Below are positions 1-64,000 of a stretch of 64,000 nucleotides of DNA, in pieces (within the stretch, counting starts at the first letter, position 1; each line of letters begins with the position of its first letter). The notes below the pieces were generated by a model. The model ran no database searches and was not told where the DNA came from. It saw nothing but the letters and a program-made list of their open reading frames with translations. A program made the translations under genes and the position numbers. The stretch comes from Erigeron canadensis (lineage: Eukaryota > Streptophyta > Magnoliopsida > Asterales > Asteraceae), in NCBI RefSeq assembly GCF_010389155.1, contig NC_057765.1, positions 8,928,001 through 8,992,000 of the forward strand. The letters run 5' to 3'.

Positions 1-348
1 ACAAATTTTGAGATTTTCATCAAAATAAAAGTTTACTTTTCAAGTGTATGTTCTTGATGATTTGGTCCATTTTGGTGTAAAAATCGTGTTAAAAGTTTGT
101 GGGGTTTGTGTCTAAAAGTGGTTAGTAACCTTTTCGTGATCAAATTTGGGTCGTAAACATGTCTTAATCTTCAAAACCCTTGTTTTTGTTGAACAGTCCC
201 AAATTCGTCCTAAAAACACTTAAAACGAATTTAGTATCCTAGAAACGAATTTAAGTCTTCCAAAACGAAGTTAAGCTTCAAAACGAACTTAGCAAACGAA
301 CTTAAGCTCCAAACAAACTTAAGTCCTCAAACGAATTTAAGGTTTATA

Positions 349-645
349 TTCGTTCAGATACACCTTACGAATTTAAGGTTTATCTTCGTTCAGATACACC
401 TTACGAATTTAAGTTCTATCTTCGTTCAGATACACCTTACGAATTTAAGGTTTATCTTCGTTCAGATACACCTTATGAATTTAAGGTTTATCTTCGTTCA
501 GATACACCTTACGAATTTAAGGTTTATCTTCGTTCAGATACACCTTACGAATTTAAGTTCTATCTTCGTTCAGATACACCTTACGAATTTAAGGTTTATC
601 TTCGTTCAGATACACCTTACGAATTTAAAGTCTATTTTCGTTAGT
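349..645. repeat. 36-bp tandem array, 8 copies
   Basis: Eight consecutive 36-bp units start with TTCGTTCAG at 349, 385, 421, 457, 493, 529, 565 and 601, with a partial unit at 637. A variant ending in GTTCTATC occurs in units 2 and 6, giving a 144-bp (4 x 36) higher-order spacing. Degenerate related motifs with ACGAATTTAAG extend upstream to about 226. Confidence 0.95.
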
Positions 646-1131
646 TGTAGAAATCAGATTTTATACTTAGTTGTAATCCAAGTCTATCATGTACAAGGAA
701 ACCCTAATTAAGGTATAATCAAGACATATTTGATCTTGTTTATCAAAGTGCGAGTTCAAAGACGTTCATTACGAGTCTAGTGTATGAAAATCACTGTTGA
801 GTCAAACGTTTAAAGATCTTTACTGAACCAAATCATCAGTACATCAAGGACACTTAGTGAATAAATAATCACGAGAACTAATACATGTATCCATTTATGC
901 TCAATGGTTTGTGATTAGGTTGACATCAAGACATACTTGGATTCGAGTAGATATATTTTACTATATCTGTGTTTATACTCTGTGCTCGCAGAACTACGTT
1001 GTAGCAGATCACTGTGAGTCTTCGTAGCCCCTTTTTCTTTACTTATTTCGGGGTGAAAGGAATACTACTTAAGCTTTTATGCATGCCGTAACTACTTTTA
1101 CTACCCTTTGGCTATTTGACTACTTGTTACA

Positions 1132-1340
1132 TATTAGCCGGTCCTATTGAGGATTGTGTGTGATCTATTGATACTATTAGCCGGTCCTATTGAGGATTGT
1201 GTGTGCTCTATTGATACTATTAGCCGGTCCTATTGAGGATTGTGTGTGCTCTATTGATACTATTAGCCGGTCCTATTGAGGATTGTGTGTGCTCTATTGA
1301 TACTATTAGCCGGTCCTATCGAGGATTGTGTGTGCTCGCT
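1132..1340. repeat. 43-bp tandem array, 5 copies
   Basis: Units starting TATTAGCCGGTCC occur at 1132, 1175, 1218, 1261 and 1304. The middle units are identical; the first has GATC for GCTC and the last has a C in place of T and decays after 1335. This lies within the same LTR-like block as the 36-bp array. Confidence 0.95.
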
Positions 1341-1807
1341 TACTTATGTGCAAGTTGGTCACTAGCCACTACATACTACTTAATACTTGAGATCTATTGG
1401 CGGTATAAAATGCTTTTATACTACTTGTTTATACTCAAACCTACGAACTCACCAACCTTTGTGTTGACTCTTTTAAGTATTCCTTTCAGGTAATCAGGCT
1501 AATCGTGGCTAGGAGTGGTAGCATGGGACTATTAGCAGACTTCAGGATTTAGGGTTGGAGTTTGCATGCTTGTACTTTGTGTTTGGTGGCAATATGCCCA
1601 ATCGTATCCCCTGCGTGGGAACCTTTCGTACTTAATTTGATCATCTTTGTTGAACTTGTGTGTGTCATAACTACTACTATGCTTGTTTGGTTATGAAATT
1701 GACTATTTATGTTTATCCTAGGCACTCATTTAGTATTCCTATGTAACATCCATGTGCGCGTGTGCTTTATCTCACATCCCGAGTTTTTCGCCTAGTCGGG
1801 GTGTTAC

Positions 1808-4561
1808 ACAAAGTCCTTTTAGACATATATATTTAGTCATTTACCCATTTTAGATAAATCCTTATATGTATATACATATGTCCATATCATTTTAATTCTA
1901 GTATATATATATATATATACCCATATTAATTTCATTATTAAGAAGATTAGGATTTAAAACATGGATCAAATTGATTAAAATATAATTTAACTTTGTTTAA
2001 AACCTTAATTTGACTAAATCATGACTTAATCCCATTTTTAACCAAAAGATCCATTAATACCCAAAAATAACTCCAACTTTTAATTTATTAGAAGGACCAA
2101 AAGGGGCAATGATAATCTGCCCTTTGACCAAGGTTTGACTGTTGTTGACCGTCATTGACCGAACAAAAATCAAGATTCTGGGTGGAGCCATGAACCATAA
2201 CTGATTTCCAGAACCATAATTGATTTCCAAGACCAAAAACGCGATTACCCTTCAGATTTATTCCAGATCTAACCAAAATCATTTCAAAACTATACATATA
2301 ATTCGGATTTATACAATATTTCAGATTTCTTGAGGATTTCGGGTTCAAGGTTCATGGATTTAACAAGATTTCGGACATAAACATTTCGGATTTGAAGATT
2401 CCGGGCATAAATATATGCATATACACTTATATAAACCGAAAATATTATTCAAAACACAAAGATTTCGGATTTCCAAAAGTTTTCAGGTCTATAGATCTTG
2501 AATCTATAGATTTCGGGTATGTTCATATCCAAGAACACCAAACAACCGAAAATATATATATACACTTAAACATTTCGGATCTAAGAGGAATCCGAATACA
2601 TATACACTTTAAAACCGAAAAATATATATATATTTGCCAAACACTTGAATCTATATAAATATATACATACATACAACCAAAATACATATATAAATGTAAA
2701 ATGATTTCGGTTTTGAGGGGAGGAAGAAGGAGAAGCCGATTTATATATATTGATATGACCTTTTTTCGGATTTAGTACACATATTCCCATCCAAACCGAT
2801 CTATATATCCCAATATACAAAAATTTTCTGATTCATATATATACATATAGATACATAGCCGAAAACATATATGTATATGTATAATCTTTATGATTTTCGT
2901 GAAGAAAAATGATTTAAACACTTAGATCTATTGATCACTTACTCAAATCCGTAAAGAAAGTCAAGAAATTGTTGTTAGATGATGGTGGTTGATGATGGTC
3001 GAACTAGAGGGTGAAAGGGGGGAAGGGGACGGCTGAGAAAAAAAAACGAAAAAGAGGGAGGAAGGTGTGTGAGAGTAGTGGGGGATTAGGGTTAGGAGGT
3101 AGGGTTTTTGTTCTTCCCTTCATTCCCTAGCCTAGCATTTGACTTCCACTAAATTCTATTTGACTCCACAGTTTAAGAAAAACCGACACCCATAAATTTA
3201 TGTTGCCGACATATTATTCCATTTATTCCATGATAAACAAAAATCCATTTATTCGATGATAAAGTCTTAAAGACTAATGACGTACATAAACGAAACAACT
3301 AAAAATGACCGGAAAAGTAATTCAGGAAAAACTCTCAGATGACGATTGTCACAACTTGAAGTCCGATTATGTTGGTGGACTAAGTCTTTCTTGCGTGTTG
3401 ATAAGTTATATCATGTGCGGAATATATTTTATACTGTTGGAGGTATTTTCCTGAGCTCTATATCGAATATCCTGTAATATGCACATTTATCTCATGTGGA
3501 AATAATAATAACATTGAAAAGATATCGTTAGCACAATAAGTAATTAAATTATTCAACTATGTCAAAATCCCAAGATGTCAAAATCTTGAACCTTCAAGAT
3601 ATTGGTATCTGAAAGTTCACCCATAACATCCCAATCTTTAAAATAAAAAATCTTTTATAAATTTGGTATATACCATTAAGTTATATGTCATGATATATAT
3701 TAATGTTTAATATTTTTTGTTAAAGAAACTATTACTATATATCTCTTTTATTTAAACATGTCAGGTGAAATCTAATTATATAAATAATATTTTTAATAAG
3801 TTTTATGGGATTTAGATCGTATATTAATTATGTGTTGTAGAAAATAAATAGAAATTTTATTTGATCAAGTGGTTTATGCTTCAAATTAAAAGTTAGAAGT
3901 TGTGGGCTTTAATTATTGTTGTGAAATTTAATTGACTGCTTATTTAATAAAACCAAATAGATGGTACGCAAGTTAGTGTTCAAATGTAATCTATTACGAG
4001 TATCTATTATATAAATAAAACAATGTTTTGATGACATAATTATTTTCCAAAAATTTCTTACGTGGCACCCTCATAATTTCTTTTAATAATTATTTCTTTT
4101 TATTTAATTATTTTATGACATCAACTTTTTAACTTTTTATTTTTAATCCTTTTACAATGAAGTTTTTGTAAACCTAACCAAGACTAATGTAAAACACTTT
4201 TGTTATCCAACCATATGTCATAATTTATCAATGGCGTCGTCTTAATTAATTCTATTATCATTTTTTTTAACTTACTCATTACCATTTGTTACAATTTAAG
4301 TATAATTTTAAAAAACATGTGATACATTATTGATTATATCCAATTTATTTTGCTTCATAATTGTGTTTTGTTATTATCATTTATTAATATGAGTTCAGTA
4401 ATAACAGTTAGACATGTGTATAGTAAACAAAATAATATGTAGAATTACCATGAATCTGGTCAATATTTTTTACGTTTTTGTGTTACGTAAGTACATTTTC
4501 GCCCAAGTGTAGGTCACTTTTTTTTTTTTTTTAAATTCAAATCATAGCATGTCCACAATCT
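1808..4561. other. AT-rich intergenic, no gene seen
   Basis: No coding region is recognisable. Between 2341 and 2880 the motifs TTTCGGAT and ACCGAAAATATA recur many times among TATA runs. A purine-rich stretch lies at 3000-3110. At 4003 the sequence A^TCTATTATATAAATAAAAC resembles a Helitron 5' end, but no matching hairpin plus CTRR end was found downstream. Confidence 0.5.
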
Positions 4562-4750
4562 CATGGTTTTTTATTTTTATTGTCACTTTTTATAAAGATG
4601 TATAGTAATAGTGGTTTATTTTTTAGTTTATCTTTTGTATCTCATAACCTTAATCGCATGGTTTTTTATTTTTATTGTCACTTTTTATAAAGATGTATAG
4701 TAATAGTGTTTTATTTTTTAGTTTATCTTTTGTATCTCATAACCTTAATA
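4562..4750. repeat. 95-bp direct tandem duplication
   Basis: Two nearly identical copies begin CATGGTTTTTTATTTT at 4562 and 4657, a period of 95 bp. One G/T difference was seen. There is no coding content. Confidence 0.93.
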
Positions 4751-7254
4751 TCTTTAATTTAGTAGTTACTATGAGAACATTTTACCCAAATGCTTTGCAT
4801 TATACTAATTAATATACATATAAGGTTATCTTTATATGGCTAATACTTTATTGTTAACCTGAAAGAAAATGTCATAGAAATTATAAATGATTTGCAAACC
4901 ACATGTTATATTTATTTACAAAAGTTGAAAAGATCTTGAGAAAATCGTAACTCAAATGACTATACAAACAAACTAACATACAAATGAAAATTTCTCGTTA
5001 AAAGTAAAGTTTAGAGGTTGAATGACTTTTGAATTTTGACGATTTTGTTTTCCCATGCTATGTATAGCTTGAGTACAATACCTTACAAAATCAACATCTT
5101 TCCTTGTGTAGCTTCTTGTAAGTATACGCTTATGGAATTCATACTGTCCAAACAAGTGTACCTATGCAAACAACAATCAATACCATTGTTTCATGTTTCT
5201 AGTTTCAACTAATTAAGACCAAGTTACATTAATTGAAATAAATCCTAACCAAAAAAAGCAATTTTACATAAACATGTAAATATTGAAACACTAAAGTCTC
5301 AATAAATTCGAAGTAGTTAAAATCTTGTATTATGTCAAATCACTTGAATTGAATGTCATTTCGCATCCTATATATTAATCATGATAACAAACACCTATTA
5401 GTCATGATAACAAAACCATAAAGCAAAAGAAAGAAAGGTCAAAAACTTCAAAATCTATAAAGATGTAAAAAAAGTAAAATTAAAGGAAAAAATTTGATGG
5501 ATTGTGCATGGCACAAATAACAAAGTCGTCGTATCTTTTACATTGGGAAGAAAACCCATGCAACGTTACTAAATCATGATCTTATCATTTGGACGCTTTT
5601 CTCTACTTTTAACATTAAAGCGATTGCAAAATCCGATGCCATGCATCTACGTAAATACTAAAATCCACTCAAATTTCTTGTTTTTTTTGTTGAACGCAAA
5701 CAATGGCATCCTTCCAAAAGTTCAAAAAGGGACGGGAAATTGGGAAACTTCAAGATCTTCAAAAGTAGAAATTTATGCTTTCTTGATACTTTAAGATATC
5801 AAAAGCGATTTTGGATTTTGACGTAACGTGAAATTAAGCGAGTTAGAGAGCTTTTGAACATATTGAATTTTGAATCCACGACTCATTTTTAAGATAATGT
5901 GCATGTATATGTGTAATATATTATTGTCTTCTAGAAGTATATATATATATATATATAAAAGACTTGTGTGCTTAAATTTTCACATTATTTTATCAATAAA
6001 TATAAAAAATTGACATAAAAATTCATTGTCAATATTATAAATAACTCATGTTTTATTTAAGGATGATTTGAGCAATTATATTTAGTTCTAATTAATTACA
6101 CGCATTATGTAGTTAATTTATGTTCTTTATCAAACTTTAAAATTTCTGTGGGTATATGGTATAGAGAAATAAATGTTTTTTTTTAAGAAGTTAAGTGAAG
6201 ATCTAAAGATGATAGCTAGGTTCAAATGTCAATGGTCAAAGTACAAATGCAAATATATCTCTCAAATTATTGAATGAAAAAGAAACATTATATAATTAAT
6301 TAGATTTCACATAGATGAAAAAGCAACCATACTTTCCTTTTAGAAAGACCCGTAAAACCATTTTCAAGAAACTAAATTAGACTTTTGTATATATCATCTC
6401 TTTATTTGATGAAGATTTTATAGATAAAGGAACCGAACCGAACTTGAAGGAAATGAAAAGAGAATTAATTAAAGAGAGAAGAACAAATTCCTTTACAAAA
6501 AGTTACATGCACAGCTTTTGTAGAGATTTCATGGATAAAAAGAGAGAATCTGATGCCCTAGTGATTTAATAATTTCCATGCATGACTACTTCCTATCAAT
6601 CAACATTGACCCATGTTTGACCAACCCCAGTTGGGGAGCATGTATCAATGATAAATATGCCGCCCTTTTGCTAAGCTAGGAACCTATCACGAACTTAATG
6701 TTCGGTTATTTATTTTTCTAACCTAATGCACGTATATATATCTACGATTAATTATATATGGATCGATAGAAATAATTCTTTGAAACCAATGGTTAATTAC
6801 TGACGCCATATCTTGCCTTTAAATCACTATAGAAATTCAAAAATTAATTGGAAGCTAGAATGGGCCTTTGTTTCCACAGATGCGAATATAACTTCCATAC
6901 AAGACTACTTTGATGTGCGCTCGTTTGAGGGGGATGAGCTTCGTATAGCCAACTCGGCAACTCTAATTTGGTCTGCTCAAAAAATGTGACACGATGTACT
7001 TATATAAAATTAACAAGCTTGTAAGTGGGATAGACAATTACAAAGATGTGTGTCATCAAGATTGTCAATCTAATATACACATAACTATGTAAAGCTAGCT
7101 AGGGTGTAATTTAGAGAATGAATGATGTGTTTGACACTTTGACATATATATATGATTTCTTTTGTTCGTAACTTTGAATTAATCGTGCGTGATCCATGTT
7201 CGTTCGACCATCTTCGACCTTTTCATAGTGGGACTATATGCGGACCAGGACACC
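4751..7254. other. AT-rich intergenic, no gene seen
   Basis: Only short chance ORFs are present and none resembles a known family. A TA dinucleotide run sits near 5938-5957. No RNA gene or element terminus was recognised. Confidence 0.5.
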
Positions 7255-7681
7255 CAGTGCCGGATTTTAACATGTGCAACCCGCACAAATGAGCAGGGCC
7301 TAATGTTTTATAGGGACCCAAAATTTTGTTGGTTCAACCATATATATGAATATACAGAAAAGGATATTACAAAATGTTATATTTATCTTATTGTTAATGT
7401 TTTTTTCTTCCTATTCTTAAGCATATACGTTAGAAACCTAGTATAAATAGTGTGATTTTTTTAATTACATAGTCCTTTTTTTTTCATAATAATCTATCAA
7501 GAGTATTTATTATTAAATTTTTTTGTTTATTTATCATTGTTATTCTTACTTTAAATTTAGTTTATCACTCTAAATGAACACAAAGAGTATAAACAATCAT
7601 GATTTACGTTTTTGAAATTATTAAAATATGGGGCCTATTTTAGTATAGAACAGGACCTTTAAAAACCATGAGACAACCCTG
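7255..7681. mobile_element. hAT-like non-autonomous element
   Basis: The element starts CAGTGCCGG and ends CAACCCTG. The flanking octamers AGGACACC (7247-7254) and AGAACACC (7682-7689) match at 7 of 8 positions, as expected for an old hAT target-site duplication. Terminal inverted identity is weak beyond CAG-G, though both ends share GGGCCTA/TAGGCCC-like blocks further in. No transposase is present. Confidence 0.55.
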
Positions 7682-7689
7682 AGAACACC

Positions 7690-8229
7690 ACCCGTGAATC
7701 GCGTACCCTGTCCTACCTAATTGATAGCCCTCACATATTTAGCGGTGCTTCGTTGATGTGGTCAAGTTGCCAAGGTCTCCCACCTTCCAACAAAAGGTAC
7801 AAATCACTCTCAACCGATAAATACGACGCCGAGAATTGCAAGGGCAAGTAGTTACAAGTTTTTCCCCTAGATTACTCCCAACCCCGTACCGATTCTGTCT
7901 AATCTGATACCAAAAAGCGATACCACATCTCATTCAAAATCGGTGTCGGTATTCGTTTTGGTGGTTTAGGGATTGAGATATGGGATGGTATTGTAAAATC
8001 CTAGGTTCCGAGAGTATCCTGATACCATCTCGGTCTTGTACTGATACCGCGTTACATGGGTCTGGGACCAGTACCACGTATTGGTGATTTTCAAGACCGG
8101 TGTGGGGACAAATCCTATGTCCATCCTTATATATTTGGATGCCCAACAACCACTACCTCTTTCTTTTTATTTTTTTGAACGGCTAATACTTTTAATAAGA
8201 CGCCAAAGCATGGAAAAAACAATTACAAT
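7690..8229. other. Intergenic, GATACC-rich, no gene seen
   Basis: Degenerate repeats of GATACC, CGGTAT and GGTACC-like words fill 7860-8080. The minus-strand ORFs here are low-information translations of that repetition. No gene is supported. Confidence 0.4.
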
Positions 8230-8790
8230 TATATTATAAAAAAAAACGACTCATTGCTCATGTTGCCCAAGACAAGCTAGTTTTCCTATCACGACTACAA
8301 ATCAAAATATCACAATACTAGGGGTGTTCAAAACTATCCGTATCCGTTATCCAAAAATCCGATCCGATTTTATCTGAAAACTCGGATATCCGAAACTTCG
8401 GATTCGGATAGTGATTTTTGAAAATTTTGGATATACGAAATATCTGAAAACCTTATTTTTTTGAAAAAGTTCAATATTTTATTATTTAATAACCAAAACT
8501 ATCCGAAAATATCCGATACTATCCGAAATTATCCAAGAAATTTATAGTCAATATCCAAAAATATCCGAAAAAATATATATATTTCTTAAAATTCGGATAG
8601 TTCGGATATCTGACGTTGAACACCCCTAGACGATACTATAGCTTGGATCACATCGTCACACGTTTCTTCACTCTCTCGATGAGTTACATTATTCTTATAT
8701 TTCCAAAGTGACCACCACCACACGAAACAAGAAGCTTCCAAATAACGCTTAAACTTGGATGGAAATAACATTTAATCTTGGATGGATAAA
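8230..8790 (-). pseudogene. LINE 3' end remnant
   Basis: The minus-strand translation around 8640-8771 contains FVWWWSLWKYKNNVTHR, which resembles the C-terminal tail found after reverse transcriptase in plant non-LTR retrotransposons. The reading resumes left of an inserted MITE with a segment including SRDRKTSLSWATW, again typical of LINE termini. The copy is truncated upstream, and the MITE at 8319-8628 splits it. The family call rests on remembered consensus, not a search. Confidence 0.5.
8319..8628. mobile_element. hAT-type MITE inside LINE remnant
   Basis: Perfect inverted termini: the left end around TAGGGGTGTTCAA is mirrored by TTGAACACCCCTA on the right. Flanking octamers CACAATAC (8311-8318) and GACGATAC (8629-8636) match at 6 of 8. 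The interior is rich in TATCCGA/TCGGATA words in both orientations. The insertion splits the reading frame of the LINE remnant, which gives relative order: LINE first, MITE later. Confidence 0.8.
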
Positions 8791-8801
8791 TAACCTCTTT
8801 A

Positions 8802-8987
8802 TCTCTACTCCCTAATAAAGCAACCCCCCCCCCCCCCCCCCAAAAAAAATAAAAAAAATAAATATTGCTGTTTTTGAAATACCTTATTTGCCCTTGGATT
8901 ATTTTTTTTACGTAACTACCCAAAATCCTTAATAAAGCAGACCGACATCCCCACTACTGCCGCCGCATTGCACGGGTACCATGCTCG
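8802..8987. mobile_element. Degenerate small Helitron-like element
   Basis: The left end A^TCTCTACTCCCTAATAAAG resembles the start of the Helitron at 19.65 kb. The right end CCGCCGCATTGCACGGG followed by ATGCTCG resembles the hairpin end of the Helitron at 36.4 kb, but the terminal CTAG reads CTCG. It contains a poly-C run (about 8823-8840) followed by poly-A. The call is by similarity to the other two copies in this window. Confidence 0.4.
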
Positions 8988-9185
8988 TTTCACTTAATTT
9001 CGTAATACCACGTTGGTTTACCTAGTTATTATATTTTACAAAAGTGCATTTACGCCATGCGCCAATTGTCGTACGACTTGCTCCCGATATTTTTGATGCT
9101 ATTTAGACACGGGTCAACAAATAGCATATAATTGTATACATAACCTTTGAAAATTACATGTACATGGATTGCCCTTGGCGAAATT

Positions 9186-9530
9186 TGTTGTACCATTAAT
9201 TAGCAAATAGTCTTAGTGTAGGATTATGTATGTAAATATATTAAATAAAGGGGTGTTTAGTGGTCATCCCCAAAGTGTCTAGCGGGTCAGGATGTTGGGC
9301 AGTTACTTAACTGACTCAAATACCTCTTGATGGATCGACATATCCATTCACTGGCACCAGTTCACATTGTATATATAGGGTTAATGTCTGTACAAAACAA
9401 AATATCCCATTCGTGTATTATATATCAGTTTATATATTCTCTGTCTCTCTTTCTCTATCGTTCTTATGGTTTACCAACACAACATCCATCTCATCAAGGG
9501 TATGAAAAACCCATAGATAAATTCTCTACA
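9186..9530 (+). repeat. 5' LTR of ARID element
   Basis: 345 bp, TG...CA ends. It contains a TATATATAGGG promoter-like box at 9370-9380 and is about 96.5% identical by eye to the 3' LTR. Confidence 0.93.
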
Positions 9531-9531
9531 T

Positions 9532-9543
9532 TGGTAGCAGAGC
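9532..9543 (+). other. Primer binding site (tRNA-iMet type)
   Basis: TGGTAGCAGAGC lies one base after the 5' LTR and differs at one position from the usual plant tRNA-iMet primer site TGGTATCAGAGC. Confidence 0.85.
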
Positions 9544-9740
9544 AATCGTTTCAATTATGGGAGAAATTCTGCAATTCGGGTTCCACAAAGATACCAACAA
9601 AGGGAATACAGGAAACCGTTTGCAATCAAAAGAAACAATGCGTTTAAGGGGGTGTTTGGAATTACAACATAGACAACATCCGGAACAGAATCGAAAGTCT
9701 GGAAATTGCACAAAGGCGCGACAGTTTCAAAAGGAAAAAT

Positions 9741-11618
9741 GTGGCAGGCAGAATTCCAAAGACTCGATGTTTCACTTGCAATAAACCGGGCCACACTTTT
9801 CGAAACTGTCAAAACAAAGGCATCAAGCACTCTCTCAAACCATTGTGGATTACTGAAGGGAACCGCTCGATTGGAAAAGTCACAGAATCCGCTGAACAAT
9901 CTAAACGAAAGGGTCGAGAGGAACAAACTTCAATCAAAGGTGGCTCGATGGTGATTGGCACAGATTCTGGAAATTGGGATCACATATGGTATGTAAACAA
10001 AACCTCTCCTAATCACGTTGCATCTACTATGAACGTTTTTGTGAAACACAAATCTGTTGAAACCGACATAGAAGGGAAAAAGTGCAACCAGATTATAGGA
10101 GAAGCCTTAGTTAGTACCATGGATCGAGATTTTGTGATACCATATGTCACCCACACTCCAAACTTAGGATTTAACATACTCAGCCTACCCCAATTAATAA
10201 AACAAGGCCTTGAAGTTGACTTCTCAGAGGGTAAATGTGTGTTAAAACCTATGTTTGATGAGGAAATCGATGACAACACTAGTAGTGAGACTAGGAACAA
10301 GAAGGAAGTCGATGTTGGTTCTACTCAGGAAAAGTTGGATGAGATGGAAGAAATTGTTGGGTTAGATATCATGAAAAGAATGATGGCAGAGTATGTAACT
10401 CTGAACTCTGACAAAATTGGTGAGACAAGCAACAAGGGTTCTTCTAGTGTTTGGGTTGGAGAAGACATGGTTGTCCCTAGTAATCTATTCAAAGTGAAGG
10501 AATTTCTAGATCAGATTCTTAACGGGAAATTTGCTGAAAATTTGAAAGATATGTACTCCACCAACTTTGAAAACATGGTAGCATGGTTTTACAAAGAATT
10601 CTTAGACCTCCCGCTTTCAAAGGAAATTCCACCGACTGTTAGGAACAACAAAATCAGTTTGATGGATCTTTTTAGAACTATAAACGACATGGGTGGGGCA
10701 GGAATAGTTTGTGTCAAAGGAAAATGGGAAGGACTCGCCATGAGAATGGGTTATCCAAAGGAATATGTTGTCGAAATCAAAGGGTGTTACTTGGAATACT
10801 TGCAACAATTGGATTTATATTACAATGTCGCAAGAAAACTATTGGAAGAAGCCGATAAGGATTGTGTTGTTTGGAAAGGAGTGAAGACCAAATTGGAAAC
10901 AAATACAATCCAAGGATTCAAGTTTTTCATGGGGATAATGAAGCACATGCCGACGACTATGAAATACAAAGAACTACTCAAAGGGAAAATAAACGACTTG
11001 GTTGGATGGTTTCACAAGATTTATATGGATTGTGTGTTTGAGGCACCATTGCCACCACATATCGGAAACACCAAAATATGTTTGTTTGATCTCTATATTT
11101 TGGTGGAGAACATGGGAGGAAGCAAAGTTGTAAGTGAAAATGAACAATGGAACGAGGTTGCTATGAGTTTTGGGCTACCAGCAGGTTTAAAGAACATAAT
11201 CCGAGGAATTCATGGATGGTACTTGGAGGTTATGGACTCGTACTACAGTTCAATCATGGAATCAACAGCACACCTTGAAGGCGGGGCTGGAAACGCAGGA
11301 ATGTGCACTGAAACTGTGGACTACATTGTTCTTGACGAAGACAATGGAAAACACATGATGGCTGGAAATTCAGAGTGCAAGGAAGGGAAGACCAAAACTG
11401 ATGGGAACTCCGCTGATAAGGAAGAAACTGATGTAAATCAGGAAGAAGGTTGCGCTTGTGACTATGTTAACGTTGTCTATGACAACGGGGAAAAACTTGT
11501 GATAACATTCGACGAGGAAGATGACAGCACCAAGGAAGATGATAGCGACGAGGAACCAAGCATTGTCGAGTACTACAATAGTGAGGAAGATGGCAGTGTT
11601 AGCTTGGACATGGAATGA
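9741..11618 (+). CDS. Zinc knuckle-tandem ARID retroelement protein
   Basis: 625 open codons. Residues 10-23 form a CX2CX4HX4C zinc knuckle (C10, C13, H18, C23), as in Copia Gag. Residues about 78-175 align in outline with the Copia protease region: WYV at the position of the active site and FNILSLPQLIKQG near its end. The catalytic Asp-Ser-Gly is replaced by Asn-Lys-Thr, so it should be inactive. Two ARID-like domains follow at about 276-360 and 418-502, sharing the pattern KISLMDLF...DMGG and KICLFDLY...NMGG and a YLE motif. The C-terminus (about 585-625) is strongly acidic. Frame opens after a stop at 9645-9647 and the first codon given is GTG; no ATG precedes the zinc knuckle in this frame. 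The true start may be the ATG at 9557 in another frame, via an intron or a one-base slip near the G run at 9649-9653. It ends 24 bp before the polypurine tract. The ARID assignment is by pattern recognition; DNA binding is inference. Confidence 0.75.
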   Translation: MAGRIPKTRCFTCNKPGHTFRNCQNKGIKHSLKPLWITEGNRSIGKVTESAEQSKRKGREEQTSIKGGSMVIGTDSGNWDHIWYVNKTSPNHVASTMNVFVKHKSVETDIEGKKCNQIIGEALVSTMDRDFVIPYVTHTPNLGFNILSLPQLIKQGLEVDFSEGKCVLKPMFDEEIDDNTSSETRNKKEVDVGSTQEKLDEMEEIVGLDIMKRMMAEYVTLNSDKIGETSNKGSSSVWVGEDMVVPSNLFKVKEFLDQILNGKFAENLKDMYSTNFENMVAWFYKEFLDLPLSKEIPPTVRNNKISLMDLFRTINDMGGAGIVCVKGKWEGLAMRMGYPKEYVVEIKGCYLEYLQQLDLYYNVARKLLEEADKDCVVWKGVKTKLETNTIQGFKFFMGIMKHMPTTMKYKELLKGKINDLVGWFHKIYMDCVFEAPLPPHIGNTKICLFDLYILVENMGGSKVVSENEQWNEVAMSFGLPAGLKNIIRGIHGWYLEVMDSYYSSIMESTAHLEGGAGNAGMCTETVDYIVLDEDNGKHMMAGNSECKEGKTKTDGNSADKEETDVNQEEGCACDYVNVVYDNGEKLVITFDEEDDSTKEDDSDEEPSIVEYYNSEEDGSVSLDME

Positions 11619-11641
11619 AGAACTAAAGACGATTTGTTATT

Positions 11642-11652
11642 AGAGGGGAGAA
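11642..11652 (+). other. Polypurine tract of ARID element
   Basis: AGAGGGGAGAA abuts the 3' LTR start and is an all-purine primer for plus-strand synthesis. Confidence 0.85.
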
Positions 11653-11997
11653 TGTTGTACCATTAATTAGCAGATAGTCTTAGTGTAGGATTATGTATGT
11701 AAATATATTAAATAAAGGGGTGTTTAGTGGTCATCCCCAAAGTGTCTAATGGATCAGGATGTTGGGCAGTTACTTAACCGACTCAAATACCTCTTGATGG
11801 ATCGACATATCCATTCACTGGCACCGGTTCACATTGTATATATAGGGTTAATGTCTGTACAAAACAAAATATCCCATTCGTGTATTATATATCAGTTTAT
11901 ATATTCTCTGTCTCTCTTTCTCTATCATTCTTATGGTTTACCAACACAACAACCGTCTCATCAAGGGTATGAGAAACTCACAGATAAATTCTCTACA
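11653..11997 (+). repeat. 3' LTR of ARID element
   Basis: 345 bp, same ends as the 5' LTR, followed directly by the AAATT target duplication at 11998-12002. Confidence 0.93.
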
Positions 11998-12220
11998 AAA
12001 TTGTCCAATAGCTGGCGGCCAACCAATATACATGAGGTGATTAAGGATATCCAATGATCATGATCGATAGCTTCTTACGATTTACCGATTTGACAAGCTT
12101 ACTTTGCTCCTACTGGTTCTAGTAAATTCTTAATGAATTAGAATTGTTCAAATGTAGCTACCAAGCTAGTGTAAAATAATGATTGGCAAGAATTTATAAA
12201 GGTGTATCATCTAATACACA

Positions 12221-12560
12221 CTACAAATAATATTTTATTTGTCCAAACTTTTAGTTGGTGCGAACATATTAAAAATTATGTCACGCTTTTATGTGTGTAA
12301 AAATATGTAGAACTAAAAGTGTGTAGAACTTTATCCACACTAAAAAGTATAGAATTAAAAGTTCACTCTTTTTAGTGTGTACTTTCATATTTATTTTGTA
12401 ACACCCCATTTGTCCACACTAAAAAATGTGAACTTTTTAGTGTGGATAAAATTTCTACACTTTTAGTTCTACATATTTCCATACACATAAAAGCGTGACA
12501 AATTTTTTAATTTGTTCACACTTATTAAAGAATGAACAAATGCAACATTATTTATATTAA
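12221..12560. mobile_element. Foldback MITE with long inverted arms
   Basis: The two halves are inverted copies. GTCACGCTTTTATGTGTG near 12280 is mirrored by ACATAAAAGCGTGAC near 12485, and the GTGGATAAA/TTTATCCAC blocks flank the centre. The arms are about 150 bp with scattered mismatches. A target duplication could not be defined. It has no coding capacity. Confidence 0.8.
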
Positions 12561-13504
12561 CACATTATTAGCCGGAATGGGCCACTCTTGTATAATACTT
12601 GAAATCTCCAATTGAATAAAAAAAAAAAAATGAAGCTCACGATATATCAAAAAGCTGAAAAAAAAGGATATTAAACAAGAATTCACGACGCTACATGCTC
12701 TTTGGGTTATCGTTAAAACTCAGACATGACCATATAGTTTTAATAAAATATGACGAATCTTGTTTACACGACATCGAGGACAATAGTTGCGCAATATGTG
12801 AACTTGAATGTGACTATTTAGCTAAATATATATATTCGTGGAGTGAAAAAGTTGAAAGTTGAAAAATAAATGCACATGCACAAGGAATTAACACGATGTA
12901 AGGGTGCATCATTCTAAGTCTCAAATATGGTATTTTCAAAAACACCTATATGTCAATCGTCAATAGTGCAGACACCTCGATGTTAGGGTGCATCTTATAT
13001 ATCATTTCATGTTATTTTTAGCGATATAAATTTATTAGCTAATGTAATTTTTTGTTTTTTTTTAAGTATTTGTTTTTAATGTAAAATTAGTTTAACTTAA
13101 TAGTTTGTATTAATATGATGTTTTTTTCACTCGTATAACGTTTTAATTATATAATGTATGTTTTTTTGAAGTTATTGTGTTTAATTGAAAATAATTAAAA
13201 AGGTAAAGCGAAGAAAGAAGTGAAGAGATATTATTGGCTTAAGTATGTTAATATTTAGTTGATATGTTAATTAATTTTAAAAAAATTGACATGATATTAA
13301 TACAACAAACTAAAAAAGAAAGTAATGAAAATATCTTTAGAAGTTGTCTCGTAACTAACTTATTGCGACACAGTCCTATAACTGTGAAATAGTTAAATAC
13401 ATTTAGTCGTTAAACTTGAGGAAAAAAATCATGAAAACTTGATACTCTAAATACGAGTATTACAACTATTCACACTTTTAGTAAGCGTAAGTAGATTACA
13501 AAAG

Positions 13505-13574
13505 TTTGTCACGTTTCCATGTGTGTAAAACTATATTGAAGTAGAAACTTTTCCACACTAAAAAGTGTGAAGTG
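13505..13574. mobile_element. Half copy of the 12.2-kb foldback element
   Basis: TTTGTCACGTTTCCATGTG followed by TTTCCACACTAAAAAGTGTG repeats the arm sequence of the element at 12221-12560, about 1 kb away. Only one arm is present. Confidence 0.6.
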
Positions 13575-13598
13575 TTTTTTTTTTTAACGAGTTATTAG

Positions 13599-14513
13599 TG
13601 TTAAGACCAGTTTCACTAGACTCACTCCAGACTTAAAGACTAGATGTCTACTAAAGATTTGTCGAGAAATAATAGAAGACCAATGAGTCTTATTTGTACA
13701 AGAAATCTGGAAGGCACCAAATTTTAGTTCACTGGACTTCACTCCAGTCCAAATCGACTCCCACTGAATACACATTCTCACTGAAGTCTGAAGAAAGAAC
13801 ACTGACAAATGGCGGAGCCCACTGGCAATCTTAACTGATCGAAGACTGGAGCTTTATCAGTGTTCTAGATCTTGCAAGTCTTAACACTGATTACGAGGAA
13901 TTGACTTGTTTACCTTTACACACTTTTATCCAGACAACTCACTTGTCTTTTGTTAAAAGTTCTTACACGCGTGTAAAGCTGGTCGGTTAAAGTATAACAA
14001 GTCACATCAATTATCAATATGACTTTATTCTTGTACTTTAACCAATGCATTTAAGGAATTAATGTTATATCCTTAAATGCATGTAACTTTATTTGTACGA
14101 CATAATAAATTCACTGTTGAATTTATTTTCCTATAAATAACAAGTCATTTTTCTCGTTCAAATTACTTTTTGCAATTTGGTGAACATGGCTAAATACTCT
14201 CGATCGTAAAAAGAAATACTTCACAACTTTAGGTATCTCAATCAAAGAAGAATATTTGCCAAGTATAGATCATTTGCAATTCATAGATTGTTAGGATACT
14301 TACACTTGTGTAATATCTTGGTTCCGCAACAATCTTGTATTTTATTTAACATCAATAAATAATATACTTGAAAATTATTTATTGTTTTAAGTCTTGCATT
14401 ACTTTATTTATATTCTTGCATTTATATATAAGTAATACTAGTTCATTTCTAGTGTATCCTTGACTTGTTATATTTTACACTTTTAGGTTAAACCATCAAG
14501 TGAGGGACTTACA
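13599..14513 (+). mobile_element. Solo LTR, 915 bp, Copia-like
   Basis: It starts TGTTAAGACC and ends GGGACTTACA, with a perfect 5-bp target duplication ATTAG at 13594-13598 and 14514-14518. A TATA box CCTATAAATA lies at 14130-14139, and AATAAATAA poly(A)-type signals follow about 220 bp later, as in an active LTR. No second LTR or coding sequence adjoins it, so it is the product of LTR-LTR recombination. Copia family is a guess from the general layout. Confidence 0.85.
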
Positions 14514-14518
14514 ATTAG

Positions 14519-14989
14519 TTATTAGTAACATTCAAGACACCACAGTGACATCTAATTGGAGAGTATGCGGAGATCAAACCACAAACGTCTAGAATGAAAC
14601 TCAAGTCCTCGAAAAATCCATAATATTATACTTTTATAAATGTATAAAGTGAGTTTTGTTCAAACTAATTAAAAATATAGATAATTATAATATTATTTGT
14701 AGCGTGAGTCGAAAAAAGAAAGGCTCAAGTTAATTCTAATTAAATAGTTACACGTATTAATTAAAATTTCCAAATTGTTTGATTACTACCATAGCCTCGA
14801 AGATACATAAGACATATTTAAAAAACCTATAATAAGAATTAGAGATACCTTGAATATATAAGCTAACTTTATCACGTAGTCTATTAAATATCTTAGTTCT
14901 ATCGTGTTCAAACACTTAACCCACACGGCATGCATTTTTAATAACAGAGTTGTTCTTAATTTGCCACTCTATTTAACGGTAACTATAAC
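14519..14989. other. Intergenic, nothing recognised
   Basis: AT-rich DNA with no supported ORF, repeat or RNA gene. Confidence 0.5.
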
Positions 14990-15365
14990 CAGTGGCGGAC
15001 ATAGGATTAATAGGGAAGGGTAGCACAAATTTTTATTGCTGGCCTTATATCGACGTAAAATAACGATACCGACTAAATTGTTACGATTCTTTAGGATTTT
15101 TTGCTATCTTTAATGATTGTTAAGAGTTTTTGACACTTTGGTAGTTTTCATTTATCATTTAATTGCACAAGTACGTCTTTATGAGTTTTATTATTACAAT
15201 AATCTTTTGAAAGTTTTCAAATAATTACATTGACGGATATCTCAAATTTGTTTTACCCGTAACACCAGTAAATAATAAATCGTCTTTCAAAAAAACATTA
15301 CACTAAATGGATCTAGCGGTCCCGTAGCCATGGCTACCCCTAGGTTTTATGTAGGTCCGCCTATG
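14990..15365. mobile_element. hAT-type MITE, 376 bp
   Basis: Ends CAGTGGCGGACATAGG and the inverted GTCCGCCTATG form imperfect terminal inverted repeats around GGCGGAC. Flanking octamers ACTATAAC (14982-14989) and ACTATAAG (15366-15373) match at 7 of 8, the hAT signature. It carries no transposase. Confidence 0.8.
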
Positions 15366-15373
15366 ACTATAAG

Positions 15374-17463
15374 AGTAATTGCAAAAAAAAATTAAAAAAA
15401 TACTCGTAACAAATTAGCGTACAAGTAAAAGTGGGAGTATTACGCATATGTTATTTGTGGGTTGAGATCTCCTTAAGTTAGATGATCTAGACCATAGTTT
15501 TAAAATCAATTAACAATTCAAAAAATGATAATTGAATCTTGTCCATTAATTTTAATTCAATAGTCATTAACTTTCTAAATTTACTCCTTAAGTTACATCT
15601 AACTTGAAAGAATTCTCACCCATTAACTATTTAGTTTGTCAAATGTTACTATTTCCAATCATACATTTAACAATTTACAGTAAGCGTCCTTATAGTATAT
15701 AATTTTCCACTCAAACCGTCCCATATCGAAATGTCTATCTTTACAAATATAAGCATATCTTGCATTGAGAACAGTTCGAATGGAAAAATACATACCTCGA
15801 AAACATTCAATGTAATTTTAAGAAAATACATGAACAAACCTTACAAACCTATAAGGGGAAAGGGTGTAGAGCCAAACACATTGGCAAATTGGCAAGTTTT
15901 CATCCAATAAGAGAGTGTCACATGGATTTGTCAAAATGTAGCCAATTCTTGTCAAATGCTTGCCAAAAAAGGTGGTATAATGCCATTTCTTGCCAAAACT
16001 TGCTACAAATAAGACAAAGCAAGTAAAAACCAAAAAAAAAAAATTCTTTACTCTTGCTAAAGCTTGTCAAAACTAGCCGATCAAACTTGCCGATTGATTT
16101 GCTAAAACTTGTCAATGCATATGCTATAGTATTGTCAAATTGCTAAAAGTTGTCAAAACAACTTGCAGATGTTTTTTGTCGACTACACTACCCTAGTAAC
16201 CATATTTGCAATTTAGTAAAAATAAAATTTGAGAACTAAGCTTGTGCCTTCATCGTTCCATGAAAGTTTAGTTCTTCCTCAAATAGTTAGTCAAATGTGG
16301 GACAAATTTCAACCCACTTATATCTTGCATTAGGAACAATCTTCAACCCACTAAATTCTTGCATCAAACTACTTAACTGCTAAATCTGAATGTCAGTATT
16401 TCGATTACATTAAAATAATTTTTGACATATCTTAATTATTGTAATTCCTTAGTCAAGGGTTACAAACTCACAAATATTGTAGTATTTATTAATTCACCTA
16501 GTTATCCAACTTTGTAGCTTAACTCATCCATAACCACCCATTTTACCATATACCTCTATACCGAACTCACCCACATTAACACATGATTCCCCACTCTAAT
16601 TCGCTCGATCATATATTCTGGTTGTACATAAACTGCAAAAAGACATGATGCATCTTGGCTTCACCCCACCAAATTGATATCTATAAAGTACCATATCATG
16701 GCCTAGGATTCTCGCATGTTAGATCAAAGATTTGCCCCTTTTTCTTATGCTAAAGTGTGGTTGCTCATCCAAATGAGATATATTGTTATACCATTTTGGC
16801 TAACAATTTTTTGATTTAACATGTTTTTATGTCATGTTTCAAAAGATATTGTATTAGATATCATTTTATGAATGATACATCTCAATTTGATATCTTTGAA
16901 GATTATGTACGTTATTTGGTATACTAAAAAGACAATAAAATGTGTAATCCGTAATGATCGAGACCATCCAAACAATTGATCATAAAGGCATAATTAAGTA
17001 TTTAAATCATACATTATCAAGATTCATCCATATTGTTTAAGTGTTGACGCAATAGCAACTTGGGAGGTTATTTTTGTGATGGGATTGAAGACAAACAAAG
17101 ATTGTTCGTGTCGGCTTCTCAAAGAAAGAAAATTTAAGGACGAAATGTCATGTGAAAAACACCCTATAAAACATTAAGAAATACGGAAAACGGATTCTTA
17201 GTTATCCCTTTAGGTTGTTATTTCTTTGCCCACAACACGAAAATGCACATGAAACATGTTAGAAAGAAAAAACAAAGTAGTTGCTGCTGTGGGCATCTTG
17301 AAGGAAGACAATTTAATGAAGAATTGTCATGTAGACAACAAGTTTTAAGATACATGACTCTATGAAGCATAGATGGCAAATTAGTTACCTCCTTTATGCC
17401 GTGGTTCTTTACTATTTCACAGCCAAACCATAAAACCTCAAATAATGAATGACAACATATACA
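15374..17463. other. Intergenic with TTGCCAA/CTTGTCAAA repeats
   Basis: No gene is supported. From about 15870 to 16165 the words TTGCCAA, ACTTGC and CTTGTCAAA recur at irregular spacing, an old degenerate minisatellite. The rest is unremarkable AT-rich DNA. Confidence 0.5.
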
Positions 17464-17618
17464 AATCATGATGCATAGGAGTCCTACTATCCATTTACAA
17501 TTTTTTGAAATATATATATTTCAAAAAATATATATTTCAAAAAATGTAAATGGATAGTAGGACTCTTATGTATTTCAAAAAATATAAATGGATAGTAGGA
17601 CTCCTATGCATCATGATT
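17464..17618. repeat. 34-bp perfect inverted repeat plus third copy
   Basis: Arms 17464-17497 and 17585-17618 are perfect reverse complements (core GGAGTCCTACTATCC). A third, partial copy in the right-arm orientation lies at 17547-17570. The centre is TTTCAAAAAATATA repeats, so the whole can fold into a long hairpin. Confidence 0.85.
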
Positions 17619-17771
17619 CTAATATATTCTTTAGTGTTTCAAATATAGGTGCATGTTAAACATTCAAATTTCTAGCAAAAGGTTCTCTAGCTAAATTTGT
17701 TGAAGTAGTACAAGCTCAATTAAAAAAATTTCATAGCAATAATCTTCAACTCAAATTGTTTTAAAGATTAT

Positions 17772-18175
17772 TGTTTGTACACCGAACCTTGGTCCTAGAA
17801 CGGGGAGGATGAGGGATTTATGGTTGTATGTTGGCGATTCCCTTTCGGTAATGTGTGAGAACCTTTTGTACGCCAACTATGTGTTGTATGTGTGTTGAGA
17901 GTGCAGAGAATGATCTGATTTGTGTATATTGTGTCCCTATTTATAGGGTGAAAGTGTCTTGTCCTCCAAGTAGGGTTTTCCCCTATTGGAGTAGATTTGT
18001 TTCCTTCTTTTGAGGAGATTCGTAGCTATCCAGCTTCTTATGAGATAAGTGCAGATCTTCATATTGGGAGAATGCATATCCTTTCCATAATAGTCGGACC
18101 CAGGGTAGTCTGCGTAGGCTCCGTAGTGAGTCTGCGTGTAGGCTTTGTAGTGAGGCTGGGTGGGTAACACCAACA
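17772..18175 (-). mobile_element. Candidate solo LTR (minus strand)
   Basis: Read on the minus strand it starts TGTTGGTGTTACCC at 18175, has the promoter-like box CCCTATAAATAGGG near 17940 and ends ACAAACA at 17772. The flanking pentamers ATTAT and ATTGT match at 4 of 5. Part of it is included in a 263-bp tandem duplication. Confidence 0.5.
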
Positions 18176-18468
18176 ATTGTATACTTTATTTGTTCTATGC
18201 TACATATAGGGTGAAAGTGTCTTGTCCTCCAAGTAGGGTTTTCCCCTATTGGAGTAGATTTGTTTCCTTCTTTTCAGGAGATTCGTAGCTATCCAGCTTC
18301 TTATGAGATAAGTGCAGATCTTCATATTGGGAGAATGCATATCCTTTCCATAATAGTCGGACCCAGGGTAGTCTGCGTAGGCTCCGTAGTGAGTCTGCGT
18401 GTAGGCTCTGTAGTGAGGCTGGGTGGGTAACACCAACAATTGTATACTTTATTTGTTCTATGCTACAT
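17943..18468. repeat. 263-bp tandem duplication, two copies
   Basis: Copies at 17943-18205 and 18206-18468 differ at only about two positions (TTTTGAGG/TTTTCAGG and GGCTTTG/GGCTCTG). The unit spans the LTR edge and about 30 bp of flank, so it arose after the LTR was in place. Two parallel minus-strand ORFs of about 79 codons are an effect of the duplication. Confidence 0.95.
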
Positions 18469-19643
18469 ATATGCATATATGTATAGACATCATGTGTAAT
18501 TGTGTATGTTTAATATATCAAAATCCTCTGTTCCCCTAGTTCCCGTTTCACATTATATAAAGTGGCAATGAGCCAATGACTAAGACCTTGACAAGGGGTC
18601 TAGGCACCAAAGCTGCAATATATGTACGTCTAGCTAGTTTTGGATACTACAGTTGTATCAGAATGATTAGATTGAAAATTAATTTATGATACTTTGTTGA
18701 ATCTAATTAGATACTTTGTTGAATCTAATTACAAACAAATACTGCCTAATACAGTATTATCATTATCCACTTTGTTGAATCTAATTAGATACTTTGACCT
18801 TTATGCATATTCCTTCCTCTAGATGTAATTGCTAGATTTATCTTTTAGTTTTCTATTTAATTTTCTTTTAAACGGTCAAAAAATATTTATTTGTACTATA
18901 TATATATCATGGTTAATTTTATGCAAATTGCAACTACTGTCATCATTACCATTTTTTAATCTTGAAATCGATATTGTGCAAAAAAATCATTATTTTCGTC
19001 GGTTGGTAAGGCCCCTATGACTTTCAAACTAGTAGTACAAAAAGGCTGGCTAATGTTTAACCTAAGGTCGTCCAAAATGTCGCTATGTCCTCGTCACAAA
19101 TTTGATATGGCCCTTGCCCCTCTTAAAAACTTGATAAGAAAAAGACAAAGTATTTAATCCTTGTGTGGGCCTTCTTGTATATCTAACATGTTGATGCTTT
19201 TTATCCATTCATCAATGTGGAATTTGAATAAGTTTCCTCCTATGTGAAGCCTACAAGACGCGAAGCACATCTAGTAAACGAAGTGATATTTCGACCCCAT
19301 ATAATATATATTTGATTCATATAATCTACTAGTAACAACCGTATTGAATCTCATTTTCTACGAGATATCGAAAAGATGAATCCTAAATAGCTTTATCAAT
19401 GTTAGTAATGATCCGTACACCATCTATTTGTAGTCATACGCTACCAAATAGAACAAGGCTAATTTGATCCACGAAACTTAATTACTAGAATCCAATCACA
19501 TCATTTCATTGAATTGAATGAAGCAAGGACCTTACATCACAATATTACTATATAGTCGTTAAGCTATAAACCCGTTAGATGGCTTGATATGATCTTCTTA
19601 AGTTCTTGAGTATGATTAAACTGCAAACCTTAGGAGATAATTA
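18469..19643. other. Intergenic with short direct repeats
   Basis: No gene is supported. The phrase ACTTTGTTGAATCTAATTA occurs three times, near 18691, 18712 and 18771. The remainder is AT-rich. Confidence 0.5.
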
Positions 19644-19648
19644 TCTAG

Positions 19649-20763
19649 TCTCTATCCTTAATAAAACAAGGTTCCTTAGCCTAATGCCTTCTAAAATTTT
19701 GCCAAGTGGCAACATTGCCTTTTCATTAGCTTAATTTTTGTTTAAATTTTGTTTTAACGTCAAAATAAAAAAAAAAAAAAAACAAAAACAATTTAACGTT
19801 TTCCCAGCTGAATTGAACGCTAAAATTTTGCCAGGTGCATATGATATTATTATTTGATGAGTTTGCAACACCTTACAAGGACCGAGCTCCATTTATATTT
19901 TATGTATAGGGCGAACACTCAAAGATGTTCCCAGCTGAATTTAACGTTTTCCTCGGAAAAAGATTTGCTTGGAGAATCAACATATCAAAATACAATATCG
20001 AGCACAAGTCTGATTTGTACACAGTTTACAAGTTCTCAGATAATGTTAGTGTTATTGAGGCTATACTCCATAGAGCATCAGGTGATAAGGTATTTATCAA
20101 ATATAGTATCACGTAACACTTGAAATTAACTTTCTTTTATTTCAATTATCTTAACACACATTATTTAAACTAATTTAAAATAGGATGGCTCATCTGATGT
20201 TGATCTCCAAGTGTTGAATGAACTGCCATCAAGTATTGGGCTTAACAGAGAGGTACAACTTATTACATGCCAAACTTTTATTATTGAACTTTAAACTTAA
20301 ACACGAAAACTGTTATACATATATTAAATTATTTCTAATTTTAAACATAAATAAGATGTTGTGTTCGGGACCAGTGAAACAACCGGTACTGCCTCAAGTT
20401 CAGGTTCTAAGAAAGTTGTTGAACATGAAGATGTAGATGATGTTCATAAAATGAAAGTTCCAAAGCTACAAAACTAATTCTCATAAACACACCTTCTACT
20501 TGAAGAACCCATTTGATGTTTCATGTTTTCTTTAAATGTTTTACCTTTTACATTTTTTAGTAATATATTGTTTCGCTACAATTTTATTTTATTGATTTCA
20601 TGGAACTTCGAGTCGCCCAAAAAACTATGTATGGAATCATTATAGGTGATTTAATTAAATATTATGGTTAATTGGATAAACGCACTTACAAGTATTTCAA
20701 TATATAAAATTTTATATGTATTTTGCTACTCATACCCGGGTATCACCCGGTTTGATTAGCTAG
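19649..20763 (+). mobile_element. Non-autonomous Helitron with RPA1-like remnant
   Basis: The right end has the perfect hairpin CCGGGT-ATC-ACCCGG followed by TTTGATTAG and CTAG, then host T, as required of a Helitron. The left end TCTCTATCCTTAATAAAAC resembles the starts of the Helitron-like elements at 8802 and 36187. The exact left base is uncertain by about 5 bp. It contains no Rep/helicase gene but has a fragment of an RPA1-like gene, a class of gene that plant Helitrons often encode. Confidence 0.75.
19925..20478 (+). pseudogene. RPA1-like OB-fold gene fragment
   Basis: The frame from 19925 reads FAWRINISKYNIEHKSDLYTV, resembling the RPA70-like OB-fold proteins carried by plant Helitrons. 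A donor at AAG^GTATTTATC (20089) and an acceptor before GATGGCTCATCTGATG (20183) would add DGSSDVDLQVLNELPSS, then a further exon ending near 20478 with an acidic-basic tail. The N-terminal domains are missing, and the third exon does not keep phase with a visible AG acceptor. It is a relic, not a working gene. Confidence 0.5.
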
Positions 20764-27293
<6,530 letters not shown>

Positions 27294-28776
27294 TCTTGAT
27301 GAGTGATCATTTTGGGTTGAAGTTGTTGTAGGCTTTTGTACAATTATTTTGTTTCTTACAAAGTTTTATAATTCAATTGTTGACTGTTGTTTTTTTTTTC
27401 TTTTTTTTTTATATTTTAGTTTTTTTTCTCTATTTTCGTATTCAATTGGTAAAGGAAGCAATTTCAAGCAACCAATGTAAATGAATACTTTGGGCCAACC
27501 AATTTTGATCCATTTCTCTTATTGTTTACATATTTATTTATTTTGTTAATTAAAGTTATGATATTTGATTATTATCATCTTTTATTTATTTATAAGTATG
27601 CTATTTCTTGGAACATATAATACGTATTTTGTTTTATTCAAAGCTTATAATCTTCTCTAATATAGTCTGGCCTTTAACACCCTTCACTTTCGGTATCACC
27701 TTTACCATTGTCAGCTGGAGACGGGTTGAGACTAGCTCTGAAATTATGTAAGCAAACCATCTATATGAATTATAACATATTGTCACCATTTCTAGTTATT
27801 TTTGTATTTCGCAAATTACAAGCATAGCCATTAGATTTATGGTTCGTTAACATGTCAAGACACATAAGTTTAATACATGGGAATGTTAATTTTGTTTTTA
27901 TGTTTCGTGAAATAAACGAAACAGCAATCAACATTCCGATTGTACAATCGGTAAGTAGATTTCAAGTGCTATATATGAAATATCAGGTAATAGTTTTGTT
28001 TTGTCACCAGACCTTCTTGCTACCACTTGCCTCACCAATTTCCTTCCTCTTGCTTGCAACAAAAGTAAGGGTCCCATACTGAACAAGATCATCAGTCTTT
28101 GCTTTTGATCTAAACACCGCTTACTTTTAGAGTAAGTGGGTGAACTACAGCCATTGTAGCTCCAACTTGAGGCACCAACCCACGGAGTTACTTCTCTTGG
28201 GCCCATTTTTGTTTGGGTTGCCCCATTATATATTTTTTTATCGGCTCATACTGAACATTCGGATCCTCTACCTACAGGAGTGACTTATTCCCTAAAGAGC
28301 AAGAGCAAATTTTAATCGTCCATTGACGTCTCCACCGACATCTATAAACATATGATGATGACGATGATGATGAAGGTGGGAATTGTTATAGGATAGTGGG
28401 TAGGGTTATGGGCCAATTAAAATATATATCACTAACAAAGTTTGATTAAAGAGAACAAGTGTATAATAAACTTCATGGTAGCCTTTAATATAGTACGTAT
28501 ATGTGAATTTAGCCGCATACACAAAAAATAATGATAATATAGCAATATAGCCTTATAAAAACAATATTAACGTTACAAACCTTTTGTTCAATACATATGA
28601 CTGTGTGTTAAGTTAGATCTTATATAGCTTAAGCTTAACAATTTAATGAGCATAAAATGTGGTGTGGTTGGGCTTTATGGATTTTCACAAGATAATTGAT
28701 GTCAACTATCAAATATCATAGGTGTCTAAATACTAATTAGTAACAAGAATTATAATATTACATTGATGGTTATGTA
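27294..28776. other. CKX7 3' flank and intergenic DNA
   Basis: The T-rich 3' UTR probably extends to about 27.5 kb. No other gene is supported; ORFs around 27.85-28.2 kb have no family resemblance. Confidence 0.5.
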
Positions 28777-30781
28777 TGTAACACCCCACCCTTCTAAACT
28801 CGAATATGGGTGTTATTTTCAACTTAAACAATAATAAAGGAGTTCTAACAAATTTTCTCTTAATATTTCTTTACAATTCCATAGCGTAAACTTGTGACTG
28901 AGCCAATTGCTCAATGTGTGAATATAGGAATACATATAATAATATCAAATTAAAACAAAAATCATTTAACATATACAAAGACTTAAAAGTTATTTTAACG
29001 AATCAAAGACATTTTAAATAGATAATATTAATCCGAAACAAATATACTCATATCATCAAATCCACATTTTAGTATTATCAAAAGAACCTTTCAATAACCA
29101 ACATTATCAAAAAGCCGTAAAAGCTTTCTACTTTCAAATCCAACATTAACAGAATACTTATATTTCAGGTTTTCATATTTTCAAAGCCAACCGAGCTCCT
29201 ACAACAAAAACGCATACATTTGCTTATCGAATCGATAAAACAAATGTCAGATATTTGTACATTGGACTGCAGATCCAAATGTACCCTACAAATGTGCAAT
29301 GGTGTGTCGGGCACAACACAACCACCCACCTTACAAATCCGACAAATCCTACAGTTCCTAGAGTCGACTCATACGCCTCCTACACAAAAATGGCCAATGC
29401 TCGTATAGAGCTCCTACAAGCGGAGAGGCCGTGAACGCATCACACCGTCACGGTGGTGTCACACCATCGGTGCCCCAAATGATGTGCCTATGGTACCCCC
29501 ATAGGTGGTTAGCTCGGGTTTTCATATCAAATTCTCATATATCAAAATAACTTTGTAAATAATCTTTCAAAATTCTTATCGTACAATGTTCCAAAAACTT
29601 TCTCATATTCAAAGATCTTTTGTACATATATTTCAAAAATCAAATTTATTTAAAACCTTTAGATCATAACTAACATATAGCATATACGAACAAAATAGTT
29701 TTAAGGCCTTAAAAGACATATTAAAATCACTTTAACAACAGAGTAACGCAGAAGGAACAAATGAAATTCAAATCATACTTTCGACATATATGTAAACGTA
29801 TAAGTTTAAAATAGAAATCCGTACAATTATATAAAACATAGTTTAAAATAGGAATCCGTAACATATATATAATAAAGAGAGTTCAAAACCAGAATCCGTA
29901 CCTCGAACAAATGTTTAAACCTCCTAAATTCGGATGCACAACAGTCCTCAACGAAATCTACATTGCGTTATTAAACTATATATCAACTACTGTCAAAATG
30001 TAACACTCATTCCGCGATTTCCGGACCATATCTATGTTCGTTGATTAACCATTTGTGTCATTTATAATAAAGCTTCCACCATGATTTATATAAAGTATGT
30101 CTTTAGTTTACACAAAAACTTATGATACTTAACTGATGACTTATAATAAAAAGTATGTCATTTATAATAAAGCTTCCGGACCATATATTTTTATAAGAAT
30201 GATTCGAAAGTTCCCAATATATTCATGGAATCATGGCTATTCCTATATAATACAGATTTCATAACTCGTTATTAATATCGATTAAACCAACAACTGAAAA
30301 GGGTTATTTGCCATAATTTTACAATAGTCCAGTATAGCAAGCTCACTCAAAATTGTTTTAACTAATGTAGTTGAAATAAAAAGGACTGTGAATTTAGACT
30401 TAAAAACAATTTAAAAGTATGTCATGCATGGATGTAAAAATACTTCAAGGCTAAAGTAAAAGTTATTTATTTGAGTCCATGCATTGTTTCGCTCGTACGT
30501 TTTCACGACCAACTTTCAAATTCTCTGTTTCATCAAAAGCTTATTTTTTTTTTATAAATCATCTTCTTCGTCATTGCATCTAACGACCGTGACTACCGTC
30601 CGCCTCTTTAAGATGTATTTTATGTATATAAGTGCTATTTGGATGATTTGTTACTATACCTAGTTGGATAGAATGCACGACACGTAATATGATTTGCATG
30701 ACGATTTAATATGAAGGAATTGAATAATCCATGAGTCGTGTTTATAAAGGAGTTGTAAAAGCCCGAATATCTCAAACTCTA
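28777..30781 (+). mobile_element. LTR-like segment, target of the chromovirus
   Basis: It begins TGTAACACCCCACCC, an LTR-type start. It contains degenerate direct repeats around AATCCGTA (29814, 29853 and 29893) and a duplicated CATTTATAATAAAGCTTCC (30059, 30158). It has no coding content. Its end was not found; the chromovirus at 30782 inserted at its right. The call as an old LTR is inference from the terminus. Confidence 0.3.
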
Positions 30782-31151
30782 TGATGCGGACCATTCCTCT
30801 ATTAGCCCAGTACCAGTCCAGCCCAGTGTTCGGCCCAAGAGACAGATTACTAAACCGGCCCGTTTTCAGACCTGAAGTTTATTTGCTATTTTGTTTAGTT
30901 ATCTTTCAATAGTCGTTTACTTAGTCTTGCATTGTTTACCCAGTCTTGCATGATTTCCTTGTTTCTAGCATAGTGGATGCATGTTAGTAGTAGTGGCATA
31001 GAATAAGGGTCATGGGTGGTTAATCCATTGAACTCCTGCATGTTTAAATTTCGGTTTTGCATTATGAGAATATACAGAAAATTGTCCCAAAAATGTTCTC
31101 TCTTTTCTCTCTAGTGCTTGGAGCCTAATCCCCTCTAAGGATTATCTATCA
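30782..31151 (+). repeat. 5' LTR of chromovirus
   Basis: 370 bp, TGATGCGG...CTATCA, appears identical to the 3' LTR. Confidence 0.96.
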
Positions 31152-31167
31152 TTGGTGCTTTCATTCA
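31152..31167 (+). other. Candidate primer binding site of chromovirus
   Basis: TTGGTGCTTTCATTCA directly follows the 5' LTR. Its tRNA partner was not identified. Confidence 0.6.
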
Positions 31168-31183
31168 CGAACCAACCAACACC

Positions 31184-34100
31184 ATGCCACCTCGTCGTGA
31201 CCCCTCAGATGATCAACAAACCACCACAAATGACCTATTGCAACAGCTCATTGCCTCTACAACGGCTGCGGCAGCACAACAGGCTACCCAATTCCAAACA
31301 CTCATTGACGACACCCGTACCCTTCACACCAAACTCGACCAACAGGCCTCTGTTTTGACAGCCATATCGGAAAAATTCACTACCAATCAACCAACCAGCC
31401 CACCCGCAAAGATTGTTCAATCCCCTAACCATTCCCACGCATCTTCCTCCTCATCACACACTCAACCCCGTACTCCGAAGATCACATTACCACTTTTTGA
31501 TGGATCGAACCCTTTAGGGTGGATCTTTCAGGCTGAAAACTTCTTCACCTACTATCAAACCCCGCCTAATGAACGCGTTCCATTGGCAGTCTTCTATTTC
31601 ATTGGTGACGCGTTAGCATGGTACCAAAATTTAGCCAATAACGACCTCCTACCTTCATGGACAGCCTTCAAGCGTGAAGTTGAACGTCGTTTCGGACCCT
31701 CCGCATTTGAAGATCATGAAGCCGCCCTTTTCAAGCTGACACAAACGTCTACGGTTTCAGCATACCTCACTGAATTCGAAAAAATCAGTAACCGGGTCAC
31801 GGGCCTCAATCAACAAGCTTTGAGAAGTTGTTTCATTTCGGGTCTTAAAGCAGATATTCGCAATGAATTATCCGTGTTACGACCGCATACTTTGTATGAA
31901 GCTATTGGTTTAGCCAAGGTAGTGGAAGATAAAGTTTCACAAAATTCCAAACCTAGAAATCTATTTTACACCAGGTCAAATACCATAACTAACCCTCCTA
32001 CAACCACGTTAAACAACCCTCCTAATTCTACTCCAGCATTACTTCCAACACCAAACAAACAACCACAACCCCTACCTTTTACCAAACTATCAGCAGAAGC
32101 ACTCCAACAAAGAAGAACAGCCGGGCTATGCTTCAAATGTCCGGAGAAATACTTTCCGGGTCACAAGTGCTCACCACCCCAATTTCTCCTCATTGTCGAT
32201 AACGACGATCGTGACGACAATGAAACTGCCAACCCACAACCTGAAAACACAATTATCACCGAAAACATTGTTCCTCAAATGCTATCTTTGTCTGATGCAG
32301 CTTACTTTGGTCTCTCGTCCCCACAAACGCTAAGAGCCACCGGGTATATTAAAGGCCATCCAGTCACCATCCTCATCGATTGTGGAAGCACTTACAACAT
32401 TGTCAAACTCCGAGTTGCAAACACTCTTCACTTAGACATCAATTCCATTCCCCAATTTGACGTTATGGTTGGAAATGGTGCCTTCATTCAATGTCAAGGT
32501 TTCTGTCCATCCGTTGATTGTCAAGTACAAAAGGCTGCGTTCTCCATTCCTGTTTATGTTTTACCAGTGGAAGGTGCTGATGTGGTTTTAGGCATCACTT
32601 GGCTGGCATCTCTGGGTCGCCTCTCCGCGGACTTTTCGATACCAGAAATTTCTTTCACTAAAGATGGCCAAAACCATACAATCCGGGGAGAAACATTGGG
32701 ACGTCCTTGTTCACCTAGTTCACTCTCAACACTTCTCCGTCATGACTCCATTGCATCTCTCCATACTTTGACATGTTCCCCCACACAACCTGTTACAACT
32801 ACTAATTCCTCCACACCACCACCTTCAGACCCTGTCATTCACCAGTTTCTACAACAATTTTCCAAGCTTTTTGATGAACCACACTCGCTACCACCCAACC
32901 GCACACATGACCACCACATTCCCCTATCTAACAACAATCAACCCATCAATGTTAAACCTTACCGTTATCCACATTACCAAAAGCAGATAATGTCCCAACT
33001 CATCACTGAAATGTTACAAAATGGCATTATTAGACCCAGCCAGAGTCCATTCTCTTCGCCGGTGCTGTTAGTAAAAAAGAAAGATGGTTCATGGCGTTTT
33101 TGTGTCGATTATAGAGCATTAAACGCGGTTACGGTTCGAGATCGTTTTCCTATTCCAACGATTGACGAATTATTAGACGAACTTCATGGTGCTACAATCT
33201 TTTCAAAAATCGACTTACGCTCCGGGTACCATCAAATACGGGTTTCACATGAAGATATTCATAAAACCGCCTTTCGCACCACCGATGGGCATTATGAATT
33301 TCTTGTCATGCCGTTTGGGCTCACAAACGCTCCCTCGACGTTTCAATCAGCCATGAACGATTTGTTTCGAAAGGTATTACGTCAATTTGTCTTGGTTTTC
33401 TTTGATGACATCTTGATATATAGTTCCAACCAAGCTGATCATTATGAGCATCTTAAGTTTGTCTTCACTACTCTTATTCACAATCAGTATCATGCCAAGG
33501 GATCCAAATGTGTTTTTGGGGTTCACGAGATATCATTCTTAGGTCATAGAATTTCAAGTGTTGGGGTTGCCCCGGAACCGGATAAAATTCAGGCCATACA
33601 ACAGTGGCCAATGCCTTCGTCTTTCACTACTTTACGAGCCTTTTTGGGTCTAACCGGTTATTATCGTCGTTTTGTCCCTGGTTATGCTCGCATTGCTTCT
33701 CCGCTGACTGATCTTTTGAAACACAAAGAATTCACGTGGAATTCTGAAGCTACCTTAGCCTTTAATTCTCTCAAATCCCATATGAAAACACTCATCACCT
33801 TAGCCTTACCAAATTTTTCAAACCCTTTCGATGTTACAACAGATGCTTCAGGTTTTGCTATAGGTGCGGTCCTATCTCAAAACAATAAACCCATTTCATT
33901 TTTCAGCAAAAAGCTTTGTCCTACAATGCAATCCCAATCAACATATACCAAAGAGCTTTATGCTATAACCGAATCAGTGAAAAAGTGGAGACAATACCTT
34001 TTGGGCAGCCGTTTTCGAATTTATACTGATCACCACAGCTTAAAACACATTCTCACACAAACCATTCAAACTCCTGAACAGCAGAAATGGGTTACTAAGT

Positions 34101-34507
34101 TGATGGGATATGACTTCGAAATTCACTTTAAACCGGGTAAGGAAAATAATGTGGCAGACGCTCTTAGCCGACTTGATATTCCATCAATTTTGGCTTTTTC
34201 ATATCCAACAGCAACCTGGTTAAATGAAATTCGATCTTATTTTGTTAATGATGATGTGGGTCGCCAACTGATACAAGATATCCAGGCTGATTCTGCGAGT
34301 TTTCCACATCATCGGGTTCGTGATGGTCTTGTTTATATTCATGGAAAGCTTTTGGTACCACCAGTTGCGGACATTCGACATCGTTTGTTACATGAATTTC
34401 ACTCTTCTTTCACTGGTGGCCATGCTGGTATTAATTCAACAATCAAAAGGCTTTCTGGCAGTTTCACTTGGTTGGGGTTAAAAAAAAGATGTTACCGACT
34501 TTGTTAA
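31184..34507 (+). CDS. Chromovirus Gag-protease-RT-RNase H
   Basis: Starts at ATG 17 bp after the primer site. Gag covers residues 1 to about 310, with the retrotransposon-gag core WYQNLANN...FKREVERRFG. The zinc knuckle CFKCPEKYFPGHKC is at 316-329. Protease has its catalytic Asp at 399, as D-C-G-S-T where D-S-G is usual. Reverse transcriptase carries FCVDYRALN and the FFDD active site (Asp741, Asp742). RNase H has TDAS near 887 and YTDHHSLKHIL. The integrase zinc-binding His pair begins near the end, and the frame then fails: eight A residues at 34480-34487, where seven would keep frame, give a stop at 34505-34507. This is one polyprotein in origin. Confidence 0.93.
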   Translation: MPPRRDPSDDQQTTTNDLLQQLIASTTAAAAQQATQFQTLIDDTRTLHTKLDQQASVLTAISEKFTTNQPTSPPAKIVQSPNHSHASSSSSHTQPRTPKITLPLFDGSNPLGWIFQAENFFTYYQTPPNERVPLAVFYFIGDALAWYQNLANNDLLPSWTAFKREVERRFGPSAFEDHEAALFKLTQTSTVSAYLTEFEKISNRVTGLNQQALRSCFISGLKADIRNELSVLRPHTLYEAIGLAKVVEDKVSQNSKPRNLFYTRSNTITNPPTTTLNNPPNSTPALLPTPNKQPQPLPFTKLSAEALQQRRTAGLCFKCPEKYFPGHKCSPPQFLLIVDNDDRDDNETANPQPENTIITENIVPQMLSLSDAAYFGLSSPQTLRATGYIKGHPVTILIDCGSTYNIVKLRVANTLHLDINSIPQFDVMVGNGAFIQCQGFCPSVDCQVQKAAFSIPVYVLPVEGADVVLGITWLASLGRLSADFSIPEISFTKDGQNHTIRGETLGRPCSPSSLSTLLRHDSIASLHTLTCSPTQPVTTTNSSTPPPSDPVIHQFLQQFSKLFDEPHSLPPNRTHDHHIPLSNNNQPINVKPYRYPHYQKQIMSQLITEMLQNGIIRPSQSPFSSPVLLVKKKDGSWRFCVDYRALNAVTVRDRFPIPTIDELLDELHGATIFSKIDLRSGYHQIRVSHEDIHKTAFRTTDGHYEFLVMPFGLTNAPSTFQSAMNDLFRKVLRQFVLVFFDDILIYSSNQADHYEHLKFVFTTLIHNQYHAKGSKCVFGVHEISFLGHRISSVGVAPEPDKIQAIQQWPMPSSFTTLRAFLGLTGYYRRFVPGYARIASPLTDLLKHKEFTWNSEATLAFNSLKSHMKTLITLALPNFSNPFDVTTDASGFAIGAVLSQNNKPISFFSKKLCPTMQSQSTYTKELYAITESVKKWRQYLLGSRFRIYTDHHSLKHILTQTIQTPEQQKWVTKLMGYDFEIHFKPGKENNVADALSRLDIPSILAFSYPTATWLNEIRSYFVNDDVGRQLIQDIQADSASFPHHRVRDGLVYIHGKLLVPPVADIRHRLLHEFHSSFTGGHAGINSTIKRLSGSFTWLGLKKRCYRLC

Positions 34508-35759
34508 GTCTTGTGCAGTTTGCCAAAGCATTAAAACGCCTAACCATAAACCGTATGGTTTGCTTCAGCCTTTACCGACTCCGGAACATCAGTGGCATGA
34601 TATATCCATGGATTTTATTACCAATCTTCCACCATCGAAAGGGAAAACGGCTATATGGGTTATTGTTGATCGTCTATCTAAGTTTGCCCATTTTATTGCG
34701 CTTCCAGCAGGGTACACTTCTTTTTCTTTAGCTTCTATTTTCATGCGTGAGGTGTATCGTCTTCATGGGTTGCCAAAGTCTATCGTTTCTGATCGAGATC
34801 GTGTTTTCATTAGTGGTTTTTGGAAGGAGTTATTCAAGCTTATGGGTACTCAATTATTACACTCCAGTGCTTACCATCCGGAAACAGATGGACAGACTGA
34901 AGTGGTAAATCGGGGCCTCGAAATGTATCTGCGGGCATTTGTTTTCAATCAACCAAAGAAGTGGGAACGATATCTGTACTTGGCTGAATTCTCATATAAT
35001 ACAGCTCATCATTCGGCTATTAAAATGTCCCCATTTAAAGCTTTATATGGCAGAGATGTTTCTTCAATTCATGAGTATATCCCAGGTGAAACAAAAACAG
35101 CTTCGATTGAGACTTCTCTTCTGGAACATCAACGTATCATTGAGCAGCTCAAAGTTTCAATTGAAGCTGCTAAAGAAAAGATGGTCAAGTATGCTAACAA
35201 GAAAAGGTTAGATAAAGAGTTCAACGTTGATGATTATGTGTATTTACGACTTCAAAATTATCGTCAGTCATCAGTTGCAAGTCGCTCAAGTCACAAACTG
35301 TCAAGGCGTTTTTATGGACCTTACAAGATTCTGGAACGTATTGGCAAAGTGGCGTACAGATTGGAATTGCCTCAAAAGTCTCGCATACATCCGGTGTTTC
35401 ATGTTTCTTTGCTTAAGCAATGCCACGGAAACAACTTAAGTGACAAAGGTGATTTAGACCAATTTGGCCCTGAAATTGAAGTTAGTCCTTTGCCAGAATC
35501 TATTTTGGATGTCCGCGTAGATAACAAAGGTAAAACTCAGCTGTTAATTAAATGGGAGAAGAAGTCTATTGAAGAAGCAACGTGGGAGGACAAAGAGGAG
35601 TTGGAAGGAATGTTTCCAAATTTCTCTAGCATTGCGGACAATGAAGTTTCTCAAGAGGAGGGGGATGATGCGGACCATTCCTCTATTAGCCCAGTACCAG
35701 TCCAGCCCAGTGTTCGGCCCAAGAGACAGATTACTAAACCGGCCCGTTTTCAGACCTGA
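34488..35759 (+). pseudogene. Chromovirus integrase and chromodomain, shifted frame
   Basis: Continues the polyprotein in the next frame after the A-run. The Cys pair (CAVC) of the integrase zinc-binding domain comes first. The catalytic core follows with MDF, SDRD and an Asp-35-Glu spacing ending in TDGQTE, so the DDE triad is intact. The C-terminus has HPVFHVSLLK and a chromodomain-like LLIKWEKKSIEEATWE segment. The frame ends at 35759, 94 bp inside the 3' LTR. Because it lacks its own natural start, it can only be expressed as part of the polyprotein; as read it is disconnected by the frameshift. Confidence 0.85.
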
Positions 35760-36035
35760 AGTTTATTTGCTATTTTGTTTAGTTATCTTTCAATAGTCGT
35801 TTACTTAGTCTTGCATTGTTTACCCAGTCTTGCATGATTTCCTTGTTTCTAGCATAGTGGATGCATGTTAGTAGTAGTGGCATAGAATAAGGGTCATGGG
35901 TGGTTAATCCATTGAACTCCTGCATGTTTAAATTTCGGTTTTGCATTATGAGAATATACAGAAAATTGTCCCAAAAATGTTCTCTCTTTTCTCTCTAGTG
36001 CTTGGAGCCTAATCCCCTCTAAGGATTATCTATCA
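35666..36035 (+). repeat. 3' LTR of chromovirus
   Basis: 370 bp, preceded by the polypurine tract and overlapped by the last 94 bp of the integrase frame. Confidence 0.96.
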
Positions 36036-36186
36036 CTCTAGCTCACAATTCGGGATTTCTAGTCGGTTTGTTGCGATAAAGCCCACGATTAATTTTTTAA
36101 GTTATATATTTTCCTTTTTCAAACTTCTGAATTATATTCTATTAGTTTTTTTATTCAATGGACCATTACTTTTTATTTTGATATTA

Positions 36187-36426
36187 TCTATACTATATTA
36201 TAAAGAAAATAACTCCCATTATTAAAGTTCCATGACAGAAATTGTCGAAAATATCCTTAATGGTTTAATTACACTATTAGTCCTTTGTTTTTTAAAATAT
36301 ATTTAGTATTCCTTTACATCATCAATTATCTACACCACTCGACGTCACTTCTACCACCAACAGTCGCCTCCACCACCACACTCTCGCCGCCATAACAACC
36401 GCCGCATTGCGCGGGTAACGTGCTAG
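36187..36426 (+). mobile_element. Non-autonomous Helitron, 240 bp
   Basis: Inserted between host A (36186) and T (36427). It begins TCTATACTATATTATAAAG and ends with the hairpin CCGC-ATTGC-GCGG, eight bases, then CTAG. All are standard Helitron features. It contains no ORF. It lies 150 bp from the chromovirus. Confidence 0.85.
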
Positions 36427-36427
36427 T

Positions 36428-37940
36428 ATATAATAGTATACGGAATAAAAATTTAGATTAGTCCATTATATAGCTATATGAACCTCAATATATATAATAA
36501 TATTTAAACTCCATATCTATCTAATTAACTAGTACTAATATCCTTGCGTAATGCTCGGTTCGATTCATAAGTACCTAAATTTGTATTTCATTCTATTTAT
36601 AATAAACTTTATATATAAAGTATGAACAATATAATGTGCAAGCTCAAACATATATAAATTATAATTGCATTAATTGTTATCATATTTATACACTTGGTGT
36701 TTTGACAATGAAATACAATACGTATATACATTTAGTTCTTGTTTATTAAAGAAGTAAAGGTGAATTAATATACTACGATTGTAAACTTCTTATTTGACGG
36801 GAAACAATTTATAACTTTTCTTAACATTTCTTAAACAATTTATATCATTGATTTCATGATTTGGATAGCATGTTTTTGGATTCTTTAGCTTTTCCAAATG
36901 ACATAATCATAAAAACATGTTTCTCATAATTCTGTTGTTAGATTAAATCGCCAAATTCATCATGAATTCGATCCGACAAAGTGAAATTGATAATACGCCC
37001 ACTTGGAAAAAAAATGTTAATAAGTATATGAAAATCATAATTGATATACCGAAAATGACAGTAAAAAAAATATCAAAAAACGCTTACTGATAATATCCTC
37101 TATGTAAAATAAGAAGTGATGGATATATATATATGGTTTGGGAAATCTCAAAATATGAGAACTCTAGAGGGAGTTGGATACTTTTAGCAACGGAAAAGGA
37201 TTATTATCAAAGATCCATTCCAATATTATAATTAAATACGGATCTTATCTTATCAAGGAGGATTAGTTCAAATACAATAAGGAAATCGTTTATACTTTTT
37301 TAAAAAATAAATATCATTAAAAAGACACTTGTCACTTTAATGTATCGCCATGTGTGGTAAAAGAAGATTACAATCTTGTTTTAGTTTATTGGTAGATTAT
37401 TAGTCTTTATTTATTTATTTATTGTAATTGGTTTATAAAAATTATTATTGACCAAGTAATTTGTTACGTAATATGATGCAGGCCCAAGTGTTGAAGAGAA
37501 GACTCTGTTATATAAGAGGCTCAAGATAGAACTTCTAATGTGCTTCACTAAAATGAGCATAAATTTTGCTCCAGGGCTCCAATTTCGGGCCTAAAAACGC
37601 CATTTTCTATGAGTTATGAACATTTTTTTTTATGTTTATCGAGTTTATTTGGATTTTCTTTTTGTTATTACTTTCGGCCCATTTGTTTGTTTAGGCCCGT
37701 TTCAAATTTTGCATTATTTATGTTCCTGTAAACCTAGAACATGATCGGTTTTTATGATATTACAAAAATCGATATTCTCTTTATCATTGTGTGATAGTTT
37801 GAATTAACCCTAATTTTAGGTATTCTTTTGAATCAATGAATATTAGAAGAATTGTTTATGGTATTCTTTTTTAATCAACAGGTTTGATTATCTTCTTAAA
37901 TTTTCGTCTACGTCTATGGTTCTTATTTTTTTTTAACTCT
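36428..37940. other. Intergenic, nothing recognised
   Basis: AT-rich DNA without a supported gene or defined element. Confidence 0.5.
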
Positions 37941-38510
37941 GCGTATATGTAAGTAAACTACAGAGTCATATGCATATACATTGGTATGAACTTGGCAGGA
38001 CATCTCAGGTTGTAAACTTTCATATTGCTGAGGTTAACTTGTCATGACGGTCGGAGATTTGCAAGATACAAATGGTGTTGGGCCAAAACAGGCTGCTATG
38101 TGATTCTCCATGGGGGCATTTTTAAGGGTACGGAGTACCCATACTTAATACAATTTAATCGACTAGATCAATCATAGGATATGCAGTATATCTAACAGAG
38201 GACATATACAAACAAAGTTTAGGAAACCCTACTAATTTAGAGTTGTTGGAGCCTGGTTAGCCCATCTTTAGAATTTGTACCACATATTGAACATTGAACA
38301 GAAGTCTATATGGAGAGAAACACTATCTATTCTTGAATCTGCATAGGTATATATAGGTAAGTAAATCTGCTAGTGTAGGCTTAATAGATAGGACTAATTT
38401 GTAATTCTTTTTAACTGAAATACTAATAAAATTTACCGTTGCATTGTTATTGTTACCTAAACGCGTTTTAACCCCCATTTATATGACCTCATTATTAGAT
38501 TGTAGGATAG
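37941..38510. repeat. Segmental duplication unit A, 5' part
   Basis: 37941-38130 matches 40572-40815 (shared CAGAGTCATAT, AGGTTAACTTGTCA, GATACAAATGGTGTTGG, CAGGCTGCTATGTG). 38149-38341 matches 41272-41388. 38345-38510 then matches 42497-42665 directly. The MED26-like ORF that separates the last two blocks in unit B is absent here. Confidence 0.8.
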
Positions 38511-38511
38511 A

Positions 38512-39925
38512 ATGATAGATGATGTTGGAGGTGGGAGAAGTTTTAATTCAGGAAGGGAAAGCGGAACTTCTAATCGTCTTGAGAGGGTTTCAAGGCCGAC
38601 CTTGCCAGTTCATTCCGAAAAAATGAACGTTGTACATGTGGCAAAATCTGATGCTAATATTAATTGTGAGATTGTAAGACGTAGCGTACCCAGTGTATGA
38701 AATGGCAGAAGTCCAAATGGAATGAAGTCTAGTGCTAAAGAATCAGCTTCTGCTATCATTCCAGAAGCTCCAGATGCCTCGAGCACAAGGGGGTTAGACT
38801 TCAATGTAGTTGAAAAGGATCAGATTCCCAAGTCCTTGCAGCCACCTTTGTTGTCCATCCAAAATGGTTCACATGTTGTCGACCCCAGTTTGGATAACCA
38901 CCCTTGTCAGATAGTAAATGAACCCCAATAAGTCACTGCTTCTGAGCAGATGACTGTGTCCGGTGCTGATTCTTATGTGGTTCCTGAAGAAGAATCTGAG
39001 TTGAAAACATCAGCTCCAAAGCTTGATGTGATGTTAGAGAAGTTGGCCATATCTTCTTATCAGCCTGTTATTTTCCATGATCAGCTTCAAGTCCCTGATA
39101 ATTTTAGAGGCTTGTTCACATTTGGAAGTTTGGATGCTGCTTCTGATGATTCTAGTCCTCTATCTGTGACTGAATCTTCTCAGCAAAATGGTGAACTTAT
39201 CACAGAACCTTTTTTGAGCGATCAAGATGATTTCCCAACAGCTCCGGAAGGTGAATCTCAAGATCATCCACTGCCACAACTTTCTGAACAAGTATTGCCT
39301 TTTGAAGATAACTCCTCCGATCTTCCTGTAGAACACGAGAATACAGAGCTGGAGTCTACTTCCCCTACTGCAGGATTTCAAAATCCAGTTCAACTTTTGA
39401 ACAAGTATTGCCTTATGAAGCTAAAATCTCTTCTGATCCTCCTGTAGAACATGATTAAAAGCTGGAGTCAACTCCCTCTACTGCAGGGTTTCAGAATCCA
39501 GCTCTACCACCAAGATTTGGTTATATGCCACATGTGATTGGTCCACATTTTGTACAACTTGATGTACCCGAGCTTCAGAGTGGGAATTCTGTAGCTGCAT
39601 CTGTGTCGGGCCCAACACTCCTGTTTCTTTATTTCAGGCGACCATATCCAAGCTAGATTCCTTGTAATCCATACTTCCACATATGTATTTGCCACACAAT
39701 GCTCACTTGTTGAACCATGGTGTGTTCCCTCTGCAACAACCTACTGGCAACGTACATCTACAGGCAGTGGCAGGAGGGAAGTTCACTGCTTCACAGTACA
39801 AACAAGCAAATAATGAAGATCTTAATGTATCTCAGCGAAAGGAGAACAATACTCACTCAGTTGTTCAACAGGTTGATGATCGCAAGTTTGGGGTCCAGCA
39901 GCTGGCAGGGATGCACCCATTTTAG
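38512..39925 (+). pseudogene. GBF-interacting protein 1-like pseudogene
   Basis: One frame from 38512 to about 39390 reads a Ser/Pro-rich protein broken by stops at 38698-38700 and 38929-38931. The segment LDVMLEKLAISSYQPVIF then HDQLQVPDNFRGLFTFGSLD resembles the conserved block of plant GIP1-like proteins (G-box-factor interacting, ubiquitin-associated-like N-terminus). The early GGGRSFNSGRE is also reminiscent of that family. The N-terminal domain is missing and no introns were recognised. A 114-bp internal tandem duplication with a one-base loss shifts the frame at about 39395. Later fragments include YLPHNAHLLNHGVFPLQQP, in another frame. Family call is from memory; pseudogene status is certain from the stops. 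Confidence 0.65.
39277..39503 (+). repeat. 114-bp tandem duplication in GIP1-like pseudogene
   Basis: Copies begin CAACTTTCTGAACAAG at 39277 and CAACTTTTGAACAAG at 39391. The second copy has lost one base, which causes the frameshift, and it has diverged at a dozen or so sites. Confidence 0.9.
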
Positions 39926-40147
39926 TGCCCAACTATTTCTGCAACTTCCCTCAAGGACAACACATGGCTTTTTTTTTGTTAACAAGCGTCAAATGATTTA
40001 TTATAGATAACTTAAGTTAAAATACTAGAAAATCAAAAGATGATCCATAAAGGAAGCAAATACAAAAACAATCTACATGATGCTTAATTTCCTTGAATAT
40101 ATGTTTGATTTTTTAACACCTAACCCATTATAACTGTAGAGCCGGCC

Positions 40148-40441
40148 ATGGGTGTGTAGATGGCCGGGTTCAGCTTGTTCCTGTAAAAATTTGGCCAAAT
40201 TAGAAAGTGTGCTTTGTGAAGAAAGGCAAACCAAACTGGATGGGTTGTAGCCAATACTGGTTTGGTTCAGGCGGTTTTGGCAGTATGAGTCGAGTTCTTT
40301 CTGGAGAATGGAGTCGTTTTCTAATCGAATCTTTTGCTCTTTTCCTTAAGGCATTGAATGCTGGCCGTCTTGTATTGTTTAACGCTAAAGCTTCTTTAGT
40401 CCTTGTTTTCTGTACTTTGAAAACTTGGTTATTGGTAGTTA
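40148..40441. repeat. Dispersed repeat R2, first copy
   Basis: Matches 44848-45122 at roughly 80% by eye (shared GGCCGGGTT, CGAGTTCTTTCTGGAG, GTCGTTTTCTAA, CATCTTGTATTG-like and TACTTGGTTATTG blocks). It marks the right end of duplication unit A. Identity unknown; no convincing ORF. Confidence 0.75.
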
Positions 40442-40571
40442 CTTACATCATGAAATAAGCACTGAATCATTTACGTCGATCGAATTAGCTAAGAATTGAC
40501 TGATATAGACTCTTAAGTTATCATTGTCACTACTTTAATCAGTTACATACAAACAGGTTTACTAGATATAT

Positions 40572-41390
40572 GCCCGTGTATATGTATGTACAGAGTCATA
40601 TACACTTGTATGAGCTTGGAGGCTGGCATAATATGATGATCGACATCTCAGATTTGCATATTATGTCCAGGACAGATATGGAGCCGGTTGAAAACTTTGA
40701 TTATGGCAAGGTTAACTTGTCACGTTGGTCGGAAATTTGCACGATACAAATGGTGTTGGCCTGTTGGGCCAAACCAGGCTGCTATGTGTTTCTACGTACT
40801 TTAAGCATTTTTTAAGCATCAGGTCAAAAGAGCTACATGACCAAAGAAGCTCACTTTTCTCGAAACGATATACTATTTGCGCATCCACTTTGGTCAAAAG
40901 TTATGATTGCATCAAAACAGGACAGTTGGAGACTAAAGACATACTTGAAGTATTTCAGACTTCAAGAAGTAAAATGGCCAAGGAATGATGATCATATGTC
41001 TCTTAGTGACTAATTCAAAAAATTACCTTTTTTCTGATAATTTTTTACATTCTCTCATTTTGGCATCAACTACATGTGTGTTTGAATGTTTGCTCTGTTA
41101 ACATAGTCTTTCCTTGTCCGATTTTCTATTCATTAAGCCTATATATGTATAACGAATGCATGATAATTAGAAATTTTGGTTGCTAGCAAAGAGTTATATA
41201 CTGTATATCAAATATGTGTTGAAGATGAAGGTTAAAAGAAACTAAATATTGACATTGCCTTAAAAGAGTAAATTAACCAATTAGATCAATCATATGCAGT
41301 ATATTTAACTCAATTTGAACAAAATAATGAAAGAACATTGAACAGAGTTATATATACATACTAACACCATCTAATCTTGAATATATATCG
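40572..41390. repeat. Segmental duplication unit B, 5' part
   Basis: Homologous to 37941-38341 of unit A, with an extra stretch (about 40820-41270) not found there. It lies directly downstream (3') of the MED26-like ORF on the minus strand. Confidence 0.75.
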
Positions 41391-41428
41391 AGTACAAAAC
41401 TAAACATGGAAGTCGAAAAATTCCAAAA

Positions 41429-42226
41429 CTAAAAACACAGAGTTCTTTTACGGCAAAGCGCGTTACTCCTCATCTTTTTGATCAATCTGCTGTGAGCTGG
41501 CTTCTTCATAATCTGTCGCCCAGCTTTGGGGAGGGGTCGTTGCTTCCCAAGCTCGTGCACTTCAATTACCTGAATTCTCTGTTTCTTCATGGCGTCTTCC
41601 GCTTCCTGGTATAATTCATACAACTTTCTCTTGGCCGCCTCCACTTTCCCCTCAATGCATGATTTTCCATCCGACGACTTCTCGTTAATCATATTCAACA
41701 ATGGCTTCCTCTTCAAGTTTGTTTCTCCTTCACTAATCTTTACTGATGGACCGTTTGGAATAATGTTTGTTTTTATCGAATGAGTATGCTGAATCATTCT
41801 GTTAGGGTCCCCTGTAGTGATGTTTTCCTTGCCTAGATTAGCTGCAGGGACATTCTTGTACAAGATTCGAATAACTGGTCGATTATTCTTTTTGGGAAGA
41901 ATCGGCAAGATTTGTTTCTGGTCAGCAGCCACTACTACATCTGATCCCCATTGTTCCAAGATGGAACCAACAAGATCCTTAACGTGTTTGAAAGGATGAT
42001 CACGAAATCGATAAACAGAAGAACGGATGCCAGTGGTGTGAACAACATTAGAAGACAAACCCATAACTTCAAGTGGCAACAATTTGTTGAAAAGACCCCA
42101 AGAACCTGTAGAAATACTACTTTTATCATCGTCAAGAATTGCTTTGATCTTCAAAACTTCATTAATAACATCTTTTTCCGACTTTCGAGAATATGCATCC
42201 CGCATGCTCTGCTTCCACTCTTCCAT
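41429..42226 (-). CDS. MED26/TFIIS N-terminal domain-like protein, intronless
   Basis: 265 codons, ATG to stop, with no intron. Residues about 15-105 resemble the TFIIS N-terminal (LW) helical domain: LKIKAILDDDKSSISTG then LFNKLLPLEVMGLSSNVVHTT, GIRSSVYRFRDHP and LVGSILEQW. The basic C-terminal part has AAKRKLYELYQEAEDAMKKQ followed by RIQVIEVHELGKQ, a motif I associate with plant Mediator subunit 26-like proteins. The protein is very basic at its end and should be nuclear. The family's usual members are longer and multi-exonic, so this is a short form or a retrocopy, although no poly(A) tract was seen. It lies in duplication unit B and is absent from unit A. The open frame suggests it is either young or under selection. 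The family call is moderately sure; function is inference. Confidence 0.7.
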   Translation of the reverse strand: MEEWKQSMRDAYSRKSEKDVINEVLKIKAILDDDKSSISTGSWGLFNKLLPLEVMGLSSNVVHTTGIRSSVYRFRDHPFKHVKDLVGSILEQWGSDVVVAADQKQILPILPKKNNRPVIRILYKNVPAANLGKENITTGDPNRMIQHTHSIKTNIIPNGPSVKISEGETNLKRKPLLNMINEKSSDGKSCIEGKVEAAKRKLYELYQEAEDAMKKQRIQVIEVHELGKQRPLPKAGRQIMKKPAHSRLIKKMRSNALCRKRTLCF

Positions 42227-42494
42227 CTTTAATTACTTAGAATTTGTAAGGAATAAAAACAGAACCCAGATATCGATTATTATGGAAATAAAGAATTAAA
42301 GTCGACAAGACAGAATTGAATTAAGATTGTGGGTTTGGTTTTGTGTAATTCGACGATTGGGGTTTTGTGTAATATCGAGACAGAATTGCGGATGACAACG
42401 AAATAGAGATCGAGACAGAATTGTAGATTGGGGTTTATGTCTACTTACTTAATTCGACGATGGAGGGTTTTTGGTTTAGTTAAAAAAGCAGAGA

Positions 42495-42665
42495 TATATA
42501 TAGGTAAGTAAAATCTGTAAGTGTATGCTTAATAATTACGGCTAATTTGTACTCGTCATTCTTTCTAACTGAAATACTAATACCAGTAAAATTTACCGTT
42601 GCATTGTTATTGTTACCAAAACGCGTTTTAACCCCCATTTAGCAGACCTCACTATTAAATTGTAG
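42495..42665. repeat. Duplication unit B, upstream block
   Basis: Shares TATATATAGGTAAGTAAA, ACCGTTGCATTGTTATTG and ACGCGTTTTAACCCCCATTT with 38345-38510. It lies upstream of the MED26-like ORF and could include its promoter. Confidence 0.85.
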
Positions 42666-43574
42666 GATAATCGATTGAGTTTGTTTTAACGCTGTAATTA
42701 ATTTTATTTCTCCAAATAGATTAAACAGCCACTGGATTAATTTTTATATTTATAAAAAATGAGACTTTATTATAACTATATATAGAAATACCAGCGCCAT
42801 GATGCCGGCGAGTGGTTTCGGCAATGAGTATTGTATGTTAATATTGATATTGGAAAAAAATTTAGTTATTAATTCATGGGGTTTGCTAAGTACAATCTTA
42901 TTAATCTGTAATAATAATTTAGGGTGATCATATAAGAATATACACACACTTTCTGCAGCCTTATTTCTCTCGATATATATATATATATCTTTTCCAATTA
43001 ATCTGTAATAATAATTTCAGAGTTTGATTCTTCTTTGTAATAGAACATTCAACATATAGTTGGGTGATTCACACTTGAGTAGCAGGTGTGTTTATTGTTG
43101 ATTGATTTAAATCTATTTGAGAATAGATTTAGGTTTCTGATTATATTTATGGTATTGAGAATTTGTTCAGACTTTTTGGATATGCGATTGTATGTTTAAG
43201 TACTAATTAATGTGATTTTAACAACCATATACAATACCATCGATTGACCCCCTCTTTTCCCAATATTACGTGAGAACAATGGAATTCTTTCAATTTTAGC
43301 ATCATGATGTAACTTTTGTATGCTTTATTTCCTCCTTCATATGTAATCTTAGCATCTTGCTGGTTTTTACATATATTAATAAAATTCTAATGTTCAAAAA
43401 CAAAAACAATATATATGTACTTATTTACTATATGTAAAAACTATTCACCCCTATTTATTAATATATAGAAATAACTACATGAAATTTAGCTGTGAATTGA
43501 CCAAAATAATCTTAATGAACACATCTTTATAAAAAAAGAGTTATTAAAAAATAACCTATTTTTTTAACAACATG

Positions 43575-44024
43575 CAATGTTGTAAATATCGGTTGTATCG
43601 GTCGAGATATCGGATTCCTTCTCGGGATTGGGCAGTCGGAGAAGGGATGGCTGGATCGGGCCATATATCGAGTCAACGCTGGTCAACGTTGGAGAAATCG
43701 TTAGATTGGGTCAAATCTCGGAATATCGGTCAAATATCGGCTTGGATCGGGTCAAAGTAAAAAAAATATATATATTTTTTCACAAGCTACTAGCCTTTAT
43801 ATTCATATTTATATTTATTTATATTTTTCAATTTTTTTAAATAATTTATACAAAAGTTCAAAATATATGAGTTTTTAATATACACTAAATTTGTATTACA
43901 TATATTTCCATAAGTTATTATTATTATTCACTATTCATCTAATCCGATATCTCCCCGATTTTTTATAATCTCCCCTCTTCCCACCTCACCGATCCGATAC
44001 CGATCAATGAGTTCTACAACATTG
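43575..44024. mobile_element. hAT MITE with perfect 8-bp target duplication
   Basis: Perfect 10-bp terminal inverted repeats CAATGTTGTA...TACAACATTG, and an exact octamer ACAACATG on both sides (43567-43574, 44025-44032). Subterminal TATCGG/CCGATA words occur in both arms. 450 bp, no transposase. Confidence 0.95.
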
Positions 44025-44099
44025 ACAACATGAATTACCTAATCTAATCTTAATGATTTAATTTACACCTAAAATCTTTATCCGACTAATATACCCATA

Positions 44100-44178
44100 G
44101 TCGCCAAAGTTACCACCCATCACTAATACAAAATGCAATCTGCAGCCACCATCATTGCATTGTGCGATACTGTGCTAG
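44100..44178 (+). mobile_element. Helitron-like 3' end
   Basis: CATCATTGCATTGTGCGATACTG then TGCTAG and host T resembles, with decay, the 3' end of the Helitron at 36426. The matching 5' end was not certain; a weak candidate lies near 43450. Confidence 0.35.
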
Positions 44179-44545
44179 TTAATGAAGGTATAAAATGATT
44201 CTAAAATGATTAGCTCTTTGAAGTGACATGTCTTAGAGAGACTTTTTTCTTCAAATGCCCAACAATTTGGGAGTAAATTATTAGTAATACATGATCGATT
44301 AATAGCATTATGGTTCAAAAGGTCGCACTCAGTGGTCATTCTTCATAGTTTTCCAACTTTAACTGTATAGTTTAATATAATCCTTTTTCCTAAATTAAAT
44401 ATTTGAAGTTTATCTCTTTCATCCCCCAACCCCACCCCACCCCCTTTGTATCTTCAGAGTTAATGTTCAATATATGACACATTTGATTGATTTCACTCCA
44501 AACCAACATCAAATATCGTGATTGTACTTAAATTAGCATTGTAGA

Positions 44546-44848
44546 TATAATATTGAGATAAGTATCTTTGAATGTAACAAATTTTGAACGAATGTCTATA
44601 GTAACTAAAGTTATGTGTATTGTATGTAAATAACTTGAAAATAATGAATATTGTATGTAAGAAAATGTATTCAATCAATTAAAATTAGACAAGTGACACC
44701 TCTATATGATTACCACGTATGTTTTCTTACATACGATAAACATTTTTTAAAGTTGTTTACATACAATACACACAACTTTAGTTATTTCCTACTATAGACA
44801 TTCGTCCAAAGTTTGTTACATTCTAAGAAATTATCCCTATAATATTAG
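44546..44848. mobile_element. Long-arm inverted-repeat MITE
   Basis: Arms about 44546-44666 and 44731-44848 are inverted copies: AATGTAACAAATTTTGAACG and GAATGTCTATAGTAACTAAAG on the left are mirrored by CTTTAGTTAT...ATAGACATTCGTCCAAAG and TTTGTTACATT on the right. The unique centre is about 65 bp. It adjoins repeat R2 copy 2. Confidence 0.85.
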
Positions 44849-45122
44849 GTGTGTATATGGCCGGGTTGAGCTTGTTCCTATAATAGGTTAAGTTTGGGCC
44901 TAATTACGGCAAACCAAAATGGATGGCTGGTGGCCAAAACTGGTCTGATCAGCCGTTCAGGCGTTTTTGGCAAAACGAGCCGAGTTCTTTCTGGAGTCGT
45001 TTTCTAAGGGAGTCTTTTGGTCTTCTCCTTGAGGCATCGATTGGTGACCATCTTGTATTGTTAAACGATAAAAGCCACTTTAGTCCTCATTGTTTTGTGT
45101 ACTTAAAATACTTGGTTATTGA
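44848..45122. repeat. Dispersed repeat R2, second copy
   Basis: Homologous to 40148-40441. It ends at 45122, where the LTR-like block starts, so the retroelement probably inserted at its edge. Confidence 0.75.
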
Positions 45123-45123
45123 T

Positions 45124-46378
45124 TGACGTCGAAGTATCAATAAAAAATAAACCTAAATACCTTATACTAGATAGGATAAGTGGGTATCGTTCCCACGAGG
45201 AGCGTCTGTGGTTATAGTCAAGTTTTAACAATTTTTGATGGATTTTAAAGACAATACTAAAAGTAATTTTTGATAGATTTTAAAGACAATACTAAAAGTA
45301 ATTTTAATTAACTAAAGCAAAGATAAAATTAATTAACTAAATTTAACTAATAAAACAAGACAAAATTAAGAAGAGAACTGGTAAACAATAATAAAAAGTG
45401 CATCCCTCCCGAATCCCAAAAGTCACATTAATTTACTTAATAAACTTTACCGAATAATTATTCAAAATTACATAGATATAATTTTATTACTTGACAAGAA
45501 CAGTTTTGGGCACAACTTATGTTAATTATATGACCTGTCTTAATCCCTAAACTAGGTGGACTCGGCACAAATCATTAACTCACAATAAGTTGTCTTACGA
45601 AAATTCAAATCAAATAATAATGAATAAAATACTCAATCAGTCATATGAATTATAATATAAAAAGAAGAATATTTACGCAACCGAAAGTAAAAGTTCATCA
45701 AATAAATTAACTAACAATTGTTCATCGGGAGAAAATGCATAGTCGGACATAGTTTTAAAATCAATAACAGTTGACGAGTATTGCTCCATCTGTTCGTTCG
45801 TCTTTCTTTCTGTTCGTCCGCTCACCTCTCTTCGTTCGAAACTAGTTCCCTGTCGAATATTATATGTGATTGTCGAACTTGAAACCCCACCCAATTAATT
45901 GCTCCGGATATAATATGTGATATCCCCTCACGATTACAAATAAAAGAATATATATAACCTTTTGCTTGCCCACGTGAGGGATTCCTTTTCTCGAACCGAC
46001 ATCGACCATAAGATTAATGAATTATGGGCCTTCTTTACTTGTAATGTACATTCCAAGATAATAGGGCTACGAGAGTTGGGCTGGTTAGTGTAGCACGGCC
46101 CAAAGTAAGAAAATAGCTCACAATCCTTGTTCAATTAATAAAATGGTAACTCTTTGTTTCTTTCCATGTGCATGACTAAAGCAAATCTTCTTTGAGTCTT
46201 AGTGTTAACTGATCATGCTGAGCATGACACACAATCATCACGAGTGTACTCGAACAAATCACTAAATCACCATTTTAAACCATCTTTTAACATATATCAA
46301 AGTAAGCCTATTTAATAGAAAACTAATCTATATTATTATTTTTAGACCGTTAAATATATATCTAATTATGACTTATCA
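45124..46378 (-). mobile_element. Tat/Retand-like LTR, minus strand
   Basis: On the minus strand it starts TGATAAGTCATAATTAG at 46378 and ends CGACGTCA at 45124 (1255 bp). Near its end it has CGTGGGAACGATACCCACTT, a phrase typical of Tat-group LTR termini. It is immediately preceded (46379-46392) by the polypurine tract AAGTTAGGGAGGTT, so it is a 3' LTR. Confidence 0.65.
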
Positions 46379-47602
46379 AACCTCCCTAACTTAAGCTTTG
46401 CTTGCCCTCAAACAAATCCATCTTTTAAAATTAATTATCCTTTAGGTACACAAATATGAAAAACATGACAATTAACAAAAAGAAGCTAAACCATTAAGTT
46501 GAAAAACAATTGAGAATGGTTAGGCATTTTTAATCTTAAATGAAAACTGAAATCTTTGTCAATACTCAAATGATTCTCAAGCCTCGATAGAACACGACTA
46601 AGCACCGCTCAAATGAAACGAAACAAATCTCACTATCACACTCCAACTAACAATCTATTGGGTTGTATAATGCATAATCACTCAACGCCTAGTCGTGATG
46701 CATACTATTTTACCATAGGCTTGTTCTAGAATCAAATCTCCACCGACGTGGCGTAAGCACCAGGTACAACCATCAAAAGAGGACTTTTAAAGTGTTGTGG
46801 TGTTATGAAACGGTCATTAAAAAATAAGGGATATGGAATATTTGAGAAAATTGTTGTAAAATATAAAATAAAATAGAAATTCAAAATTTAAAAACATAAT
46901 TTAGTCCAACACAACCCGTGTCATTAGTTGCCATCTTATCCAACAAACCCAATAAAACGTTATCCCGACAATACAACTCAACAGACTGATAAAAACTGAC
47001 ACCATTGTGGTGTATTACATTCAAGACGACTTAAACAACTATAACATATCATTGTTGGCTTTAACTAACATACCAACTTACAATAACTTGACTTAAATGT
47101 AAGAAATATCAATTGACAGTCCAAGTTCATTTTTTCTCATTTTCTACTTTTTTTTTCCTTATGTTTTTTTGTTTTATTCCTTTTTTTTTGTGAACTACTT
47201 TTACCCTGCCTAAATGGTATTTCATTTGAACTTTACAACGCATTGACAAATCATACTTTCACTAGTTTGAATAATCTATACTTCAACAAAATTTATGACA
47301 CCTCAACCTATACTCAAAAAGCCGAGAATATACCAAACCGACACAACTTGACAAACCCAAATGGAAACTGGAGAAAAATTGAAAGACTTTCAAACCTATT
47401 AGTCACTGCGGAGAATAAAAGATAAATATGCTGAAAGAAGGATTGTTACATGTTAATTAAAAAATTAATCCGGCTAATGTTTTCCCCAAACACCTTACTA
47501 ATGTTTTCCATGAATAAACATGCTAAAAGAAGGATTGCTACATGTTAATTCGTATTTTACTAGTTTGGACGACAATTATAATAAATAAATAAGTCGAGGG
47601 GG
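46379..47602 (-). mobile_element. Non-coding 3' internal part of Tat-like element
   Basis: Reads on the minus strand as TTGTTTGAGGGCAAGCAAAG just before the polypurine tract, a signature of Tat/Athila 3' internal regions. No polymerase frame was found, and the other LTR is missing, so the element is truncated. Confidence 0.5.
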
Positions 47603-47750
47603 TGATAGTGTAAATATAATGGGCGGTTATTCTTGTCGGGTTGAATATTCAAATATATATATCCCAAATCAGTTGTAAAAAGGGAATGAATATACAAAAA
47701 TTAATCCCAATCTCTCTCTAGATTCTCTCTCTCTGATTTCCATCATACCA
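47603..47750 (+). mobile_element. Candidate short LTR of gag remnant
   Basis: TGATAGTG...ATACCA, 148 bp. It is followed after two bases by the tRNA-iMet-like primer site TGGTATTAGAGCC (47753-47765). A G-rich tract GTCGAGGGGG precedes it. No second LTR was found. Confidence 0.4.
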
Positions 47751-47866
47751 ATTGGTATTAGAGCCGTCGTTCCTCGACGGTTTCCGATTCCGATTAGCGC
47801 TCCGATCATTTTATCCCGCTGAAATTCCGGTCAATGATTCAAATCTTCTTCTTCTAAAGTGAAGCA

Positions 47867-48727
47867 ATGACGAGATCTCAACCGATTGAACCTAATCGTG
47901 TTCAACAACTAAATGCAGCTCAGGATACGATTATCGATCTCACAGCCGCTGTGGAAAAGCTTCAAGCGAGTGTAGCCGCCATGGAAGCTTAAAGACAACA
48001 ATTCACTGCTCAAGCGGAGGTAAATCGATTTAGTAACAATCGCCTTACACAAATGGAGTTTCCAAAGTTTGAAGGTGATGACGTGGAAGGCTGGATGTAT
48101 AGATGTGAACATTTCTTCACAATTGATAACACACCGGCGGCGAGTAAAATCCGATATGCTGCAATACACATGACTGGCCATGCTTTGAGCTGGCATCAAG
48201 CTTATATGCGTTTCAGTGGCCTAACAATGGATCAAATGGAATGGACGGAATATTCCAGGTCAATAACTGCTAGATTTGGTCAGAATCTGGTGGAGGATGC
48301 CATGGGAGCTTTAAAAGCTCTAACTCAAACAGGTGAACTCGATGATTACTGTGATGCTTTCGATTCATTACTGAATAAGGTGACTATATGCGAAGAATAC
48401 TCTATTAGCATGTTTATAGAAGGACTTAAGCCATAAATTAAGTGCATAATCAAAATGTTTAAACCTAAGACACTTAAAGATACCTATACCTTAGCTAAGC
48501 TTCAAAATCAAAGTAATAAGGCTTTAGGTAGATCCAGTGGTGGTTTTAGCACTTCTTATAACTATAAGGCTACCAATAATAGGACAAATGCTCTTACTAG
48601 CCATGCCAAACAGCCTTTGCTCAATACTCTTGCCAGTGCTCCTAATTCCAATGCTATAGTGCCTAAGAGAGTGACTAATAAGTTTATGGATGAGAAAAGG
48701 GCAAAAGGAGAGTGTTTCTATTGTTAA
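47867..48727 (+). pseudogene. Ty3/gypsy gag pseudogene
   Basis: A single frame runs from ATG at 47867 to 48727 with in-frame stops at 47990, 48434 and 48725. It includes MEFPKFEGDDVEGWMYRCEH, ALKALTQTGELDDYCDAFD and MFKPKTLKDTYTLAKLQNQ, the usual gypsy Gag pattern. It ends at the first half of a zinc knuckle (ECFYC). Protease and pol are absent. Confidence 0.85.
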
Positions 48728-50545
48728 ATGAATAGATAGAAAAATGTAAGTAGGATTTCTTACCCTTTCAAAAGAGAGACTGCTACTGTTAGTGCTGTTA
48801 TTTGAAATGCTGCAATTAGATAATCAATTCCCATTGTCGTTCCTAACGATGATACAAGACTTCATAGTTATGTTCGTGTAGCATATAAGGAGATCAGTAA
48901 TGTTTCTAGCTGCTATAGATCATATATGATCTTGTAACGTATAAGGAGCTCAACAATACAAAGTTGAATAGGTCGCTATAATCATTCAGGTCAAATGGGT
49001 TGTAGCTAGTGGGCTTCTTAGGATCTTTTGGTTAATGTCAGAATGTTTCATAATCAAGTTATATATGTCTGTCTAAAAGGGTCGTAAAAGTGATATATAT
49101 AGTTCTGGATAGGTCATATAAGCCATAACAGGTCTCATGGCCGGGTCGTTACTTATTTGGTAGTATATTGTCTTAGCTGTTTATCATTTGGTCAAAATGA
49201 GTCTCGAGTCATATTTTTGGTTAATATGTCACCTGTCAAATAAGTCATAACGTCTCATCTCCAACTGTTCAATTCATGACGGGCACATATAAGTCATTAT
49301 GAGCCATCTCCTGTCGTTCAATCAGGTAGCATTAATGCTAAACAAGTAACCAGATCAATGTTAGTAGTATCTATCAATAGGATGACCTGATGAGCATGCC
49401 AATTAAGAAAAGTTACATTTTGACTCATCTGTGGACAGGACCATAACATATGAATCCCATTTGCTTAAATGTTATATATTCACAAATCTTAATAAACAAC
49501 CCATATATTTGTCATGCATATTTGGTGATAACATATAATAGTATCTATCAATAGGAGATTAATGAAGGCAAGGTTTTGCAAAGATCCATTTCAACATATC
49601 ATCCAACAACTAAATGACAATCTAAGCAATTGCAGGTTCCTTTTTTTCATTACATGTAAATTAACTATGCATGGATCTAATAATTATCCCATCTTCATAG
49701 AAAGCAAAAGGGGTTTAATTTCAAGAATATTATATACGAATATATGTTAAATGTAGTAAAAAAAAAGGGTAAATGAAGAAGGTTTTCGTTGTTAGATATA
49801 CAAGGCCTACGCGGGTTCCCGTGACCATTTCAGATGCACCAGATCAACAAAGTACAGTTCCCATTCTTGTATTTGTGTGCAACATCAACTAGAACAAAAG
49901 GCCTAGCTTCCAGAAAACAAAACAATTAAATATTTTACATATGGACATATGGTAATGAGTGAGTTTTCTTGGATAGATAAGTAAACAAACGCCAGAGGCC
50001 TTTAACCATTGAAAACCCACTAGAAATTATTAACATTAAACTCACATGATTGAAAACCAATTTAACTTGGCATCTGGCCAATCCAAGTATTATTCAGGTT
50101 CGCCTGAGTTGGGTCTTGGTTGCAATTTATGATATGAAACTTAATTGGTCAGATTAAAGTTGAAGATTACATGAAATAAACGTGACTTCATATTTGTTTT
50201 TTTACTCTCAAATATTACATAATCACTAATTTTTAACTTGAAAGGTCAAGTTACAAAGTTTTAAACATTAAATTAAAACCAAATGAGAACATTAAATTTT
50301 TGACTTTTTATTATAGGTCTTCAAGGATTTTAGTGAGATCTTATGATGGATCATTATTGGTAGTTAGGAGAAAAAGATGAAGAATAATGAGAGGTGAGAG
50401 AGAGATGCGTGTGAGAATGAGATGAAGTAAGGAAATGAGTGAGTGAGTGTGTGTGGGTGGGGGTCGGCCTAGGTTACAATAGGGTGGGCTCTCGCTCCAC
50501 TAATTTCGACCAATAGCTAAAAATTAACCATTTAAACGCTAAAAC
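48728..50545. other. Intergenic, nothing recognised
   Basis: No gene is supported. A GA-rich stretch at 50370-50460 has many GAGTGA/GAGAGA words. Short repeats of TCATTATGAGCC and GTCATAACG occur near 49240-49310. Confidence 0.45.
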
Positions 50546-50550
50546 GAACT

Positions 50551-52150
50551 GATGTGACCAATTTATACCCATCGCCCACATCATTATTGGCCATTTATTT
50601 AAGTATTTTAGGTCGATTTTATGTGCATTTGGCGCGTTTATGGTGTTTATTAGTGTTTTCAGGCTCTAATCAGGTTACGCGTTCATTTGGTACATTTTCG
50701 GAAGAATTACCGGCCTTGAAGTTGATTTATGATATTGAGAGTTGTTTCAAGTGGAAAAGATGGCGAAGTGGGGATGTACCTAGCCCACTGCGCCGCAGTC
50801 CATATCCACGGCCTCAAAGTGAAATTACCCCACTGCGCCGCAGTGGGGGTTGCAAAGGATGACTGCGCCGCAGTCAATGGAAGAAGAATTTAGTACGTGG
50901 AATTGGACTGCGCCGCAGTGGGGGTTACCATAGCCACTGCGCCGCAGTCACATGAAAGTCAAAGTCAAACCCAGGTCACTGCGCCGCAGTGAGGGAAGGC
51001 AAAACCCCACTGCGCCGCAGTGGGTGCACGGGCGCAGTGGGGTGCACGGGGTTGAAGGGTTTCTGGACGAATTTGCATCAGAATTTTGGGAGTATAAATA
51101 GAAAAACAAACCCTATTTTTCCAACCTATCTAAAAGCTTTTTAGGAGCTGTTCTACAAGGGTTCTTCAATCTCCAAGCAAGTTTTTCTTAGGCGGATTCA
51201 TTGAAGATTCACGAGCACCCATCTCGATCGTATCTACTTTTATTGTCTTGCAATTTTAATTTTTCAAACGATTGGTACATCATGTTTCTCTTTAACTTTA
51301 ATCATTTTTTTTGAATTGATCATGAGTGGCTAAATGTTTAATTATCCACCTTGATAAAACTAGACGAATGATGTGATTGCAATATTTTTAATTCAAAAGG
51401 GTTTATTTAATTATCGTTGTTCAGTGATCTTGATGATTTAATTCTTTTCAATAATTATTATGATATTGGTTGCATATGAATTCTTCGTTGGTGGTACCAG
51501 TAGAATGTATACGTGATTTTAAAACGGTTGCTTGTCTATGAGTAATTATCACTAGTTCATGGTATGATAGTGAATATCATTATAATTCAAGAGTAACTTT
51601 ATCAACGTAATTTATGACGGTTGGTGGTACCACGTTATTTTTACATAGGTGCAATGGATAATTCGATATTCAATAAAACTAATTGTTGGTAAAGTTGTCT
51701 TTGCTTAGGTGGTATCGGCTTGGGTAATTCAACTAGCAAATTGGGTGATTCGATAATTTGTTCACGGTTGGTGGTACCACGTGAGCACCTTAATCTTGTC
51801 ACAATTATCTTTAAACTCAAACGAATTTGGTCTTAATTAAATGCAATCACATTTGAGGTCAAGTGAATTCAAGGTGGATGACTTTTATTATTATTGTTTG
51901 AAGTTCTTGTTTATTTTTATGCAATTTGTCTTTCAAATTCATTTTAATTTTATTGTCAAAAGGATTTTTAAAGCAACACCCGTTTTCCAAACCATTTCAT
52001 CAAACAACTAGTCAATCCAATCCCTGAGAACGAGCACGGTCTTACCTCTTAGCTATATTACAAGCGGTCGGGTCCACTGTCTGATAGTGCGTAGTAGTGA
52101 GTTTTTAGGTAATTCTAATTTATAAATTTAAAGCTCGATTTTGTACATTA
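50551..52150 (+). mobile_element. Solo LTR, 1600 bp, Tat/Athila-like
   Basis: Starts TGATGTGACC and ends CGATTTTGTACATTA, with CGAAC on both sides (50546-50550, 52151-52155). The final TA is probably a mutated CA. AATCCCTGAGAACGAGCACG (52019-52038) resembles the LTR 3' region of Tat/Athila elements. ACGGTTGGTGGTACCACG words recur at 51488, 51617 and 51763. No internal region adjoins it. A palindrome cluster lies in its first third. Confidence 0.65.
50787..51021. repeat. Seven copies of GC palindrome ACTGCGCCGCAGT
   Basis: Exact copies at 50787, 50832, 50862, 50907, 50936, 50978 and 51009. Spacings are 45, 30, 45, 29, 42 and 31, an alternating long-short pattern. Each copy is a six-base inverted repeat around a central C, and several extend with CCC...GGG. 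A partial eighth copy (GGGCGCAGTGGGG) follows at about 51029. It sits in the upstream part of the solo LTR. Confidence 0.97.
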
Positions 52151-52155
52151 CGAAC

Positions 52156-52988
52156 CCATAATGACAAACAAACTTCAAATTATGGTAAGCCTCGACAAAA
52201 CGCTCAAGAATTCTCATTAATTCATGAAAGTCATTTACATTTAGTTACATTTAATTGTAAGTTAAATGTAGTCAAATTATAAGTCGTCTCACATCACGAA
52301 GTATATCAACACGACCACATAGTCTCGTCTAGCATATAACACATTACCAAATTGTCAAACTAGTATTAAGCTATTTCATCTAACTAAATTAATTAGTTAC
52401 TAGCACGTTTAATTCGACAGGTCAAAATAGATTAAATTTCATTAAATCATGTAACCTAAATTACCTTCACATTTATACACCTCAAATTTACAAGTCAATG
52501 GAGTAAAAATATGCAAACGTTAGAATATTTATATTTTCTAATGAAGTAGTATTAATGGAGTATATGTTGATCGATATTTTATTGATATATATTTTTTAAT
52601 TATTTAAAGTTTTGATATATAACAAAGGTAATTTAGACAGACATACAAATCACTTTGGTAGATATCTCCATCCCAAATCAAAATAATCACTTCAAAGCCT
52701 GTATGTACTAATCAAAGCTTCTCCACTCTTCTCTCTTTAATTTCGAAACCAGAGAAAAAGCTTTCTGATATGCCAACAAAATAACTAAAACCCGCTCAGT
52801 TAAACTTTTATATGCCCAATTATACCCATTCAATAGAATAAATTACCCAATAAAACCGAATTTAGTTGATATGGGTATGCATTGCCAGGTATAGAATAAA
52901 CAAATAAACAAGAATAAGAGTGATGCCAAATTATATGTGAGCAGATACATTATTTCCCAAATTTATACGATAAATAAGAAAAACAAAG
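52156..52988. other. Intergenic and NdhU 3' flank
   Basis: AT-rich, no supported gene. The NdhU 3' UTR on the minus strand probably lies in the last few hundred bases. Confidence 0.45.
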
Positions 52989-55057
52989 CTAGCGATTAAA
53001 GGCAACAGACAAAGCGATTGATAGGATTATCCAAGTGAGCAGAAAATATCCGGTAAATCTTGTTGGTTGCACATCTTCAGGCTCCTGTATTATTATGACC
53101 AATATAACCAATTAAGCACAAATCGCCAGTTCTCAAGGGTCTTCAACCATAAAGCTTATAAAATATATAGGATTCATAGGCTTCGAGTATGACAAAAGTG
53201 ACGTAAAGGACTTCTAGCAAACGATCATTGTTGGTGTACTTTGCATCAAGAATATGAAGCGATTGTGAAATGTAGATGAGCAATTTCAACCATATGTTAA
53301 GTAGTGAATGAGTCCAATTGGTTATTTGACCAAAAACTTGACCAGAGAAAATCAGAAAGTTGGAATTTGGGGACATAATTTTGGTCAACAAAAGTCAAAT
53401 GTTGAATCTAGGATTTCAATCCTATACCAGTCTAAGTAGATAGTTAAACCAAGGGTATTTGATTTTACAACGAAGAATAGATGAATCTGCAAACCTCCAA
53501 CATAACATAAAAACAAAGATTTGAGACAACCGCAACTCTGGAAATGCGATAAGTAGGTGAGGCTACAATGGTGGGATAAGATAGATCAAAGTTGGCCAGT
53601 TGGGAGATGAAGAAAGTGTATGGTATGTGAAAATTTAGTCTGTGTTAAAGATGACCCGAAGAAATTATGCCCAACAAGTTCACCACCAAAATCAGAGGAA
53701 TGACCCGTTTGATACAGTTTCAAAAGCCAACCCATTGTGAACCTAACCCGTTACAACCCATCACCAATGCAACACATCATATGTCTCACAACTAATGTTA
53801 AACCTTTCATACACTGCCACAATTGTGTTCTGATAAACAATACATGAAGTTATATGTTAGTACCTGGGGTGGAGGAGTATCTGGCGAATCAACAGTTTGG
53901 GTGATGTCAACTTCGAAAGGCCAAGCATATCGATCTGGGTTTGCGCTCCTTGCCAAGCTCCAATCATACAACCTTCTGTCTTCAACCGACGACAATATTG
54001 TATATGCTTCCTGAAATGAGAAACAGGAAACATAAACCAAACAATATGTTATCAAACTCTTTGTCTAAATATACTCAAATACATACTTTCAAGAGATCAA
54101 GCTGCTTGGATAGCTCCTCTTGTTCCAATCCTTGGTTCATTAGTTCTTCAAGCTTTTGATCATACGCACCTTTAACCTAACCGCAACAAAAACATTGATT
54201 AAATTGAGTTTGGAAAGTATTTAATAATGAAGAGATATAAACATAGGGATTACAGCCGGCTTTAAAGTTATAAGTGGGAGCAATTGCTTTAGGCCCGCAA
54301 AACTTGAAGGCCTCAATCTTTTGTATAGTAATTAAGCTTATTATTTGGACTATGGGCTCGGTATCATTATATAGTTTGCATTACAATAACATAAATTGAG
54401 CTACCCGTTTTTGTTCCTTCTTTCTTTACTTTAGGGCAGTAGGCCCCCAAATTTGATATCATTTAAGACCAAAAAAAACCTTAAGCCGACAGGATTAGTG
54501 CCCCAGAATGTAATGAATAATACACAAGTGGTTATAAAGTGTAGCATGTACTTATATAAGATAAGATTAGATAAACTAACCTGGTCATATGGACATCCTC
54601 TTTTTAGTCCAAGTATACCATAATAATCTACATCTACAATGGCTGCACACTAAATAGAAACTCAATCCATCATCTGCCAACATTTCTCAAAACTAAAATT
54701 TTCATTCATATCTCACAAAAAGCAGAAATTCATAGAAAGTTATCTAAAAAGAGTACCAATTCCACGAAGAGCTTTTTCGACATTAAGAGCAGAAATCAAA
54801 GAAGGCGGTCCCTTTGGTACTTCAATTTGACCCTCCTCTGTCGACTCTTCAACCTCTGTTGCTGTCCCTAATTCTGGCGATGCCGGTGAACCATCAGCCG
54901 AACTCCTGACCATCAGTCTAGCATTCTGTTTTTTTGTAAAACTGATGCTATAATTGCTAGAGAAACTTGTCCCGACCACTACCACGTGTGGTCGGACGAG
55001 ATAAGTACTCGCCGCCGTAGCGGAAGTGGTAGTAGTTGAAGACATTGCCGTGGACAT
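52989..55057 (-). CDS. NdhU: Chloroplast NDH complex subunit U (J-like protein)
   Basis: Subunit of the thylakoid NADH dehydrogenase-like complex that supports cyclic electron flow (also called CRRL). Minus-strand exons 55057-54757, 54642-54581, 54176-54087, 54010-53864 and 53084-52989 give 696 nt and 231 aa, near the family's roughly 220 aa. All junctions are GT-AG and keep frame, with an Ala codon split G|CC between exons 1 and 2. The first about 60 residues are Ser/Thr-rich, a plastid transit peptide. PPSLISALNVEKALRGI follows, then a J-like domain (DYYGILGLKRGCPYDQ ... LLKEAYTILSSVEDRRLYDW) without HPD, as is normal for this subunit. The C-terminus is a single membrane span, FTGYFLLTWIILSIALSVAFNR. 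The start chosen is the ATG at 55057; another in-frame ATG lies four codons later. No damage seen. A small MITE sits in intron 2. Confidence 0.94.
54253..54492. mobile_element. hAT-like MITE in NdhU intron 2
   Basis: Imperfect inverted ends CAGCCGGCTTTAA and TTAAGCCGACAG, with subterminal TTAGGCCC/GTAGGCCC blocks. The repeated GGATTA on both sides (54247-54252; about 54492-54497) suggests a target duplication. 240 bp. Confidence 0.6.
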
Positions 55058-55645
55058 ATGTTGTGTCAAGACTTAACGTTTTATTGTTTCATTGGAGTTT
55101 GTTTTGGCGCTTGTAATGTAAATCCAAAAGATTGGGAAGTAAGAGATAACGTGAAGGTGTATAACCACCAGTCCTTTAATTTTCAACTATATTAACTATT
55201 TCAATGTTTAAGAGATATGCGAAAATGGCCCCTGTGTGTTAACACTTTTTGCAGGATGCGTCCTTTTTCAAGACTTTTTAGCCTCAGAACCATGTCACCT
55301 TACTTTCTTTGCACCCTTAATCCAATTTAACGCTTCCATCCATCATCCTCCAATATTAAAATCATCTTTTTTCTACATGGCGACATTTTTAAATATTGTT
55401 GGAGTCACGGGCCCTTACTCACACACAAGACACACTCAGTATATGTAAGTAAATATGATGAAAATTTTAACGAGAGTTAGGAAAAGGAAATTACTACTGC
55501 TTCTCACAAAATGTAAAAGCTAGGCTACATGAAAATTAACTACAACCACCTATTTATAAGCTTAAGGATAGAAAAAAAGTAATGGTAGTTCAAAACGGAT
55601 TTATAAGCTAAAGGAATATTTGGACCCTGTATATATTCCATAGCA
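55058..55645. promoter_or_regulatory. NdhU upstream region
   Basis: Holds the NdhU 5' UTR and presumably its promoter on the minus strand. No other gene is supported and no clear TATA box was assigned. Confidence 0.35.
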
Positions 55646-55920
55646 CTACTCATCCAAAACCCTTACGATTTCTTCCATGAAAGGACGCTTAATTGGATCA
55701 GGACAAAGACAGTTTGAAACAAGTAAAGCGAACTTGAACGCTCCTTTTGGAGGTTTTTCTTCCTGTCGAAGTTGTGGGTCGATAATCTTTCCCAAATTCG
55801 CCTTATATATGTGTTAGTAATGGAGTAGCCCATTCTATCAAATTTGATATGTACTCATCAAATGCCTTCATCCCTGTAAGTATTTACAGCATTATCACTC
55901 CAAAAGCATTATCACAAAGA
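55646..55920 (-). pseudogene. Decayed kinase C-lobe
   Basis: Minus-strand fragments CDNAFGVIML (near 55900), GMKAFDEYISNLIEWATPLL (near 55840) and NLGKIIDPQLRQEEKPPKG ... CPDPIKRPFMEEIVRVLDE match the C-lobe order of PBL-type (RLCK-VII) kinases. They are out of frame with one another, with a stop after LLTHI at about 55810. They lie downstream of the pseudokinase exons at 56040-56968 and are probably their lost 3' end. Confidence 0.65.
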
Positions 55921-56039
55921 CCGTGTTATGAATTGGTGTATCATGTCAAATTATGAAAATGAGTGAAGTCACGTCTTTATATATGATAAAACAATTGGAA
56001 CTTTTAAAACAAAACATACCAGGTCCGCTCGAAATGACT

Positions 56040-57969
56040 TCAGTAGCACCACACTGCCACATACGTTGAACACTGCCACTCTGGCGAAGCGTAACATCTA
56101 TCAGTGAAGTCTGAATTTTCAAATGTACAGAAGTACCCCACTTCATAATTCGAAAGCCGGGCATTAACATTCTGAAATAAACAAGAAACGACGCACTTCA
56201 TAATTGAAGTAGTTGCATAATGCAATAACTTAAGGATAGTCTAATTTACCTTGTCCACCAATATAACAGCAGTCTTAAACTGTTTATACGACAATCGCTT
56301 TCTCCGATGCAAGAAAGACAGGTGTGCGGCCCCTATAGCTATCTTCAACCGGGCAACCCAAGAAAGAGGAGAGGTTCGTATCTCTGCATATACGCTAATT
56401 TAATGATTTAAGTTCTGAAAACCAACCAGCTTACATGTGGAGTAGAATGACTTCTCAGCAGAGTTAAAAGAAAAAAAATATTATTACCTCTAAAAAGAAG
56501 TTTGTCTAAACCAGCATCTGGATTTAGCTCATAGACGAGATATATACGATTACCAACACTTTGATGATATCCCAACAGGTTGACAAGATTCTGATTAATG
56601 AACTCTTCTACTTTGAAATCTACCTGCAGGTGATAGATGTCAAGTAAACTACAGTATAATATAATGAAAATTAAACATCAATATTGTACGAGGTTCATAC
56701 ATCTAGTTCCACATGATCGGTTTTAAATAGATATACCGTGTCTGATTGCAAGTACCTCCCATTCTCTGGTCCATGCCATCTTAACATAAATCTCCAAACC
56801 ATCACCACTTTCTTCTGGGGCATATGTATTTTCATGGACCCATCCTTTGTAAATGGTTTCAAGCAATGATCTGGAATACTCTTTGTGCTGTAAATTGTTT
56901 GTTGCCTTTTTCAATTCAGCATACATGAAATTTCTTGGACTTCTGTTGTTAAATATCCTAATACCTTTCTATGAAAATGGAGCTGCCACCATGTTAGGTT
57001 TGCCTGTGTGAAAAACTCTTACCTTGTCAATTAATCCTCCTTCACCTTTCTTTGTTTTGACATAATCGACTCAAGCTTGACCACAACCTCAGACATCGTT
57101 GGACGGATTTTTGGTTGATTATGTAAACACTGTCCTGCTATGCTTATAAAATCTTTCGAGCATCTTTTTGAGATCTGTCCCACCAGCCTAGAATCGATAA
57201 GTTGGCTTAGTTTTCCTTTTTTAATTTTATCTTGAGCCCAAACTGCTAAACTCCATTGCTCTTCATCCAGGGTTGGATCGACGGCTTTCTTCCCGCACAG
57301 AACCTCAAACAGTACAACACCAAAAGCATAAACATCAGATTTTCTTGTCAGTTTACCGCTATTGGAATAACATGGATCCATATACCCAAATGTCCCTTTG
57401 AGTCCAGTGCTCACGAAAGTTCTTGTCTGATTTATTGGGCCAACTTTAGCCAATCCAAAGTCTGCAATTTTCGCATCAAAGTTTGCATCCAACAAAATAT
57501 TGGAGGTCTTCACATCACGATGTATGACCCCATATCGAGTTGCTGTACCTGTGTGGAGGTAATCTAATCCACGAGCCGCGCCTATACAAATCTTTAGTCT
57601 TTGTAACCAAGATATATCTGTACGGTTGTCTTTGTGGAGATGATCATCAAGGGTTCCATTAGGCATAAATTCATAAGCCAGAATCATCTCTTCACCTTCG
57701 TTGCAATAACCAATGAGCGGCACTAGATTACCATGTCGCAGCTTAGAAAGTACCTCAACTTCAGCTTCAAATTCACCGGCTCCTTGGCTGGACTTGGAAT
57801 CCAACCGCTTGATTGCAATTTCACTTGCCAACCCGATCTCCTTGCTACGACATCTATATACCTTCCCGAATCCCCCATAGCCAATAACTAATGTGTCATG
57901 GAAATTTTCAGTTGCAACTTTAATCTCAGCAAAGGTAAAACGTCTACAAGTTTGCTCTGGTAACATCAT
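56040..57969 (-). CDS. CrRLK1L-like kinase with fused pseudokinase
   Basis: The first exon (57969 downward) encodes a complete Ser/Thr kinase like the cytoplasmic part of FERONIA-type receptor kinases, without signal peptide, ectodomain or membrane span. GYGGFG loop at 30-35, Lys54, HRD 150-152, DFG 170-172 and GYMDP are all intact. Read alone it stops at 57031-57033 (312 aa). A donor AAG^GTGAAG (exon end 57046) and acceptor at 56968 instead join it in phase to FMYAELKKATNNLQ and further exons 56968-56756, 56623-56488, 56383-56250 and 56171-56040. These encode a PBL-like second kinase domain in which the glycine loop is gone, HRD reads YKQ and DFG reads NYE, so it should be inactive. The joined model is 512 aa, ending early at WCY after the SPEW motif. 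Kinase domain certain; fusion is inference needing transcript data. Confidence 0.75.
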
Positions 57970-58996
57970 TAGATTTGAATCTTCAAAATATATCTGGTAA
58001 GAGTTTACACTTGAAAAAAAAAAAAAAATTCCTAATTATGATTATTTTTCTTTAGTTTATGAAAAGTAGATTATTAAGTCTTCTGCAAATATGTGAACTA
58101 CCATGAGGTAAGAAACTGATGGCTTTCTGGATATTCATCCAAGACCAGTCATTTTATTTTAGTTTTTAAGTCAAGTTCTATGGGTCAAGTGTTTTTTCTT
58201 ATCATTCATTTCAAAAATTCGACGTAGACCTCGGGGCCTAAGTCAAGTTGAATTGCAAAAAATGTAAATTTAGTTCAATGGAATCCATGAATTAGAATTT
58301 GATGCTTATATATTCAGAACTTATTTGACAAAACTTATTCAATGGGCTCTAAATATTATAATATCTCTCTTTTGTATAATTGACTCTCTTCTCTTATATC
58401 ATACTGTAAAACTTTTATTCAGTAATGCTATCTATTAGTCAAAAAATATATAAACATGAAACAAAATACAATTGTGATCGTTTAATTTACACACCAATAG
58501 ACTGCAGGTTATACCCATCAACCACTAGATTCTGGGTTTGATACTTTGATTCCATTGAGAACAAATAGCAAATATGTAAGGATGTATTAGTTGTCAATTT
58601 TTTGCCAAACAACTTACAAATAAAAGTTTAAAAACAAATCTTCAACCAATTAAATCAAGTCGTTTTTTTCTTTTTCTTCTCTCTCTTTGTTGATTGATTC
58701 ACATTACATGCCACATGTTTCTGTAACAATTTGTTTGTAAGCATTCCTCGAATGTGAATTTGAGAAGCAGTTGGATGGATTTAGCCGAAAAGGGCCTCAC
58801 GAAAGCATGAGAAATATACAGTAAGTTAACTTTTTATATGTGTTTTTATAAATAACTTATTATTTATTCTATCTACCTTTAGATCCCCAAAAAATATGAA
58901 CAAGTACCATCATGCAAATAAAATATAACATCATTTTATTCAATTCATTATCTTTATACAAAGTCAAAGAGATTAACTACGAGAGGAGTTGATAAC
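57970..58996. other. Kinase upstream flank, no gene seen
   Basis: AT-rich with no supported ORF. The promoter of the minus-strand kinase should lie at its left side. No exon encoding an ectodomain or membrane span was found. Confidence 0.45.
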
Positions 58997-59383
58997 CTAC
59001 GGGTTAACATTGGCAGAAAACTTCATACCCAAGGTGCAATGGTCGCCTATGGTACACATGTAGTAATGGACACCAGGGCTTAATTTAACACTAGCAGGCC
59101 CATTGGTGTACATTTGAATAGGATTAGCTCCATCACATTGCTCATAAGCTTCTTTTGTTACTTCTGCGACCGTGTGATTCCCACTGGTAAATCTAAAGTA
59201 GAGAAAATCATTAACTCGAAAATCTTGGTTCGATGCCCATACGTTATAGTAGAAGAAAACACTTGGTACGGTCCAACCTAAGGTATTGCCCACAAAAAGC
59301 TGTTTTGCGGATGATCCATGGAAATTCATGGTTGCAACCAGCATGCCCATAAGGATAAGCGAATACAACTTTAGTGTCTTCAT
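58997..59383 (-). CDS. Phytocyanin (plantacyanin/uclacyanin-like)
   Basis: Small secreted blue copper protein, 128 aa, single exon. Residues 1-26 are a signal peptide (hydrophobic LYSLILMGMLVATMNF, cleavage after SSA). The cupredoxin fold follows: VGNTLGW near 31-37, NHTVAEV with copper ligand His70, then YYMCTIGDHC with Cys110 and His115, and Met120 as axial ligand. Cys83 and Cys116 should form the structural disulfide. With a Met ligand and no Pro/Ser-rich tail or GPI signal, it resembles plantacyanin-type basic blue proteins more than stellacyanins or early nodulin-like proteins. It should act in the apoplast; electron transfer and a role in development or stress are family knowledge. Most relatives have one intron, and none is visible here. 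The start is the only ATG ahead of the signal peptide. No damage seen. Confidence 0.93.
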   Translation of the reverse strand: MKTLKLYSLILMGMLVATMNFHGSSAKQLFVGNTLGWTVPSVFFYYNVWASNQDFRVNDFLYFRFTSGNHTVAEVTKEAYEQCDGANPIQMYTNGPASVKLSPGVHYYMCTIGDHCTLGMKFSANVNP

Positions 59384-59458
59384 TTCTTTGATCTCGAAAT
59401 AGTAGATAGCTAGCCACTCGAAACCTAATAGAATTATGGGAGATTGAAATATGTGTTG

Positions 59459-59467
59459 GTTTTATAA
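59459..59467 (-). promoter_or_regulatory. Possible TATA box of phytocyanin
   Basis: CTTATAAAA on the minus strand, about 80 bp upstream of the ATG at 59383, a plausible distance for a plant gene with a short 5' UTR. Confidence 0.4.
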
Positions 59468-59980
59468 GAACGTGAAAACTTATGGAGTTAATTACATAAT
59501 TTAATGGTAATTAATGGTAGTTAATTTATATTACATAATTTAATGTTTGTAATTTGGTTTTTAATATATTACATACATAATTTAATGGTACTTAGTTGCT
59601 ATTATCAGTTTTTATTAATTTGGAAAGAAATATGTTTAAAAGTTGTTAAATGCTTTAGATTTTATCTATTTATTATTATTAAGTTTATTTATGGATGGTA
59701 GTTAAATGTTTTAGATTTGTCGCCGTGTTGGTGCAACTGAATATTAATTCTGTTTTGTTTCGATAAAAAGGCTAGTACTCTCTAATCAATTAAATATGGG
59801 TCATGATTCTTCATATTGATATTGACGATGAATAAGATTAGTTTTGAATTTACCCTATTTTATCTTATAAGTTAATGTAAAAGATCTCCATAAATTATAA
59901 ACATGACAAAATGAGTGTCATGTATATGTTTGAATTTGGTAATTGGTTTGAGTCTGAGTTGGGTATTATGCAACTTGACA

Positions 59981-61165
59981 AGATGCTATAGTCTAGAGGT
60001 TTCAGTATCGTTTTTTAATTTTAGTTTATTATGATTGGTAACTACTTGTTCACCATGTCTAGGTTAAATAAGGGTTGCCAGTCACATCAGAGATCAAGTC
60101 TGATTTTATTGTTCGGTTGAACTTGTTCTGGAGTCACTGTCAACTACTTCGTGTTAATCACTGTTTTCTACTTGAAATCAGAGCTTGTGTCCTTGTATAT
60201 TGGTATTAGAGCCATTAGTATGGTCTCACGGACAATTGTTCATGTTGATGCTGACTTACAGCACTACCGTGGGGCTAATTATGCATGCTGGATAGTATTG
60301 ATCAAGCAATGATAAGTATATGGGAGGAAATTCAGCCGAGTAAAGTGGTGGCATGACAGAATATTGAGATGTGTAGGGGTCTAATAGCTATTGATAAAAA
60401 ACTTGTCGAACTCCTTTATTAACAAATCAAGAAAAGTTAAAGCAGCCTATGCCACAGTGTGAGCCGACCATTCCCATGTAAACCACAACTTCAATACAGC
60501 CCCAGGAGTTTGGACTTCCAAAGTAACAGGTCTTAAGTGGAATGAAGAATGAAGATGAGTTGAAAGAAATGGTGAGTAGGGTGGCACCGCACATCAGGGC
60601 CATGAACAACTAATAGGAAAGGATGGCCTTTCACTCATGCTCGTATGACATTTATACAACATGAAGTTTTATCCAATTAACAATTCCTTTTCTCTACTCA
60701 AAATGGTCGAGAAACAGACAGCTGATTATGGACTTAGAGACATACAACATATCGTTCCAAAATCTGACCTTCCATATGAGTTTATTGTTGCACCAAGTTA
60801 TGTGAAACTAAAAAGACGTGTTATGAATTGGAGGCATCGCGTCCTTTCTGAGCAGCCTTGGAATGGTTTTGGACATGTTTTTGGGGCTGTTTTGGGGTCT
60901 TCCAGTCATACCCACCGATATACGAAAGAAGGAAAGATATAGGATCCTGGAATTACGCTAGGCACGACACCTTGAGGACAAGGTGTTTTTTGGGGCAAGA
61001 GTAATGATACAATGGTCGGGGATTTAGTGTCGTTTTTCAATATTAGTTTATTATTATTGGTAAATACTTATTAACCAAGTTAGGATGTTTCAACTAAATA
61101 AGGGCTACTAGCCACATTATTAGAGATTAGGTCTGATTTTATTAAGTTCAGTTGAACGTGTTTTC
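59981..61165 (+). mobile_element. Degenerate short LTR element
   Basis: A block at 59981-60199 (GGTTTCAGTATCGTTTTTTAAT, AAATAAGGGTTGCCAG, GTCTGATTTTATT) recurs in diverged form at about 61005-61165. The tRNA-iMet-like primer site TGGTATTAGAGCC is at 60201-60213, right after the first copy. A sequence GTGTTTTTTGGGGCAAGAG precedes the second. The interior (60214-61004) has only fragmented ORFs, such as 60661-60942, with no recognisable domain. It is an old non-autonomous or deleted gypsy-like element. Confidence 0.6.
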
Positions 61166-62683
61166 GAGTTTTTGAAGCTCAAATCCACTCGGTTTAATTA
61201 CCCCTTGAACAGCATGATGTTTTGCACTCCAGCACCATCAAGTGCATGAAACAATCATCTTCTAATAAAGTTCCCTTAGGTTCAAAACTTCAAGTATATG
61301 AAGTGTGTAGGATAAAGGGCATTTGGCTTTCTACTTAATATGGATACCCTTTAAAAACAATCTGACTTAACAGTAAAGACTTCGATATTTATAAGCAAAT
61401 GAAATAACTATAGTAGATGAACATATAAATAAGGGAGTAAAACTTAACCTCATTAAAGAGCAGTGTCTTATTGGTTAAAGAATCTGTGAAACGACTTCCG
61501 TAACATCAAGCAATTTTGCTCCAGAAAGTACACTTGGAAAGTAGTCAATACCTGTTAGAGAGAAGAAAGATAAGTATATCCATCAAAGACAGACGGTGTG
61601 AAGCAGATAATACATCTTCCATGCTAAAAAATAACAGATCAAACTTTTTGCAAATCTGTTCCGGTTTATTGTCCTGTTGTCAATTTTCAAAGTGTATGTT
61701 GACAAGGATAAAGTTGGCCAGCCAGCTACTTTAGTCTTCTCGAAATGGAAGCAGAGGACTTGATTGAGGCATGTATATAAGTATATTGTCTAGTTGACCC
61801 AGGTATTGAATGGGCAACTCTCGCGGGGATGCTTTTGAAGGTTTGAAATTATCATACCTATGTGAAACACCTTACACATTTTGCAATGACACTCATTTTT
61901 TAGATTATTTTGGAGTTCCTAATTGCAGAAATTGATGTTATCAGGATAAAATTAAAAAAAAAAAAATCTCCCAACATAAATCATAAATGAATTTATGGAA
62001 CTATAGGGACAAAGAGACGGTAAGACTACTTACGTCTATCAAGTGTCCAGCCTTTGTCCCATATCTGCACGGGATTTGCTACAAAATCTGCACATATGTG
62101 ATGCATGATATGTCGTGACAAAGTTGTAAAGACCTTTAACAACTAAATGGTAAATAGCTAGAAGTATCAAACTAGACCTCTACTGTTAAGCTTTACCAAC
62201 TGGTAAGCTCTAATTTTGTTTATAAATGGCTAAACAATTAGGTTATTTGAACTTGATATATGAATATGATGTTCTTTGCACTTCCAGACCTGTTATATTG
62301 CGTTTTAAGCTGCACATTTTCATTGGTCAAAAGAGGATGTAAATGACCTGATGTTAGAACAAGGGGGGGACAGACAGGGCTTTTTATCTTGGAAATCTCA
62401 GGATTAAACAACTCGCTATATTTGAAGCATAGATGCAAGTTAATAGAACAGCTAAATCAGTAGTTTAGCTATAGAAAATGTCAATTTAGTTATAGAAGGA
62501 TCTATTCGGGTAAATGGGTAAAACCTATCCGAAGTGTTTGTTTATGCATAAAATCTTCTAAATCGTTTACTATTTATCTAATGAAGCAAAACTATATTAA
62601 CAAAAAACAACCTATAATTGTTAAAGAAAGGTGTTTCGGATTGACATTACCCACCACTGCAACTTGTAACAAAAACGATATAG
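61166..62683. other. Intergenic, nothing recognised
   Basis: No supported gene, RNA or element. ORFs are short and without family resemblance. Confidence 0.5.
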
Positions 62684-62856
62684 TTTTTTTTAATGGCATT
62701 CTATTCTACTTCTACTCCTAAATTACACATATGCCTGGAAACCAAGACTCTCGAAAACCCCCTATTAATCCACCCACACAAATGTGAAAAGTGGGACTCA
62801 AACCCAGGTGGATCCTCCCAAGGTCAAAGACCTTACCAATGGGCCACCAATATTTT
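62684..62856 (-). mobile_element. tRNA-derived SINE
   Basis: On the minus strand a polymerase III box A (TGGCCCATTGG, 62846-62836) and box B (GGTTTGAGTCC, 62804-62794) are spaced about 31 bp apart, and the unit ends in an A run (T8 on the plus strand at about 62685-62692). The tRNA-like head does not fold as a whole tRNA. Target duplication not resolved. Confidence 0.7.
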
Positions 62857-64000
62857 AACCCGTGAAAAAACATTACGTGTTTCATTTCAAACCCTTTTTC
62901 TCTGTTACCCACCCAGTAAAAGTGTAAAACCCATCCATTTTGTCAACCTATATACTATGAATATACAAGTGAGACTACTAATGAGACGTGTAGGAAAACG
63001 ACACCTGGTGATAATTACAAGGCATTTACATGAAATCATTGAGCCAGCGGGACCTTTTTAAGCATCACATATTCAGGACCACAAGGCAACCCAATTTCCT
63101 ACCCGCCTGGTATACATGAAGCCGTCTTTTACTTATTTAAGGATAGTTTTGATTCACTTAATGGACTTCACCTGCACAGATTATATGATTGTTTCAAGGT
63201 GCCTTAATATAAAGAAAGTTATACTGAGCAAAGAAAGTCAGAAGGTTCACTTCTTCAAAACATATGAACCCACAAGTAGAATTTATTAAACTAAAACAAA
63301 TGAGTACTTTTGAGGTTTCTATGGATAAATTTGAAGTATTGTGGGCATAGACAGTCACTAGACAAGAAGGATTCACCGATGAATATTTGATGTCTAGTGG
63401 GCTGAAGAAAAAGTGAAAGGTGATTTTGGCTACTCTGACTAATTTCAAAGAGGTAGTAAATTAGTAATGCTAATTAAACAAACTAAATTAGCCTTCAGAA
63501 TACAGAAGCAAGGCCCAATTTTGTATATATCAAGAACTCTCAAAACTATCCACAAACCACCAACTCACTAGTTAGATCATATCTTCGTTCCTACACCAAT
63601 CTAATAAGTCAATTTTTAACAGCTAAAATACACCGAAACCAACTAAGAACAAAATGTTAACAAGTGCTGAATTTTCATGAATGAATAACTTAGGTACTTT
63701 GGTTCCAGTCTGACGAAAAGTGTCATCCTTGACCTTTCTATTTCCTGCACAAAATTGAAAACAACAAGACCTATCATAAAAGTTGAATAATTTTAGCCCA
63801 GTTTATTGATTTGGGTATATTAGCTATGTCGGCCGGTCACATGAATAATATTAGCTTAATTATCAAATACTAGCTGATGTAAAATAACATGGTTGCGATT
63901 AATCACATACAAGAACCACGTGGATTTAAAAAAAATCAAGAAGACCCCGACAACTATTTATGAAGACAATGCCGCTTGCTTTGCTCAGATCAAACAACAC
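62857..64000. other. Intergenic, nothing recognised
   Basis: No supported gene to the window edge. Exons of a gene lying mainly outside the window cannot be excluded. Confidence 0.4.

What the first reader, a model, noticed from the sequence alone, without database searches (positions are those of the whole stretch)
9186..11997. Complete LTR element whose only cargo is a zinc knuckle-tandem ARID protein
LTRs of equal length, exact AAATT target duplication, primer site and polypurine tract show a true retrotransposition unit. Its single ORF has no polymerase but two ARID-like domains. This looks like capture and mobilisation of a chromatin/DNA-binding domain by a Copia-type element, giving a mobile DNA-binding protein. 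The 625 codons remain open although the LTRs have diverged at about 12 of 345 sites, which hints at selection on the protein or recent co-mobilisation. Related ARID retro-proteins may be known in composites, but the LTR-bounded unit itself seems worth defining.
Basis: partly seen in the sequence, partly recalled or inferred. Interest (0 to 1): 0.86.

Follow-up and report, generated by a model that had tools for sequence, protein, structure and literature searches.

The report
LTR retrotransposon family carrying ARID proteins
A small plant jumping element that lacks its own copying enzymes carries instead a protein with two DNA-binding (ARID) domains, and relatives scattered over the same genome indicate that this protein has been preserved by natural selection inside such elements for a long time.

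Summary
Window 9186-11997 is an LTR unit: two 345-bp LTRs with 12 differences, AAATT duplication, primer site, polypurine tract, and one frame with a zinc knuckle, a Copia protease-like domain and two ARID domains. It is not a lone capture. The host genome (426 Mb, a plant by its content) holds at least 12 further loci of the same protein: 8 between paired LTRs, 3 with single LTR remnants, 1 with none found. Five of the 8, and a solo LTR, have perfect 5-bp duplications. No integrase, reverse transcriptase or RNase H was found in any of the 9 two-LTR elements. Element ARIDs form one clade apart from 4 presumed host ARIDs (of 12 non-element matches). LTRs of four lineages are related to each other, not to three Copia LTRs. 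The protease D-S-G is replaced in 9 of 9 elements readable there. Codon models give omega about 0.1 and reject neutrality. So an old, low-copy family of non-autonomous LTR retrotransposons has kept a captured DNA-binding protein under purifying selection. The open frame of the window copy is by itself no evidence (stop-free in 30-43% of neutral simulations). What the protein does is inferred: probably a cis-acting nucleic-acid tether.

The parts
9181..9185 (.). 5' target-site duplication AAATT
   Evidence: sequence
9186..9530 (+). 5' LTR, 345 bp, TGTTG...CTACA
9532..9543 (+). primer-binding site TGGTAGCAGAGC; initiator-Met tRNA type (recalled), one mismatch to the TGGTATCAGAGC of sister element L007
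9741..11618 (+). open frame, 625 codons, start codon uncertain (GTG)
9768..9812 (+). CCHC zinc knuckle CX2CX4HX4C
   Evidence: Pfam zf-CCHC 17.6 bits, below cut-off 20.8; motif intact
9987..10208 (+). Copia protease-like domain (Pol_BBD), catalytic D-S-G absent (WYVNKTSPNHV)
   Evidence: (below cut-off in this copy)
10614..10808 (+). ARID domain 1
   Evidence: Pfam ARID 1.7e-9, 38.4 bits
11052..11231 (+). ARID domain 2
   Evidence: Pfam ARID 2.5e-10, 41.0 bits (range)
11256..11615 (+). acidic C-terminal tail, no known domain
11642..11652 (+). polypurine tract
11653..11997 (+). 3' LTR, 345 bp
11998..12002 (.). 3' target-site duplication AAATT

Best explanation
The window holds one member of an old, low-copy family of non-autonomous LTR retrotransposons. 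Shown by sequence: LTR elements without integrase, reverse transcriptase or RNase H, keeping a Gag-type zinc knuckle and a Copia protease-like domain without its catalytic motif, fused to one or two ARID domains. The element ARIDs group together; the tandem pair of lineages A and B most likely comes from one duplication. The unit has been copied by retrotransposition (LTR K2P 0.017-0.054) while the protein stayed under purifying selection between lineages. Inferred: the enzymes come in trans from full Copia elements. Because a non-autonomous element gains from its own protein only if that protein helps the copy that encodes it, the protein most likely acts in cis. The knuckle would hold the element's own RNA, the protease-like fold would dock to the helper's particle, and the ARIDs would bind double-stranded DNA, tethering the cDNA to chromatin or occupying the element's own AT-rich LTR. 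Confidence: about 0.9 for the family and its conservation, about 0.35 for this division of labour.
For: With the window, 9 elements have paired LTRs; perfect 5-bp TSD in 6 of these 9 (window, L007, L038, L039, L040, L043), 4 of 5 bases in L041, none in L046 and L047. Solo LTR L006 has TSD TCATT. Copia pieces (18 open stretches of three Copias) match the internal regions of these 9 only over the knuckle and protease-like part (8 of 9) or not at all (L043), while the Copia beside L044, the positive control, is matched over its polymerase at 3e-103. ARID tree: 15 element ARIDs one side, 4 presumed host ARIDs the other, 99/99. Catalytic D-S-G present in 4 of 4 Copias read (L051, L052, L053 and the one beside L044), absent in 9 of 9 ARID elements readable there, window included. 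Omega about 0.12-0.14 for ARID1 (lnL -1670.1 against -1740.7 at omega 1), 0.10-0.13 for ARID2 (-984.3 against -1011.6), 0.11-0.14 for Pol_BBD (-2011.1 against -2084.3). LTR kinship between lineages: z over 3 in 32 of 37 pairs, ARID-element LTR against Copia LTR 0 of 30.
Against: Mechanism untested. Insertion flanks show no AT preference: GC 0.21-0.47 around 7 sites, window 0.34. Most copies are broken; only the window frame and L039 (520 codons) are open over nearly the whole internal region, and the window copy lacks an in-frame ATG before residue 71. Close pairs show weaker constraint: 0.45 (0.18-1.74), 0.61 (0.46-0.84), 0.46 (0.32-0.65), 0.47 (0.27-0.90), as expected if decay follows insertion but also of relaxed selection. 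Synonymous distances of the deep pairs are saturated or nearly so. Only 4 of the 12 ARID matches outside the elements were in the tree. Kinship of the B and C LTRs is weak (z over 3 in 3 of 6 pairs), and one of 3 Copia-Copia pairs also exceeds 3. No helper was identified: four LTR searches gave 34 matches, and the only same-strand pair at Copia-like spacing is the ARID element L047 itself.
Confidence: 0.72

Rival explanations
1. The ARID protein is a self-regulator: it binds the AT-rich LTR promoter and activates or un-silences its own family, as the VANC proteins of VANDAL DNA transposons do (recalled).
For: The LTRs of lineages A, B and C share a CCGGTT-then-TATA block around a likely promoter (by eye); ARIDs are DNA-binding domains (recalled); LTRs and ARIDs group by the same lineages. 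It would explain cis benefit without a particle role.
Against: Does not explain why the protease-like fold is conserved as strongly as the ARIDs (omega about 0.11-0.14 for Pol_BBD). No expression or binding data.
Confidence: 0.3
2. The protein is a passenger with no function; frames look conserved only because the insertions are recent.
For: Most copies are broken; the open window frame is compatible with neutrality; close pairs give omega 0.45-0.61.
Against: Window and L007, at near-saturated synonymous distance, keep 45% identity over residues 76-433, and omega 1 is worse by 27 to 73 log units per domain.
Confidence: 0.06
3. Constraint was built up in host genes (a domesticated knuckle-ARID family) that LTR elements captured again and again.
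For: LTR capture of host genes is common in plants (PMC3726574 and PMC13317346, passages read). One locus, L048, shows no LTR.
Against: Of 12 further loci, 11 have paired or single LTR evidence; L048 is degraded. LTRs of different lineages are related, so the unit rather than the gene alone seems to have been inherited. Element ARIDs exclude the 4 host ARIDs sampled.
Confidence: 0.08

Closest known systems
TR-GAG elements (non-autonomous LTR retrotransposons with a GAG-only frame; PMC8704663, passages read)
   Same: LTR-bounded, no polymerase, one Gag-derived protein kept; that paper reports transposition of one such element in Arabidopsis ddm1
   Different: No capsid domain found here; what remains is the knuckle and a protease-like fold fused to captured ARID domains
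Bs1 of maize (LTR element with transduced host gene pieces; PMC13317346, passages read)
   Same: LTR element carrying host-derived coding sequence
   Different: Here one captured domain persists through at least four diverged element lineages under purifying selection
Chromoviruses (Ty3/Gypsy with an integrase chromodomain; one lies in this window, about 30781-35964)
   Same: A chromatin or DNA reader domain inside a retrotransposon protein
   Different: There the domain is fused to integrase of an element with its own polymerase; here neither is encoded
Presumed host ARID genes of the same genome (L050, L054, L055, L056)
   Same: ARID fold
   Different: Separate clade; L050 shows no LTR pair and no knuckle or protease-like match. 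L054-L056 are pieces of 221-311 bases, too short to tell what else the genes hold

Membership tests
LTR retrotransposon | paired LTRs with TSD, PBS and PPT | tested here: met
LTR retrotransposon | further copies at other places, each with its own target duplication | tested here: met
   five more two-LTR elements (of 8) and one solo LTR with perfect 5-bp TSDs
Copia superfamily | PR-INT-RT-RH polyprotein | tested here: not met
   knuckle and protease-like part only, in the window and in the other 8 two-LTR elements; Copia kinship rests on that domain and the primer site
TR-GAG | single GAG frame with capsid | tested here: not met
   no capsid family in the window frame at E up to 10
TRIM / LARD (criteria recalled) | no coding capacity | tested here: not met
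   625-codon frame with conserved domains
ARID proteins | ARID profile above the curated cut-off | tested here: met
   38.4 and 41.0 bits against 24.1
ARID proteins | DNA binding | not testable with these tools
   needs an assay
Active retropepsin | catalytic D-S/T-G | tested here: not met
   WYVNKTSPNHV against WFLDSGCSNHM in Copias

The most novel reading that the evidence does not exclude
A distinct kind of non-autonomous LTR retrotransposon that lives by an encoded protein: its ancestor traded capsid and polymerase for a captured ARID, and the resulting RNA- and DNA-binding fusion acts in cis to give the element preference over other non-autonomous elements when it parasitises Copia machinery.
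Probability: 0.4. Interest if true: 0.85.

Novelty: new variant of a known kind. Interest (0 to 1): 0.7.

Why it matters
Non-autonomous retrotransposons are usually thought to need only cis signals, because enzymes come in trans. A family whose only protein is conserved at omega near 0.1 through several lineages suggests that this protein pays for itself in cis. That makes a standing question testable: how can a parasite of a parasite gain from coding anything? It also adds a DNA-binding domain other than the chromodomain to the readers recruited by retrotransposons. And it gives a defined unit for annotation: 14 of the 26 ARID matches found in this genome lie in such elements, which could otherwise be counted as transcription factors.

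Tried and rejected
Structure: AlphaFold2 on window residues 248-510 alone gave mean pLDDT 38.9, useless; no fold search was made, and the second job was not used because the stated rule does not list loci fetched by place. SUMO-interaction-like motifs in 10 acidic tails: no motif in 6, reached by 5% or more of shuffles in 3, by 2.6% in 1: rejected. AT-rich insertion preference: not seen at 7 sites. Selection read from the open frame of the window copy: rejected. Autonomous partner by LTR kinship: none among 34 matches of four LTR searches; the fifth, with the L007 LTR, did not complete, and such counts are lower bounds. NCBIfam: no family. Literature: 10 searches of the held open-access library, seen as listings; no listed title or abstract describes ARID cargo in LTR elements. 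Searches returned no paper; the papers listed were not opened. Three papers were read in passages only, 'ARID' occurring in neither of the two where it was sought. Subscription papers are not held.

Full report
What is there. The unit at 9186-11997 is as described: 345-bp LTRs with 12 differences (11 transitions), AAATT duplication, PBS, PPT and one 625-codon frame. K2P between the LTRs is 0.036, about 1.4 to 2.2 million years at rates of 1.3e-8 to 8e-9 (recalled rates). Pfam finds ARID twice, each above the curated cut-off; a zinc knuckle and the Copia protease-like domain Pol_BBD score below cut-off in this copy, and Pol_BBD passes in the sister L007. Sequence comparison with solved structures names ARID proteins (SWI1, ARID2, JARID1B) for the same residues. 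No reverse transcriptase, integrase, RNase H or capsid family was found in the frame. The frame opens with GTG and has no ATG before residue 71, so its real start is open.

Relatives in the same genome. The window is C5:8928001-8992000 of a 426-Mb assembly. The LTR finds itself twice, a 95% solo LTR on C9 with its own TSD TCATT, and a pair on C5 at about 75%. The protein search (45 matches, 70 of 345 candidates scored, so a lower bound) resolves into 12 further ARID loci among its stronger matches: L007 and L038-L048 (L048 weak and degraded). L049 and contig C286 (L032) hold further degraded pieces, L032 being very like L048. Of the weaker matches I looked at L051-L053, which are Copias with LTR pairs, RT motif and protease motif, and L050, a presumed host ARID gene. 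Paired LTRs flank 8 of the 12 (L007, L038, L039, L040, L041, L043, L046, L047); L044 and L045 have one LTR remnant of lineage C, L042 an LTR match of lineage A in a rearranged locus, L048 none. With the window this makes 9 elements with two LTRs; K2P 0.017 to 0.054; 5-bp TSDs perfect in 6 of 9, 4 of 5 bases in L041, absent in L046 and L047. In these 9 internal regions, 18 Copia pieces find only the knuckle and protease-like part (8 of 9; nothing in L043), while the positive control, the Copia beside L044, is found over its polymerase. So none of the 9 carries a recognisable polymerase or integrase.

Lineages. A (window, L007) and B (L038, L040, L046) carry two ARIDs; C (L039, L043, L044, L045) one; D (L041, L047) one, in L041 followed by a second knuckle. 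A Pfam ARID search of the genome gives 26 matches, 14 of them in these elements and 12 elsewhere. A tree of 15 element ARIDs and 4 of those 12 separates the two sets at 99/99; second ARIDs of A and B group at 82/75, first ARIDs at 64/49, so a duplication before A and B parted is likely, not certain. Two short pieces (L049 and the second ARID of L040) were dropped before the tree, the damaged ARIDs of L042 and L048 were not entered, and host_L054 sits on a long branch. The LTRs of different lineages are mostly too far apart for BLAST but related: with dinucleotide shuffles z exceeds 3 in 32 of 37 between-lineage pairs (3 of 6 for B with C) and in 0 of 30 pairs with LTRs of three Copias, though also in 1 of 3 Copia-Copia pairs; with plain shuffles z exceeds 4 in 32 of 37 against 1 of 30. 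The alignment shows a CCGGTT block before TATATA shared by A, B and C. LTR and cargo thus seem to share a history.

Lost protease. In the Copias L051-L053 and the Copia beside L044 the domain reads W-[FIY]-[LV]-D-S-G-[CA]-S-N-H-M. In 9 of 9 ARID elements where the place can be read (window, L007, L038, L039, L040, L041, L043, L046, L047) the D-S-G is replaced (NKTSP, SKNSP, SDEYP, SKTHT, SQLHT, NKTIT, NHTIK), while Y and H stay in 9 and W in 8. L044 and L045 start after the motif and could not be read.

Selection. Window against L007: 500 codons, pN 0.329, pS 0.746; L038 against L040: 0.268 and 0.740; L038 against L046: omega 0.26 (0.18-0.35). Because dS is near saturation I fitted codon models: omega about 0.12-0.14 in ARID1 (8 rows), 0.10-0.13 in ARID2 (4 rows), 0.11-0.14 in Pol_BBD (7 rows; ranges are the two values the program printed), and omega 1 is worse by 70.6, 27.3 and 73.2 log units. 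Close pairs give 0.45 to 0.61, which fits constrained replication followed by neutral decay of each insertion; relaxed constraint cannot be excluded. The open frame of the window copy adds nothing: neutral change of the LTR amount leaves it stop-free in 0.30 to 0.43 of simulations, indels not modelled.

How it may work. Shown: retrotransposed unit, missing enzymes, conserved domains. Inferred: help in trans from Copias, cis benefit, RNA holding by the knuckle, docking by the protease-like fold, DNA tether or promoter binding by the ARIDs. No helper with matching LTRs was found; the only same-strand pair at Copia-like spacing is L047 itself. Insertion sites do not prefer AT-rich DNA (7 sites), which speaks mildly against target choice by the ARIDs and leaves the nuclear tether and promoter readings.

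Known or new. Captured host genes in LTR elements (Bs1; rice and sorghum surveys) and coding non-autonomous LTR elements (TR-GAG) are known (passages read in PMC13317346, PMC3726574, PMC8704663). No description of LTR elements with ARID cargo showed in the listings of my searches of the held library. From memory, proteins named ARID DNA-binding domain-containing exist in daisy-family annotations; I could not check them. Verdict: new variant of a known kind, interest 0.7.

Noticed in passing
window 30781-35964: Ty3/Gypsy chromovirus; a 300-nt stretch of its LTRs is identical in both copies, and the coding region is split into two frames, the second with integrase and chromodomain: probably a young insertion.
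   Followed up: partly
L042 (C2:23596600-23606500): Two damaged ARID-element pieces in opposite orientation with an LTR match of lineage A: a rearranged nest.
   Followed up: partly
L044 (C3:9542400-9552300): A Copia with RT and RNase H lies directly before the ARID piece; a weak match to the missing N-terminal part lies upstream at C3:9540681, so the Copia may have inserted into an ARID element.
   Followed up: partly
L041:5099-5785: L041 carries a second zinc knuckle (CYRCQNLGHYAYEC) after the ARID, not seen in A, B or C.
   Followed up: no
L039 and L043 LTR ends: Lineage C LTRs begin TA instead of TG yet have perfect 5-bp TSDs.
   Followed up: no
tails of window, L038, L040, L044, L045, L046: A short motif like LFDDGE..hITh recurs by eye in the acidic tails across lineages A, B and C; not tested statistically.
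   Followed up: no
L047:4065-8031: Internal region of about 4 kb, with some 2 kb between the ARID and the tail that match no Copia piece; unidentified.
   Followed up: partly
window 21811-22686 and 57031-57969: Frames with an FAD-binding domain and a protein kinase domain, probably host gene pieces.
   Followed up: no
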